A stretch of DNA of 64,000 bases. Origin: Paracamarosporium sp. OC-R06-R3. Taxonomy: Eukaryota > Ascomycota > Dothideomycetes > Pleosporales > Didymosphaeriaceae. Shown one piece after another: positions 1-64,000 of the stretch. The notes under the pieces are model-generated. The model did no database searches. It had not been told where the DNA came from and was given only the letters and a program-made list of their open reading frames with translations. The stretch is taken from NCBI GenBank assembly GCA_019828545.1, contig JACVRA010000153.1, positions 1 through 64,000 of the forward strand, given 5' to 3'. Position numbers and translations under genes: made by a program. How positions within the stretch are numbered: position 1 is the first letter of the stretch; the number at the start of each line of letters is the position of its first letter.

Positions 1-429
1 TTATTAATAAATTACTATAGTTTTTATATTTATACTAAATATTATTGCAACCTAGTGTTGTTAGAAACTAAGTAGTAGAAGATATAAGAGGAGTAGTATT
101 AAATTACCTCTAACCTATAAGCTACTTATTATTATATCCTAGATCTTAAGGACTAATTAGCTGTAGCTAAAGAGAAGAAGTATTATTAGGTATTAAAAGA
201 CATTACTTCTACTAAAGAGTTAGAAGGGTTAAAGTAGGTAATAGATTTAGCTAGTATAACTACTATTATATCCTTACTTTTTAGGCCTTTACTATTTAAA
301 TCTTTATCTAACTTAGGCTAGTTATAGGCTAATCCTTCTTTACTTAATTTTTTTAACTTTTTTTATAATCTTAATGCTATTTTCTTAGCTTTAGGTTTAG
401 GATTATACTTCCTTAAAAGTGTACCTTTG

Positions 430-600
430 TGCATTAGTACTAGAAGTCCTTTAGTAATTCTTTATAGTTTATAAGGTTTTTCTTTAGTTTTTACGTATTA
501 TACTACTTTAGCCATCCTTTTTATAATACTAGATACTTAAGTTAACTATTAATCTTTTATAGGTTCTTAATAGTTTTAATCTCGTACTTATTATTTTCTA
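430..600 (-). pseudogene. Chromodomain remnant at the C-terminus of pol
   Basis: Minus-strand translation near 491-540 reads LKYLVL-stop-KGWLK-stop-YNT-stop. This is the YLVKWKGY...NTWEP chromodomain core in which Trp (TGG) and Gln/Glu codons have become stops. In chromoviruses this domain tethers integration to methylated H3K9 heterochromatin. The reading frame continues with few stops to about position 100, suggesting a C-terminal tail. Confidence 0.7.
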
Positions 601-3600
601 GTTTTAACTAGTTTTTAATTAGAGCATTCTAGGGTATTAATTTTAATAATAATTTATAAAAGGTTAAGTATATTTTAGTTCCTTTTAGTAATTTAAACTT
701 ATTTATAATTAGTTCCTTATTTTCTAGAATTTTAAAGGGTCCTACCTATAGGTAATCTAGTTTCTTACTTTGCTATTTAGTTTTAAGATTTTTTTATAAT
801 AGGAAAACTTTGTCTTTCCTTTTAAAAATTAGTCCCTTAATCCTTTACTTATTTGTATTCTTAAATACTAAGAGGGCCTTACGGGATATCCTATCCTATA
901 GGACTTAGTATAATTCTTTTATTTTTTAAGCCTTTTTTTAGGCTTCTATAGTAGTACTTTCTACGTCTTTAGGGTTCTTATAAGCTACTAGCTTATATCT
1001 ATAGTTAACGTAATGTGGTAAATAGCCTATTATACTTAATTTAGTACTATTATATACTAACTATACTGTTGGCAAGAGTTTAACCTAGTTATCCTACTAC
1101 TTATTTACGTAAAATTATAGGTACTATTTTAATATCTAATTTATACGTTCCGTTTACCTATTTGTTTAAGGATAGAAACTTATTAAGAGCTTTCTTATTA
1201 TCCCTAAAGTACTTATAAACGTATTCTAGTATTTAAATATAAAGAGCTTATCTCTATTTATAATAATTTCGTCTAAGGCGCCGTGCTTTAAGAGAAGTGC
1301 TTTATTAACTTTATAGGCTAGTTTTTCTACTATTATTAATTCTTTTATAGGTATAAACTTGGCTGCTTTTATTAGTTAATCTATAATATTTAATATTATA
1401 TCGTATATCCTATTTAACTCTAGTTATAGTAATACTAGAAGCTTTATTATAAAGTCTATTATTACACTTAACTATAGTTGTTTTAGTAGTAGTAAGGGTT
1501 ATAATAATCTATAGGGCTTATATCTCTTAGACTTATTTTTATAATAAGTTAAATAGTTGTCTAATACCTTTTTAACTACCTCTTTAAGTTTAGGTATAGT
1601 ATATTTATTTATAATCTAATATATTATTTCCTTAATACTAGGGTATCCTTATTCCCTTACCTTATAAAGCTTTTTTATTAAAAAGTCTTTTTATTCCTTT
1701 TAGACTATCTATCTTTACTAATAGTCTTTTCTATTAAATTCTATTTAATAGAAGTCGTATTCCTCCCTTTATTCTATAGAGAGTTAAGTATAGTCTTAAA
1801 AGTTATTTACTTTTAAACTTTAGTATTATATAGTAGCTACTTTTTATACCTCTATTTTTCTTACTTTCTTATCTAGGTTTATCTAATAGTATTATTCTTT
1901 TAGCTAGTTGTATTAAAGTATACTATCTTAAGTTATCTTTAGTATTATATACTATTTTATAGGTCCTTTCTCTATAAGGTCTAGTCTTTAGCTTAGGGTA
2001 TTTACTACTTTATTAGAAGTTCCTAGTTAATAGTAAATCTTAAAGTTAAAGTTTATAAAAAGTTTTACCTATTATACTTATTATTAATTTAATTTCTTAG
2101 TTATAGTAAAACTTATTAGATTTTAGTAGTCTATCTAGACTTTAATTTAATATAGTATATCTATATACTATACTTTCTATTATTTAAAGGCATCTATTAT
2201 TACTAGTAGTTCCTTATTATAAATATTATAGTTTAGTTCTACTCTTAAGAACTTCTATAAATAGTAGAATACTAGTCTTTATTTCCCATCTTTATATAAT
2301 TAGAAAAGTATTACTTTAAGTATATAGTCTAAAGTATCTATTTCTATATATATCCTTCTTTTAAAGTTGTATATTTATAATAATAGATTTATAAGGAATC
2401 TTACTTTTAGTTTCTTAAATATTTTCTAGGCTTTTAGTTTAAAGCCTTTCTATTAATCTTTTTTTATAAGTTCCGTTATTAGTGCTATAATCTTAGAGTA
2501 GTCCTTAATAAATTTATAGTAGAAGTTAGTAAACCTTAGAAAGGATTAAATATCCTTTACTAACTTAAGTTCCTATTATTTCTATACAGCGGCTACCTTC
2601 TTGGGGTTTATAAATACGCCTTTTTTTAAAATTATAAATTCTAGGTACTCTATTTTAGTAACGTAAAATTTATATTTTTCTAAATAGAGAAGTAACCTAT
2701 ACTTTTTTATTTTCTTAAGTACTTTTTTTATATATTCTTAGTACTCCTTTAGAGTTCCTATAGAGTAGATAAGTATATTATTAAAATAGACTATATAGAA
2801 TATATCTAAATATTTATATAGTACTTTATTAATTAACGCCTAGAATATTATAGGTACGTTAATTAATCTAAAGGGTATAATCGTATACTTATATAATTTA
2901 TATTAAGTCCTAAATATAGTTTTCTATTCTTTACCCTTGGCTATTTATATATAGTAATACCTATTATATATATTAAACTTTATAAACTACTTAGCTCCTC
3001 TAAGCCTATCTATTAATTCTATAATAAGTAGTAGGGGGTATTAGTTTTTTACTATAGCATTATTTAATTATTTATAATTTATATAAAGTCGTAGTTTACT
3101 ATTCTTCTTTAGTATCTAAAGGATTAAGAATACGGCTAGACTTTTACTTTTCTATATAAACTATTTACTTAAGTTCTTTTGTAGGTACTCCTATAGCTCC
3201 TTTTTTTAATTTATAGACATTAGCCTTAGCTATTCTAGTTATAGTTTTATACCTTCTTTTAGAGGTATTTTATAATCCTATTTTTAGTATTTTAGTAAGA
3301 CTTTTTCTTCTCTTTCCTTAAAGAGTTCCGTATACTCCTTATATTCTGGCGGAATATTCTTAGGTGTAGGTATTACTTAAAGATTTAATCTTTATATCTA
3401 TATTACTTTAGTATTCTAAGGTTTCCTTTATAGAAGTCTTGCTATCTTAACTCCTAAGATTTCTTAAATGTTTTTACTTATTTTAGGGAATACTCTCTTA
3501 GCTTATTCCTTTTAGGGCTGTCTTACTCTATTAATTACTAGTATAGCTTATCTAGTTATAATTATTTATTTCTTTTAGTCTATTACTAGGTTATATTACT

Positions 3601-4929
3601 TAAGTTAATTATATCTTATAATTACTTCTATAGTTCCTATTTATAGTATAGTAAACTAGTGTCGGCTCTTAAATCTATTAAGATATATTAATAGAGGTAG
3701 GGTTTTTAACTATAGATATTTTTTTTTATACTCTTTTAATAGCGTTTCGTCTACTATCTTTAACCTAACTAGCTAGTCTTTCTTTTAATAAGGTAATCTT
3801 AGCCTTTTAATTATATCTTTAAAGATTAGGTATTCTATTACTCCTAGGTTAATTAATGCCGTTACTTAAAATCCTCTAATTATAATAGTCCTAATTAGCT
3901 ATAAGTTTTTATTTAAGTTTTTTATAATATATTTTGCTATTATCCTGCCTTTACTAGTCTAGCCTTTGGCCTAGTAGCCTTTTAGTTTTTTAACTATATA
4001 CTAGTTAAATATTCTACTCTTCTCTAGAAGTTTATAAAATACTTAGTCTTATAATAGTTTTTAGTTTATTTAAGTTATTTTATTTCTTTTACTCCTTTTA
4101 TACTATGCCTAGTATAATTTTCTATTAGGCATTTCTATCTACGTAAGTCTTAGTATTCTTATTTTAAGGCTTTAGTAATGGCTACTTTTTTTTCTATTAA
4201 GTATTTTAAGTATTCTTCCTACTTATAGTTCCTTTAGTCTAGTGTTATATAAACTAGGTTAGTCTATAGTAGGCACTTCTATAGGTTATATATATATAGT
4301 ATAAAGAGGATATTATCTTTTAATTCTATTAGCTATATTTTTACTATATATTTTTAATTCTAGTATAGTAGACACTTTTATATATAGTACTTAACCTATC
4401 TTAAGTATATATACTACTTAGTCTAATCTTTTAAGTAGTAGACGTAGTATAGTTAAATTTTATATTTATTAGTTTATAGCCTTCTATAGTTTTTATTACT
4501 TAGTGTCTTAGTAATTAACTTTTTTTCTATTTTATAAATATTATATATATCTAAGGTATAGTTCTACTATTTAATCTTATTATAGTTAGATTTTATTTAT
4601 ATTTATTAAACTAGTATAGATACGGTTTCTTAGCGTCCTTTAGTTTACTTATATATTTTCTAAGGCTTAAGCCTTATAATTTTAATCTTCTTTTAGTATT
4701 TTTTTATTATATAATTCTTCTATTTATATATCTAGTAGACTTTCTATAGGATTTATATAGTAATCTTGTCTTTTATAGTTTCCGTCTACGTTTCTTATTA
4801 AAGATCTTTAGCTATTATAGCTTTCTAGCCTATAAGTTCCTAGGGCTCTTTAGACTTAGGTTTATAGGGTAGTAGTAGTATTCTTAGCCTTAAGTTTACT
4901 ATCCTTACTTTTATAATTCTTATATATTT

Positions 4930-5780
4930 CTTATTTTTAGCCTAATTTTTTAAATAATCTACTTTAAAGTATCCTTTCTCTTTATACGTTAGACATGCCC
5001 TATTATAGTAGCATTTCTATCTTTTTTTTTATATATTAAAGTCTTATTTATCCTTTTTCTAGAATTTATTTTGTTTTTAGTTTTAAGCTTTATCTACTAT
5101 AATAATGTCTCTATCTTTGTCTTAGTATTTTTATCTTTTTAGAGTATTAACTTTAATTATTATAGTTTCTTAAAAGCCCTTCCGTTTTTCCTAGTATTAT
5201 TTATATAGCTAATTGTTAATCTTAATTAATACCTTAATTAAGTCTTTTAGATCTTTAGGTTTAGTATAGTATATAAGTTCATCCTTAACTACTTCTTTTA
5301 GTCTATTATAGTAGGCTAATTAGAGTAGGTCGTTATCTTATTTAATCTTATTCTATAGTTATTTAAATACTATAGTATATTTTCTTACTAAGCTAGTTTA
5401 CTTTAGGTATTAGATTTATTATTCTACCTATTTTCTTTTATTAACTTCTTTAAATATTATTTTAATCTTTTCTTTATAGGTCTTCTAGTCCTTAAAGGTT
5501 TTCTATGTTTTAAAAGAGTAGTTCTTAAGTATACTATCTTTCTTTAGATAGTCGTCTACTAGGGGTTGCATCTACTTAATAGCGTTGCTAGTTATATATA
5601 TACCTACTACTAGGATCTTATTAGCGTCTATACTAATCTTATAGTTGTGTGTATATAGTTCTACGTTTGTTAAAAATAGTTTAAACTTAGACGGCGTTCT
5701 ATTAAACAGCTTAGAGATCTTAAAAGTCCCTTTTTAAGTCCTAGGTCCTAGGTCCTAGGCCTGTACTTGCGTTATTACCT
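4930..5780 (-). pseudogene. gag remnant of the gypsy element (capsid-like segment and zinc knuckle)
   Basis: Minus-strand translation gives a capsid-like stretch near 5480-5720 (e.g. PSKFKLFLTNVELYTHNYK) followed near 4940-5016 by a retroviral-type CX2CX4HX4C knuckle. The knuckle has lost ligands through G-to-A and C-to-T changes. Several in-frame stops are present. It precedes the RT and integrase remnants in the same orientation. Confidence 0.7.
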
Positions 5781-6049
5781 ACGTTAGCTATTCTTTTAGC
5801 TGCTGGATTACATTAGCCTATTAGGCTATTACTATAGCTATATTTATTGTTGGCCCGGAAGTAGAGCTTCCCGTAGCGGCCTAAGATACTTATAAACTTA
5901 ACAGTGTTGCTATTATTTCCAACGTTAGGTAGTTAAAGTGTTAATAGGGTATACTATATACCTAGTTTAATCTATACTAAGGCAGTAGGGTTTACTTATA
6001 GCGGGGCCTATAGGGCTTTAGTAATAGAAAGTAGTTTAGCAACAAAGGT

Positions 6050-6497
6050 TGTTAAGCTCTAATTAAGTATTAAGGATACTTAATAATATATTAAGAGAAA
6101 ACTAATTATTCTTATATAAAAGAATTACTTAATTAAAGAGTTAAAATACAATTTAAGTTAACTACGAAGAATAGGAAAAGTATAGAGATCCTCCTAGACT
6201 ATATACTAGTCGTTCTATTCTTTATCCTTATCCTGTTTTGTCCGTAATCCCTCTTGGCCTTCCCTTTTAAAGGGAGCACTATCTTGCTCTGTTGTGTATC
6301 CTGGTTTTTAGTGGATTATAGTCACGTAGTGCGCTCTATCGCTTAGCCCTGTTCTTAGCGGATTAGGGTTACGTGATTCTGGCTAACTTATCCTGCCCCG
6401 TAGGGTTCCTTTGTCGTCTGGATCGGCGTTGGGGCCTCCGGCCTCTAGTACCTCATAAGTGCTATCCTATAGCCCTTGGTTCCTTGTGCTTGTAACA
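6050..6497 (-). repeat. 5' LTR of the gypsy element
   Basis: A 448-bp segment is bounded on the plus strand by TGTTAAGC at 6050 and GCTTGTAACA ending at 6497, i.e. the short inverted termini TGTTA...TAACA typical of LTRs. It lies directly upstream, in minus orientation, of the gag remnant. Its middle (about 6200-6490) is much richer in GC than everything around it. A target-site duplication cannot be tested because the partner LTR is not in the window. No convincing tRNA primer-binding site was found just inside it. Confidence 0.6.
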
Positions 6498-6503
6498 GTA
6501 TTC

Positions 6504-6528
6504 TATTAGGGCCTAATAGGCCCTAATA
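6504..6528. repeat. Perfect 25-bp hairpin next to the LTR
   Basis: Arms TATTAGGGCCTA and TAGGCCCTAATA are exact reverse complements of 12 bp around a single A. It starts 6 bp outside the LTR terminus. Function unknown. It could be part of an older insertion. Confidence 0.7.
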
Positions 6529-7229
6529 TTTTATATAGAGTAAAAATAGATACTCTTTACCTATCTATATAATACTTAATTTAAAAGTTATAATATTAAA
6601 GTTTAATATAAGGCTATATACTCTATTACCTTATACTATATATATAGGCTAGTAAATAGGTAGGGTATATTTAAAGGTTAAGTAGAGGTTAAGTTTAAAG
6701 TAGTCTAAGTATAAATAGAATTAAGGTTAAATTAATTAAACCTTAAGTAGAGGTAGAATAGAAATAGTTAAAATATTAAATAAAAATAAAATAAAAATAG
6801 TTAAAGTATTAAATAAAGGTAAGATAAGTATACCTACTAAGTTATTTATAAATAATTATTTAATTATAAAGTTTTATTATAGTATTATTATTTAGAATAT
6901 ATTTAAAATATATATTTTTATTTAATAAGACTTATTTTAACTCTATTATATAAGACTCTACCTTTACCTAATATATTAATAACCCCTACCTAACCCCTAC
7001 CTAAAAAAAGTATTAAAAATCTAGGTAGGGGTTAGGTAGGGGTTAAGTAGTCTTACGTAAGACTCCTACCCTAACTTAACTCCTACCTATTTGCCAGCCT
7101 ATATACGTGATAGTACGTGGCAGTTGTAAATACTAAGTAATACCCTAAAATTTAGGTCTTAATTAACGCTTATAAAGTAGAGGATTTAGAGGTATATAAA
7201 TAGTTTACTATCTAGTATAGTTAATACCT
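6529..7229. other. AT-rich non-coding stretch between transposon remnants
   Basis: Apart from the inverted repeat described separately, this is AT-rich sequence with short internal repeats (for example two copies of ATAGTTAAA[AG]TATTAAATAAA near 6760-6815). No open frame or recognisable protein remnant was seen. Confidence 0.6.
6980..7064. repeat. Large inverted repeat plus adjacent 16-bp palindrome
   Basis: Two exact 23-bp arms (6980-7002 and 7023-7045) enclose a 20-bp AT-rich loop. Each arm is itself a direct repeat of a TAACCCCTACC-type unit. Immediately beyond lies the perfect palindrome AGTCTTACGTAAGACT (7049-7064), then more CTACCCTAACTTAACTCCTACC-like sequence. A MITE end or decayed telomere-like repeat is possible. 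No coding potential. Confidence 0.75.
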
Positions 7230-7562
7230 TTAAGAAGATAGCAAAGGGCGCAGCAATAATAGTATACAAGCTAGTGTTAATACAAAAATAGATTGCTAAG
7301 CTTTAAGCTACTAACAAGGCTGCCACACGACGTAAATCGTATAAAAGAAAGCGTATACAGCGTAAGGAAGTTCTAATAGCTAAAGAAGGCCTACGGCTAG
7401 CTACTCTAAAAGACTTTACAGCACGTAGTAATAGGAAAAAGGCAAAGAAGAGGGTATACACTAATAGAGGCAAATTAACTCAACGGCGCTATAGACGCTG
7501 CAGTTAGCCTAAGTATAATAGAACAACCTATAAGCAGCCTATAGAAGTAGATTCTAAGTAGA
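7230..7562 (+). pseudogene. C-terminal relic of a pogo/Fot1-like DDE transposase
   Basis: One plus-strand frame reads about 110 codons with two internal stops (TAG and TAA, consistent with CAG/CAA mutated by RIP). It begins KKIAKGAAIIVYKLVLIQ, passes a basic KAKKR stretch and ends in a decayed RRCxxCxxxGHNxxTC-type knuckle. This matches the tail of fungal pogo/Fot1 (DDE_1) transposases: GAxxxAHELxLLQ, basic linker, C-terminal zinc knuckle. The catalytic core and terminal inverted repeats are not recognisable. It marks the edge of the AT-rich block and is less heavily mutated than the gypsy element. Confidence 0.75.
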
Positions 7563-7778
7563 TTGTACTATTACAATTTTTTATAGTAATTTATAGTGAT
7601 TCTATACTATCGTGTATAGTTTAGATTTTGGTGGGGGCTTGGCAGAGTGATGCACTCGCTTATCAAGTACGTTAATAGTCTTTAGGGTTCAAGTGCAAAT
7701 GTGGCTTAGCATAGAGCCCCACATGTACCGAGGTCCAGACGTAAATACGTAAAAAATCATTCCCATCCTTTGCGTCCA

Positions 7779-9550
7779 ATGTCGCTCTACTACGAGGCCG
7801 CGGCCGTCCTTGCAAAACCCGGAAATGCTGGTGGTTCCCTCAAATCAAGGATATACAAGAACAAGGACTTGAAGACTTCGCCCGCGCAGCTATTCGCCCT
7901 GATCAGCGAAACGTCGAAATGGTCCCTGGTGCTGAAGGATGTCATTGAGAGGTGCGGGCTATTGGGGGAGGAGAAAAAGGTTAGTATTGCGCATGCGCTG
8001 TCAACGCGAGGGTTGCTAATTGCGTATAGCTGACTCCAATCCTCGCGCTCCTCCTTACGCATGACCTCCTCCTGTCAAAGAGTGGCGTGGCCGCGCATGC
8101 GAACCATGTCCTGAAGCTGGCCATCTCGAGACACAAAGCCCGGTTAAGCGCCGAGCTCACGAAAGCACGAATACGCCGCGGTTATGCCACATTAGACGCC
8201 CTGCGACAGGCAGTCGACCTCGGAGAGCTGGATGAAAGCAAAGAATTGTCAAAGAAGGCGCACAAGCACCCGCGATGGGTGCGCATAAACACGATACAGA
8301 CGAGCATGGCGGATCAATTGGCCACCACCTTTTCCGAGTACGAGAAGGTCAACAGCATCCGAGAGGTACTGCTAGCATCCGCGGCGACGAAGATATACTT
8401 TGAGGACACTCACATTCCCAATCTGCTTGCTCTCCCACCCAGAGCCGATCTGAGCAAGACATTGGCGTACGCAAATGGAGCCATCATATTTCAAGACAAG
8501 GCCTCATGCTTTCCTGCCTATCTTCTGGATATGGGACCGGATGACGGGGATGCGGTAGATGGATGCGCTGCGCCGGGAAACAAGACAACACACTTAGCTG
8601 CGATAGTGTCCGAGAGAAAGATGCATGCCAAGCGACAAAAGGTGTTTGCATATGAAAGAGACAAGTTCAGAGCTACAACGCTACAGAAAATGGTCAAGTG
8701 CGCTTCAGCGGGCTCGATGGTAACAATTAAGGCAGGGACAGACTTCTTGTCAGCGAACCCAGATTCTGAAGAATTTGCAAATGTCGGCGCGATCCTGCTG
8801 GACCCAAGCTGTTCAGGGAGCGGTATTGTCGGAAGAGACGATGCAATCAAGATGCATTTGCCGAATCCAGCTGTGGGTAGTAATCTTGTCGCTACAGGCA
8901 AGAAGGACAAGAAGCGGAGGAGAGATCACAGTATGTCTCAAGATGATGACGGCACGACCTTGACCATGGGCCTGGATGACACGCTACCGGAAGAAACCCC
9001 TATTGAAGGCCAGCTTGCTGAGAGGCTCACTGCGCTGTCGACCTTTCAACTACACATCCTCACGCACGCAATGCGCTTCCCCAAGGCGCGCAAGATCACT
9101 TATTCGACTTGCTCTATTCACTTTGAAGAAAACGAGGGAGTTGTTTTCCGAGCCCTGGCATCGGCGATTGCTAAAGAACGAGGCTGGAAGATTGTACCTA
9201 GGGAACAGCAAGTGCAAGGCTTGAGGGTCTGGGAGAAAAGAGGTATTTGGGAAAATGGGAAGGTGGCTGTCGAGATCGACTTGAATCACGAAAAGAAAGA
9301 AGAGATATGCAATGCCTGTATACGATGTGCGAAGGGTACATTAGAAGGTACGATGGGTTTCTTTGTTGCTGCTTTCATTCGAGACTCTGCAGCTTTACTT
9401 GGAGGCGCTACACTAGGCGATAGCGTCGCTCAGGATGTTGGAGACGAATGGAACGGATTTAGCGATGAGGACGGGATTAAGACTGCGACTCATCTGCAGC
9501 ATGTCGCGCCCTGTTCCTCTAAACGTGCAAGGAAAAAGAGGAAGCGATGA
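7779..9550 (+). CDS. RCM1: 25S rRNA m5C methyltransferase, Rcm1/NSUN5 family
   Basis: Two exons, 7779-7979 and 8030-9550, separated by a 50-bp intron (GTTAGT...TATAG, branch GCTAAT), give a 573-residue protein. It begins MSLYYEAAAVL, as Rcm1/NSUN5 proteins do; an earlier in-frame start would be non-ATG. The N-terminal region binds RNA. The Rossmann methyltransferase core shows the SAM-binding motif DGCAAPGNKTTHLAA, the motif IV LDPSCSGSG with one catalytic Cys, and the motif VI YSTCSIHFEENE with the second Cys. The C-terminus is basic (KRARKKRKR), suiting nucleolar location. The family methylates a conserved cytosine of large-subunit rRNA. The gene starts about 220 bp from the transposon relic, so its promoter abuts heterochromatin. 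Confidence in the family is high. Confidence 0.93.
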
Positions 9551-9995
9551 AGTACGAGGAAGATGAACGGGGGAACGAGATGTAGGGGGTGATGCACTTG
9601 CGCAGGGATATCTGTCGAGTGAATTGGGTTAGACAATGTATCGGCAGCCTACATCTGCAAGCTTCACGGCATCTAACACCTTCGATCTTTGTTGAAGAAG
9701 GCAAGAACAGGTACATAAAACAGATAGTGGTGCTGACCGTATGCTAATTAGCTATACCTCATAGCAGGAACACTCAAGCCTTCCTTACATGACACCTTCC
9801 CTCCTGCGATAAATGCCTTCCTTCATAGTAGTGTTTAGCAAGCACGCTGACCCGAAATCTCGTAGAGGGTAATGGCCTGGGAATTTCTATTTACAATTGA
9901 GCGAGACACTGTCTGACAACACCATCATCATTGGGAGGCTTGTGCAACATCAATCCATACGCTTTCAGTTAGCCCACATCTAACATCTCCACTAT
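9551..9995. other. Intergenic, 3' end of RCM1 and promoter of the SRA-YDG gene
   Basis: Nothing recognisable beyond presumed untranslated and promoter sequence. Confidence 0.5.
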
Positions 9996-12482
9996 ATGAC
10001 GACCACGACCGCTCCGACGTTTGATCTCTCTCGTCCAAGACTGCGACAAATCTCGTACTGGATCCGTGATGAGCTCGATCCGCTCGTTGCTCGGGAGGGC
10101 CCCGAGCTTCTTCGAGCTGACGATGTGTTGACCTTACACGATTTTTTCCAGTGCCTTAAGACATCCTCCAACCTGACTGCTCTCGATCTACGCGCCACCG
10201 GTATTCACAGGGCTGTCATGGAGGTTTCGGGAATGGCCACTAGATGGCCCGGGCGGCTGGCGGACGACTGTGATAAACTCATCAACTTGTGGACAGCCGA
10301 ATTTGGTCGGTTGGAAGATCTGCACCCTTTTCTTTACGGTAGAGGAGGGCGTCTAGAGGGAGTTGCCTCGGTCGAAGAGACCTCAAAGCATGTTAGTCAA
10401 CTGTGTGTGCCACATATTGAGAGTAAGCCACTGATGGTCGCAAGGCGTTGCTCGAACGCTGGCAGAACACTTGTCCTGATAGGATCTCACCGAAAAGGGC
10501 ACGTCGACGTGGCAGTCTAGGGTTTCATCCTGGCTCGTATGGCTCCAGAACCTTCTATCGTTCCTCAAAGCTCATTAAATGATTCTAGGTGGTGGATCAA
10601 TCTTTTATTCGCCTGCCACGCCGGCATAATCGATGTTGATACAATCGATGGCGGGATATGCCACGACAAGTACGGTGCATACGCAATTGTATTGATCGAA
10701 GGAAGTGAGCTTGATGCGCCAACGGCTTCCACTCTGACGTACCGCTGCGGCAAGGACGATCGAGGTAAATTCCGTTTGACAGCCGCTACTCCAAGAAGCA
10801 GGGAGCCACTTCGCGTTCTTCGAAGTCACAGTGTCAACAGCATGTGGGGTCCTAAGGCTGGGGTAAGATATGAGGGACTGTCAGTGCGCCGTGTCCTCAA
10901 GTCACGTCTTTTGACCAATGTACAGGTACCGTGTAACCGGATGGGCTGTTCATCAACCCAAGGCAAGTTCCTCTAGTGCTGTCCAGAAGGCTCGCCTCAG
11001 TGATATGTATTACGACGTTCATCTTGAGAGGTGTAGGTGGCCATACATGACCCCTGCAATCACTGCAAGCTCAATTTTACAGGCGACCCTGTTCCAATCG
11101 ATGAAGTAGCCAAATTTCCAATTGCATGTGAGCTCGATGATTACTCTGAATACAAACGGATGCGCAAACTCCATCGAGACCTACGCAACAAGGGGCCCGC
11201 TGCTTCACTTGACGCGAACAAGTTACTGTCTATACCCGCGAAAGTTGCACCAGCAATCCCCCCACCAGGCCTCGCACTATCGGGAAGAGAGTCTTTATTC
11301 AACGTGTCTCCGGCCGCCTCTCGTGCCACGATCTTCACAGTGGCACCACGAAAGGCAATGCCAGATACGTCGAAGGTTGTACCTGGTGGTGCGCAGAGTA
11401 CGGCTGGTGAGGAAGATACAGTTGTGGTGCCCAGGAGCCCAATCGATTTACCGATTTCAGCCCCTATACCACCATTGGTAGCAGCCAAGACATCACGCAG
11501 CGATCCACCACGAGTTCATTCGCCACTTGGCTCAAAATGCACAGGTTCAAACGCAAGCATGTCGAAAAGTCACCAATCTATCAAAGAAGTCGCGCCCTGG
11601 ATTGACTACGATCACCCTCACCTTGCTCTTCCTACGACCAGCAATCTCGCATCTACCAGCAATCTAAATACCGATCAGCCAAACAACCGAACGCCAAGGA
11701 GTCGAAAGGAAACGTGCACAAAGAGTGGCGATAGATACACTGACCGCCTACGCCCTTCGTCCTCGGGCCAAAACTTGCATTCAGAAAAAAGTTCGAGCGA
11801 GAAGGAAAGTAGGAAGTCAACCCTTGTGCAAAGTCGCAACCAGATAGCTAAGCTTTTCGATGGTACTGAAGACGAGCTCAATATGGTCGTTGATTACTTC
11901 TCCTTGAAACGACCGAGAGCCGCATCCGTTAGTCCGAAATGCACGTCGATCCCACCCAGGTGCGATGTACGTACAGACTTTACTGAAGATACACCGCAGC
12001 TGGCGGCGCCAATACCGCTCAAGCATATGAAACTCAGCCCGTTGTCATTGGGAAGGCGAGACGCAGTAGCTTTCCCTTGCGGTTATGTCGTGTCACCGCT
12101 CGCTTCACTAAGCCAGGACGTCAACTTTCTGGCCCATAGCCAATCACTGGCAGATACCTCCACATGGGACACCACAGCGAAGCCTACTCATCCTTTAATT
12201 ACTCCTCTAGAACACATAATTGGGAAGCCGGCTGAAGCTGTTATGGGGGATATGCCTACGCCCTCCCCTAGCATTACTCAGACAGATCTAACTCATCGTA
12301 GCAGCTCGCAGGATATTACGATCAGGCGAGTACAATCTGCCAGTTGGCCCGGACAACTAATGCAAGAATGGGAGAAATTTGGAGTCAAGGTTGCATTTCG
12401 TGACCCATTCGGATCCGAAATATATAGCCATGAAGGGGTAAGGACTGGAAGCTTGAATGTGTCTCCGAAGACTGTCATGTGA
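9996..12482 (+). CDS. SRA-YDG domain protein (putative modified-DNA reader)
   Basis: Exons 9996-10391, 10445-10536, 10589-10879, 10926-11032 and 11083-12482 (introns 46-53 bp, all GT-AG) join in frame to 761 residues. Residues about 160-275 form a SAD/SRA (YDG) domain: DKYGAYAIVL, LTYRCGKDDRGKFRLTAAT, REPLRVLRSHS and, across the third intron, GVRYEGLYRVTGWAV, containing the YDG-type Y-E-G. SRA domains, as in UHRF1 and plant SUVH proteins, flip out and bind 5-methyl- or hydroxymethylcytosine. The N-terminal 130 residues form a helical region of unknown function. The roughly 460-residue tail is Ser/Pro-rich and probably disordered. No RING, SET or PHD domain is visible. Nuclear DNA binding is inferred from the domain alone. 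Confidence 0.85.
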
Positions 12483-14138
12483 TAGAAGTAGGGGATATTT
12501 GCAATAATGGGGGGCACAAGTTATTGCATACAGGAGAGTACTAGTGATGATGCTGGTTAGTTTAGAAAATTGATGTGTACGAGACTTTCACTTGAATTTA
12601 AGAACAGAGTCAGCGTTTGGAGAGAGAATTGCTTTCGGTTCACTTTGTATGTTTCTAAGTATTTACAGAACCAGATCTGCAGTTATTGATTAACGAGACA
12701 TTCACTCGTACGCTGGCGGATTCTCATTCTAGTCATAGTGCCTGGATATACGTTACCGACTCATGTATCTTTGCTTTGCCAAACTCTTTGTAGCATGATC
12801 AGTTCGAATTTCTATAGCGACGTTTTATGGGAACGCCGCATAGTAGTGGTCATCACCTGAAGCTCTCATGCATCTACTTGGCACTAGTAAGCTTTTAACC
12901 GGATTTTCGTATGTCTCGAAGGGTGGTTCAACGCCATATGCCTCCCTCATCGATCACCCCAAATTTCGAGAGTCCTTTGGTAGTAGCAAAAACGCTCCCC
13001 ACATCCAACCTTGCATGACCTGATGATCCAAAAACCAACCAAACCAGGCCAGGGATCACATAAGAACGTGCAAACGACACCTCGGAATCGGACTGTGCCT
13101 GCGAAACCTCCCACATCTTTGATGTTGTGAACTCGAGAGAACGAGGGTGGCTATGGTCGCGATACAAACATCGTTTAGCTTCCTACTTCACTTACCTCGG
13201 GCCTCATTTCGATTGCGCCTCCATATGCCCAATTCTTTTTGTCACCACTCTCACAACATCGTCGACAGAGGCAAGGGCTCTAGACTCTAACGATACAATT
13301 CCTAAAATTTCATGTTGAAACTTGTTCTCTAGTTGTATTATGAAACGCTCCATAGTCATTCTTTGCTGGGGTCAAATGTGTGGGAAGGAAATAAATGTGG
13401 CCTCCACGACTCTTTTGTGTCGATTCCCAGGGGAATCACCTGTTTTTTTTACTACTTTTTGTACTCAGGCCTACGCCGAATTTTTACACAAAAACAAAAT
13501 CCAGATAAATGTGGCATACGTGACGATGTACATCAAACGTTTACCGGGTACCCTACATTGGCTGCACTTTAAAACTATGATCATGGCTGGGGTAATCTTG
13601 TGCGATGCAGGAAGCAAGGCTGTGTTAAGTTGCTGTGATAAGACATACCGATAAAGGAGTACAGGCACGGACCGTTTGTGAGTTTAGGTACATACCCTGC
13701 TCACCCCTCAAGCAACGTCGAGCTGCAAAATGACGTAGACGATATGAAGTCCATAAACACGGACGTACTTGCACGCATTTGTATGGTCTTCCGGTGGAAG
13801 ACAAAATCGTTGACAGTCTTCTTCAGGTTGATTGGTCGATAACGATGTAGGATTTTGGATAACTATACCCATCCTGTGTAACCGAGCTCCTTAACCTAGC
13901 CAAGTTCCGAGTACTCGTACGTACGGACAAAATCGTACACGGCACTAGAAATCCTTGAATATTGAGCATATGCAACAAGAGCGCTAACGTGTTTTCCAGC
14001 ATTCAGTTAATGCCCACTTAATAACTGCGAAGCTGAACGGCATGGTCGTTCATCCAGTATGCACCACTACATAATTCAATTGATCCGGCACCTTGTCGTA
14101 TTACATACATGATCATATACTGGCCCATATGTATTTCT
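12483..14138. other. Long intergenic region
   Basis: About 1.65 kb with only short overlapping frames (the longest about 110 codons at 13322-13654), none with recognisable motifs or good splice-compatible extension. It separates the SRA-YDG gene from the putative RiPP locus. Confidence 0.5.
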
Positions 14139-15200
14139 TCACGGCCATTGGGTTCGATCCAGGGGCGTCGCATGCTTGACATACCCAATCCTGTTGTCTA
14201 AGTGGGTCTGCCTACCATCTGGTACAACAGGACCAAACTTTGGATGTACCAGCAGACCCGGCGTGAACGGATCAACCTTGTTCTTCTTCATACCCTCCAA
14301 CAGCCGATCCCAGTTGACGCACTCATGTGCGATGGTCCGGTTACCGCCAGGAAGAATACTTTCGTTAAACCAATACATGGTCAGAGGCGTCTCGTCAGCT
14401 TTGCACATTACTTGCTCCACAAGCATTTGCAGGCAATGCACTGTATAACGAATTAGTTGGGGTTAGGAAGGTTGGTAGGAAGCAAGCCAAGGTGACTTAC
14501 AGCTATGCTCATGTTGTAACTCCGTTTCTTCCTCCGTCATGTCCGGCCAGTAGTAGTCAGGGAAGTACGACTGGTATAGACGTTTCTGTACAGTCCTGTT
14601 AGTTCAATATCCGTTCATCGAGATAAACACACATACCAAGCAGTGTAATTGGTGAATGAAGGCGTAGTTGGCCAGATAATTCCCGTTAGGCAGACGAATA
14701 CCCTCTTTGGTACGCCCGAGCTTTTCCATGTATTCCTTCGGTATCTCCGCATAGAAGTATTGCATGAGGTTGCTCCAATTCTGATCGAGTTCATCGCTTG
14801 GCTGCCCGACAAGGTTGTAGTCTTTCGATGTCTCAGTCATCTTAAAAAAGGTAGGCTCGTACTCGACGTACTCCCTTATCGGAGCTGTAGTGTTATCAGT
14901 AGTTGTCGTAGTAGTCACAAACAGCGATACTGGAAACTTACTGTCGATTACATTGGCGCCGTGAGTGCGCTGCTTCTTCCACCACATTGAAGTCGCTGTG
15001 GTAAGAAATATTGAATACGCAAGGAAAGCAACAACACTACCGATAGCGATAAGTGCTTGCCTCTTGCGTGATGTCCTGCGAGGGCGAATCGTGGGATGAC
15101 CATTACGAAGAAGCTCGTCTGATTCTCGGGCAGACTCAGAGGATTGGTCGTCTTGAATCGGCGAGTACGCCGGTGTAGCGTCTTTCTCTGCAAATACCAT
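14139..15200 (-). CDS. UstYa-family (DUF3328) oxidase, single-pass membrane protein
   Basis: Minus-strand exons 15200-14942, 14884-14637, 14585-14501 and 14440-14139, with introns of 57, 51 and 60 bp, join to 297 residues starting MVFAEKDATPAYSP. A transmembrane helix follows a basic patch at about residues 45-68 (ALIAIGSVVAFLAYSIFL), giving a type II topology. The two HXXHC motifs that define the family are present: HQLHC (followed by the 51-bp intron) and HSLHC (created across the third intron), then MCKAD and HECVNW. In ustiloxin, phomopsin, asperipin and victorin pathways, UstYa proteins oxidatively cross-link side chains of kexin-released peptides in the secretory pathway. Here the gene diverges from a repeat-core precursor 975 bp away, which strongly suggests the substrate. 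The ATG was chosen because it directly precedes the acidic/basic cytosolic tail. Confidence 0.9.
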
Positions 15201-16175
15201 TGTAGGAGGCTCACAAGAGGGAAAAGGACTATGCGAGATGAAGTGACTTCGACTATCGTCGGGAGAACATAAGAAGTGCAAGTACAACGAGTGGCCTGAT
15301 CACGGTGGGGTAAACGGAAAGACCGGTAACGAAGAAACAAGAAACACAAGAGTAACCAAGAATATGCTTGATAATTCTGCTAGCTTCTTGACTATCGGTA
15401 TGTCTGGCCTACAATGAGCCGAAACCGATAACAACCGATCAACCTTCCTAAACAATGTTTCAGGCAACCCGAGATCTGCAATTTGACATCAAGGTGTTGT
15501 CTACGCAATGTAGGCAGAGCGAGGAACGGCGGTGTCGGCAAGTTGCTCGTTGAAGCCGTCTACGATTTGTATATTTGACCTTCCTGTCCTAGCTTAGAGG
15601 ATGATGACCAATGTGGAGCCATTGCTCCATACGGTACAAGGGGTGTATGATGAACGGAATGCTAGCGTAGAAACCCTTAGTCTCGTAAAAGACTAGGGAG
15701 CGACTAGTGCCACTCTTCGCACTAAGAATTCGTTCATGATTACCCCTTTGTAATAAGACTAGACTAGGGTCGTCTTAGTTAGAGCTTATCAGTTTGAGCG
15801 CATTAACCTGTTACACCTCGGTCCCGTGTGAGTCTTCATCTTGAAGCCAAACATCGACAAATCAATGCTCGGAGGAGTGTCATTCACCTGGCGAGGGAGG
15901 ATCATCGTACGTTGGACTATGCTGACTGCGGCAGGTGAAGGAGGCAGCCGTATGCATGCACTTCATCGCTTTGTCCATAAACACACCGTACCTTCGTCGC
16001 CCCGCAGCGGGGTTATGGACTATCAATAATCTTCGTCTGTTGCTTCGGTTATCAAGGGCAACCGGTAGTATTTCTAGGTTCACGCGGACACTCTAACGTT
16101 GAATCTCGTGCTCAATCTTCTTTCAAAATCTTTTGTTTCTCTCCATCCTAAGAAGAACCGTTTCAAATTCTCAAG
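15201..16175. promoter_or_regulatory. Divergent intergenic region between UstYa gene and precursor gene
   Basis: 975 bp separate the two start codons, which face away from each other, so this region presumably holds both promoters. No coding signal. Specific transcription-factor sites were not identified with confidence. Confidence 0.5.
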
Positions 16176-16652
16176 ATGCAGTTCAAACAATTCGTCGTCA
16201 TTGCACCTTTGTTTGCACTTGCTTGCGCTTCTCCCATTGCTGAATCAAGTAAGTCTGCGACGTGAGTGGTACAACACAGCAAGCTAACAAAACCAGAGCC
16301 TGAGAACGCAGATGTTGCTGCTCGGGCCCAGCTAGAGAAGGACTCTGATGATATCTGGCTGTGGAAGAAGCGAGAAGCCGCTCAACTCGAGAAGGACTCC
16401 GATGATGTCTGGCTGTGGAAGCGGGCTGATGATTCCGACGATGTTTGGCTATGGAAGCGGGGACAGGAAGCCAGCATTAAACGCGCTAAGCTTGCAAAAG
16501 ACTCGGATGACATTTGGCTCTGGAAGAAGCGTGAAGCTGCAAAGCTTGAGAAAGACTCCGACGACATTTGGCTCTGGAAGAAGCGTGAAGCCAATGAGAA
16601 AAACAAGAAGAGCAAGCTCGTGAAAGATGCTGATGACATCTGGCTGTGGTAG
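16176..16652 (+). CDS. Kexin-processed repeat peptide precursor (candidate RiPP precursor)
   Basis: Exons 16176-16248 and 16297-16652 (48-bp intron, GTAAGT...ACCAG, branch GCTAAC) encode 142 residues. Residues 1-19 are a signal peptide (MQFKQFVVIAPLFALACAS). The rest is six copies of an eight-residue core, D-S-D-D-[IV]-W-L-W (last copy D-A-D-D-I-W-L-W). Copies begin at residues 40, 58, 70, 93, 111 and 135. The first five are each followed by KKR or KR, typical Kex2 sites; the sixth ends the protein. Spacers are short and Lys/Glu/Ala-rich (REAAQLEK, REAAKLEK). This is the layout of fungal kexin-processed repeat proteins and of ustiloxin-type RiPP precursors. With the divergent UstYa gene next door it is probably modified on Trp. 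There are no Cys, unlike Sordariomycete alpha pheromones. The product is unknown and not matched to any described compound by me. Confidence 0.9.
16341..16649 (+). repeat. Six tandem core-peptide repeats
   Basis: Core units lie at 16341-16364, 16395-16418, 16431-16454, 16500-16523, 16554-16577 and 16626-16649. Amino-acid identity among cores is nearly complete while synonymous positions differ (GATATC/GATGTC/GACATT). This suggests purifying selection on the core rather than very recent duplication. Confidence 0.9.
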
Positions 16653-17486
16653 AGCACACGGGTTGTTCCAAGTAAATAGTGACTTGTTCTGCCTTAATCT
16701 TGTGGCTTTGTTTGACGGTCTTGATCAATCGACTAGACTCTAGAATTGCGTATAGCTATGATGTTATGTGAGGAGATGAGTTGGGTCCTGTTATGTAATG
16801 ACACTCGTTTAAGCAACGTCAGCCTGGCGGCACATGGAATACATTGGTCGGTAGAATCACGTCGAGATGGATCATGGCTGAAAAGCTGATGATGCACCGC
16901 TCGCATGCACATTTATCGCTACATGGACACTTTCTGCACGTATCGAAGGTGGTCCTGGCTGTTACTACTCGTCGTGGTAAGCTTCGTGATGCACGAAGGT
17001 GCTGTACGTACGAATGTTGTCTGGGCAGTGCAGAGGGTTCTCAAAATACCTGAGTTGGTCTTGCCTCTGTTTTCTGTCTGCATGACGTATATTCGAAGCT
17101 CGTTCTACAATTGTGGTCTCGGGAAACAATCGAGTGCAAGCAGCAGCACGGCCAAGGTGTGCCTGAAGTCGGAGGTGGAAACAAGCAGCGAACAAGCCGC
17201 TAAGCCCTACTTGCGACCCACGCTATCCGACATGGTGCACGTGACTTGTGTCGATGCAGTCCACTTTGGACAGGGCAGTCAGCCATGCCTCCAACGCTGT
17301 GCCCGTCCGGCACAAGAAACGGGCTCGTCTTGTAAAGCCTGCAGCACGGCGTCTCACCATGGCCCTCCTCGGCGCGTAGTGACTGACTAGACGTCCCGCC
17401 GACCCCACGCCGCCAGCTCGCCGCTCTCCTCGCCGCTCCCGCCGCCCACACGCCCGCCTCGACCTGCTCCGCTCTGCTCTGCTCCC
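16653..17486. other. Intergenic, precursor 3' end to ALO1
   Basis: No coding or RNA gene recognised. The last 100 bp before ALO1 is GC- and pyrimidine-rich (CGCCGCT/CCGCC runs), as in many fungal 5' leaders. Confidence 0.5.
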
Positions 17487-19256
17487 ATGGCGCAGTCGCA
17501 GCTGGCATCGCTCGGCATGCCGCCCAACTTCGTTGTCGAGCTCGACCGCCTCGACGCCGACGTGCCCCTGCGCGCGTCCCAGGCCCACGTCCACCACACA
17601 TGGGCCCGCACCTTCCACTCGCGCCCGGAGCTCTACCTGCGGCCCCAGAGCGTCGCCGAGATCCAGAAGATTGTCACCCTCGCCCGCCGCATGCGACGCC
17701 GCATCGTCACGGTTGGCTCCGGCCATTCGCCCTCGGACCTCACCTGCACCTCGGCCTGGATGGTCAACCTCGACGACTTTGGGCGCGTGCTCGCCGTGGA
17801 CAAGGACCGCCGCACCATGACGGTCCAGGCCGGCATCCGCATGCATGCCCTCAACCTCGCCGCAAAGGAGCACGGCCTCACCATGCCCTCGCTGGGCTCC
17901 ATCGACGTCCAGTCGCTGGCAGGCGCCATCGGAACCGCCACCCACGGCAGCTCCATGGCCCATGGCCTACTGTCCGACAACGTCCGCAGCCTGCGCATCG
18001 TGCTCGGCAACGGCCAGTCTGTGAAATGCTCGCCCTCGCAGTCGCCAGACCTGTTCCGCGCCGCCCTCGTCTCCCTTGGCGCATTAGGCATCGTTGTCGA
18101 AATAGAGTATCAAATGTCCGACCATAGCGACATTGAGTGGGCCCAGACCATCCTACCCATTGACCAGGTGCTCTCCCTCTGGGACAAGGACTTGTGGACA
18201 TCGCACGAGTTTGTGCGTGTTTGGTGGCTTCCCTACATGAAACGCGCCATTGTATGGAAGGCGAACAAGACGGACAAACCTCACAGGAAGCCCGCATATA
18301 ACTGGTATGGCGGCAGCGTCGGCTTTCACACATACCACATTCTCCTCTGGATCTCGCAATACGTTCCCCGCTTCCTGCCTTGGGTCGAATGGTTCGTCTT
18401 CGGCATGCAGTACGGCTTCAAGGACGGTACGACCATCAGCGCCGTCGAAGAGCAACGCACCGGCTTACTCATGAATTGTCTATATTCACAGTTTGTCAAC
18501 GAGTGGAGTATTCCGCTCTCAAAAGGCCCCGAAGCCCTGACGCGCCTTACAAAGTGGATCCACGGCGACGAGCACGGCTCCGCCATCCCCTTCAGCCCGA
18601 AAGGCCTCTACGTCCACTCGCCCATAGAAGTCCGCATTGCCAACACGGTCGACCGACAACCTCGCCCTTTCCTCGACACCTCCCGTCCTAACGAGCCGTC
18701 ACTGTACCTCAACGCCACACTCTACCGCCCTTATAATCAGGACCCACCGTGCCGCGAGCGCTACTACCAAGCCTTCGAGCATCTCATGAAGGATTACAAC
18801 GGCTACCCGCATTGGGCAAAGAACTTCCAGTCTGTAGACCACACCTACCTCTCAAAGGTGTACGGCGACGACCTAGATGACTATCTCCGCGTGCGCAACG
18901 AAGTCGATCCCGACGGCATGTTTCTTGGGGCATGGCACCGCCGCACCATTTTGCCAGCTAAGACCGAACTCCCGGCTTTTCCGCTCGAAGAGAAAGAAGT
19001 TGTGCGACGGCAGCGGCATACGGGCGGCGTGGACTGGGTTGGTGAGCAGGCAAGGTGGTACGACGGTGGCTTAGACGTGTTTGAAAAGAATGGCAGTGAA
19101 AGCGGAGAAAGCTTCGATTTGATGGCTGGCGCGGAAGCGGAGGCTAGCGTACTATTAGAGAGTTTGAGAGATGAGGGTGAGCTAGAGGTGGAGAAGAGAC
19201 GGCGGGAAAACACCGAGGAGTTTATGACTGGGACAAACGTTTTCAACAAGATGTAG
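17487..19256 (+). CDS. ALO1: D-arabinono-1,4-lactone oxidase
   Basis: A single 589-codon exon. The N-terminal FAD-binding PCMH-type domain contains TVGSGHSPSDL (the His of GSGHS is the usual site of covalent flavin in this family) and GAIGTATHGSS. The C-terminal ALO domain ends in the conserved PHWAKNF and DDYLRVRNEVDPDGMF blocks. The enzyme oxidises D-arabinono-1,4-lactone to D-erythroascorbic acid, an antioxidant, at the mitochondrial membrane. It is longer than yeast Alo1 by an acidic, charged tail of about 60 residues after HRRTILPAK. The gene is strongly GC-rich at third positions in its first half. Its position beside the RiPP locus looks incidental. Confidence 0.95.
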   Translation: MAQSQLASLGMPPNFVVELDRLDADVPLRASQAHVHHTWARTFHSRPELYLRPQSVAEIQKIVTLARRMRRRIVTVGSGHSPSDLTCTSAWMVNLDDFGRVLAVDKDRRTMTVQAGIRMHALNLAAKEHGLTMPSLGSIDVQSLAGAIGTATHGSSMAHGLLSDNVRSLRIVLGNGQSVKCSPSQSPDLFRAALVSLGALGIVVEIEYQMSDHSDIEWAQTILPIDQVLSLWDKDLWTSHEFVRVWWLPYMKRAIVWKANKTDKPHRKPAYNWYGGSVGFHTYHILLWISQYVPRFLPWVEWFVFGMQYGFKDGTTISAVEEQRTGLLMNCLYSQFVNEWSIPLSKGPEALTRLTKWIHGDEHGSAIPFSPKGLYVHSPIEVRIANTVDRQPRPFLDTSRPNEPSLYLNATLYRPYNQDPPCRERYYQAFEHLMKDYNGYPHWAKNFQSVDHTYLSKVYGDDLDDYLRVRNEVDPDGMFLGAWHRRTILPAKTELPAFPLEEKEVVRRQRHTGGVDWVGEQARWYDGGLDVFEKNGSESGESFDLMAGAEAEASVLLESLRDEGELEVEKRRRENTEEFMTGTNVFNKM

Positions 19257-21118
19257 ATATTGCTCGCAGAGAAATGAATAAATTAAGTCATGTCACTATT
19301 TCCTTCAACTTACAAGACATGTACACGGTCACGGTTCGACGCTATGTTTCTAAACAAACTCTTCTCAGTTGCTGTTGATAAGCCTGCCCTCGAGCGCAGC
19401 TGTGGAGACGGCTTTCACATTCCCACCCCATACCTAGATACACTCGTTGCGTAGCCCCATTTACTAGAGGTATGCAAACCCGGTCGAAAGCAGTACTGCT
19501 GCCTGAGTTTACGCTTGTGAGATTGATAGCGTTACAAAAGCAGTGTAGTTGGATCGTTGTCTGGAAGGTCTTAGGTTTAAGTCTTGCCGAATTGTGGAAG
19601 CTATTAGAACCACGCCGTTGCATCCTAGTGGCCCTTTCTAGACTTGCTCCTCTTTCAATATAGCGATCACCCGCCTAAGTTGCTGGCATCCTCTAGCCCA
19701 ATCTTATCTCTACCTTTGCTCGTACGCTTCAGCTACCAGTCTTACTTGTCTAGATTGCTTCAACACGTGTACCCTTTAGCGATTATCTTCCTAGAGCCTC
19801 TAGAACCCCTACATAAGCCCCTCCTTAACCCTGCCCACTTGCCCTAGACCACGATTATCATACCGACGGAAATGATAGCCAGAATAAGCACTGCAACCGT
19901 GAGGAGAATGAACAGCCAGGTTGCAAAGGGAGGCGGAAAATGCGGCGTAGTTAGTTCGTCCGGGCAGTCGTCAATATCATCGTCCCAGTAACGCCTAAGC
20001 GACGCTACGTTAGTAGACGACGAAGTCCTGGACAGTGGCCGCGAAAATGGCGGCATACGTATGAGTGTAGAGCAAGATGAAAAAGAAGACTGGGATGCCG
20101 ACCGGTAGAAGGACGGTGGGATGAGCCATATGCTGCTCCAGTGGTGGAAACAATGATCAAAGAAGGGTATCGTGTATTCTTGGCAGACAAGAGCTGAATT
20201 GGACTTCTAGCCGGCGCATTCGTATGAGCGTGTGATGCGAGAGGCCTTGGTCCAGAAGGGGGCGCGACGACGCTGGCAATCGGTTTGTGTTGATGTATCA
20301 GTCATTCCTTGATCGCGCTTAGGAAACGCCGAGCGCAAATTGAAGGTCAGAGTATCCACCCTGATGTGTTCATCTTCCTGGGCTTATGGTACGTAATGGT
20401 ATGCCATTGTGTGAGTATAGTTTATGTTCATATGATAGTCTGGAGGATTGTTGACTATGAGCGTGGTGTCTCGGCCTTAATTGTGGAGACGTATGGATGA
20501 TACCCGTATCCATCAAGTCGTTGCCTATTACTCTTACAGATTGTGGGATAGTTTTCAACTATCAACCTAAGGCTCACCACGTCAGCCCCATGTGCCGCGA
20601 GTTCCTCGAGACGTCCTTCACATCATCTGCACCTACCCCTCGCTATACTTGCGGGTTTAAAGGCTCTCTGGTAGTATAACCACTCGTGTAACGGTAATTT
20701 TACATGCAGCGTATCGCCAAGAGTATGGGGATCAGTGTTGGGGAGGCCAGCCTCATATCGGGCCAACTGGTTCCGTGGTATGCCTTAGATCCAAACAATA
20801 GATCGATTGTCTAGAAGAACTCAATCGAGATTTACAGTTCTCGAAGTGGGGTCAGGTGTCATAAATTACTACTCCGGGTAGGATCAATGACACGTGGTAC
20901 CCTCTACGTATGTCAATTATTGTGAAGTTATGCGCTGTCCGACGAGCAGTATGAAATAGGACACAGAGACACAGGCTACCAGCACAAGAGAAAACAAACG
21001 GGTTCATGGCCTTAATAGATAGCATGAGGCCTATATGGATGACTGTGGCTTACATCAACACAAATATCCAGCTCTGTAGATGTTTACCATGGCACATCTG
21101 TTTGCTTTTCGCCTACGC
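19257..21118. other. Intergenic region around the small ORF
   Basis: Apart from the short membrane-protein frame at 19844-20056, no gene is supported. Other frames are short and lack motifs. Confidence 0.45.
19844..20056 (-). CDS. Possible small tail-anchored membrane protein
   Basis: A 70-codon frame with a true ATG encodes a Ser-rich start (MPPFSRPLSRTSSST), an acidic middle (YWDDDIDDCPDE) and a strongly hydrophobic C-terminal helix, FATWLFILLTVAVLILAIIS, ending VGMIIVV. That arrangement is unlikely by chance and fits a tail-anchored protein. No homologue recognised. An upstream exon may exist. Equally it could be spurious. Confidence 0.35.
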   Translation of the reverse strand: MPPFSRPLSRTSSSTNVASLRRYWDDDIDDCPDELTTPHFPPPFATWLFILLTVAVLILAIISVGMIIVV

Positions 21119-23254
21119 TCAACTTTCCAAATAAACATCGAAGATATTGGCATATTCAAACGCACTGGCCTTGAAAAAGCGCTCTTGAGTGGTAAGATTG
21201 ACATACTATCACTGTCAGCGAGACTGTTTTGTTATTCGGCTTTCGTTGGCATACCTGAATCCCAAACTTCGACGAATATCCCTGACTCCACTCGAAATTA
21301 TCGTAGATGCTCCATGCTAGTGTACCAACTACATTCACACCCTCTGAAATGGCTATCAAGATGGCCTCTAGATAGTCACGGTAATAAGCGGAGCGGAGCG
21401 GGTCTGTGACGATGGATGGCAAGTCTTTGCGAAGAGCTTCGTAGGGTTCACTTATGCCAAATTCTGTTATGGCGATGCCTCCCTACAAAATATTAGCATG
21501 CTATGCTCTTGTGGAATAAACGTTTCTTTTTAAGCTAGTATATTATTGTAAAATGGTGAATGCTTACCTTTGGCTTCCATGTATCTTGCATATAATGCAG
21601 GAACGCCGGTACCCAATCTGTAGCTTTGTTCAACCAAGGTGACCCGGGATCCGCTGCGGGACCGACAAGCCAGTAATTGTTACCATAAAGCTTAGTCGAG
21701 TTGTAACAAGAAGGGAACAGAGGATGGCTCTCATTCTTCGTGCACGCCTCAATTCCGCTATCAGGAGCCATGATGAAATCGCTCGTATAAGCGTCATGTG
21801 CGTAGATATCGGATGTGCCATTGATTTGAGACTTCTGCTCATCCGTAAAGGGATTCAAGAACGTCTCAACGTATTCCTTTAGGTAGCGCGGGTAATCACC
21901 AGTCAGGAAAACAGGATCTGAGAACCATCCTTCCTGAAAGTCCCATGCTCGCTGGACAGCAGTAGCATCCTCGGAACTATCTGTTCGCTGGATCTTGTAC
22001 CCACCATTGTGTTTTAGTGAAATGCTCAGCGATGAGTTTAGAGCTTTGCCCACGTGGTATGCCGCAGCATGTGCAAGGAGAACGTGGTGCCCACAATAGA
22101 ACTTTTGTTGGACATCCGGAATTTCGGTCTTCCTGAAGTAATTTTTTGGTAGAGGGTAGAAGCCACAGAAGACAATAGGCTCATTGACGGTGAACCAATA
22201 ATGCACTTTTGAATGGTATCGCGTGAAGACGATGCGTGCGTAATTGGTGAAATCATTTACAATGTCTGAATTAAGCCAGCCACCGTATGTATTTTGCAGA
22301 ACGATCGGAAGGTCCCAGTGGTATAGTGTAACCATAGGGATTATGCCGTGTTCAATGCAAGTGTCGATTACATCGTCATAATGGGCTAGCGCCTGTTCGT
22401 TGATGGGTCCAGAACCAAAAGGTAGAATGCGGCTCCAGGAAAGGGAGAAGGAGTACGATTTCAGTCCGAGGGCTGCTATGCGTACAATGTCTTGAGAAAA
22501 TGTCAGTGGAAAGATGATTCCCACGCTTGTAATGATCTTCAGTATAATAACATGTTGGTCTCAGACTTACCTTCTTTATACTGGTAATAGTTGTTGTTCG
22601 CAACATCTCCCGTCTCATTAGTCACGACATAGCTCGGAACACGGTGCGACAGAACGTCCCATATGCTGGGTGCTCGACCCTCGGCTTTAGCTGCACCTTC
22701 AATTTGATAAGCGGCACCAGCAACACCGTACCAGAAGTTTTTGGGAAACTTCCAACTCTCATTCTTCGTTTGGAGCGGCACTTGCTGTCTGGCAGGGAAC
22801 GAGAGATAGTACAATGTAGGCGGTGGGACCAAAGAAGTAGATGGAATAGGTGTGGGCTGCATGGTGGTATTGATTGAGAAGGTCGAGACAGGGCCAACAT
22901 AAAGATCCCAAAGATCTGAGTCGATTAGCAGGCTGATGGATCAGATTTGGAAACGACCATGCAAGGTGAAAAGTGGGAGTGGATCGAACGAAGACGGTAG
23001 ACTTGAAGTAGAGTTGATGTGCACATTGTAGGCACAAGATTATGTTACCGAAACCGGGGAGGTGAACACGGACATTCGTCACAACGGCGCTGTACGTACC
23101 ATCGACTGAGAGCTGGACATTAGTGACAAGCGAAGAGGCATCAGAAGTCGTCAGGGACGCTGTCACGGTTGTGCTAGCTAGGGAAGAAGCATTCTGTGCA
23201 AGGGTAGAGCGTGCGCCCGCCAGAAGCAGGGTGAGAACCAGCGGACAAAGTCAT
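21119..23254 (-). pseudogene. GH1 beta-glucosidase with an apparent +1 frameshift at the start codon
   Basis: Minus-strand exons 23254-23049, 22915-22571, 22490-21568, 21482-21255 and 21205-21119 (introns 133, 80, 85 and 49 bp). Hallmarks of glycoside hydrolase family 1 are present: FWYGVAGAAYQIEGAA at the N-terminus, TVNEP (acid/base Glu), ITEFG (nucleophile Glu, usually ITENG) and GTLAWSIYDNFEWSQGY. It would cleave beta-glucosides outside the cell. The catalytic frame is intact through all introns. However, the signal-peptide-like stretch (LVLTLLLAGARSTLAQN) is one base out of frame with the only upstream ATG (23254-23252), which is followed by an extra A, and a TGA blocks the good frame just upstream. 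Total exon length is 3n+1. Either a null allele, an assembly error or an unseen start exon. The family call itself is secure. Confidence 0.8.
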
Positions 23255-23855
23255 GGTTCGAACCTTTTGCTAAGCAGCGAGTACTCGGGCATCTAAAGTA
23301 CTTGTACTTGCACGGAGCTGCCATGACCCAATGGCGGCTGACAGGCTGCGGGGAAGAACTGCAAGCAGGCCGGAGGCACAGCAGGTTGCGGGGTACGAAG
23401 ATACCTTCCACTTCCGGGTTGCGAGCAGCCCTACTGGTTACACTTCGTATCCAAAAGAGGGAGGCTTGGGATGATGCGCTGCGGGAGTGCCGAAGTTCAA
23501 GCGAGAGTGCGGTAACCAGAGGTGAAGGCGCCATCACGTGACGAGCTAGGCTGCCAAGCCAGACGTTCAACAGTGTGGAACACCGCACAGTTGCTCGCAG
23601 CCCGCAGCAGCATGTTGAGGCCGCCGACACCGTTGCGCGTCTACACTCACGCCGCCTCTTGACCGTGCTTCCCTCCAGGCTCCCCAGCTCCCACGCCGCC
23701 ACGGGAGTGCCCGAGACGCCTCAGATCCTTTCGCGCCGGCACCCCACATACGTTCCCTCCACTTCGCGCCGTCGTCACCGCTCTAGACTCGCCTGCGCGT
23801 TGTTCGCACCTGCACGTCCCACACTGCGCGTTGCTCTCCAAGAGCCCTCACCGCC
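23255..23855. promoter_or_regulatory. Divergent promoter region, GH1 gene and SPT20
   Basis: Some 600 bp between divergent start codons. The SPT20 side is GC-rich. Frames here are short and appear non-coding. Confidence 0.4.
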
Positions 23856-26623
23856 ATGTCGGCCGCCGTCGCAGCTGTCCGCCCATCTCAGGCGCTCCGC
23901 CAGCGCCGCGAGTCCCAGCGCCCCAAAGTCCAAGCCAAGGCAAACATGGAAAACGGCGCGCCCAAGGAGGACTCCCAACGCTATGTCACTCGCCAGGAGG
24001 ACATCCTCAAAAAGTTCAACGGCAGACCGCCTTCGCTGCGCATATATCTCTACCAGAGCCACTTCCGGCTCAATGACTCTCAAGAGACGCTTTCATACGC
24101 CTCCCCCATGCGCGAGCTCATCCAACATGTCAAGGAAAAAACCGTGCCGCACAATATGCTTGAAGAACTTCACGCCATGGGCGTCCAGTTCTACGATAGC
24201 TGTCTTATTGTCGAGGTCCACAACTCTCGCAATTCCGGCATCAAAGCCAAGGACGACACAAACAGCTCCGCTGAGGGTTCTGGTGCAGACCCCTTCTCCA
24301 TCCACAACTACAACAGTTTCATAACCCCCTCTCCGCACGCTCCGCACCCTTTGTTGAAAGCTAATGTTAAATCTGATCAAGCCGACGGACAGAATGCAAG
24401 CGCCGAGGCAAAAGCGGACAAGGACGTGGACAAAGAAAACATGCCTGCACCTGGCCAGCCAGCCTCACAGAAGCAGGCGAGCAAGGCGAAAATTACCACT
24501 GTAGTGCTATTTCCTACACCCCAGTCGCATCTCGCCGACATCACACTGCTTGCTACCACACCACTTCCAGACGCAGCCACTATCCGTCGTAACCAGGCAG
24601 CTGCGCGCGCGGCTGGCAATCCGCCTACCCCATTGACGGCCGTTCCACCTACACCCAGCACTCTAGCTGCTGGCCGAAGTCCCAAGAGACAGAAAATGTT
24701 CCTTGATGAGAACAATTTGCATGAATTCGAATCTGTTGTATTCAATGAGACCTGTCCAAAACTGTACCTGGAGCCGACCAAGAGTTTTGCAGAGTCACTC
24801 GCACTCATAGAAGCCAATACTCATCCGAATAACCAACATCCACCGCCTGCCCGAAAGACACGCAAGCGGACTACCGCCGAGTTGGCAGCGGACGAAGCTG
24901 AGGCGGCAGATATGCAGCGTTACATGCTTGCAGGTGATGAACATCAAGCCAGCAAGACTGCGGCAGCAGCAGGTGGTGATGAGGGCCAGCATGCTGTTCG
25001 TGCGGGCGCCAACCAGCAGACTTTCTCGCGTTTTAAGACCTTGGCTGCCATTAAGACCAACCATGAGGAAGCTGAACGAAGGAAAAAGGAGGAGGAGGCC
25101 CGACAAGCCCAAGCCAAAAGACAGGCGCAGATGGATGCAGAAGCTCAGAAGCGTCGTGAAATGGAGGCTAACCATCAAGCCGAGCAGACCGCTGCCTCTG
25201 CTGCTATGCTACAAAAGAAGCAAGAAGCTATGCGTCAACAGCAGCAGCAACAACAACAAGCACTCGCCATGCAAATGGCGAATGCAAATGCCCAGGTGTC
25301 CCAGACCCCACTCTCCGCGACTCAGCCACAGTTTTCTTCCCCAGTTGTACGCCAGCAGACACCTATGGCTGCCGCGGCATCTCCGCTCAATCAAGCACAT
25401 GCCACTCATCCTATGGGTGGTACGCCAATGGTTGCTACGTCGTCAAATCATGCTGCTGGTAGTCCTGCTCGACCTCCCTCTGCCATATCACATCATCCGA
25501 ACGCGATGGCGCGTACTGCTAGCCAGCAGCAGCAGCAGCACCAAAACTTGAGCCGTACTGGAACGCCACAAATAGTCCAAGGAACTCCAGTCATGAACTC
25601 GGCTATGCCAGCGCGAAACATCTCCTCAACACCAACGCCACGGATGAATAACCAGGGTAGCCCAAGTATCCCTGTGCCAGGGGCAACGCCTATCATGATG
25701 CACACACCACAGCCCGGCCAGAGCATGACTCCCGACCAAATACAATTCTTTCAGAATCAGAACATGCAGAACCAGCTGCGAGTTCAAGGGATGCAGCAGG
25801 CAAGTGTGTCCCCTAGCAACCAACAGCAGATTCAGCAGGCGGCTATACAACGCGCGAACATGCAGATCCAGGCGAACGGTATCCCTCAAGGTCAAAATCC
25901 ACAGCATTACAGGCAATTGCTCGCGTCAAGATATTATCAGCAATTGCAACAGCAGCACCAACAACGAATGAATATTTCACCCCAGGGCATGGCCCAGGCT
26001 GGGACCCCCAACGCTGGTCCTACGCAACTTGCTAACATGAGCTTGCAGCAACTCCGTCAGCAGTACATGTCGCGCAAGCAGCAGTTAATACAGACGTTCG
26101 GTCAAAACGTGCCGCAGCAGCATTTAGCACAAATGAACCAAATGGAAGCAGCTATACGGCAGAGAGAGGCGCAACAGCAACAACAGGCAGTACAGCAACA
26201 AGCAATGGCTCAAGCCGGCCAGATGAATATGCAAGGAATGCCGAACCAAATGAACATGCAAGCTGGTGGGAACCCACAGGCGTCGGTTCAAATGCAGCAG
26301 TATCAGCAGATGCTCCAGCAGCAGCGCGCCCAACAACAGCGCCAAAATCAGATCATGCAAATGCGGCAGCAGGCGATGCAGCAGGGCGGCCAGATGAACA
26401 TGAACAACATGCCAACGGGGTTCAACGTTAACAACATGGGCAATATGAACGGTATGAACATGGCAAATTTGCAGGCAATGAATCAGGGCAACATGGGCAT
26501 GCAGGGTATGCAAGGCATGCAAGGCATGAACATGGGGAACATGCAAGGCATGAATCAGCAACAGATGCAGCAGATGATGATGATGCGGCAGGCCCAGGCA
26601 AGAGCTGCTGCGATGCAGCAAGG

Positions 26624-26658
<35 letters not shown>

Positions 26659-26690
26659 GGGGTGGCGACATGAACTGGAGCGGTGTCTGA
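23856..26690 (+). CDS. SPT20: SAGA complex subunit Spt20
   Basis: A single exon of 944 codons. Residues about 45-125 carry the Spt20 domain (PSLRIYLYQSHFRLN, HNMLEELHAMGVQFYDSCLIVEV), which holds the structural core of the SAGA coactivator together. The middle contains a charged coiled-coil segment rich in EERRKKEEEARQAQAKR. The C-terminal half is very rich in Gln, Met and Asn, with a run of CAG/CAA codons (26626-26656) near the end and repeated QGMxG motifs. Such prion-like tails are usual for fungal Spt20. The start follows a GC-rich leader; an overlapping frame upstream is not coding. Nuclear transcription coactivator. Confidence 0.9.
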
Positions 26691-27079
26691 ATATCGTTGG
26701 ACGTCTCGTGAACTTTGGATATGGGGCATTGGGGTGCATATTTTTCCAGTTTTGTTCACCGGCGTTCGGGCAGTGATGCGATAGATACCCTTTCTGCGCT
26801 GGGTCTGGATGTGCTTGGCGGCGTTGAGGGAATTTGCAGATTGCAGTCTTTAGGCGCCTAATACAAAGATGTTTTCAGCAATGGACAGGTCATGGCCAAA
26901 GAGTTTTTTTTTCGGCACAGTTAAATTACAACATGTAAGTGCCGGTGGCTTGCTGGTTCATATCATAGTGAAAACTCGGTCGTCGCGAATTATCATGCAA
27001 CTCTAGCAATACAACCCTTCTGTGCTCTATCACGAGCATTCCAGTACAAGTTTTTTTTATCATCTTCCGCCCGTACTTT
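26691..27079. other. Convergent 3' intergenic region
   Basis: Lies between the stop codons of SPT20 and the SRPBCC gene. Only untranslated sequence is expected; nothing else seen. Confidence 0.5.
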
Positions 27080-27650
27080 CTATTTGGCGGCAGCTTTGGC
27101 GAGGTCGGCGAGGGCTTCGCGGCGCTTGAACTTTGCGTCCTCAATCACTCCTACACATGAACGTTAGCTCTGTTGATTGGCGCGATGAAGAGGCAGGAAA
27201 GAAAGTATACCGGCATCGGCATCACTGGAGAAGTTGCCGGTCCAAGTAATGAAAGTATGCCCTTCATGCTTGCCCGAGGTGACGGGGTAGGCGCGGATGG
27301 TGCTCACGACGCTGGTGTAGCTGAGAGCGGGCTGGCTCGAGATTACCGAGTAGGTGATGAAGTGGTCGATGGTCTGTTGTCATGACATCAGCACGAAAAC
27401 AATAAAAGGTTAAGGGGGAGCATACCGAGTGCTCCTCCTGCTTCACGTCCAAGACGGTGCCATCTTTGAAAGTCCACTTGACAACGTCGGTCTCGGGCGA
27501 GGAGCTCTTGACGACCTCGCTCTTGTCGAGCTTGGACCAAAAGGCGGAGAAGTCTTGCAGCTTGATGAGATGCCAGACGTTGCTGAAGGGGGCTTCGATG
27601 ACGGCGGACTCGCTGACCGAGGTCGACGTGGGGATGCGGGAAGCAGACAT
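27080..27650 (-). CDS. SRPBCC (START/Bet v1-like, polyketide cyclase 2-type) protein
   Basis: Minus-strand exons 27650-27426, 27373-27211 and 27150-27080 (introns 52 and 60 bp) give 152 residues starting MSASRIPTSTSVSESAVI. The pattern of a beta strand with VIEAPFSNVWHLIKLQDFSAFW, then strands DVVKWTFKDGTVLDVKQEEHS and TFITWTGNFSSDADA, and a long C-terminal helix (FKRREALADLAKAAAK) is the helix-grip fold of the SRPBCC superfamily. These bind hydrophobic ligands; the ligand here is unknown. No signal peptide, so cytosolic. The earlier in-frame start is non-ATG and was not used. Confidence 0.8.
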
Positions 27651-28169
27651 GGCTGGTGGCAAGTGGGCGTGGTGGGTGTAGCGGTTGGATTGGAGGGGAG
27701 GGGCGTGAATTTTGCGAGTGAAGGTGGCGTCATAGTAGGGCTGGATGCTGCGAGCGAGCTACCCCGCCCCCGCGCCTGCCCTCGACCAGCAGACCACGTG
27801 ACCGAGGGACAGCACGTGCCTTGCAAGCTGGACGGTGAATGTCTGTTCACGGCGTGTTCGCGCCTTGCCGCTTCCGGACGCGGCTTGCACAAGCTCACCA
27901 AGCTTCGACGCGAGGCTGGCGACAAATGGCACGGCGCCGTTGAGGCACGCACCCTGCGGACCCCACGGGCGAACGTCTCGACCGGCAAATCACGACGCGG
28001 CCGATGGGTTCGCGCACACTGCTCCCGGGCATGCTCCCTACCACCACCATGATTGGGAAATGGGCACGCTTATGCCGCATACCATGACGACGTCGGCAGC
28101 GGCGTACAAAAGGGCCTGCCGGCCAGGCACCATGGCGACGTCCGTCCTTCTCGCCAGCCAATTATCACC
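27651..28169. promoter_or_regulatory. Divergent promoter region, SRPBCC and PhoD genes
   Basis: About 520 bp of GC-rich sequence between two divergent ATGs. Open frames here reflect GC content and show no motifs. Confidence 0.4.
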
Positions 28170-30097
28170 ATGAAGCTTCAATTGCTTGCCGGCTCGCTTG
28201 CCGCTTCGCTCGTCGGCGCAAGCTGGACAAAGAACATCAACTACCGCTCGCCTTCGGAGCATCATCCTTCGCTCGCCATCGCCATCCACAAAGTCGTCAA
28301 GCGCAACGACTATCGGGCCGCTTGGAACCCCTCCCAGTTGAACTTCACCCACGGTGTTGCTTCTGGCGACCCCTACCCGGACAGTGTCATCCTCTGGACC
28401 CGTGTCAGCCCCACAGCCGACAACGACAGGTCCAACGTAACCGTTTCTGGCTACGTCCAACTATACGATCATGACAACGAGAAGTTTGTGGCCCTTTCCA
28501 AGGCCCCCGTCTGCGTAGAGTACAAGGTCGCTACCGACAAGCAGCTTGGACATGTTGTCGATTCCGGCAAGGTCTACACGTCTTCGGACGTCGACTATAC
28601 AGTCAAGGTACGCCAAGTCATTGCGTGCTTTGATCACTGCTGATATTTGTGCAGGTTGAAGCCAGGAATCTGGAGGCCTACACAAACTACTACTACCAAT
28701 TCAACGTGTGCGACTCCAACAACACAAGCCCAGTCGGAAGGACAAAAACCACGCCCAATGCCAACGATAACGTGACTAAGGTTGGCCTTGCAATCTACTC
28801 GTGCTCAAACTACCCATTTGGATTCTTCAACGCCTACGGCAATCCTGTCCGTAAAGACTCCGTCGACTACGTCGTGCATCTCGGCGATTACATCTACGAG
28901 TACAAGAACGGCGACTACGGCTGGGGCCAGAGCATTGGCCGTGTACCTCAACCTGACAAGGAGATATTCTCCCTCTACGACTACAGGAAACGTCTCGCAA
29001 CCTACCGCACTGACCTCGACCTCGTTGCTAGCCACCAACAGTTCCCCTGGATCCCCGTCTGGGACGATCACGAGGTTGCTGACAATGTATACCGTGATGG
29101 CTCTTCCAAGCTCAACAACACCGAGTCTTCTTTCGTCCATGATGGTGGCGTCTCGGTCGACCAGCGCAAGATGAATGCCGTTCGCGCCTACTTTGAGTGG
29201 ATGCCAATCCGTCAGGTCGAAATGGATGATAACCTCCGCATATGGCGCAGTTTCAGCATCGGGAAACTGCTTGATCTTGTTATGCTAGACACACGCAACT
29301 ACGATCGTTCCATCACGGACCTGTACTGGAACACCGACTACATCCATGACATCTCCAACGATGCGGGCCGCTCGCTCATGGGCCCCCGTCAGGAACACTG
29401 GTTCTACTCGCAGCTCTCGGCCTCGGCCTCTCGTGGCGCAACGTGGCGCGTCATCGGTTCGCAAATCGTCTTCAGCCGCCTTAACGAGTCCGCTGCCCTG
29501 GGTGACGCCAACCCGCTCAACTACGACTCCTGGGACGGCTACTTGTCCAACAAGAACCGCACGCTCAACCACCTGTATAGCAACAACATCGACAACAATA
29601 TATTCCTCGCGGGTGATAGCCATGCGTCGTGGGTCTCGGATCTTGTCTGGTTGGACGAAAAGCCATACGACAAAGAGACTGGCGAGGGTGCCATTGGTGT
29701 CGAATTCGCAGGCACCGCCGTGACATCCCCTTGTCCATACGGGGCCAACATCTCGCTCGCCACAGCCAACAACTACTCGTCCATCCTGCAAAGGTCCAAT
29801 GACGAACTGCAGTGGCAGGACCTGTACTACCGTGGGTACTATGAGCTGCACATTAGTGGCGAAGAAGTGGTAGCAAACTTCTTCGGTTTGCCGACCGTGG
29901 TCCAGCGTAATGGGTGGGAGATCCCCATCGCGAACTTCACGATAAAGGCGGGCGCGAACAAGCTGCAGCGGCCTGTGGGTGGTGGTGTCGTTGAGAGTGG
30001 AAGCTTGAAGGGCGGAAAGACGGTGCAGACTAATGCTACGATTGACACGAGCAATGGAACGTGGTTTGTAAGCCACGCGCCACTAGAGGTGTTGTAA
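28170..30097 (+). CDS. Secreted PhoD-type alkaline phosphatase/phosphodiesterase
   Basis: Exons 28170-28607 and 28655-30097 (47-bp intron) encode 626 residues. A signal peptide (MKLQLLAGSLAASLVGAS) is followed by a PhoD-type N-terminal domain (FTHGVASGDPYPDSVILWTR) and the metallophosphatase domain with metal ligands in HLGDYIYEY, IPVWDDHEVADN and FLAGDSHASW. PhoD enzymes use Ca and Fe to hydrolyse phosphomono- or diesters outside the cell. The many N-x-S/T sites fit secretion. An upstream in-frame ATG at 28053 would place 39 extra residues before the signal peptide and is less likely. Confidence 0.92.
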
Positions 30098-30299
30098 GCA
30101 TGTGTTATAATTACATTGGTCTTGAATTTGCATATATAGTTTGATTGATTAACGTAATGTTTGAGTTGAAACGAACAATCGTTGAATGTGGATATGGACA
30201 ATGGTCAACACGCACAGTTTGTCTTATCACCTTCGACGGTTGGATAATCAAGGCTCTGCAAAAAAGTCATAATGGCTTCGTCAATATATTGCTTCAGTA

Positions 30300-32110
30300 A
30301 TATCATGTGCGGGGTTTTAACTTTTTTCCGCATCTGTGGTAACCTCTTCATACCAGTATAAGTACTTGGGGTTGCAGCCGAGTGAATATGTCCCGATCGT
30401 ATTCTTCGTCGTCAGCATACAAACATACCTGCAAATCATTACTTCGCACCACTGTCTCCCTTTCAAGAGCAAATGCATCGAGGTGTTCGCTTTTTTTAAG
30501 ATTCTGCTAGTCTTCTTGGTCCATAGATAAGCGGGACTGGCTTGGTCACAACTCTCCGCCAGTATCAGGGTGCTTGATGCCATTGTTCATATTGTATCTC
30601 ATCGCGAACGTATCGCCGCCATAGATATCTAGAGTGCCAAACTTTCTGTAGTGGGTACAATCGCCGGGTGCAGGACCCAAAAGGAGGCCTAGGAGCTATA
30701 TCGAGCTGGTCTCTCCGTCCGACTTGGAGGGAAGTCGTCTATCAAAGCCAACGAACAGGAAAAGTGCGTCGATGCGTGAAGGATAATCACATTGGTCGAG
30801 GATGAAGTGAAAGCCACAATCTTGTAAAGGTTGAAGAGAAGATATCTCTAGGCCGTCTTTAATTACTAGCCGATGCCATGCGTGGTGCAGTCTGAATAGA
30901 TTGGTAATTTGCCTAAAACCCCATGGAGAGTAAGTGAAGTAGATACCAGAGCACCTGTAGCGTCATCTGCAACTGTCTGTATATCGCCATCAAGTATGGA
31001 GATGAGTCCCGACTATCCGGAGGTTCGAAGGTTATTGGGTGATTGGCCGATGGCTATGACCACGATAGAGCCACGTATGCAGTCTGCTTGAAAGTACCTG
31101 GGGGGGGGGTCTCACTCATTCATTGAATGTAGTCCCTCATAGAAGACTCGCAGGAAGCGTGGAATACCAGTGATCCGCCACGTATCTGTCATCATGATGT
31201 AGCGCACCGTATTCTTTTGCTAAGCCCGAGAGTGCGACAAGTCTATCTGTTATGAAGGTGATGCTCTTAGACGAGTACATTCGACACAGCTTGTACCATG
31301 TGTCGTATATGACGTTCACGCTTCTCTCATGGAGTATTCCCAATACAGTTCATTTCGGATGAAGTGTAAGATACGGCGAGTACACTGTCTTTCCTGAAGA
31401 CATCATGCTCTGCTTGATAATCGCCCGTCCTAGAGCCATGTAAGAGAATCCCATCCGTCGAGGACTTCCAAGTAAGATTCTGATAATCCTGGAGATCCAA
31501 TTCTCATTGGAGTGATTTCAGCTTCTTGCCTAGGTTGAAATAAGCCGTCGCGTGCGTCCTTCGCGGAATTTTCTGCTGTACACAGGACTGCATGCTTGCA
31601 ATCTAGGCCATCTCAGAAGCTTCCCGTTGCCAATCCACGTTGGGATTTTGGATGATGTACAAAGAATCGGTTCAAAGCCACTTGAATATACAACCTTAGT
31701 GCACGATTTACGATGCTCAAAGTCGAACAGGTGATTAATGTTATACCTTGGAACCAGCTCGTAACATAGATTGTATGTTGAAAGGTAGGGTACCTCTTCC
31801 CAACGTAGGCTTGGCTGCAACCTCTTGTCAAAATTACTCAGGTTCAAAGACGGCAGCCCTGATATACCCTACTAACCTTAACAGTGACTCAAGGTCGCAT
31901 AACTTCAATCACGTGCAGTAAGCGTTGACATCCGAGTCTTTGAAGCGAGTCGTAGCCTCCCTTATTAGAGAGAAAATTCAACGTCTAGGATCTTTCTAGG
32001 GATGTATTGTCCGATTCCTCGATTACACTCTTCATGCTTTCCATCTAGATTAACCTTGCAATCCTGGAACAACTGCAACGCCAGTTCGCGTGACGTAGAA
32101 CTACCATTAT
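30300..32110 (-). pseudogene. HET (heterokaryon incompatibility) domain pseudogene
   Basis: Minus-strand fragments follow the order of a HET protein but with stops and frameshifts. They are LALQLFQDCKVNL...HEECN...YIPRKILDV (about 31970-32085), YATLSHC-stop-G (near 31870-31895, normally YATLSHCWG), a segment corresponding to the WIDSLCIIQ...W..EA..M block (near 31600-31690), then SITFITDRLVALSGLAKEYG (about 31190-31260). Mutations of Trp and Gln to stop are consistent with RIP, but the DNA is not as AT-rich as the 5' block. HET proteins trigger cell death on non-self recognition. This copy cannot be translated. Confidence 0.75.
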
Positions 32111-32135
32111 CATCTGGTGCGACACAGTTTGGCAT

Positions 32136-32709
32136 TTAAGCACCGTTCATGCGAATATCTCTTTGCTCCACAGGAGTGGCTCTGGTGAATAGATGTTCCA
32201 ATCGCCCAACGGGCCAAAGTCGCAACTTGAAAAAGGTAAGATAATTCGTCATCGTTCTCTCCAAATTAGGATTCGTCAAAAAAGAAACTCGAGTCGCCAG
32301 CCTCTTTAATCCACGAAACTTGATAGGGACATTCGGGAAACATGATCGAATCGAATTGTCGCGCCAGGTTGACGCATACATAACTACTCAGCTTATTAGC
32401 TGATCTTTTTAAAGAGGCCAAATCTGCATGGAGAAGGGTCGCTGAGTAAAGCTCAGTGTCCTTCGCATCCTCTATGTCGCTAACACGTTTAGAGCTAAGT
32501 TGATAGGCCATGTATTCAGATACATCTCGAGATCTTTCACAAAGGGTCGATTCTATCTCAATAGCTGTGATGTGGTGCTTAGCACGTTCCTTGGACGGCG
32601 TATACATGACGAATAGTTTAGAATCGGAAGGGTCACCACCCATAATGACTATGTGAGCCACTAAAGGTCGACATAGTTCGGGGCCTCTAAAATCGCTTTT
32701 GCTTGTCAT
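32136..32709 (-). pseudogene. Unrecognised ORF fragments upstream of the HET pseudogene
   Basis: A 147-codon frame (32709-32266, MTSKSDFRGPELCRPLV...) overlaps in another frame a segment ending at 32136 (LERTMTNYLTFFKLRLWPVG). They run in the same direction as the HET relic and may be its broken N-terminal part, needing either a frameshift or an intron to join. No domain recognised. Codon use is not strongly biased. Confidence 0.35.
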
Positions 32710-35321
32710 GATTTGCTGTACCTAACTATTCTCAGTACTCAGTAGATGCGTGTTATTTAGAGTAGGATGTATGCTCTGAAGCGTGTAAACGTTTGGCGAT
32801 GGCCCACATTCCGTCTACCCTTATTAAGCATTACCCTTCTCGACATTGAGGAATGCGTTAATGAAACATGCTTTGACATACGGCAGCATTCAGTCAAGAT
32901 TTGTCTTACGATGCAATACATTCCTATCATTGCCGGCAAGGTTGAACTGAGATAGATTAACGACAAAGGTGAATCAACTTGCTTTTCCATCTCGATGATT
33001 CGTATGCATTCGATGCCACTTATGGATCTGCACCATCTGCTATATAGGATGACGACTCTCTGAGCATTGCATGTGATGTCTTATGTCCTCTATGGATTAA
33101 AGTATCACACTGTTACATCCCGCCTACCTTATCACACCATAATTACATAATAGACCCAACGACAAAACCTAAACAATAGTGCCAAGCCGGGTGCGGCGAC
33201 AGAAGATCAAGCATGATGGGAATGTATAAGTCTGTGGCTACCTCTATGATGTGATGCCGAATGCAAACTCGAGAAAAGAGTGTTCCACAGAGTTGAATGG
33301 GCGTGAGGTTGAACGGACACGGACACGTTGAGGAAGCCACGTGTATGGGTGTGCAAGGTCTAGTCAGGCGAGTGAAGAAGCCTCGGCGTTGGCACAACAG
33401 AGTCGTTACTTAGGCTGGACGACGGTCAGGAAAGCGAGGAAGGAAGGGCTTTGTCGAAGAAATAGGAAACAGTTAGACGAAAAGGGGATAAGGTCGAACG
33501 ATTGCTGACCGGGATCTCGTGCGAGTAAGTTAAAACGTTCGATTAGTGGATCGATGGATTTGGTGCGAGTAAAATGAAAACTGTACGCAGCTGCCTGTAG
33601 CATCGCGAAAGTTCAAAAATCGATCAAAATAGGTGGTAGTTGAACAAGTTCAGCCGTGATTCCGTTGAGCGACATGAGAGGACGGTCTGGTCTCTGTGGC
33701 TCCTACGCGATCTCTTGGACGCCGCGTAATGCTGTCTCGTCAAGCATATTCCTTGAATAGCTCGCAAGGTTGTCTCGGTACGGGAACAGGTAGGAACATT
33801 TGAGTTTGCAGTAAGAAGCTATCACTGCCGGATAACCACGGGTCGCTCAACATTAAATGTTTTGTATGAAAGTCATTGACGTTGTACCGGAAAGCGATTG
33901 CGCACAAGGGCCGACAGACGAAGCAACAGACCCGCGAACGCACATTCTGCAGTACAAACTACGTCTCGAGCACTAAGTTGGGCGAGGTGGTATTGGTGTT
34001 CCATTGCAGTTAATGTTGCGGAGGCGGTGCACTCGGCGCACGTGGAGCGCAGCCGCAGTTGAGACTGGAAGAGGCTGAATTCGATATTCACCATAGAGAA
34101 TTCAGGTACCCGCGCAATCCCATACTTCAACATCACAGATAGGTGATCGACGATGCAGGGCTGGGGTAGCTGACAAGACTCCGCAAAATCCTGGGTTGCT
34201 CTGTGAGAATAGGGATGTAAAGGTGGGCAGTCGTAGGGTGCAGAAGATTGTTAGGGATATCCTGGCCCCAGAGGGTCCAACCACGGCTCGTCCGCTGCAC
34301 AAGCGAGCAAGATGAGAGGCTGTATGGGGGAGAAATCCTTTGGCCTCCAAGCGGCGAAGGTTTCCTGCTTGGGGCGCAATTTTCCTCAGGCCGGCAGTTC
34401 GGATGGGGAGTGGATCGGAGCAGGACTAGTGATATCAAAACGATCTAGGGGTGAAACACATCGGAAATTCGAGCTGTTATGAAGAGAAGGGTGGTGGGAA
34501 AGTGGACGTCATCCCCAGGAACGGAGAGAGGGAGGAGAGTGGCGTCTACCGTGAGTGCAGCGGCAGGGAGCAGCAGTAGATCATGAGGTGAGACCTTGTA
34601 CGGGGAGCGGTGCGGCGCAGAGGCCAGACACAGAGGCAAGGTTGGACTAAGGTAGTGTCCGCGACGGCTCGCAGCCGCACGCTGGTCTGTGGGAGCCCTA
34701 TGAACGGCTTTACATCATAGCATACACGAGTCTCGGAGTGGTGGGCGAGGGACCGAGGACTCGAGAAGAGAGGCCCTGGGGCAGATCGGGCCCTTAGCGC
34801 TCATCGGACTCGCATGGTCGGCTGGGCTATCGAATCGAAGGCTGGTCGGGGCTGGTGGTCATGGTTGCAGCGCGCCGCTCAGCACCAAGTTCGTGGCTGT
34901 GACCGAGAGAGCGTCGTCCCGCCGCAGTCACTGCCTGATATCCGCCCATCTCCCCTTGGCCTCGTCTTCTCCCCTCTCGTCCCAAACGCCGCCGTCCACC
35001 TGCTTGCCGCTGCAATTTGCATTCGCAGCTGACGCCGTCTTGCTGTGCCGCTCCGACGCACGCCTCGGCCGCATCCCTCCCGTAACGAAGCGATCCGCAG
35101 CCCTGGAAATCCTCACACTCGTTAGGCTGAATTGCGCTGCGCTTCCGCCATATACAAGGCCGTGGACAGCACAGCTGCTGCACCGCACCTGCTTTTCGCT
35201 CCACGACGCTCGTTTCAGTGCACGCGGCCGGTGCATGAGGGCTTCGCGGCCTCCGCGCGTATGAGCAGCACCTTTCGCATCCACACCCCAACCACCACCT
35301 CCTCACGCCTCGACCGCTCCA
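32710..35321. other. Gene-poor intergenic region
   Basis: 2.6 kb without a supportable gene. Frames are short, on both strands, and lack motifs or plausible splice joins. Composition is mixed, becoming GC-rich after 34.6 kb toward the next gene's promoter. Confidence 0.45.
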
Positions 35322-36382
35322 ATGCCCTTCCGGCCCGGGACGCGGAAATACATAAACCTGGAGAGCAAGCACGGCGCAAATGCCGCCAAAGAAGCTTGGT
35401 ATTGGCGCTTCATTGCGCTGGCCGCGTCGTGGATGATCCTCTGCGGGTAAGTCACACTCCCCAGCTGAAGCCTATACGAGAGGGAAGCCGACGTCTTCTG
35501 TTAGATACCTCATCCTGCCCGGACTCTACGCAAAAAACGCGCAGCTCAGGATAAGCCAAGCAGTCCTTAGCGTCTTCGTTGTCGCCCTCCTGACCGCCGG
35601 CTACTCGTTCACCGCGCTGCTTTGCTTTGCCTGCCGCAGCGAAGTCTTCCAAGCCGAATCCATCTTCCTGTAAGCCTCGACTTCCAGCTGCACATCCTCG
35701 CTCGACTGACACCTTTTACCATAGCCCTGCCCTTACGTCCTCTGCCATCGGTCTCCTGACAATAGCGTACAACTTCCTCGCATCGAATGCCTACGTGTGG
35801 AGCACCTCTGCCATATCCGGCACCGTGGTATCCACAACCTCCACCTTCCTTTACGGCATGCTACTACTATGGACGCACCGCCGCATCGTCAAGCTTAATG
35901 AGCGTAACAGTCCTCGCTCAAATAACCTGTACAATGAGCCACGATATTACAACAACTTTGTCCAAAACATGTACCCCGCCGCCGCGCGCTCGCCCTCCGC
36001 CCCGCCCGAAATCCAACTTTCCGATGAAGATAGGATAAACCAACAGATGGCTTTACTCCTCATGAAAGCGGACAGCGGGACAAGTCCGGACGCAAGTTCT
36101 GCGACATTCAGGATCGACCTGCCCGAGGACCATGAGGAGAGGGAACGATTGGCTAATAGCCAGGAATTGGTCGGAACACCACCTATATCGCACGCAGACT
36201 GGAACCGCGCAAGATCACAAAGCAGGCCAGATAGTCTGGGCGAGACACAAGCCTGGGAGCGCTGGCAAGACAGAGGCCGCACAACGAACCGGCCAGCTAG
36301 CACTGATGCGCGAAGTAACCACTCGCGAGCGATGAGCCGAGAAGAACGGAGAAGAGAGATCGAACTAGGATTAATAGCCTGA
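35322..36382 (+). CDS. Four-transmembrane fungal membrane protein, function unknown
   Basis: Exons 35322-35446, 35505-35669 and 35725-36382 (introns 58 and 55 bp) encode 315 residues. Four hydrophobic segments are visible: FIALAASWMILCGYLILPGL, AVLSVFVVALLTAGYSFTAL, ALTSSAIGLLTIAYNFLA and SGTVVSTTSTFLYGMLLLW. A hydrophilic tail of about 170 residues follows, rich in charged residues, Ser and Arg. The start codon (MPFRPGTRKYINLESKHG) was chosen because it opens the frame that splices cleanly into the membrane segments. The arrangement resembles other fungal tetraspan proteins but I do not recognise a named family. Confidence 0.8.
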
Positions 36383-38272
36383 TACTTCGCTTCTTCGTTC
36401 TTCGTATATTCTACTTACTACCATTTACACGAATCCATTGCAAAGCATTTTCAGCAGCGACGGTGTTTGCGGACTAGGAGTTTCCGGCGTTCTGCGGCGA
36501 GCGGCATGACTCGCACGACAGCGAGTTATTGTGTCCGATCACCAATCTATCTCTCTAGTATGTATTTCTGGGACGGCCAATCTGCGGCCAAGGCTCTCTT
36601 TTTCCATGCCTGGACGGTCTTTGACATGTGTGTATGTGTTGGATATACCTCTGTTTTTTTTTTGGCTGGGTGCGGCGCGCTGCGTCGCCTAGGGTAGCAT
36701 ATACATCATCTGAGCGCCGCAATGCTTCGGTAGCTAGTATCAACATTATACACTGCACTGCAATTACTTGGTCCGTTGATGTGCGCCGTCCTCAGCTATG
36801 CGTCTTGTTTGCCCCTGGATGCTGCCTCATGAAACAGCTTTGGCCCGACCGTTGCTGCGACCCGCGCAAATGCCGCCCTGCTTCACCGGAAGCTGATGAT
36901 TCTAGAACAAAAGCCTTTACCAAGTTCCGCGCCACCAGCCCCCAACTCGAACTAACGATCGCTATTCGGCCCCCAAACTTACGCGTTTGAACCGTAGGGT
37001 GTTTGTGACATCAGACACCGACGCACTAACATCACTGCCGCGTCGACTTACGTAAGTTAGATGTCGAAATGGTGGCAAGAGTGAGGGAATGGCCGAGATG
37101 TGAGTACTACTTGTGTTAAGTTTTCTCTCATGGGTAGATCAGTACTGTGCGACGTGGACACGGGTTTATAACGAATGTTGATTGCTTTGAAAAGGTAATT
37201 GGTATGAGCGTAAGGAGAAGGCCTAGACAATGATAAATTGGTTGAACGCTGTGTAGGAAACCTGATGTATAAACTGAAGAACAGAGATGGTCTTCCAGGG
37301 TTGGACACATAGTTGAAACCGCCTGTCTCGTTCAGCTAAGCTAAACGGTAGTGGGAGCTATCGACTGACGTGTCTTAACGTTTCAAAAATCTGCAGATTG
37401 TTCGTAAAGGAGATGTCAGGAGAGGGAAAACTTGTTGGAATTCTTGAAAAGAGTCAACGCGATTGGTTAGAAATGGTTATTGCCGTTTGACTGGTATATT
37501 CTTCTTCTTCTTCTCTTGGAGAGATCATCTGTGCATGAGAGAAAGCCTCATGGGACTTCTTGCTATTGAGCCAACTGCACGTTGCAGATGTCCAAGCACC
37601 TTGCTCGTACAGAGCCTACCATAATTCCTGGTTAGCACTTGGAGAGTCAAAACTGCCTTTGCGGCAGCGCGAACGCTGTCCAAAACGTACAGGGCACCAT
37701 CCGGGAGGGTGGAATGCAAATGTTCCCATCAATTATCAACTATTGTCCCAATTATAACAATATGATCTTGTCGCTAGATTGATAACGTAAAGAATTCATT
37801 GAAGTTTTAGCTTTTCGAGGACGCTCGATCTTGGCCAATCGGCGTGATTTTCCATCATATTGTGTCGTCGTATGCGACGGTAGGGGAACATAGCAAGCTG
37901 TGTGGAAAGGTTCCTGCTTTGTGTGATGGTCAATTTTCCAGTATGCGCTGCCTATGCGGCGACACGAACAGACATGGGTACGAGTGACTGCAAAGAATGA
38001 TCAAGCATATCCACTAAAGGATAAGCTGAGCTAAAATCACTTCAACCTGTGGTAGTATGATTGAAGCAAAACCGTTGTTTTATATGTATTACCGTAGAAA
38101 CTCTCTTCATTTCTTTCACTGAAGGAGAAATTTATTGATGAGCAATAGCAAGTCAATATCAGTCGAGGTTGCTCGATTCCAACTTAAATTCGTCGTTCTC
38201 CTTCTCCCTTGAAAATTCTCGCATCCCGATCAACTCGTGTTGAGTGGCATCGTGTAGCAGCGACAACGGTGA
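36383..38272. other. Intergenic region
   Basis: About 1.9 kb with no gene supported. Holds a T-run near 36650-36662 and a short CTT microsatellite near 37500-37514. Confidence 0.45.
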
Positions 38273-39992
38273 TTAGTTAGATGTCGGCTTGATAGCGAAT
38301 TGCTTCAAATACTCATAGTCCGCCTCACATTTCTTAACCGTATCCCTGATCCACATCCCTGCTTTCTCGCCATACTTTTCTGTCCACTCAGCATAGAGCT
38401 GATCATCAGTTTTGGGGGCTTTCTTCTGTCATAGTGTTAGTCGAACAGTGCCAGCCATCCAAGAAATATCCCAACTTACGTGCGTCCTCGCTTTGAGCTC
38501 AGAGCTGTTGATAGCATCTTCATGCCAGCCCTTCCACTTTTCAAACACCTCTTTGGCATAAGTCTGATGGTACTCATCCTCCCACTTGAGCATCTCCGGC
38601 TCGTAAGGAATGCCGGTAGACCTACAGTAGGCCTCGATCATAGCGGTCGGGTTGTCGAGAACATCGTCGGCATCCAGGACACAGATCTCGATGCCAGAGT
38701 CTTTCTCCTTCGCACCATCTGCACCATTCGTGTTCTGTCCAGCGACACGTGGACCGACAAGGCCTTCTTTACGCAGATAATCAAAGAGACGACGAAGCTC
38801 GGCGTAGCCTGCTTCATTGAAACCGACGCTGTGCCAACCTGTTATATCGTCCAGTGGTGGGGTAGTGCAGCGGTGATAGCTCGGGATGCTGTGCTTCGGA
38901 TGACGGATCAGGAAGGTGAAATGAAACTGAGACAAGAGATCTTTGGGCAGGACGGTTGGATTACCAGGCTCCCCTTCAGTTGGATATGGGTAGGGAGGTC
39001 CTCCTTTGCTATCCCTGGTTGTGGTAGGAGAGAGCTCGGTTGTGTTTGTTCCAACCCCACGCTTGTAGTTAATGAGAGAAGGGGCAATTGTGGGGGGTTT
39101 ATTGTCAGGTGGCATCCAGTAATAAGCCATGTCTTTGATAAAGACGCGTTTGCCCTATTGTATCCGTGAGCAAGCGCCATTCTCTACGAGGTGTATAGAG
39201 TGTGTGTGTGCCAGTGTGGTGGAAAACGAATATGATAGGAAATTTGTAAATGGTGGGTTTGGGGCGCCGCCAGTATGGAGGTTTTCGTGCGATAAGCGGA
39301 TACGTAACAACAACATTATGCCGAAGATCAAGCAGAGATTTGTAGGAATAGAAATGAAACCATGGCATTTGTTGATGGGAGGATTGGGTTGAGAAAGTGA
39401 TCGCGTGGCGTTTGAGTAGGGAAACTGGGGCAGGATGAGGCTTTCGTGATGGTGTAAGGGGGTCGACGCCACGCTTCTGCTGCCAATTGGATCGCTCGTA
39501 TCTGACGTTAGACAGCCACGAAATTTGCGAATTGATCAGAGAGTAGGCTGAGAGCGCATGGGAGGAGAGGTAAGCGACAAATGGTAGAGACGTCGTGCAA
39601 ACATGAGCTTGATTGGATGTGTGTCGAGAACAACGAGGAAAAAACGAATATATGCGAAACAAAGGTGGGGAAGAGCAGAAAGGGAGCAGCGGACCTCTGA
39701 GCCATCGCGCGCAATGTTGTCGAAGATGGTACGGTATGTACTGTCACCAAAACCGCTGTTCTTCCTCTCTTCCGGGTCGTTCTCGTAGCGATCGTGAAGC
39801 CTCTCAGGTCCGAAATAGAAGGCGTCACCGAAGGGTTCGTGAACGGTCTGAAGCGTGTCCCGGCGGGTCATGAAAACCTGTGGAATGTGAGTTTCTCAAG
39901 AGCAAACAATTGCTATGGAATTCACGCACCCGCTCGAAGGCCGTAGAGCAAGCTCGCGGGTGGGTAGCGCAAAAGATGGGCCTGTTGGACAT
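38273..39992 (-). CDS. P-loop sulfotransferase-like protein
   Basis: Minus-strand exons 39992-39930, 39877-39695, 39154-38480 and 38425-38273 join, all in phase 0, to 357 residues. The N-terminus MSNRPIFCATHPRACSTAFERV carries the phosphosulfate-binding-type P-loop (HPRACSTAF). KRVFIKDMAYYW and FTFLIRHPKHSIPSYHR match the strand and 3'-phosphate-binding loop of the sulfotransferase fold. The DADDVLDNP and KWEDEYHQTYA regions are typical of the fungal subgroup. The activity of this subgroup is not established, so substrate is left open. The second intron, 540 bp, is about ten times longer than others here and has a weak donor (GTCCGC), so that join is the least certain part. Cytosolic. Confidence 0.8.
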
Positions 39993-40652
39993 GATGACTG
40001 CCGCCTCGCAATACCCCAAGGCAAAGAATAGAGAAGGAGAGCAAAGCAGGCGGGTCAGCTACTTTTAACAACCGAACGAGCAACCACGGCCGGCTTGCGG
40101 GCACTAGCAAGTCTTTCAGATGCAGTCCCCCGGGGTGACAAGACACGAAAGTGACTATGACTGGAGGCGAATCCACAATTCCACGAGGACAGCGATCTAG
40201 TTATGCTAGCAGGCTTCCGACGTGTGCTAATCACAGCAACCAGTCGAGCCGGAGAGGTCTGGCTCGGGCTGGGTACACACGGGAGGGGTTGCCCAGCCAA
40301 AAGTGGTGGCGCAACGCCGCCGTAAGAGTGGCTTTCTGTATACGGTTGCATGGCGCGGATGCAGGCAAGGTGCATATCTTGTCTGCATGTTCACGGTGGA
40401 GGTTTGCCAGTTGAGACGCCGTGTGTACGTCATTAGAAAACACTGCGGCCCGTCTAGTCGGCTTCCGGTTAGCCCATGCATCCAACGCTGGAAAGCCCCT
40501 CCAGCCCCTCACAGCCTGTTCGTTTCCTTTCCCATCGGGTCAAGAACAGCACCGAGAGGACATCAATGGAAAGCATTCTTTTATTGTTTTGTTTTGTTAT
40601 CCAAATCATGTCACGTGTCATCTGCTGATCATCTAGAACCCATGTACCGAGA
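39993..40652. other. Intergenic region
   Basis: 660 bp between the sulfotransferase-like start codon and the 3' end of the next minus-strand gene. No coding signal beyond short frames. Confidence 0.45.
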
Positions 40653-41236
40653 CTAAGACGCGCTCTCTCTCGCAACTGTATTCGCCGTCTCGGGCTCCCT
40701 CTCCTGTGCTGCCGGGCCTCCAATGTTACCCCTCTGTCCGGCTGGTACATCCTCCTCCAGATTTCTCTGATTAGTGAACTTCGGGTCCCTTCCCGTGACT
40801 TCATCGTTGCTCTCCATGGTCGACGTGGTGCCTGTCAGACCAGTCCTGTCTCTCTTGCCGCTTCCATGCAGTTCCTGAGACGTCTGGCCTGAGCCCGGGT
40901 GGCCGAGGCCGGTATGCACGTCGGCAGAAGTTGCACCTCCAATGGTTGAGGATGCGTCTTGGTACATGCGCTGATTGTTGAGGTCTGGGTTGGGGGTGTA
41001 GGTCGAAGATTTAGGAGCGGTTCCAGCGGGCAGCGTCTCTGCGCTGAATTCGGGGACGGCGTCGTTGCCTACGAGTTTGCCGGGCTGGTGCTGAAGGCTG
41101 GTCAGCTCTGGATCCTAGTAACTCGAAAAAGCGAGATTGCGAAACTTACTCCACCAGTCTGCAAAGGCTCGCTGGGAGGTACTCTGGAGTGGAACTCGCC
41201 CTTCTGACCGGCAACTGCTGCTTCGTTGGCGCTCAT
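40653..41236 (-). CDS. Small hydrophilic, probably disordered protein
   Basis: Exons 41236-41150 and 41090-40653 (59-bp intron, GTAAGT donor) give 174 residues beginning MSANEAAVAGQKGEFHSRVP. The sequence PPSEPLQTGG followed across the intron by HQPGKLVGNDAVPEFSAETLPAGTAP reads like a widely conserved but unnamed filamentous-fungal protein. It is rich in Gly, Thr, Glu and Pro, with no membrane segment or Cys, and looks intrinsically disordered. Stress or conidiation roles are sometimes suggested for such proteins, but nothing here shows it. Confidence 0.75.
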
Positions 41237-41754
41237 GATGAATCTGGAGTTGATACGAAGGCTGTAAGGTGGCTTGATTTTGAAACTAAGAGTATGTTCA
41301 CACTCGCACAGAGTTGTAGTCTCTGTATCGTGTGTGCAAAGCCGCCGTTTTAAGAGGTTCTTCCTAGAGACTCCTGAGGTCAGGGTAACGTCATGCACAT
41401 GATGAATTACGGATTCTTTATTCTCTACTTTGCTGCCTTACAGCGCTATATGGCACCTGCCGAAGCTAGGGAAGGACGTCATCAATGTGCACGTCGTTAG
41501 GGCAGCCTTCGTACTTGTAGATTGTCGTTGGCGGCCCAGTGTCTGCACGTGATGCTGGGATTCACTGTCAATCGGTGCTATGTGTTAGGACAATTAATAT
41601 CCTCTCATTTACCTGATGTGTCATAGATATATATATTCACCACACAGCACAATTCATATGGGACGTCAAGCGATTCGTTTCTGTAAGATGTTACGTCCTC
41701 GGCTCAAGATGTAAGGCTTTGGTAGATAAGGGACACAGCTGTGAGAATGCCGGT
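41237..41754. other. Intergenic region
   Basis: 518 bp between two minus-strand genes; presumed promoter and terminator sequence only. Confidence 0.45.
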
Positions 41755-42879
41755 TTAAGCGTTCGGTAGACATATGGCGCGCTCAGACATCTCTGTGAAG
41801 GAAAGTTCTTGCTGCGTGTCCTCCCAATCATCCTCGTACTGTATAGGTTAGAAAGGGGACGATCAACTGACAAAACGGAATCACCTCACCTTACGAGTGC
41901 CTCTTTCGACACGAAATACAGTGTTGTCTTGCTGCAGAGACTCGCGCTGATGGAGCAGTGTTCCCGAATCCCGAACATGGCCGTGATACACCACAATAAG
42001 TCTTCGATCGACCTTCTTCACTCTGTCTTTCGCAATAGGAGAGATGGGCCCATCAAGCCAGTCACGTATGCCCTCCCACCATGGTTCAGGCAGATCCCAG
42101 TTCCAGTAGTCGATGTCATGAATGAGCAAATCGATTTTGACTTCTTCGACGAGTGGAAGGTGCTGTAGAAGAGCGTCGATGGCGACACTGAGGGGATTTG
42201 GTCGGGGCTGCAGAGGATTGCTTACATGTCCTTCTTGCCAGACGGTTGGCCTTGTTACCTTGTCGTCCTGGTCTGCCGACACCCTCGATAGTTGTGCTTT
42301 GTGTAGTCTCTTGGCTCTGACGATGGGTCGTGTGCTCTCGCCACTCCACCAATTGTAACCAGCCCAGACAGTGAACTTTAACTTCTTGAGCCGGCTGAGC
42401 AGGGGTGCTAGTCCCATAAAGCGAGGTGATGGCTCCCGTCTCTCCGGCGTGTAGTAGCCCATGGCTCCGCGGTGCTGCCTAAGGACTTCCAGCGTCAACC
42501 TGGCAGTGTCTTCATCGTGGAGCCGCTCTATCAGCTCATCCGAACTCGTATGATTCCTCTCGGCAAGTTTGTGGCTGGTGGTTTCGTTGAGGGGCTTGGA
42601 GTCAACAACCGTGGCATGGCTTGATGAGTTGAGCCGGCGAGCGTGATATACCAAGGTTTCGTGTCGCAGCTGCTTGCATACCCGCAGGACGTTGGTGGGC
42701 ATCCGCGAGGGAAGATAGATGCGAGTATCGACGTAGGTGGGAGCCGCTTTGTTGTGTCTGTGCAGCGAGTATGTGTGTGGGGTAGCGCTGGATGTATGCA
42801 CGTGCTGCGGCAGAAGGAGATGCGAGAAGACGTCTTCCCTCAGCTCAAGGGGAATCCGAAAGAAGGGGGAGGGGTTCAT
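41755..42879 (-). CDS. 2EXR/F-box-like hypothetical protein
   Basis: Exons 42879-41890 and 41838-41755 (51-bp intron, GTGAGG...CTAACCTATACAG) encode 357 residues. It starts MNPSPFFRIPLELREDVFSH, the FxxIPxELRxxIF pattern of the fungal 2EXR/F-box-like domain, followed by NVLRVCKQLRHETL. The rest is unrecognised. The start was moved inward from the longest frame because the domain begins here and the upstream 80 codons are GC-rich and lack similarity. It shares a 213-bp divergent promoter with the F-box gene on the other strand. Confidence 0.75.
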
Positions 42880-43092
42880 TGTGCAGTGGAGGCATTCCTG
42901 CCAACGAAGTGGGCTGGGGTTGGATCGACCAGGGCGGAGCGTGCCTGCAGCGGGGCTCCAAGCGAATGACGCCAGAAGGAGCACCACGGTCCCGCAAACA
43001 GAAGACCCGCTGCCTCCACCGCCAGCCCTACACGCCCTGCCTCGCACCGGCTTGCCTCGACATGCCCAACGCGGGTTGATACCGACGCGCAC
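42880..43092. promoter_or_regulatory. Short bidirectional promoter
   Basis: Only 213 bp separate the divergent ATGs of the 2EXR-like and F-box genes, so their promoters must overlap. GC-rich, no TATA box noticed. Confidence 0.5.
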
Positions 43093-46000
43093 ATGGCCAC
43101 CCCGGGAGACATGCAGCACCCGCGCGCCCCTCCTCGTGCCACCGACAGCGGTGGCGCTTCCTCCGCCGCCTCCCGCCCGGTAACTCGCATGCCATGTCTT
43201 TCTTGCCGTCGAGCTGACGCTTCCCTAGCACCCACCCGGCGGCACTCGCACCCACCCGCAAGACGCCTCGCCCTGCAGCTCGAGACGCATCGACACCAGG
43301 AGCAGTCGCCGTCACAGCCAGGCTAGCTCTGCAGCCGATCCCGCACCGCAGGACCAAGGTACCGGGGACCTTGAGAGCCACCCGCCGCCTTCCATCTTCG
43401 CCGGCAGCCACGAACCAGCACGCGACCAAGACGCCATCCGACACTCGAGCCGCTTCCAGCTCTCCCTTTCGCGGCATGGCAACGGCGGTGCGATTGCAGC
43501 CCGCCAGTTCCAGCATGTTTCCCGCGCCGCCCTTGACCCTGCCGAGCCGTTGGCCGCCAACGCTGATATTCAGAGTTGGCTTGATGAACACTCCGATGAG
43601 CTAGAGCAGAGTCCTGACGCCTGCTCGCACGTATGGAGGAGGATGGATCTCCACGGAGCCTTGTCACGCTCGTCGATGGATGATACGAGCAAAGTCAAAC
43701 CCGAAACGAGGCCGAAGCATTCAAGAGAGAGGTTTGAAGACGTCGACAGCAAGGACATGGTGAGCACGTTAAACAGTCGAGAGGCGGTTGCTGTCATGAT
43801 GTACCAAAGTGGCCCTTCTGCTCATCCACAGGCAAACGATGTCTGGCCCAATTTGCGAGACTTTGGCAAAATGCCTGCGCGCTATTATCGCGTCAACAAA
43901 ACCTTGAAATCCCAGTCGGATAGTAGGCTACGTCGGCGCCCTATCAAAACACTGAAGGCCCATCAACCATGCGATGCGACAACCGCACAACTGCCCAACC
44001 CTTCATTTGGCCGACCGCTCTGGAATCTTCCCGTTGAATTGATTGAGATGATCGCAAGCCACCTCAACCGTGACGACATCGAGGCCTTGCGCCTAGTCAG
44101 TCGCGAGTTGAATCAAAATATTTCGCAAGCTCTGTTCAAAACCGTAGTAGTCCCATTTAATACGGAAATATACGGCATGCTGGGACAAGAGCAAGCGTTG
44201 GATGTCAAGGGCAAGAACAAAGCAGGTGCACCTAATTTCATTTGGAAGAATGCTAATGGAGACGATGTCTACAACGGCTACGGTCTGGATGTCTTTCGGG
44301 GGTTTGGGGCACACATAATAAGATTTGGTATGAGTTTCGAGGTCACCGAGAGCGCTCTTGCGAAGCCGCCCGTGAAAATCCTCACCGAGCACCACGAAAG
44401 CTTTTGGGGCACATTTGACTGGCCTTTCATTGAATATCGTCGATTTGAAGACGTTGCGGGTCTCGAAACGGCGGCCGACGAAACCCCTAGGATGAAAACT
44501 GCTTTCTCCGAGCTTACCAAAGTTCAAGAGCTAGCACTTTCTGTGGACGCCGGTCTTGGCTGGCTCAACGGGCCTGATCGATCAATACGCGCACGCATCC
44601 TTCATCGGCCTCCTGAAGTGTTTGGAACCCTCAAGGAAATTCCTGATCGCCGTACACATGCACAGCGCGAGTTCTGGCAACACATCGAAGCTTGTCACGC
44701 CGCAGCAGAGAGCGATTTGACGTTGGCGACATTGTACAAGCTCGAGGCAACCCGACCTCCGTCCGAACTTCAGGCAGCTAATTTGGCTCTAAAGGAGCAG
44801 CCTGAGATACCATACGTGGAGCCGCGTGTAATCTCCGAAGCACTTCCACACGATACGGCAGACCTAACGGTACCAATCTCTTTTGAAGACCCAGAGGTTT
44901 TAGAACGATTTGTAGCACCTCAGGCGCCTTCCAGCGCTGGAATTCTTTATACTTCAAAAATCCAACCAGTGGATGCCGGGCAACTCATAAGCTCGGTCAT
45001 ACCCTCCACACTCACTATAGCGCAGAAGGAATGGCTAATGGAAATAGAATGGGCTCAGAGAGCCTTTATCTCCTCATACATGCTCTCCATCATCGACAAT
45101 CCCAGGACATTCAGTCTGGTCCATACCCTAAATATGTCGCGTTTGTCCGACCGGTATATTTCTCTACTCAACCGGCAGGATTTTTGGACCGCTTTACCGA
45201 ACCTTCGTAACGTCACCTTGATGGTGTTACCCTGCTGGCGGACTATAACCAGGGATGATGCGGGCGTTGTGGATACTCCTAAAGTCAACCCCTCATCCGA
45301 AATTGACTCTGTGGTCGCGCTATTAAGGGGAGTAATCAGCGTCCGTTCCAATATTCGAACTCTCGCCATCGGGTGGGCAACCGGTGGAGAGCACGCCGAG
45401 GGCGTGCATGCTAGAAACAAGCTTCTTCAGCCGGTTCCATTGCTGAATCTTGATATGATTACTGACCAAAGCGCTGCGGCACTTCGGACGGCCCTGGTGC
45501 AGTTTCCTTTCGTGGAGCGTCTCACGCTCAAGAACTGCTGGATGACACCACTTCTTCTGCAAGAATTCGTTAAAGCACACGACAGTGTTAATTTGAAGCA
45601 TCTGGTTCTCGATTCAGTCTCGCTGACTGGGATATTGAGGCCTCAACCGAATATGCATTTAGCTGTACTAGCTAACAATGTGGGTGTGAACCCTTTGGTA
45701 CCGGGACTTGCACAAGCTCAAGCATTGCATGCACATGCCCTGGCAACGCAAGGTAATGGACAAGGACAACAGCATAACATCCTCGATCCATTACAATTTT
45801 TCCAAGCCCAGGTTCAGTTGTTGCAAATCCAGCTACACCAGCTGCAGAACGTGCCTGGTGGCAACCCGAACCAAGTGCTTATGCTTCAGGCTCAGTTGCA
45901 CAACCTTGTGACACATGGCCCAGGACAGCTATACCATGGTAATAATGGCAACGCTAACCAACTCCACATTCAAGGACCCCTTATGAACACTATACAGCAA

Positions 46001-46591
46001 ATACTCCAGATTCACGGGCAGATGCAGCAAGGACAACCTGTGCAACAAGCAGCGATAGCGGCTGCAGGTGCACCGCCATCTGCAAATCATCAAACTCTTC
46101 TGACAGCTCGGCCACGGTACGGTTCGTGGGTCGAAGTCATTGATATTATCACGCCAGGACCCAATCTTAAGGATTTTGGCTCCGAGCATTCACAGGCAGA
46201 TGAGGATCGGACCACCTCACTCGAAATTATCGACTTTGTCTCCTGTGGATACGCTCGCCTCCCGTACTTGTCATTCGATCAAGCCGCTCTAGAAGAGGCC
46301 CATGGAGTTGGAAGACGCCGCACAGACCCTGTTTTCACCAAGCGTGCCCAAACACTATTGCCATCGATGTTGAGTGCGAAGTGGGCTCTACTCGGCGAGA
46401 TCATCCAGGAAGTAAGCGACGAGGAGTTAGCCACCTTGTACGCAGGCTGGAATCTGGAGACAGGCTGGAAAGATGAGGACCAGGCTAAAGCACCGCAATT
46501 CGATGGCCTGTTGCCCGGTGGGACTGGTCGATTTACGGGTACTGTGCGTGCAGGTGATCGACTTAATCACAGAGAGGGAGCTACTAGTTAG
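43093..46591 (+). CDS. Large F-box protein with Gln-rich insert
   Basis: Exons 43093-43179 and 43229-46591 (49-bp intron, branch GCTGAC) give 1149 residues. The first exon and intron were inferred because the long frame has a stop exactly at the acceptor and no ATG before the domain. An F-box lies at about residues 295-335 (LWNLPVELIEMIASHLNRDDIEALRLVSRELN), suggesting an SCF ubiquitin-ligase adaptor. Downstream segments such as FVERLTLKNCWMTPLLLQEF and LKHLVLDSVSLTG look like leucine-rich repeats. A Gln/Asn/His-rich stretch (about 150 residues, nucleotides 45700-46080) interrupts the C-terminal part. Substrate unknown. Confidence 0.8.
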
Positions 46592-47303
46592 TGGTTGACC
46601 CTACTTCGTAATGTGTTCGGTTATGATGTATTGACTTGTTGTTGTATAGATGTCGGTAGCTGTGCTAAGCTACTAGAGCGGCTGCATCTTGACGCATGCT
46701 GAACCTGAGGCTGGGGAACGATACATTCCATACGGTGCTGCAAGTTGCATCTTTCACTCTTATGCCCATTCGGGAAGTTTGGTAAGGACCGTATGGGGAA
46801 ACACTTGTATTGTGTTTGCATTCAGATATACCCGGGTTGGCGTATCACGCCTACCTCTCCAGCAAGAGCGCACAAATTAATGTATAATGAAGATACATTA
46901 CCATCACCTGAACGTTTGTTTGATGGGGTAACAAATTTAGTTCCTTGGTTGCTATGCGAGGCTATTGTAGCATTCGCTGCAAATTTACTGTCTTGGTCAA
47001 TAGATCGAGGTCTCTTCAAACACGAGTGTATAATTGCCATCGAGTTGGGCGTGAAAGTGACGGTAGCTATGAATTACTGATGGATGCAACGAAGCTGCGA
47101 GCTCGTACGAAGTCTTCTGTGCCAAAAATGTTCGGTTATCGTTCCCTAGAACGTGGGTGGCCAGAATCGTACGCCAAGACAAAGCGCACGCTCATTGGCG
47201 CAGGAAGCGAAGATTTTCGATGCGCGCACACCCAACCCAAACTCTTGCGGAGCGACCTCTTTCTTGTCGACAGCAACTCCCTCCACCACACAACACCGTC
47301 GCC
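46592..47303. other. Intergenic region and ribosomal-protein gene promoter
   Basis: No coding signal. The last 150 bp before the uL2 start codon includes pyrimidine-rich sequence and the repeated ACCCAACCC, common in ribosomal protein promoters. Confidence 0.4.
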
Positions 47304-48348
47304 ATGGGTAGGGTTATCAGGAACCAGCGTAAGGGTCGCGGCTCTATCTTCACCGCCAACACCCGCTTGAACAAGGCGCCTGCCCAGTTCCGCACTCTCG
47401 ACTACGTACGTCCCGCCGCCCGCACGACTGCGAATACCCCAACGACTGAAGGACGGTGGCTAATCGGCATAGGCTGAGCGCAATGGGTACATCCGGGGCG
47501 TTGTGAAGGAGATTGTCCACGACTCTGGCCGTGGTGAGTACTTGAACCAGAATCCCAGGCATGAGAATGTGCGCTGACAAAAACCGAACAGGTGCTCCTC
47601 TCGCCAAGGTCGTCTTCCGCAACGTACGAAACACTCTCGAGCCGCATTGCATCCGTCCGCTTACAGAATTTTAGCCCTACCGCTTCAAGCACGACACCCA
47701 GACCTTCATCGCCAACGAGGGCATGTACACTGGCCAGGTTAGTTGGCACAACGCTATGCATGAAGGAACACCTGAGCTGACAGCACAAAGTTCATCTACG
47801 CCGGAAAGCACGCCGCTCTTACCGTCGGCAACGTCCTCCCGCTCTACTCCGTTCCTGAGGGTACCGTCCTCACCAACGTCGAGGAGAAGGCCGCTGACCG
47901 TGGTGCGCTCGGCCGTACCTCTGGTAACTACGTGACCGTCATTGGCCACAACCCCGATGATGGCAAGACCCGTGTCAAGCTCCCCTCCGGTGCCAAGAAG
48001 GTTCTCTCCAGCTCCTGCCGTGGTATGGTCGGTATCGTTGCCGGTGGTGGCCGAACAGACAAGCCGCTTCTCAAGGCCTCGAGGGCCAAGCACAAGGTAC
48101 GTCAGAGCGTGTTTTGGGCGATCTGGACAGTGGCTGACATTGCATAGTTCGCTGCCAAGCGCAACTCATGGCCCAAGACTCGTGGTGTTGCCATGAACCC
48201 CGTCGATCACCCTCACGGTGGTGGTAACCACCAGCATATCGGTAAAGCCTCTACCATCTCCCGTGAGGCCGCACAAGGTCAAAAGGCCGGTCTCATCGCC
48301 GCCAGGCGGACGGGTCTGCTCCGTGGTACCCAGAAGACGAAGGATTAG
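47304..48348 (+). CDS. RPL2: 60S ribosomal protein uL2 (L2/L8)
   Basis: Six exons, 47304-47405, 47473-47533, 47592-47623, 47675-47737, 47791-48096 and 48148-48348, with five introns of 51-67 bp, join to 254 residues. The start [19 protein letters not shown], the KVVFRNPYRFK block and the strongly conserved [17 protein letters not shown] near the C-terminus are diagnostic; the His of DHPHGGG sits near the peptidyl-transferase centre. Length equals that of yeast uL2. Codon use is biased to C-ending codons, as expected of high expression. The 32-bp third exon is very short but needed for the FRNPYRFK sequence. Confidence 0.97.
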
Positions 48349-48778
48349 AGGGGCTGATAACGAGGTGGTGCTACGGGCGTCGGTGTGGCTCAACAAAGCG
48401 GTCGGTTATTCTCATCACCATTCGAAATGCGGGTGGCCGGGCGTTATGAACTTTCTGGGCAAGCTAGGCCTCTGCCTGCTTGCGTGCACGATAGGACCCT
48501 AGGGAAATGCGAATCCGAAAAATGCATGGGGCTGTATCTTGGAAATGTGATTTCGTTACGACTTAATCTGTCTCTCACGGCAACTCAACAACGAAGAAGT
48601 GATGTCACGAAACCAGCGTGGATAGCCATCCACATCGTATTCAGAAGTGATCAGGCACACTGGTATACCACTAAGACAGTCAAGCAGTGCAACTTTGTAG
48701 TGAATCGCTTCACCTATGTATGCTTTCGTCTACCGCTCAGACTGTTGCCCTAATACCCTGTCATACGATCGCTGGGAT
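48349..48778. other. Convergent 3' intergenic region
   Basis: 430 bp between uL2 and APC4 stop codons. Nothing recognised. Confidence 0.5.
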
Positions 48779-51418
48779 CTACGCGCCACCCATCTCAACA
48801 TCACTATCCTCCGGCCCACTGTTGTCCTCTCCTTCCTGTCCATCTGCTCCTCCTTGTTTCTCCATGAAATCCAAATCAAAGACCCGATAATGCTTCCTAT
48901 CGCTGCCCAGCACAACTACTACTCTCCGTCCCTTCCTTCCATTAACAATAATTCTTAGTGGTGTGAACCTTCCTTCGAACACGTGCCGCGTATGCCTTGA
49001 GAGTGCCTCGGCGGTGAGGTCAACCGTGTGACGGGCGGAAGTAAGAAGAGCCTGTCCTTCCGGCAGCAGCGTGGACTGCACGGTGGTCGAAGGAAGGGCA
49101 GGGTACGCGATAATTTGGTCATGTTCGGGGACGGAGGCTATACTGCCAGATGATGTATATGCTAGAGATACGAGGGAACAGATCTTGGCTGTATCGGTAG
49201 ATTGTAGGAGAAGCAGGAGAGTGACATCATCTGCGAATTTTGCATCAAGAATGATGTGTGATTCGGTTTTGAGGATTGTGGCCGACGAGGCTCGTAGGGA
49301 GGATGGGAGGGCAAATATTCGGGGGTCGTGGGTGAGGCGATGGATGGTGAGGGAGGAGTGAGCGGTAGTGGTGACGGCGACTGGAAGGGCGATGTATGTT
49401 GAAATTGTGTCTGTGTTTGGCTGTATTTTGATGAGTTTATTGTCAGCATAAGGAGGCAGGTCGGAAGAGTGGGCTAGGAAATAAAAGCGTACCTCAAATA
49501 GCATACGCATGTCTAGCGGCGCGCCTATGTCGCCATCCTCAAGCACGATGCCACTGTCCATACTGGTGTTGTTCTCTTGCCATTGGCTTACCTGTTTCAG
49601 CAAACCTCGCACACTATCGCCGAACTGCAAGAGCACCTTTTCCAAACACAGCGCTTCCGCTTTGTATTTGCCACCCCCTCGCAGGAGCTCAATCGCCTTG
49701 AGAGTATCGTCGTAGCTACCTGCCGTTCCAGGGATCTCGTTCGAGCTCCCGAGATAAGGCTTCACATCGGATTTCGACATCCCGTACTGGATATACTCGA
49801 GCACAATGCCAATGTCGACACCAGAAGGTTGCGATTCCATCTCTGAGCGTGACTGGCTTCCTGGTTCCGTGGCCTCAAAGTCAATGGTATATCTTAGCCA
49901 TTTGCTAAAGCTGACAAAGGAGAGCTTCTCATCCGCTGCATACAGCAAAACTGTATTTGCTAGTAGCTTCAACGTCTTCAGCACGTCAAGGAGAGCAGTA
50001 AAGTCCATTATAGGTCCACTGAATATCCAGTCTCGATCGTGGAACTCAGCAAGGCCCTTTAGGCGCGATATGATGATCGAGCAGCGATCCAGAGCTGGGA
50101 GGAAGTTCTCGTGTAGAAGCTGGATGACGGTTGCAAGGCCAGTTGTTACAGCATTATCCCAACGTTTATGACCCTGTTCGGCAAGCTCATCGACAAGCCA
50201 GTCGTGGATGAGCTGAGGACAGTGTCCGGTGCAGGCGAGATGGTACAGATTCTGTACCAGATCGCCCTGTTCGTGTTCCTCGAGCGTTTCGCTGATATTC
50301 ATCATGAACTTTCCGGGTAGATCTTGGGCCTGTTTGAAAAAAGTTTGAATGCGACTAAACGTATGCGACAGGTAAGAGAGAAGATTCTGTAGTTGTGCGG
50401 TTTTAGCGGCTATGAGGTGGAGGTAGATGCCCGCTGAGGGGATAAACCCATACGTTAGCGGTACCCATGCGAGCCTTTCTCGAGTATCTGATGGGGATGT
50501 AATCTCCATGAGTAGCGAGTGTGTGCAAGCATATGGGTGGCTCGCATGCATTATCACTTTACTCCGCACAGCCCAGGTTCTGGGTAACCTAACATCTACC
50601 GCATCCATGGAATCGAATATGCTTGGGTTGACGCTGCCCTCTTCAGTACACCTGATGAACATATCCACGCTATTGTGGTCTCTCAGGTGCTGCGAATGTA
50701 ACAAGCCATCAACTTCTGCTTGCGAGCTGAACGCGCCCGCATCCACCGGTTGACGCACAAACCGCATCATCGGATTCGCAGGTGGCAGCGGTATGACGGG
50801 AAGCTTTGGAAGGAGACTCTCAGTATCCATCATGGCTAGTTGACCAGGAAGATCCGGCGCAATATCCAAGCTTGCGAAATCCGGTTGCCGCTGTAGGAAG
50901 TCTTCCAGGTTTGTATCATCCTTGAACGCGTTCCAGTTTTCGGTCGTCGGCATACTGGGATCCAAGGCATCTTTTATGGCCAGATTTTTGCCGTTTTTGG
51001 ATTCCGCCGTCCTCCTCTTGACTCTCTCTGCATCGATGAAATTCAGTCCCCATGCAATACATTGGACTTTTCTGTTTCCTTCGTCTCTAGTAGCAGGCAG
51101 CCTGACGTTCCCATGTACCACTTTCCCCGTCTCCACGCCTAGGATATCCACACACCCGTCGCTCCACGCAACTGCCAACCCCGCGCCATTCCATTGCCAC
51201 CTCAGCGCCTCGACTGTGACATCCTCACTCTTACGCTTAAGGCCGAACGCCTTCTGCCCGTTGATTCGATATACGTCCAGGTTCTCTTCATCGGTCACGA
51301 GGGCGATGAGATCCATAGTCGGGCAGTACGAAATCAAGTGTGGATGAATAGGCTGCAGGAGAATCTTTTCTGCTTGCTGGAGCAGCTTGGGGCCTGGCGG
51401 AGTGTCCATGGCGGGCAT
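48779..51418 (-). CDS. APC4: Anaphase-promoting complex subunit 4
   Basis: One frame of 879 codons from MPAMDTPPGPKLLQQAEKIL. The N-terminus has the Apc4 WD40-like pattern (HPHLISYCPTMDLIALVTDEENLDVYRING, LRWQWNGAGLAVAWSDG). The middle is the long helical Apc4 domain (LSYLSHTFSRIQTFFKQAQ, CPQLIHDWLVDELAEQGHKRWD). The C-terminus is acidic (GPEDSDVEMGGA). Apc4 is a scaffold of the APC/C ubiquitin ligase. A stretch of 72 bp (49492-49421) has GTACGC at one end, GCTGAC inside and ATACAG at the other. It is probably an in-frame intron without stops, giving an 855-residue protein when spliced. Confidence 0.9.
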   Translation of the reverse strand: MPAMDTPPGPKLLQQAEKILLQPIHPHLISYCPTMDLIALVTDEENLDVYRINGQKAFGLKRKSEDVTVEALRWQWNGAGLAVAWSDGCVDILGVETGKVVHGNVRLPATRDEGNRKVQCIAWGLNFIDAERVKRRTAESKNGKNLAIKDALDPSMPTTENWNAFKDDTNLEDFLQRQPDFASLDIAPDLPGQLAMMDTESLLPKLPVIPLPPANPMMRFVRQPVDAGAFSSQAEVDGLLHSQHLRDHNSVDMFIRCTEEGSVNPSIFDSMDAVDVRLPRTWAVRSKVIMHASHPYACTHSLLMEITSPSDTRERLAWVPLTYGFIPSAGIYLHLIAAKTAQLQNLLSYLSHTFSRIQTFFKQAQDLPGKFMMNISETLEEHEQGDLVQNLYHLACTGHCPQLIHDWLVDELAEQGHKRWDNAVTTGLATVIQLLHENFLPALDRCSIIISRLKGLAEFHDRDWIFSGPIMDFTALLDVLKTLKLLANTVLLYAADEKLSFVSFSKWLRYTIDFEATEPGSQSRSEMESQPSGVDIGIVLEYIQYGMSKSDVKPYLGSSNEIPGTAGSYDDTLKAIELLRGGGKYKAEALCLEKVLLQFGDSVRGLLKQVSQWQENNTSMDSGIVLEDGDIGAPLDMRMLFEVRFYFLAHSSDLPPYADNKLIKIQPNTDTISTYIALPVAVTTTAHSSLTIHRLTHDPRIFALPSSLRASSATILKTESHIILDAKFADDVTLLLLLQSTDTAKICSLVSLAYTSSGSIASVPEHDQIIAYPALPSTTVQSTLLPEGQALLTSARHTVDLTAEALSRHTRHVFEGRFTPLRIIVNGRKGRRVVVVLGSDRKHYRVFDLDFMEKQGGADGQEGEDNSGPEDSDVEMGGA

Positions 51419-52019
51419 TGTGGCTGGTTTGCCCTGAACGGTGGCCTGAACGGCCGTGATTCAGTTCGTGTTTTGAGGTCGGTGGGCTTGAGGGCAGGCG
51501 CGATTGAACTGGATTTGGCTAGTGCGATCGCGAAGTCACGTTGCAGACGTGGGTACTCAAGCGCCCGAATATAACGTGGGATATTGGAAACGCACGTATA
51601 GCCACCAGTAGCACGGGACATACACACAGCATATTGAGTGGATAGAAATGATCTCAACATTCCTCACTGCGCGCCCAAAGAGCGCCATTGCCAGACCTAC
51701 TACCCGTTGTGGGTATACCATCCCTACGTACAAATACAAAGAGGCAAGTTCGGGAGCATACCAAACCCCCATGCCAAACCAGCTGGTGCGCCGAATGCGT
51801 AACGCCTTTGAAAACCCATACAACGTTGTCCATGTAAATGCGTGGCCGAAGCAGAAGGGGAATCGGTTGGCGCAACCGCGCAGCCAGCCGAGCGGTATCC
51901 CGCAACCTATTCCGCATACCCTTCGGAACCTCATAATATCCCATATATACATGCGCCTCTTCTCACGGCGCGCGGTGAGTTTCGCTTCTCATGCGCGTTC
52001 TGGTGCCTTATCCCGGCGG
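51419..52019. other. Intergenic region
   Basis: 600 bp between the APC4 start and the 3' end of the NIPA-type gene. A 177-codon plus-strand frame overlaps it but lacks motifs and runs over the neighbouring exon on the other strand. Confidence 0.45.
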
Positions 52020-53660
52020 CTACCGACCTTGGCTCTTTACGTTCGGCCGTATGGATTCTTTCTTGACCCTCACACTACCACTCGGCCGCCGTCCGTTCAA
52101 ACCTACATCCTCCTCCCCATCGAAGCTCGTCCTCTTACGTCCGCCTTCTGCCTCATCACTGTCATCTGCGAGGTCACCTAGCTCAAACTGGTTGTTTTCG
52201 ACATCGTAATCGTGCATCATTGCCCTCCTCTCTCCAAAACTTTGCCGGCTTCCATTCCCGTGACCACCCAGGAAGGGAAGCGCAGGACTTCGGAAGGCAG
52301 AGTCGGTACTGCGTCGCAACTGCATGCTTCTCCTTGTGGGGAAGCCTGAAATGCCATCTGTGGGAACGCCGTCGCTAAAATCGTTGCCTAGAGCACGGTT
52401 GCCGTCGGGGTCGTCTCGCGAGAGATTGAGGAGGTATACGCCCGAGAAAATGACGAGGAAGCCGCAGAGGAGGGAGATGGTGTTTACAGCTGAAGTAGTG
52501 TTGAAGCCACGGAAGAGAAGGAAAGAAGCGATGAGTGTGCATGTCGTAAAAGTAACATAGTAGAGCGGATTGACTCTGTTCGCTGTTAGCTAAGCGTCCA
52601 CTACTCTCTACTTTTGATTTCATACATGTTGGTCGAGAATTGGCTGAGAGCCTTGTTGAAATAATTCATCTGCGTCAGAATGCAGCCAACCGTGATGATT
52701 ATGAAAACGTAGGTGGAAGGGTGCGTAAATTGGTTGTTCCCCGCAAAGGTCATCTTGAGCGCTATGCCAAATGCTTTGATAGCCATGATAGAAACTGAGC
52801 CGGTCGTCGAGCAAATGGAGAGGTAGATGAGCGGATTTCTTCTGCCGTATTTGGGCGCAATATTATAGATCATGAAGACGGAGAAGGCGGCGACAAAGAC
52901 GCAGTAAATCAAGAAGCCTACGATTTTCTGGTCAGTGAGTCTGTCCCATGATGCGACATGTAATGATGGCCTACCGGGCTGTATCGCATAGTCAAGGATC
53001 TTGTCAACCGACTCAACTTCCTCGTCTGGCGGCGCATGGAGCACGATAATGACGGATCCTATAAGACATATCGCACAACCGATTTTGCCAAGCACACCCA
53101 GATGCTCGCGAAGGAAATATGAACCCAAGACGGCACTTTTCTCATATCAGCAATGGTCTCGCTCGCACAGCAGTCTTGTACTGACCCAATGAGTACTGAC
53201 AGCGCTCCGAGCGGAGTCACCAGGATCGCGGGCGCAAAAGCGTATGCGGCGAAGTTGAATATCTCTCCTAGAACCACTGCGCAAGGTCAGATCAGGGTCT
53301 CATGTGAGCTGTAATTCCACTCACTCGTAACTATACCGGCCCACCACGTGGGATTTCGCAGGTATGAAAAGCCATCTCCATCAAAGCCGTGTTTCTCGGC
53401 CGTAGCATTGAGACCCTGCGGACATGTCATCAGCGATTGTTGTCGCACTGGCTGGACGAGCGGCGCGGCGACGAACCTTCTTGGTTATGACGAAACTGGT
53501 GCCTGGGGGAGAATTGTTAGCAGCGCAAAGAAACGACGCGGGAGCGGCAGACTTACCAATGGCAAGCGAAGACGACACTGCCAGAATAAGGCCGATGTAT
53601 CTGTCCACAATGAGTATGCACCAGGCTTTGCGTTTGCGTTGGCACGTACTTGTCTTCCAT
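52020..53660 (-). CDS. NIPA-type magnesium transporter (DUF803 family)
   Basis: Eight exons on the minus strand, 53660-53650, 53600-53557, 53502-53477, 53415-53325, 53276-53186, 53135-52975, 52917-52626 and 52575-52020, with introns of 48-61 bp, join to 423 residues. The start [19 protein letters not shown], then [31 protein letters not shown] and [20 protein letters not shown], are characteristic of NIPA proteins (drug/metabolite transporter superfamily, Mg uptake). Nine or so hydrophobic helices are visible, followed by a hydrophilic C-terminal tail of about 130 residues rich in Ser, Arg and Asp. The first exon has only 11 bp of coding sequence. Confidence 0.92.
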
Positions 53661-55054
53661 GGCGGCGGCCAAGGGTTCCCAGACCCTCTGGTGTCGTCGT
53701 TCAAGTGCGAATGCTCTCGGTCGCAGCGAGCTGTCGAAGTCGGCGGCGGTCTATGGAGCGAAGGTGCAGGTGGCCAAGTGTGCGTGACGGATGATGCGAC
53801 AGGCAGGCACGCACAGCCGTCCAAAAAGGCGCTCACACACGGTGGACACGGTGGACACGGTGGGCACAGGTGCAGGTGCAGGTGTTCAGTCAGGAACGGT
53901 CACGCACTCGGCAGCGTGCAGGCCCAAATCGCTGCGCGTTTCACCAAACGCTGTGAGGCCAAGTGTAACGAAGGGCGAGGGACGGTGCGCCTGTATGAAC
54001 GAGCGGCAGGCGGGCAGGCGCGTGGGCAGGCGGACGGCAGGGCGGGCGGATGCGCAACGGCAGCGGGCGACGTGCAGAGGAGGACGATGGCAGAAGTGTG
54101 CGGCGTGCGATGTGCGATGCGCGATACGGTGGGTGGCGTGGATGCGGACGCTTTGGGACGCTTTGGGACGCTTGACATGGGTTCACGGGCTTTGGGCGCA
54201 GGGGCGCCGTAGCGGGCTCGCTATTTTCGAACAGTGGAGCACAAGAGCGTCCAGCCCGCAAACACGCGGCCTGCCACGACGTGTCCCCCGCGAGCGCTTG
54301 CTACGCTGCTCTCCTACGACGCCTGCTGGGGCTGCCGCTTTCGGCCCTCGCCCTGTTCTCGCTCTGTTCTCGCTCCCGACCCGACGTTGCATCACCGACC
54401 GCTGACTGTGGAGAACAAATCATTGTGGCGTCTGGGGCTGAGTACAGCCAAACTATCTACAGCAGACTCCACTCCGTCCGCGCACGCCAAACCCCTTCGT
54501 TGCTGTCGATGCGCCCGCCGAACGCGTGTACAGCACCCGAGCAACATGCTGCTGTCAACGCCCGACTCCCGAGTCCCACGCCGGAGGAATGGGTATCAAA
54601 CGCCGTATGACGACCGATTCCTTCTTTTCCCCCTTATGCCATGTTTCCGTTGCGCCAAACTCCGGATGCCGAGAACAAACCCATCAAGTACCAATCCCTT
54701 CCCTCCCATCCTTATTACCAGTACAGAGTACAAATTCGAAACACCCAGTCATTTGGAAACCTTTCTGGGGGGGGATTTTGGTGCGCGCAAAACAGTCGTG
54801 GGCAATGTGTTAGTGGGATGTCTTACATACCTTCTGCAGTTCATGTGCATAATTTCGTCGTCGGCGCCCAAGAGTGAGGCTTAAACTTGTGCATATACCT
54901 GTGATTAGTATCCCGCTCGACATGTTCAAGTACACGTTCCAGGTCTGTTTATGTCAAAACAGGCTCCGCCGACTGAAGCCTGGTGTCGTGTCGCAGTGTC
55001 TTATGGTTAGCACATGTTCACGTCGAAGCCGATGCCAAAGAGGACGGCGGGCGT
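53661..55054. other. GC-rich intergenic region with small tandem repeats
   Basis: 1.4 kb without a supported gene. Contains three exact copies of ACACGGTGG (53837-53863), AGGTGC repeats (53868-53884) and three GACGCTTTGG-type copies near 54147-54175. Long frames here are by-products of high GC content. Confidence 0.5.
53837..53884. repeat. Short tandem repeat
   Basis: A nine-base unit ACACGGTGG occurs three times in a row, then a six-base AGGTGC unit about two and a half times. Non-coding minisatellite. Confidence 0.8.
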
Positions 55055-57471
55055 CTATACTCGAGGTCGCTTTGCATCTAAAATGGCTAGTCAGCACTGA
55101 GTTGTAACTTCTGGCGTTTGTGGTTGATCATACCTATTGAACTGGTTGCGTCCACCGTATCATTGCCAACCTCGTCGATTGTTCTCTTCTGTCCCTGGGG
55201 AGACAGATTTTGAAGTCCAGAAGACGAAGTAGCAACCGTGTCTGCAGCCGCAGATGCGGCGACCGGAGCTTGACTGACCGCACCGTCCTCCTCGTCAGAA
55301 TAATCTACCTCGTCTTCTGCGGCCTGATTGTTCACTAATTGTTGTGGAGCCGCAGCTGTATCGTCAAATTCCAGAAGGCTGCTTTCTCCTTCGGGAGCGT
55401 CGTCGTCTACAGCGTCTACTTTCAGCTCCGCAGTTCCACGCAGATCGTCAGCGTGATCCTCGGATTGCTGTTCGAAGTCACCGAGGTAGTTAGTGTTTTC
55501 ATCGTTCGCCTGCGCAATATCGTAGGCTCCGTTGTCTTCGAGCTGTTGGCCTTCGTTGGAGTCTTGCCCATAATCTTCATCGAGTTCTTCTCCGTAAGTT
55601 TGCCCCTCAAAGTCTTCGTAGGGATAGTCATGGCCGACATACTCAGTAAAGACTTCAGCACCTAGGCCTGTTTGTTCATCATGTGTAGTTTCCTCATTCT
55701 CTCCACTCTGCTGCTCAGCTTGAGTTATGTTTTCGATACTATCCTGCGTCGGAGGCTCGTCGCCCTGGACCGTTGCAGTAGCCGAGGAGACTCGGGTTGC
55801 CTGAGTTTGATCACCAGATACATCTTCGTTAAACTCATCGTCACTGTAATCAAGAAAATCCTCTTGTGGATCCCGAGATTTCTGATCAGAATCAGCAGTG
55901 TCCGCGGTGGACTGCTCCGTGTGCTCCTGTGTGTTTGCTGTTACGTTTTCGGTAACAAAATCGTCGCTCGTGGTAATAGCTACTGTTGTTTTGTCCTCAG
56001 AATCGTCTGCTGCATTCTGAGGCTGCTTCTCAATGTTTTTCTCGTCATGTTCGTCTTCGACATGCTCCTCATGCGGCTCATGAACGTCTTCACGTTCGTA
56101 ATCCGCCTGATATTGTCCCTCACGATCATCTTGCTCACCAGCTTCGGGGTTACTTTGTGTTTCTGATGCCCCTTGTTCGCCACCCTCTTCCCAAGCCCCA
56201 TAAACCTCTTCAGTCGAATTGTGAGTATTATGAGCACTAAAAACAGTTTCTCCAGAAGCGATAATGTTACTTAAGCCTGAATAGCCAATGCCTTCTGTAG
56301 CAGCTTTAGACAATTCGGCAAGAAGGGATGAGACTCTTGGGCGAGACAGAAGAGTGACACAAAAGTACTCAGGATCAGTGACCCCGTCTTGAGCATAGAG
56401 CTGCAGGTACACACGAAGGATATCATCCAATGTGAAAAAGGCGCACGTGGAATGCTCCTCATACAGTTCGACGTTGTGAAGACTGTCGAGACGGAAACCG
56501 AGCTCCAAGTCACTGGAAACATTGACATCAAAAGCATTAAGAGCTTCTCGACATGCATTGATAACGACATGGAGAGGTTGTTTCAAGAGCGATTCGTCCT
56601 CAAGAAGATAATCTCCACTGCCTTCATAGTCATGGTGCTTGAATAACCAGTAATCGTCCCCGTCGAAGTTGACATTGACTGGGTGGGAATTGGCATCTTG
56701 AACTTGGCCACTCTGCTCGATTGAGGGATTCTCGACGCCGGTAACGGTCGAGGACACGATATCAGGATCACTTGCGCTGCGTTCTAGGCTATGGATATCC
56801 TTGCCAGAGGCGTCCGGATCATCATGTACATCATTCTGTGATTGATCCTGTTCGCGCGAAGCAGATTCATTGGCAGATTGCTCAGCCGTAAAAGAGCCTC
56901 GTTTCTGTACGGGAGCTAAGTCATCCTGATTCTCACGCGTATTTGTTGCATGCTGTGGCGCAGCTTCATCCTCCCCGGCATGGTCGTTGGGGTGTGGTTG
57001 CTCAATGACGGTTGACGTCTCTTCGTCCTCTCTGGCAGCTACAAAGTCATCACGGCTGTCGTTGTGGCGTGTATTCGTTCCGACCGGAGTTTCATCTGAT
57101 GCAGGATCCTCATCATCCGAATAGTCAATCAAGTCTTCTTCTAGACCGACTGGCTGTGGTTGTTCAGGTACGGTAGTATGCTCAGCTGAGTGCAGCTGGA
57201 GGTCAAGCTCAATATCTTCTTCAACGTCCTCCTCTATAAGATCCTCATTGTCTGCCATGAAATCGTCTTGATCCCCCGACACTGTTTGTGCGTCCAGGCC
57301 AGCATCTGTCGCAGCATCGCGCAGAGATACGTCATCGTCTAAGCCGCCTGTAGAACGCAGGTCCAAATCGATGTCGCCGTCACCGAGATCGAGGCTGTCA
57401 TCGGAATGGATGTCCATCGTATCGGGTGCGGTAACCTCCAAATGAGGAGCTGACAGGGCTGCGGTTGACAT
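55055..57471 (-). CDS. Large acidic protein, function unknown
   Basis: Exons 57471-55134 and 55077-55055 (56-bp intron, branch GCTGAC) encode 786 residues ending in a short basic motif, DAKRPRV, that would serve as a nuclear localisation signal. The protein is dominated by Asp and Glu, with several copies of DYSDDE/DYSDEE motifs (e.g. LIDYSDDEDP, FLDYSDDEFNE, VDYSDEEDG). A non-repetitive core at about residues 270-420 (DDYWLFKHHDYEGSGDYLLE, YEEHSTCAFFTLDDILRVYL) may be a folded domain. I do not recognise it. Nuclear chromatin- or RNA-related function would be a guess. The longest frame's extra start is non-ATG. Confidence 0.75.
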
Positions 57472-58219
57472 GAGTGCTTTAGTTGTTAAAGAAGCCAACA
57501 AATCGGCAAGCGTTTGTTAGATGAGCGGGATGTAAAGGCACGCGGCGAAAGAAGGTAAATGTGCGTGACGCGCAGTCGTGAAGTGCAGGTGAAATTCAAG
57601 CCGTGCGCTAGAGTAGCATCGCGCTGTGCGCTTCTTATAAAGTCGGTGTCGCTAGCAGGTGCAGGTAAGTACAGTGTTGTTGATGTAGGGTTCTGCCAAA
57701 GGGAGACAAAGGCCGCGCCAAGGTTGAGCTGCAGGTGCCGAAGCCAGCGAAAGCCGAACTCGTCAGAGCGCGCCGCAGGACCGCAGACGGAAGCCAAGTG
57801 AGAAAAGAAGCAAAGCCGGCACGAAGGGCGCTGTTTGACTGTGGTCGTGGCCAAAGGACGCGGTGGTTGAGGAGAAAAAGGGTTGGGTCAAAGGGCAGCT
57901 TAAGTGGCAGCCTCGACCGCCGAAACGGCTTAGTCCGGGCAGGCGCGAGCACGTGATCCAATTAACACCTGGACCTCGCGGACCCTCAGATTGGCACAGC
58001 GAGCCAACAGCTCCAACCCAAGGGACACAGTAGCCTTGCTTCGCCCGCAGTGCACAGAGGACGCAACTGGCCTGTACTTCTCCTCGGTCGCCCGTTTTAC
58101 CCGCCCGCGCCACTGCAAACCGACGTTTCCAATTTGCATTGTGGACAGCATCCCCCTCCATACACACCGACCGCAGAGGCAACCTCTTGGCCTAGCTGGG
58201 CCTCCAGATCTGATCCAAC
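57472..58219. promoter_or_regulatory. Divergent promoter region, acidic protein and delta-COP
   Basis: 748 bp between divergent start codons, GC-rich. Frames inside have no motifs. Confidence 0.4.
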
Positions 58220-59910
58220 ATGGTACAGTGGCCCAATTCCACAGCAGGCCCGCACCCCACAGCTAATAAGCATTGCAGGTCGTCCTCGCAGCATCGATAT
58301 GCACCCGCGGCGGGAAGGCCGTCCTCTCTCGCCAGTTCCGCGAAATGCAGCGTTCGCGCATTGAAGCCCTTCTCGCCTCCTTCCCCAAGCTTGCCGACGG
58401 CGCCTCGCAACACACTACCGTAGAGCAAGACAATGTGCGCTACGTGTACCAGCCGCTCGACGAGCTGTACATGGTACTCATCACCAACCTGCAGTCCAAC
58501 ATCCTGCAAGACATCAATTCGTTGCACCTCTTCGCCCAGGTCGTATCCTCAATATGCAAGTCGCTGGATGAGCGCGAAATTCTAAAGAATGCTTTCGAGC
58601 TGCTGGGCGCTTTTGACGAGATCGTTACGCTAGGTTACAGGGAGAACTTGACCCTGTCCCAGATCAAGACTTTCCTGGAGATGGAGAGTCACGAGGAGAG
58701 GATCCAGGAAATCATCGCGCGGAATAAGGAATTGGAGGCCACGGAAGAGCGTAAACGCCGTGCCAAGCAGCTCGAACTACAACGCAAGGAGATGTCGAGG
58801 TCATCGCGCGGAATGGGAGGCGGCATGGGAAGCGGTATGGGAAGCATGGGTGGTATGGGCAGTGCTCCTCGTACGCCTCAGTATCCCACGTACACCCCTA
58901 GCGCGCCTGCCACCGTCCCGGATACATACGACTCGTATGAAGCAGAGAAGAAAAAGGCAAGCAAACCACTGGCCTTGGGTAAGAAGGGCATGCAGCTCGG
59001 CAAAAAGAAAACCACCTCCAACATCTTCGAACAAGTTGCCGGCGATCTGCCTCCTGAAAGCGAACCCCTGGTTGCCTCACCTAAGACCTCCGCTCCCGCC
59101 GCAGCACCAGCGAGCGCCCGCCAATCTACCTCCACAGACCGCGAAGCTGTGCACATAACCACCACTGAGTCCATTTCAGCCCGTCTGGATCGCGAAGGTT
59201 TGCTGAAGTCGTTCGAAGTAAAGGGAGAAATGCAGCTTAAGATTACCGACCCGGCCTTTACACAAGTCAAGCTCGACCTGCAAGCCGGCGACACTCGAGG
59301 CGCACAGCTAATGACACATCCAAAGGTCGATAAGGCTGCTTTCCGTAACGGTCAGGTCATCCAGCTTGCCGATACCAGCAAGGGCTTCCCTTCCAACATG
59401 GGCATTGGTGTCATGAAATGGAAGCTCGCGCCTAAGCCGGAAGATGTATCCGATCCACCGATTACGTTCCGCGTCTGGGTTGAAGACTCGGGCAAGATGT
59501 TCAACATCACTGTAGAATACGAGTTAACCGGTGGCGACGCATTGAAAGACGTTAGCGTCACCATTCCGTTCCAGACGGACGAGCCCAACGTATCATCATT
59601 CGACGCTGTATACGAAGTCAGCGGCGACAGCCTGGAATGGAATATTGGCGTTGTGGATGATGAGCATAGCTCTGGTAGCTTTGAGTTTGAAGCTCAGGCC
59701 GAAAGCGAGGCTGAGTTTTTCCCCATGAGAGTTCGTTTTAGCAAGGCGACTCCGTTTGTGGACGTGGGCGTAAGTTCAATATTTCCTTTTCATAGAAGTC
59801 AAATACTAACGAAAATGCAGGTTGCCTCGGTAAATCTCCTTTCCATGAACCAGGATATCAACTTCACCACGGATGTCAAGTCTGTCGCAGACGTTTACGA
59901 GATCGTATAG
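58220..59910 (+). CDS. RET2: Coatomer subunit delta (delta-COP)
   Basis: Exon 1 is just the ATG (58220-58222); a 56-bp intron (GTACAG...GCTAATAAGCATTGCAG) leads to exon 2, 58279-59769. A 51-bp intron (59770-59820, GTAAGT...TGCAG) precedes exon 3, 59821-59910. Protein 527 residues. It begins MVVLAASICTRGGKAVLSRQ, the standard delta-COP longin start, with FDEIVTLGYRENLTLSQIKTFLEMESHEE following. A Gly/Met-rich linker (residues about 180-200) leads to the mu-homology domain (GMQLGKKK, VEYELTGGDALKDVSVTIPF, WNIGVVDDEHSSGSFEFE). It works in COPI vesicle traffic from Golgi to ER. The second intron has no stop, so readthrough gives an intact longer frame. Confidence 0.95.
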
Positions 59911-60118
59911 GGGTGTCTGCCACTATCAGGTCTTTCGTTGCTTGCCTGGGTTGAAATGATAACGGTTTCGCATATAACGTGCATGGGAGCGAGAATAGAC
60001 AGGGTGGAAGCAAAACTATTCAAGATGCAATTTTACGATGACTTTTCAAAGCTGCTCACATTCGCATATGTTACTAGAGTCCTTGCTTTCCCCACGTCAC
60101 TAAAGCTCGTCAAATCCC

Positions 60119-60973
60119 CTATCCCACCCTCCTAAACACCCAATTCGCTCCATCCTTCTCATCTTGCTCTTCCTCATCTTCGTCCCCATCCGGCAAAGGC
60201 AGCGTCGCCGCCTCGTCTATCTCCCTCTGCATCTGCTCTGTCCACACGGTTTCTGGCCCGGTACAGCATATTGCTTGCGAAATTGGTATACTGTCCCAAT
60301 CGAGCTCTTCTTCACTTTCATTTTTGGCTCTACCTCCTCCATCTGTCAGGGTTGTGTTTCCGTCCACGCCGCTTTCGCCTTGCTTGTTTAGAAGGACACC
60401 AGGTAAAGTATTTTCGGGATTCGTTTGAGCTACGGTGATCCCTGCGAGTCTGCCACAAGGCTCGTGCGGGAACGATGAGATCCGGTCTTCAAATTTATTT
60501 GGTTCTACTCGATCGGGAAAATCATATGATTCTATGGTGCATGGAGCACTGGGCTGAGGCGAAAGATTTGGAGACAGTGGTGCGTCGTCGTCGACACTGT
60601 CCAGCCCGGCACAATTCGGCTCTTCTTCGTTCGACCTTTCCAATTGTACATCCTCGTCAATCAATGCGACAGCCTGTTCAATCCTTTCTAGCAACGCCCC
60701 ATCTACACTCTCGTCGTGTTTCGCTGGACTGTGATTCTTGGCATTCGCCTGGCTTGCTTTCCTGCTCTCCGCATTGATTCTATTACGCCCTCCTCCGAGG
60801 CTTGCATCGTAGCTGTCGTCATCTTTTCTGCGATCTTCTTCTCGCCCGCTAGGCACTTCCTTACGTTCCTTGTTGTCGAGTCCCGCGAGGTAATTCTCGA
60901 AGGTGCGCTTCATTGGCGACAGAGATCCGGGAGGGCTAGTTACCCCTAGAAGATGTACGGCAGTCTTGAGCAT
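60119..60973 (-). CDS. Hypothetical acidic, disordered protein
   Basis: A single frame of 284 codons starting MLKTAVHLLGVTSPPGSLSP. The motif MKRTFENYLAGLDNKERKEV is followed by mostly Glu, Asp, Ser and Pro. It ends DGANWVFRRVG after an EEEQDEKD run. No Cys-rich, membrane or enzymatic motif is seen. Its length, clean ATG and amino-acid bias suggest a real gene, but no family was recognised. Confidence 0.65.
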   Translation of the reverse strand: MLKTAVHLLGVTSPPGSLSPMKRTFENYLAGLDNKERKEVPSGREEDRRKDDDSYDASLGGGRNRINAESRKASQANAKNHSPAKHDESVDGALLERIEQAVALIDEDVQLERSNEEEPNCAGLDSVDDDAPLSPNLSPQPSAPCTIESYDFPDRVEPNKFEDRISSFPHEPCGRLAGITVAQTNPENTLPGVLLNKQGESGVDGNTTLTDGGGRAKNESEEELDWDSIPISQAICCTGPETVWTEQMQREIDEAATLPLPDGDEDEEEQDEKDGANWVFRRVG

Positions 60974-61659
60974 GTTATATGTTCAAAATAGAACCTGTGA
61001 CAGGTAGAATGTAGTTATTGAGAGATCAATTGAAGGTGGCTCCCAAGAGTCGTTCGTCCGTAATGGTGTGCTGGGCGTTCAGGGCGCCCTTGGTGGCGCA
61101 GCCAGCGCAAGGCTGTAATCGAGAGGCGCTCAGGCACAGGCAACACTAGGCATAGGTCCATGCTTGGAACAGTCGTGCATCATGCTTCACATCATAGATT
61201 CTGATACACTCATGGGTGTCTTGAAATGTTCTTCAATGTTGATCGATTGTTGCTACTATTTGAGCTGCAAATGTTTGCTTCAGGTATTCTCCTTTGCTTC
61301 AGGTATTCTCCACCATAAGACGCTTCGCTATCCATAGCTCAAAATGCTTACTCATTGCCCTCATATCTTCCATGCCATCTATACTGTCTACCGCTGAACA
61401 GTGAGTTTTGCTCCATAAAATCAAACGCCATCGCTAAATGAAGCATTGCTGCAGTATATAAGATGTGAAAGTTGAAGCGAAGGGCCAAATCATAGATGAG
61501 GAAAGTAAGTAGAAAGCTCGCTGTAAAGTTTGAAAAAGAGTTGTCGTATGAAAGCCTGCAACACGGAAGAGCCGAGAATGGGTATATCAAGAAATCTAAA
61601 GTGGAAGAAACGAAACATCGAATATGTACTGCGAAGGGAAACATGTGATCAAAGTGTGT
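60974..61659. other. Intergenic region
   Basis: 686 bp with no supported gene. A short direct repeat (CTTTGCTTCAGGTATTCTCC-like, twice near 61270-61310) is present. Confidence 0.5.
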
Positions 61660-63794
61660 TTACACGACGGCATCACCAAGGAAGCCAAAGTCGTCAACAA
61701 ACCCTTCCGCTTGGCTGACGGAGCTAATGCGATGGGGTTGTATCGCAGGCTGGGAATGGTGCGAGATTTCGGTGATGGTATCCTTGGATGCGATTTCGTC
61801 CTCTGGCAGTTTGTAGCTCTGGAGACCAAGTCCAAAGCATGCGGCTTTCCTGCGAGGTGCGGAGTCTGCGTGCTGGATGTCCAAGTTGAAGAGACCGGAT
61901 CCGAAGGATGAGAGACGAAGCTCCTCTAGCTTTGGAGGCGAGCCGGAAATGTTGTGTTGAGCCAGAGAATCGTCCTGTTCCTCTTCAAAAGCCTCGTCGA
62001 TAAATGTAGAATTCCGATCGGGGCTGTGTATGTAATCACTAATGGAGAAACGCGAATGTCGCCGCGGTGAATCAGCATCACTGCAATCGCTGGTCAGGGA
62101 GCTGAAAGTTGGCGAATAAATTTCTTCATCATCAGACGTCGGAGAGCTGAGAGCGCCAGACTCGGAGCTCCAGATAGAGAAATGACCTTTGCGTTCGGAA
62201 AGCATTTGGAATCGTGCATCCTCGACCTGGATCTCCTCAAATTCGTTCTCTGCAGGAGCGCTCTCCATTTCTGGGCTAGAAGTCGTACTGTTGCATGCAT
62301 ACAGTGGAGCGGGGACAAGATAACGTGGCAGTGGAGGTAGTTCCTTGTCCTTGTCAAGCGCTGAGTTCCGCAAGCCTGAACTCCGATCGCCACCATGACT
62401 TGAAGTTGGGCGAACATCTGTAGAGCGTTGCTCGAGGGATGCAGATGGCCTTTGGAGAACAGGAACATCCTCGGCCGCTGCCTCAGAGTCTATTTCATGC
62501 TGTCGCGGAAGCCTTGGCGAGGATATCCATGGCTCGTTACAGAAGAGTTTGGTGCGTCTCGTGTCGGTCGAGTTGGCCCGGACAAGGCTTGCCGGCGCAC
62601 AGAGTGACCCTGCCGTGCTCGGAGCAACGTCGGATCGTGATCGCGGCCGCGTTCCGTGATATTCTTTGCTTGTAGCCAAAGATGATGAAACCAAATCTTT
62701 CGCAGGGTTTATCGGATGTGAGCCAAGAGGTGAGAACTCCCGCAACTTTTCTCTGACAGATGCTGGCAGAGAGGCAGCTGTCTGTGGCAATGTGGGAGTA
62801 GGGAGAGATCTTGATGACCGAGCAGTCGGCAAGGGCGAAGGTATTGGGGTCCGTTGAAGCGATGATAATGGCACAAGATTGACTTCTTCGGCGGTGGTGC
62901 TGATCAACGTGGGCGCTCCTATCTCCAAGTCGCGGATATTTCTCGATGCGGTCCTTGCATGTGAAGCAGTCCTCTTTTGGGCAAACTTCTCCTTCAATCC
63001 CTTGAAGTCCGCAAACAATGCTGTCGAGGACGTAGCAGGTGTAGTGGATGCACTTCGAGCATGTCGTACGTAACCGGGCGAGTATGCTGGGGTTGAGTAG
63101 GGATATGTAGCGGATCTTGGGGTAGTGAGCGAGATGGAAGGGACACTATATGGTTCTCTGCAGAAGTCTCCTAAGCGGGGAGAGGGAAGTGCTTTGGGTG
63201 GAACGGGCGGGACTGGCGTTAAGAACTTGTCTTTAGGGTTGCGGGTGAAGACGTTTGCGTCTTCCATACTGTTACAGGTCCCGGACTCCGAAGGCACCTC
63301 CAAGACGTTCAACCGTTGGCCAGGAAGTAAAGGGCAAACAGTTGTTGACGGTTCTGAAGGATTATGGCGCTCCTCGCCATCCACGTTGTACTGGGCAAAG
63401 TCAGCGAACGTTACCATGGTGGCACGTCCTGCTTGCAAGGAAGGCAGCGTGGTTGATTCATCGAGTAAAAAAACATGGGAACATGATACACTTACATAGT
63501 ACCAGTAGGTTCCACCCATTTTGAGAGCTCCGCTTCTGCGTTGGCCGACGTTTTTGAGGTCGCCGTCACAGATGATGTTGTCGAAAGTATAACAGCCAGA
63601 CCAAACCCCGCGACCTCTTCGTCGGTCACGTTGCAGGTGGTATGGTTTGGTAAAGTTGTCCCAAGACCCAAGCAACTCTACAGTTTGAACCCGAGTAGGA
63701 TGCTCACTTGGGTCAAGTCAGCGCTGCAGCAGGTTATAAGGCGGACAGAGGGATCGACATACAACAGGAAGGTGAAGAGTGTTGTGGAACCCAT
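61660..63794 (-). CDS. Ser-rich protein with N-terminal CBM48/AMPK-beta-like domain
   Basis: The main frame runs from 63675 to 61660. A likely first exon begins at the ATG 63794-63792 (MGSTTLFTFLLY), but its donor and acceptor could not be fixed. The N-terminus LLGSWDNFTKPYHLQRDRRR, with VWSGCYTFDNIICDGD and MGGTYWYY, resembles the carbohydrate-binding E-set fold of AMPK-beta/CBM48 proteins (xLxGSWDxW). A 105-bp segment (63495-63391, GTAAGT...CCCAG) inside the frame is probably an intron without stops, joining TYWYY to YNVDGEE. The remaining 500 residues are Ser/Pro-rich and probably disordered, with many RSxS/TP sites. Function unknown; glycogen binding is a possibility only. Confidence 0.7.
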
Positions 63795-64000
63795 TGCGCT
63801 GGGAGGCCCAAGGCCTTAAAGCGAGAAGGATGCGGGATGGGGCGAAGTCTTGTTTGGATCCTAGAAAGCCAACCGCGTGGCTTGAAACTGCTGTGACAGA
63901 CGTCCAAATTAGAAGGCCATATTGCAGACCCTGCTGTATTCGTTTTAGTTTGAGCAAGCCGTCCCAAGGGCGCTTGGTTCAGCACATGAAACGAACAGGG

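Follow-up and report, generated by a model that had tools for sequence, protein, structure and literature searches.

Does a gene for a UstYa-family (DUF3328) oxidase lying beside a short gene for Trp-Leu-Trp repeats constitute a ribosomal peptide pathway and, if it does, what would the enzyme do with a repeat whose sole Tyr/Phe/Trp-type residue is Trp, when the described UstYa-made RiPPs use Tyr or Phe links? The pair is found in the window, i.e. the whole analysed stretch of 64,000 nucleotides, which represents bases 1-64000 of one contig (C42) in an assembly of 43.1 Mb and 337 contigs. As a sequence-only reading of this DNA had proposed, the two genes form a divergent pair at 14139..16652, with the UstYa stop codon at 14139 and the precursor stop codon at 16652. 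We lean towards reading the pair as a compact RiPP pathway of the dikaritin (ustiloxin) type, which has a Trp core and ends in Trp-Leu-Trp-COOH.

The divergent gene pair and its surroundings

The repeat precursor gene occupies 16176..16652 on the plus strand and encodes 142 aa in two exons, 16176-16248 and 16297-16652, a structure that is based on splice modelling, which gives one 48-nt intron, on the relatives and on a search of the assembly. An alternative acceptor leads to a 63-nt intron, which is also open, and a precursor of 137 aa. The hydrophobic N-terminus that had been read as a signal peptide is present, and the likely signal peptide, MQFKQFVVIAPLFALACAS, covers about residues 1-19 (16176..16232, plus strand); the call is from hydropathy alone, with the cleavage site placed without tool prediction, and the relatives have similar N-termini. 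It is followed by six copies of D-[SA]-D-D-[IV]-W-L-W, a composition already seen in the sequence-only reading and confirmed here by the splice model and the repeat scan. On the plus strand, the first copy, DSDDIWLW (16341..16364), is followed by KKR, the second and third, both DSDDVWLW (16395..16418 and 16431..16454), by KR, and the fourth and fifth, both DSDDIWLW (16500..16523 and 16554..16577), again by KKR. The earlier description of the copies as kexin-flanked holds for these five, but the sixth, DADDIWLW (16626..16649, plus strand), abuts the stop codon and has no trailing basic residues, an ending that is the same in 11 relatives. The core had also been described as having four acids, but D-S-D-D has three, and the eight-residue core itself is doubtful; the acids may be a recognition sequence. 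Repeated cores with Kex2 sites in a secreted precursor, as expected of a dikaritin, are present, the signal peptide being judged by hydropathy.

In 20,000 shuffles of the precursor protein, D.DD[IV]WLW did not occur once, and a chance origin of the repeats is ruled out by the shuffles together with the assembly search. Compared in 15 pairs, the DNAs of the six repeats have 48 synonymous base differences versus 21 in amino-acid-changing codons, which is consistent with selection acting on the peptide. There is no second genomic copy of the precursor, as this gene was the only match when the 43-Mb assembly was searched with the protein. At the DNA level, the pattern TGGYTNTGGAARMR occurs 62 times genome-wide (reversed control, 41), and because 57 of the occurrences are outside the precursor, which has 5, the pattern alone is not diagnostic.

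The UstYa/DUF3328 oxidase gene (14139..15200, minus strand; 297 aa) has the exons 15200-14942, 14884-14637, 14585-14501 and 14440-14139, separated by introns of 57, 51 and 60 nt (14941-14885, 14636-14586 and 14500-14441). Splice enumeration with donors GT[AG]NG, acceptors [CT]AG and two or three introns gave 22 open models, and the model chosen drops a stretch absent from relatives while retaining both HxxHC motifs and a KRL[YH]Q segment, which is found in the same or similar form in 14 of 16 aligned relatives and is absent in P0020 and P0027. The earlier assignment of this gene to UstYa, with both motifs, is borne out by the match to Pfam UstYa (PF11807) at 147.2 bits, where the cut-off is 25, and by the family arrangement HxxHC(x)nHxxHC, consisting of HQLHC (residues 164-168; 14640..14654, minus strand) and HSLHC (residues 196-200; 14433..14507, minus strand, split by the third intron, 14500-14441). 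Both were located by alignment and are predicted copper-binding motifs, with the role of the first assigned by analogy with CctR (PMC12435403). CctR is a UstYa relative which in vitro has one membrane helix as its anchor, dimerises and holds two coppers per monomer, and mutants in HxxHC(x)nHxxHC have no activity (PMC12435403); by homology, the UstYa protein here would bind copper in the same way. Its hydropathy peak at 49-67 fits the single N-terminal membrane helix of the family, with a presumed orientation. In the predicted model of P0010, the relative from Kalmusia (mean pLDDT 75), there is a long N-terminal helix (46-78), HQLHC (H169, H172, C173) is in helix 166-181, and HSLHC, by manual count from the alignment, is in helix 192-215; the modelled layout would match the one reported for CctR, a dicopper enzyme (PMC12435403). 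By sequence, the UstYa protein has no relative among solved structures at E up to 1, and when the predicted UstYa model was compared with the PDB by Foldseek, 169 structures matched with E at most 10 but none with E at most 0.001.

The start codons of the two genes are separated by a divergent intergenic region of 975 bp (15201..16175), which places a UstYa-family gene in the linkage expected of a dikaritin precursor. The neighbours of the pair with Pfam matches, an NSUN5-type RNA methyltransferase (8030-9547), an ALO-type sugar lactone oxidase (17391-19253), GH1, Spt20, PhoD and more further away, look like housekeeping genes. The sequence-only reading had found no tyrosinase, methyltransferase or peptidase nearby. 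This stands for tyrosinase, as all 39 tyrosinase matches of the genome are on contigs other than the window's, in contrast to the linked tyrosinase of the ustiloxin/phomopsin subgroup, and for peptidases, with no peptidase family among the 20 long open frames scanned (longer exons only); it falls for the methyltransferase, though that gene is of the NSUN5 RNA type. The scanned long frames also contain no transporter or reductase, the ALO-type oxidase apart, and the single genome match to the kexin-type P-domain is on another contig. Because of the housekeeping-like neighbours, the lack of a tyrosinase on the contig and the location of the P-domain match elsewhere, the pair looks like a two-gene island, with unlinked helper genes possible. 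The nearest long frame beyond the UstYa gene is a 481-aa open frame without a Pfam match (11037-12482). At the contig end, about 7 kb from the pair, window positions 1-7000 are AT-rich (GC 0.249) and bear signs of repeat-induced point mutation, with TpA/ApT at 1.75 and (CpA+TpG)/(ApC+GpT) at 0.18.

WLW precursors and UstYa genes in other fungi

Searching for relatives of the precursor had been suggested as a check on the sequence-only reading, and it yielded 11 related precursors, all with DxDx[IV]WLW repeats. Nine were found with E at most 0.1 when about 5.8 billion proteins were searched, and P0069 and P0070 were added by a second search, which used an alignment of ten precursors and scored the 7995 candidates sharing most words. 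Ten of the 11 are from named Ascomycota, mostly Xylariales, plus Thyridium. In the 12 precursors, window included, there are 48 repeats, and DxDx[IV]WLW is found in 48 of 48, positions -5 and -3 always being Asp and position -1 either Ile or Val, a figure that is partly circular because the repeats were recognised by WLW and the relatives found via shared words. The positions in between vary, with Asp, Ala, Glu or Asn at -2 and Ser, Asn, Ala or Gly at -4, and D.D.[IV] without WLW does not occur in the 12 precursors. The WLW precursors are thus a conserved family, which is new here.

All 36 internal copies run directly into Lys, and each of the 12 precursors stops exactly after WLW, a pattern suggesting that the mature peptide ends in Trp. 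Since the terminal copy needs no C-terminal trimming, WLW-COOH is most likely the mature end of all copies, after kexin cleavage and Kex1-type trimming. Beyond residue 20, all 12 precursors lack Tyr and Cys (upstream extension of P0002 removed), so that the YxI core of the ustiloxin/phomopsin subgroup is lacking throughout, and Phe occurs after residue 20 in two of the 12 only, outside the WLW repeats. Two precursors look as if each feeds two products, judging from their sequences: in P0009 the WLW repeats are interleaved with a second core, GGPSVIWPA, which occurs twice, and in P0006 with TMFWAG, which occurs once. The WLW precursor P0070 (Xylaria sp. CBS 124048) bears the precomputed Pfam accession PF28562.1, which may be a new family of WLW-type precursors.

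A protein database search gave 59 relatives of the UstYa protein, and for 6 of the 11 precursors the listed contig size is identical to that of a close UstYa relative, equal listed contig size serving as a proxy for the same contig. The co-located pairs are P0002/P0016, P0003/P0015, P0004/P0023, P0009/P0012, P0069/P0018 and P0070/P0020, and the contig sizes common to both partners are 593282, 265514, 115179, 142785, 894332 and 858724 bases. The locus tags differ by only one or two in four pairs (474021/474023, 645331/645333, 445704/445705 and 690495/690496) and are distant in the other two (378939/401752 and 697121/783360). All six co-located precursors are from Xylariomycetidae. For P0001, P0005, P0006, P0007 and P0008 no UstYa partner is visible among the representatives, one per 90% cluster, and because only one is listed per cluster, the partners of these five may be hidden. 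Conserved pairing in related species, whose absence the sequence-only reading had named as counting against it, is therefore seen again in 6 of 11 precursors by the equal-contig-size proxy.

The nearest UstYa relatives of the window protein are from Karstenula (93% over 196 residues) and Kalmusia (87%). A tree built from 47 UstYa proteins puts all seven that are linked to WLW precursors, window included, inside one group of 25 (support 100/97). Within this group the WLW-linked label is scattered, with five changes, at least four of them forced by starred branches, and 17 of 500 shuffles are as low. For 18 of the 25 UstYa proteins in this group a WLW precursor is not visible, which may be due to missing annotation of short precursor genes or to other substrates. 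The UstYa proteins of the window, Kalmusia and Karstenula nest among Sordariomycetes, apart from Periconia and Pleomassaria. The AU test with the window, Kalmusia, Karstenula, Periconia and Pleomassaria as one clade gave p 0.038, and because this five-member group was picked after the first tree had been seen, the result is a hint only; for horizontal transfer of the UstYa gene, the tree is only suggestive. Judged by this one gene, the host of the window is probably akin to Karstenula and Kalmusia, in which case the WLW family spans two classes of Ascomycota.

Candidate reactions at the Trp-Leu-Trp end

From the repeat structure, the conserved motif and the repeated co-location, which are observed, we infer the reaction, the order of its steps and the final product as follows. 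The precursor would enter the ER through its signal peptide. UstYa would be tethered to the membrane by a single N-terminal helix, its catalytic part facing the ER/Golgi lumen, as its sequence and CctR suggest; it would bind two coppers via its two HxxHC motifs and oxidise Trp in the repeat. The most likely outcome is a bond between a Trp of [IV]-W-L-W and a neighbouring side chain, the candidate links being from Trp1 to Trp3 or to an aliphatic neighbour, and the conserved DxDx before Trp is probably the recognition sequence. Kexin would then cut at the dibasic sites, a Kex1-type carboxypeptidase would strip the trailing Lys/Arg to leave a C-terminal Trp, and the N-side would be trimmed by unlinked peptidases. 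When the YxI core is laid over DD-[IV]-W-L-W, such that the leading Trp stands where Tyr does and the final Trp where Ile does, the acids fall to recognition and the product is probably, by this analogy, [IV]WLW or WLW, linked through Trp.

More tentatively, it can be proposed that UstYa joins both Trp residues of W-L-W (i to i+2), and that this is a conserved pathway common to Xylariales and a pleosporalean lineage, perhaps through horizontal transfer. In bacteria, darobactin has a Trp-x-Trp ring, with the same WxW spacing, made by radical SAM enzymes. If true, joining of Trp to Trp would be the fungal counterpart of these bacterial rings and of plant Trp cross-links. In plants, the BURP cyclases of the lyciumin type form a copper-dependent link from the Trp indole N to carbon on a ribosomal peptide (PMC12186524), but they are of a different protein family from UstYa, and the likeness is one of analogy only.

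The known fungal systems share different parts of this arrangement. In ustiloxin and phomopsin dikaritins, as in the WLW pair, there is a signal peptide, repeats with Kex2 sites and nearby DUF3328 genes, acids precede the core (EDYXI; PMC6339444), and the Tyr-Ile cross-link of the YxIx cores has the i to i+2 spacing of W-L-W (PMC7329392); however, the WLW repeats have Trp for Tyr, a single linked UstYa gene is present versus two for ustiloxin and five for phomopsin, and the contig is without a tyrosinase match. Asperipin-2a likewise has a single DUF3328 gene and a repeat precursor (PMC7329392), and the dicopper site of the family is used for its link of Tyr-O to Phe-C-beta (PMC12186524), but its links are from internal Tyr side chains (PMC9233826), and a transporter and a reductase belong to its pathway (PMC12048977), neither of which matched in the frames scanned here, the ALO-type oxidase apart. 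In victorin, a cross-link runs from Phe, the aromatic residue at the C-terminus of the core, to an internal Leu, which indicates that such a residue, in which WLW also ends, can be the linked one; unlike WLW, victorin has Phe, is chlorinated and extensively modified, and has cluster-encoded peptidases (PMC9233826).

That the pair makes a cyclic peptide through Trp, as was originally suggested, is favoured by the repeated co-location and by Trp being the sole Tyr/Phe/Trp-type residue of the WLW repeats, but the ring itself is a matter of inference. UstYa proteins also hydroxylate, as does CctR, halogenate, and serve non-RiPP pathways (PMC12048977; PMC12435403), and because of these other activities cyclisation has to be regarded as likely rather than established. 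The enzyme could thus alter the WLW peptide without closing a ring, through hydroxylation, dehydrogenation or other oxidation of Trp or Leu, although this seems rather unlikely to us, given that the single DUF3328 protein of asperipin-2a is held to form side-chain links (PMC7329392; PMC12186524) and that the W-L-W spacing is constant, which suggests a geometric need.

It is improbable, in our estimate, that the precursor yields a linear secreted signalling peptide, as a pheromone-like repeat protein would, while the neighbouring UstYa acts on something else. Several repeat proteins do give linear, minimally modified peptides (PMC9769878), a WXW motif is part of the yeast alpha-factor profile (PMC7329392), and KKREA follows 3 of the 5 internal copies in the window precursor, where STE13 is known to remove XA dipeptides in alpha-pheromone maturation (PMC9769878). 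Against this are the repeated co-location with one UstYa group, the lack of a match to any pheromone family for the window protein (E up to 1) or the 5 of 11 relatives scanned (E up to 10), and the finding that mating-factor genes, with three exceptions, have no DUF3328 neighbours (PMC7329392). The genome is rich in UstYa, with 75 exon-level matches and repeat precursors often near them, and two unrelated genes could in principle have become adjacent by chance. We consider this very improbable, in view of the co-location in 6 of 11 relatives by the contig-size proxy and of the concentration of repeat precursors at UstYa genes. Twenty further UstYa regions, each about 10 kb long and taken from the top of the 75 matches and not at random, were put through a simple scan, which found a repeat precursor in 8 (7 of 19 when a region with a masked stretch is omitted). 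The same scan found no such precursor either in the 59.5 kb left of the window when 13-17.5 kb is set aside or in 95 shuffled regions.

For the favoured dikaritin-type pathway, the WLW pair, with one oxidase and one short precursor, offers a direct test of indole cross-linking by UstYa enzymes, and DxDx[IV]WLW before Lys or stop can be used as a core signature for mining.

UstYa-linked repeats in print and in the genome

Loci combining a UstYa gene and a repeat precursor were already known, and the WLW family was not met in the literature listings. Of 7878 repeat proteins, 22% adjoin a DUF3328 gene, and W is not commoner in those that are linked (20.5%) than in the others (24.5%) (PMC7329392). 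Trp repeats beside DUF3328 genes were therefore already counted in 2020, and these Kex2-processed W repeat proteins are of the same kind as WLW; one type, P-3, has W and P without Y and is from other genera, unlike WLW (PMC7329392). The Trp core was called unusual in the sequence-only reading, and it is right that Trp replaces Tyr/Phe, but the novelty was over-stated, such repeats being in print (PMC7329392). WLW is absent from the main text of PMC7329392, and neither IWLW/VWLW nor Trp-Leu-Trp was found among the matches listed for the open-access literature, with supplements and subscription papers outside that scope. Among the matches listed there for UstYa with Trp, no title names a Trp-cross-linked UstYa product.

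UstYa-precursor pairs are common in this genome, and because the repeats of all eight region precursors but L031 contain Tyr, a repeat without Tyr is the exception. The further UstYa-linked repeat precursors are those of L019, L021, L022, L024, L028, L030 and L031, with repeats such as PQWYDLTYID (L019), QYHGKNVVK (L022), TEFAPWYRATNILPASD (L028), EAAPAYVWASSSK (L030) and AFPTWI (L031), and this genome seems to encode many peptides of this kind.
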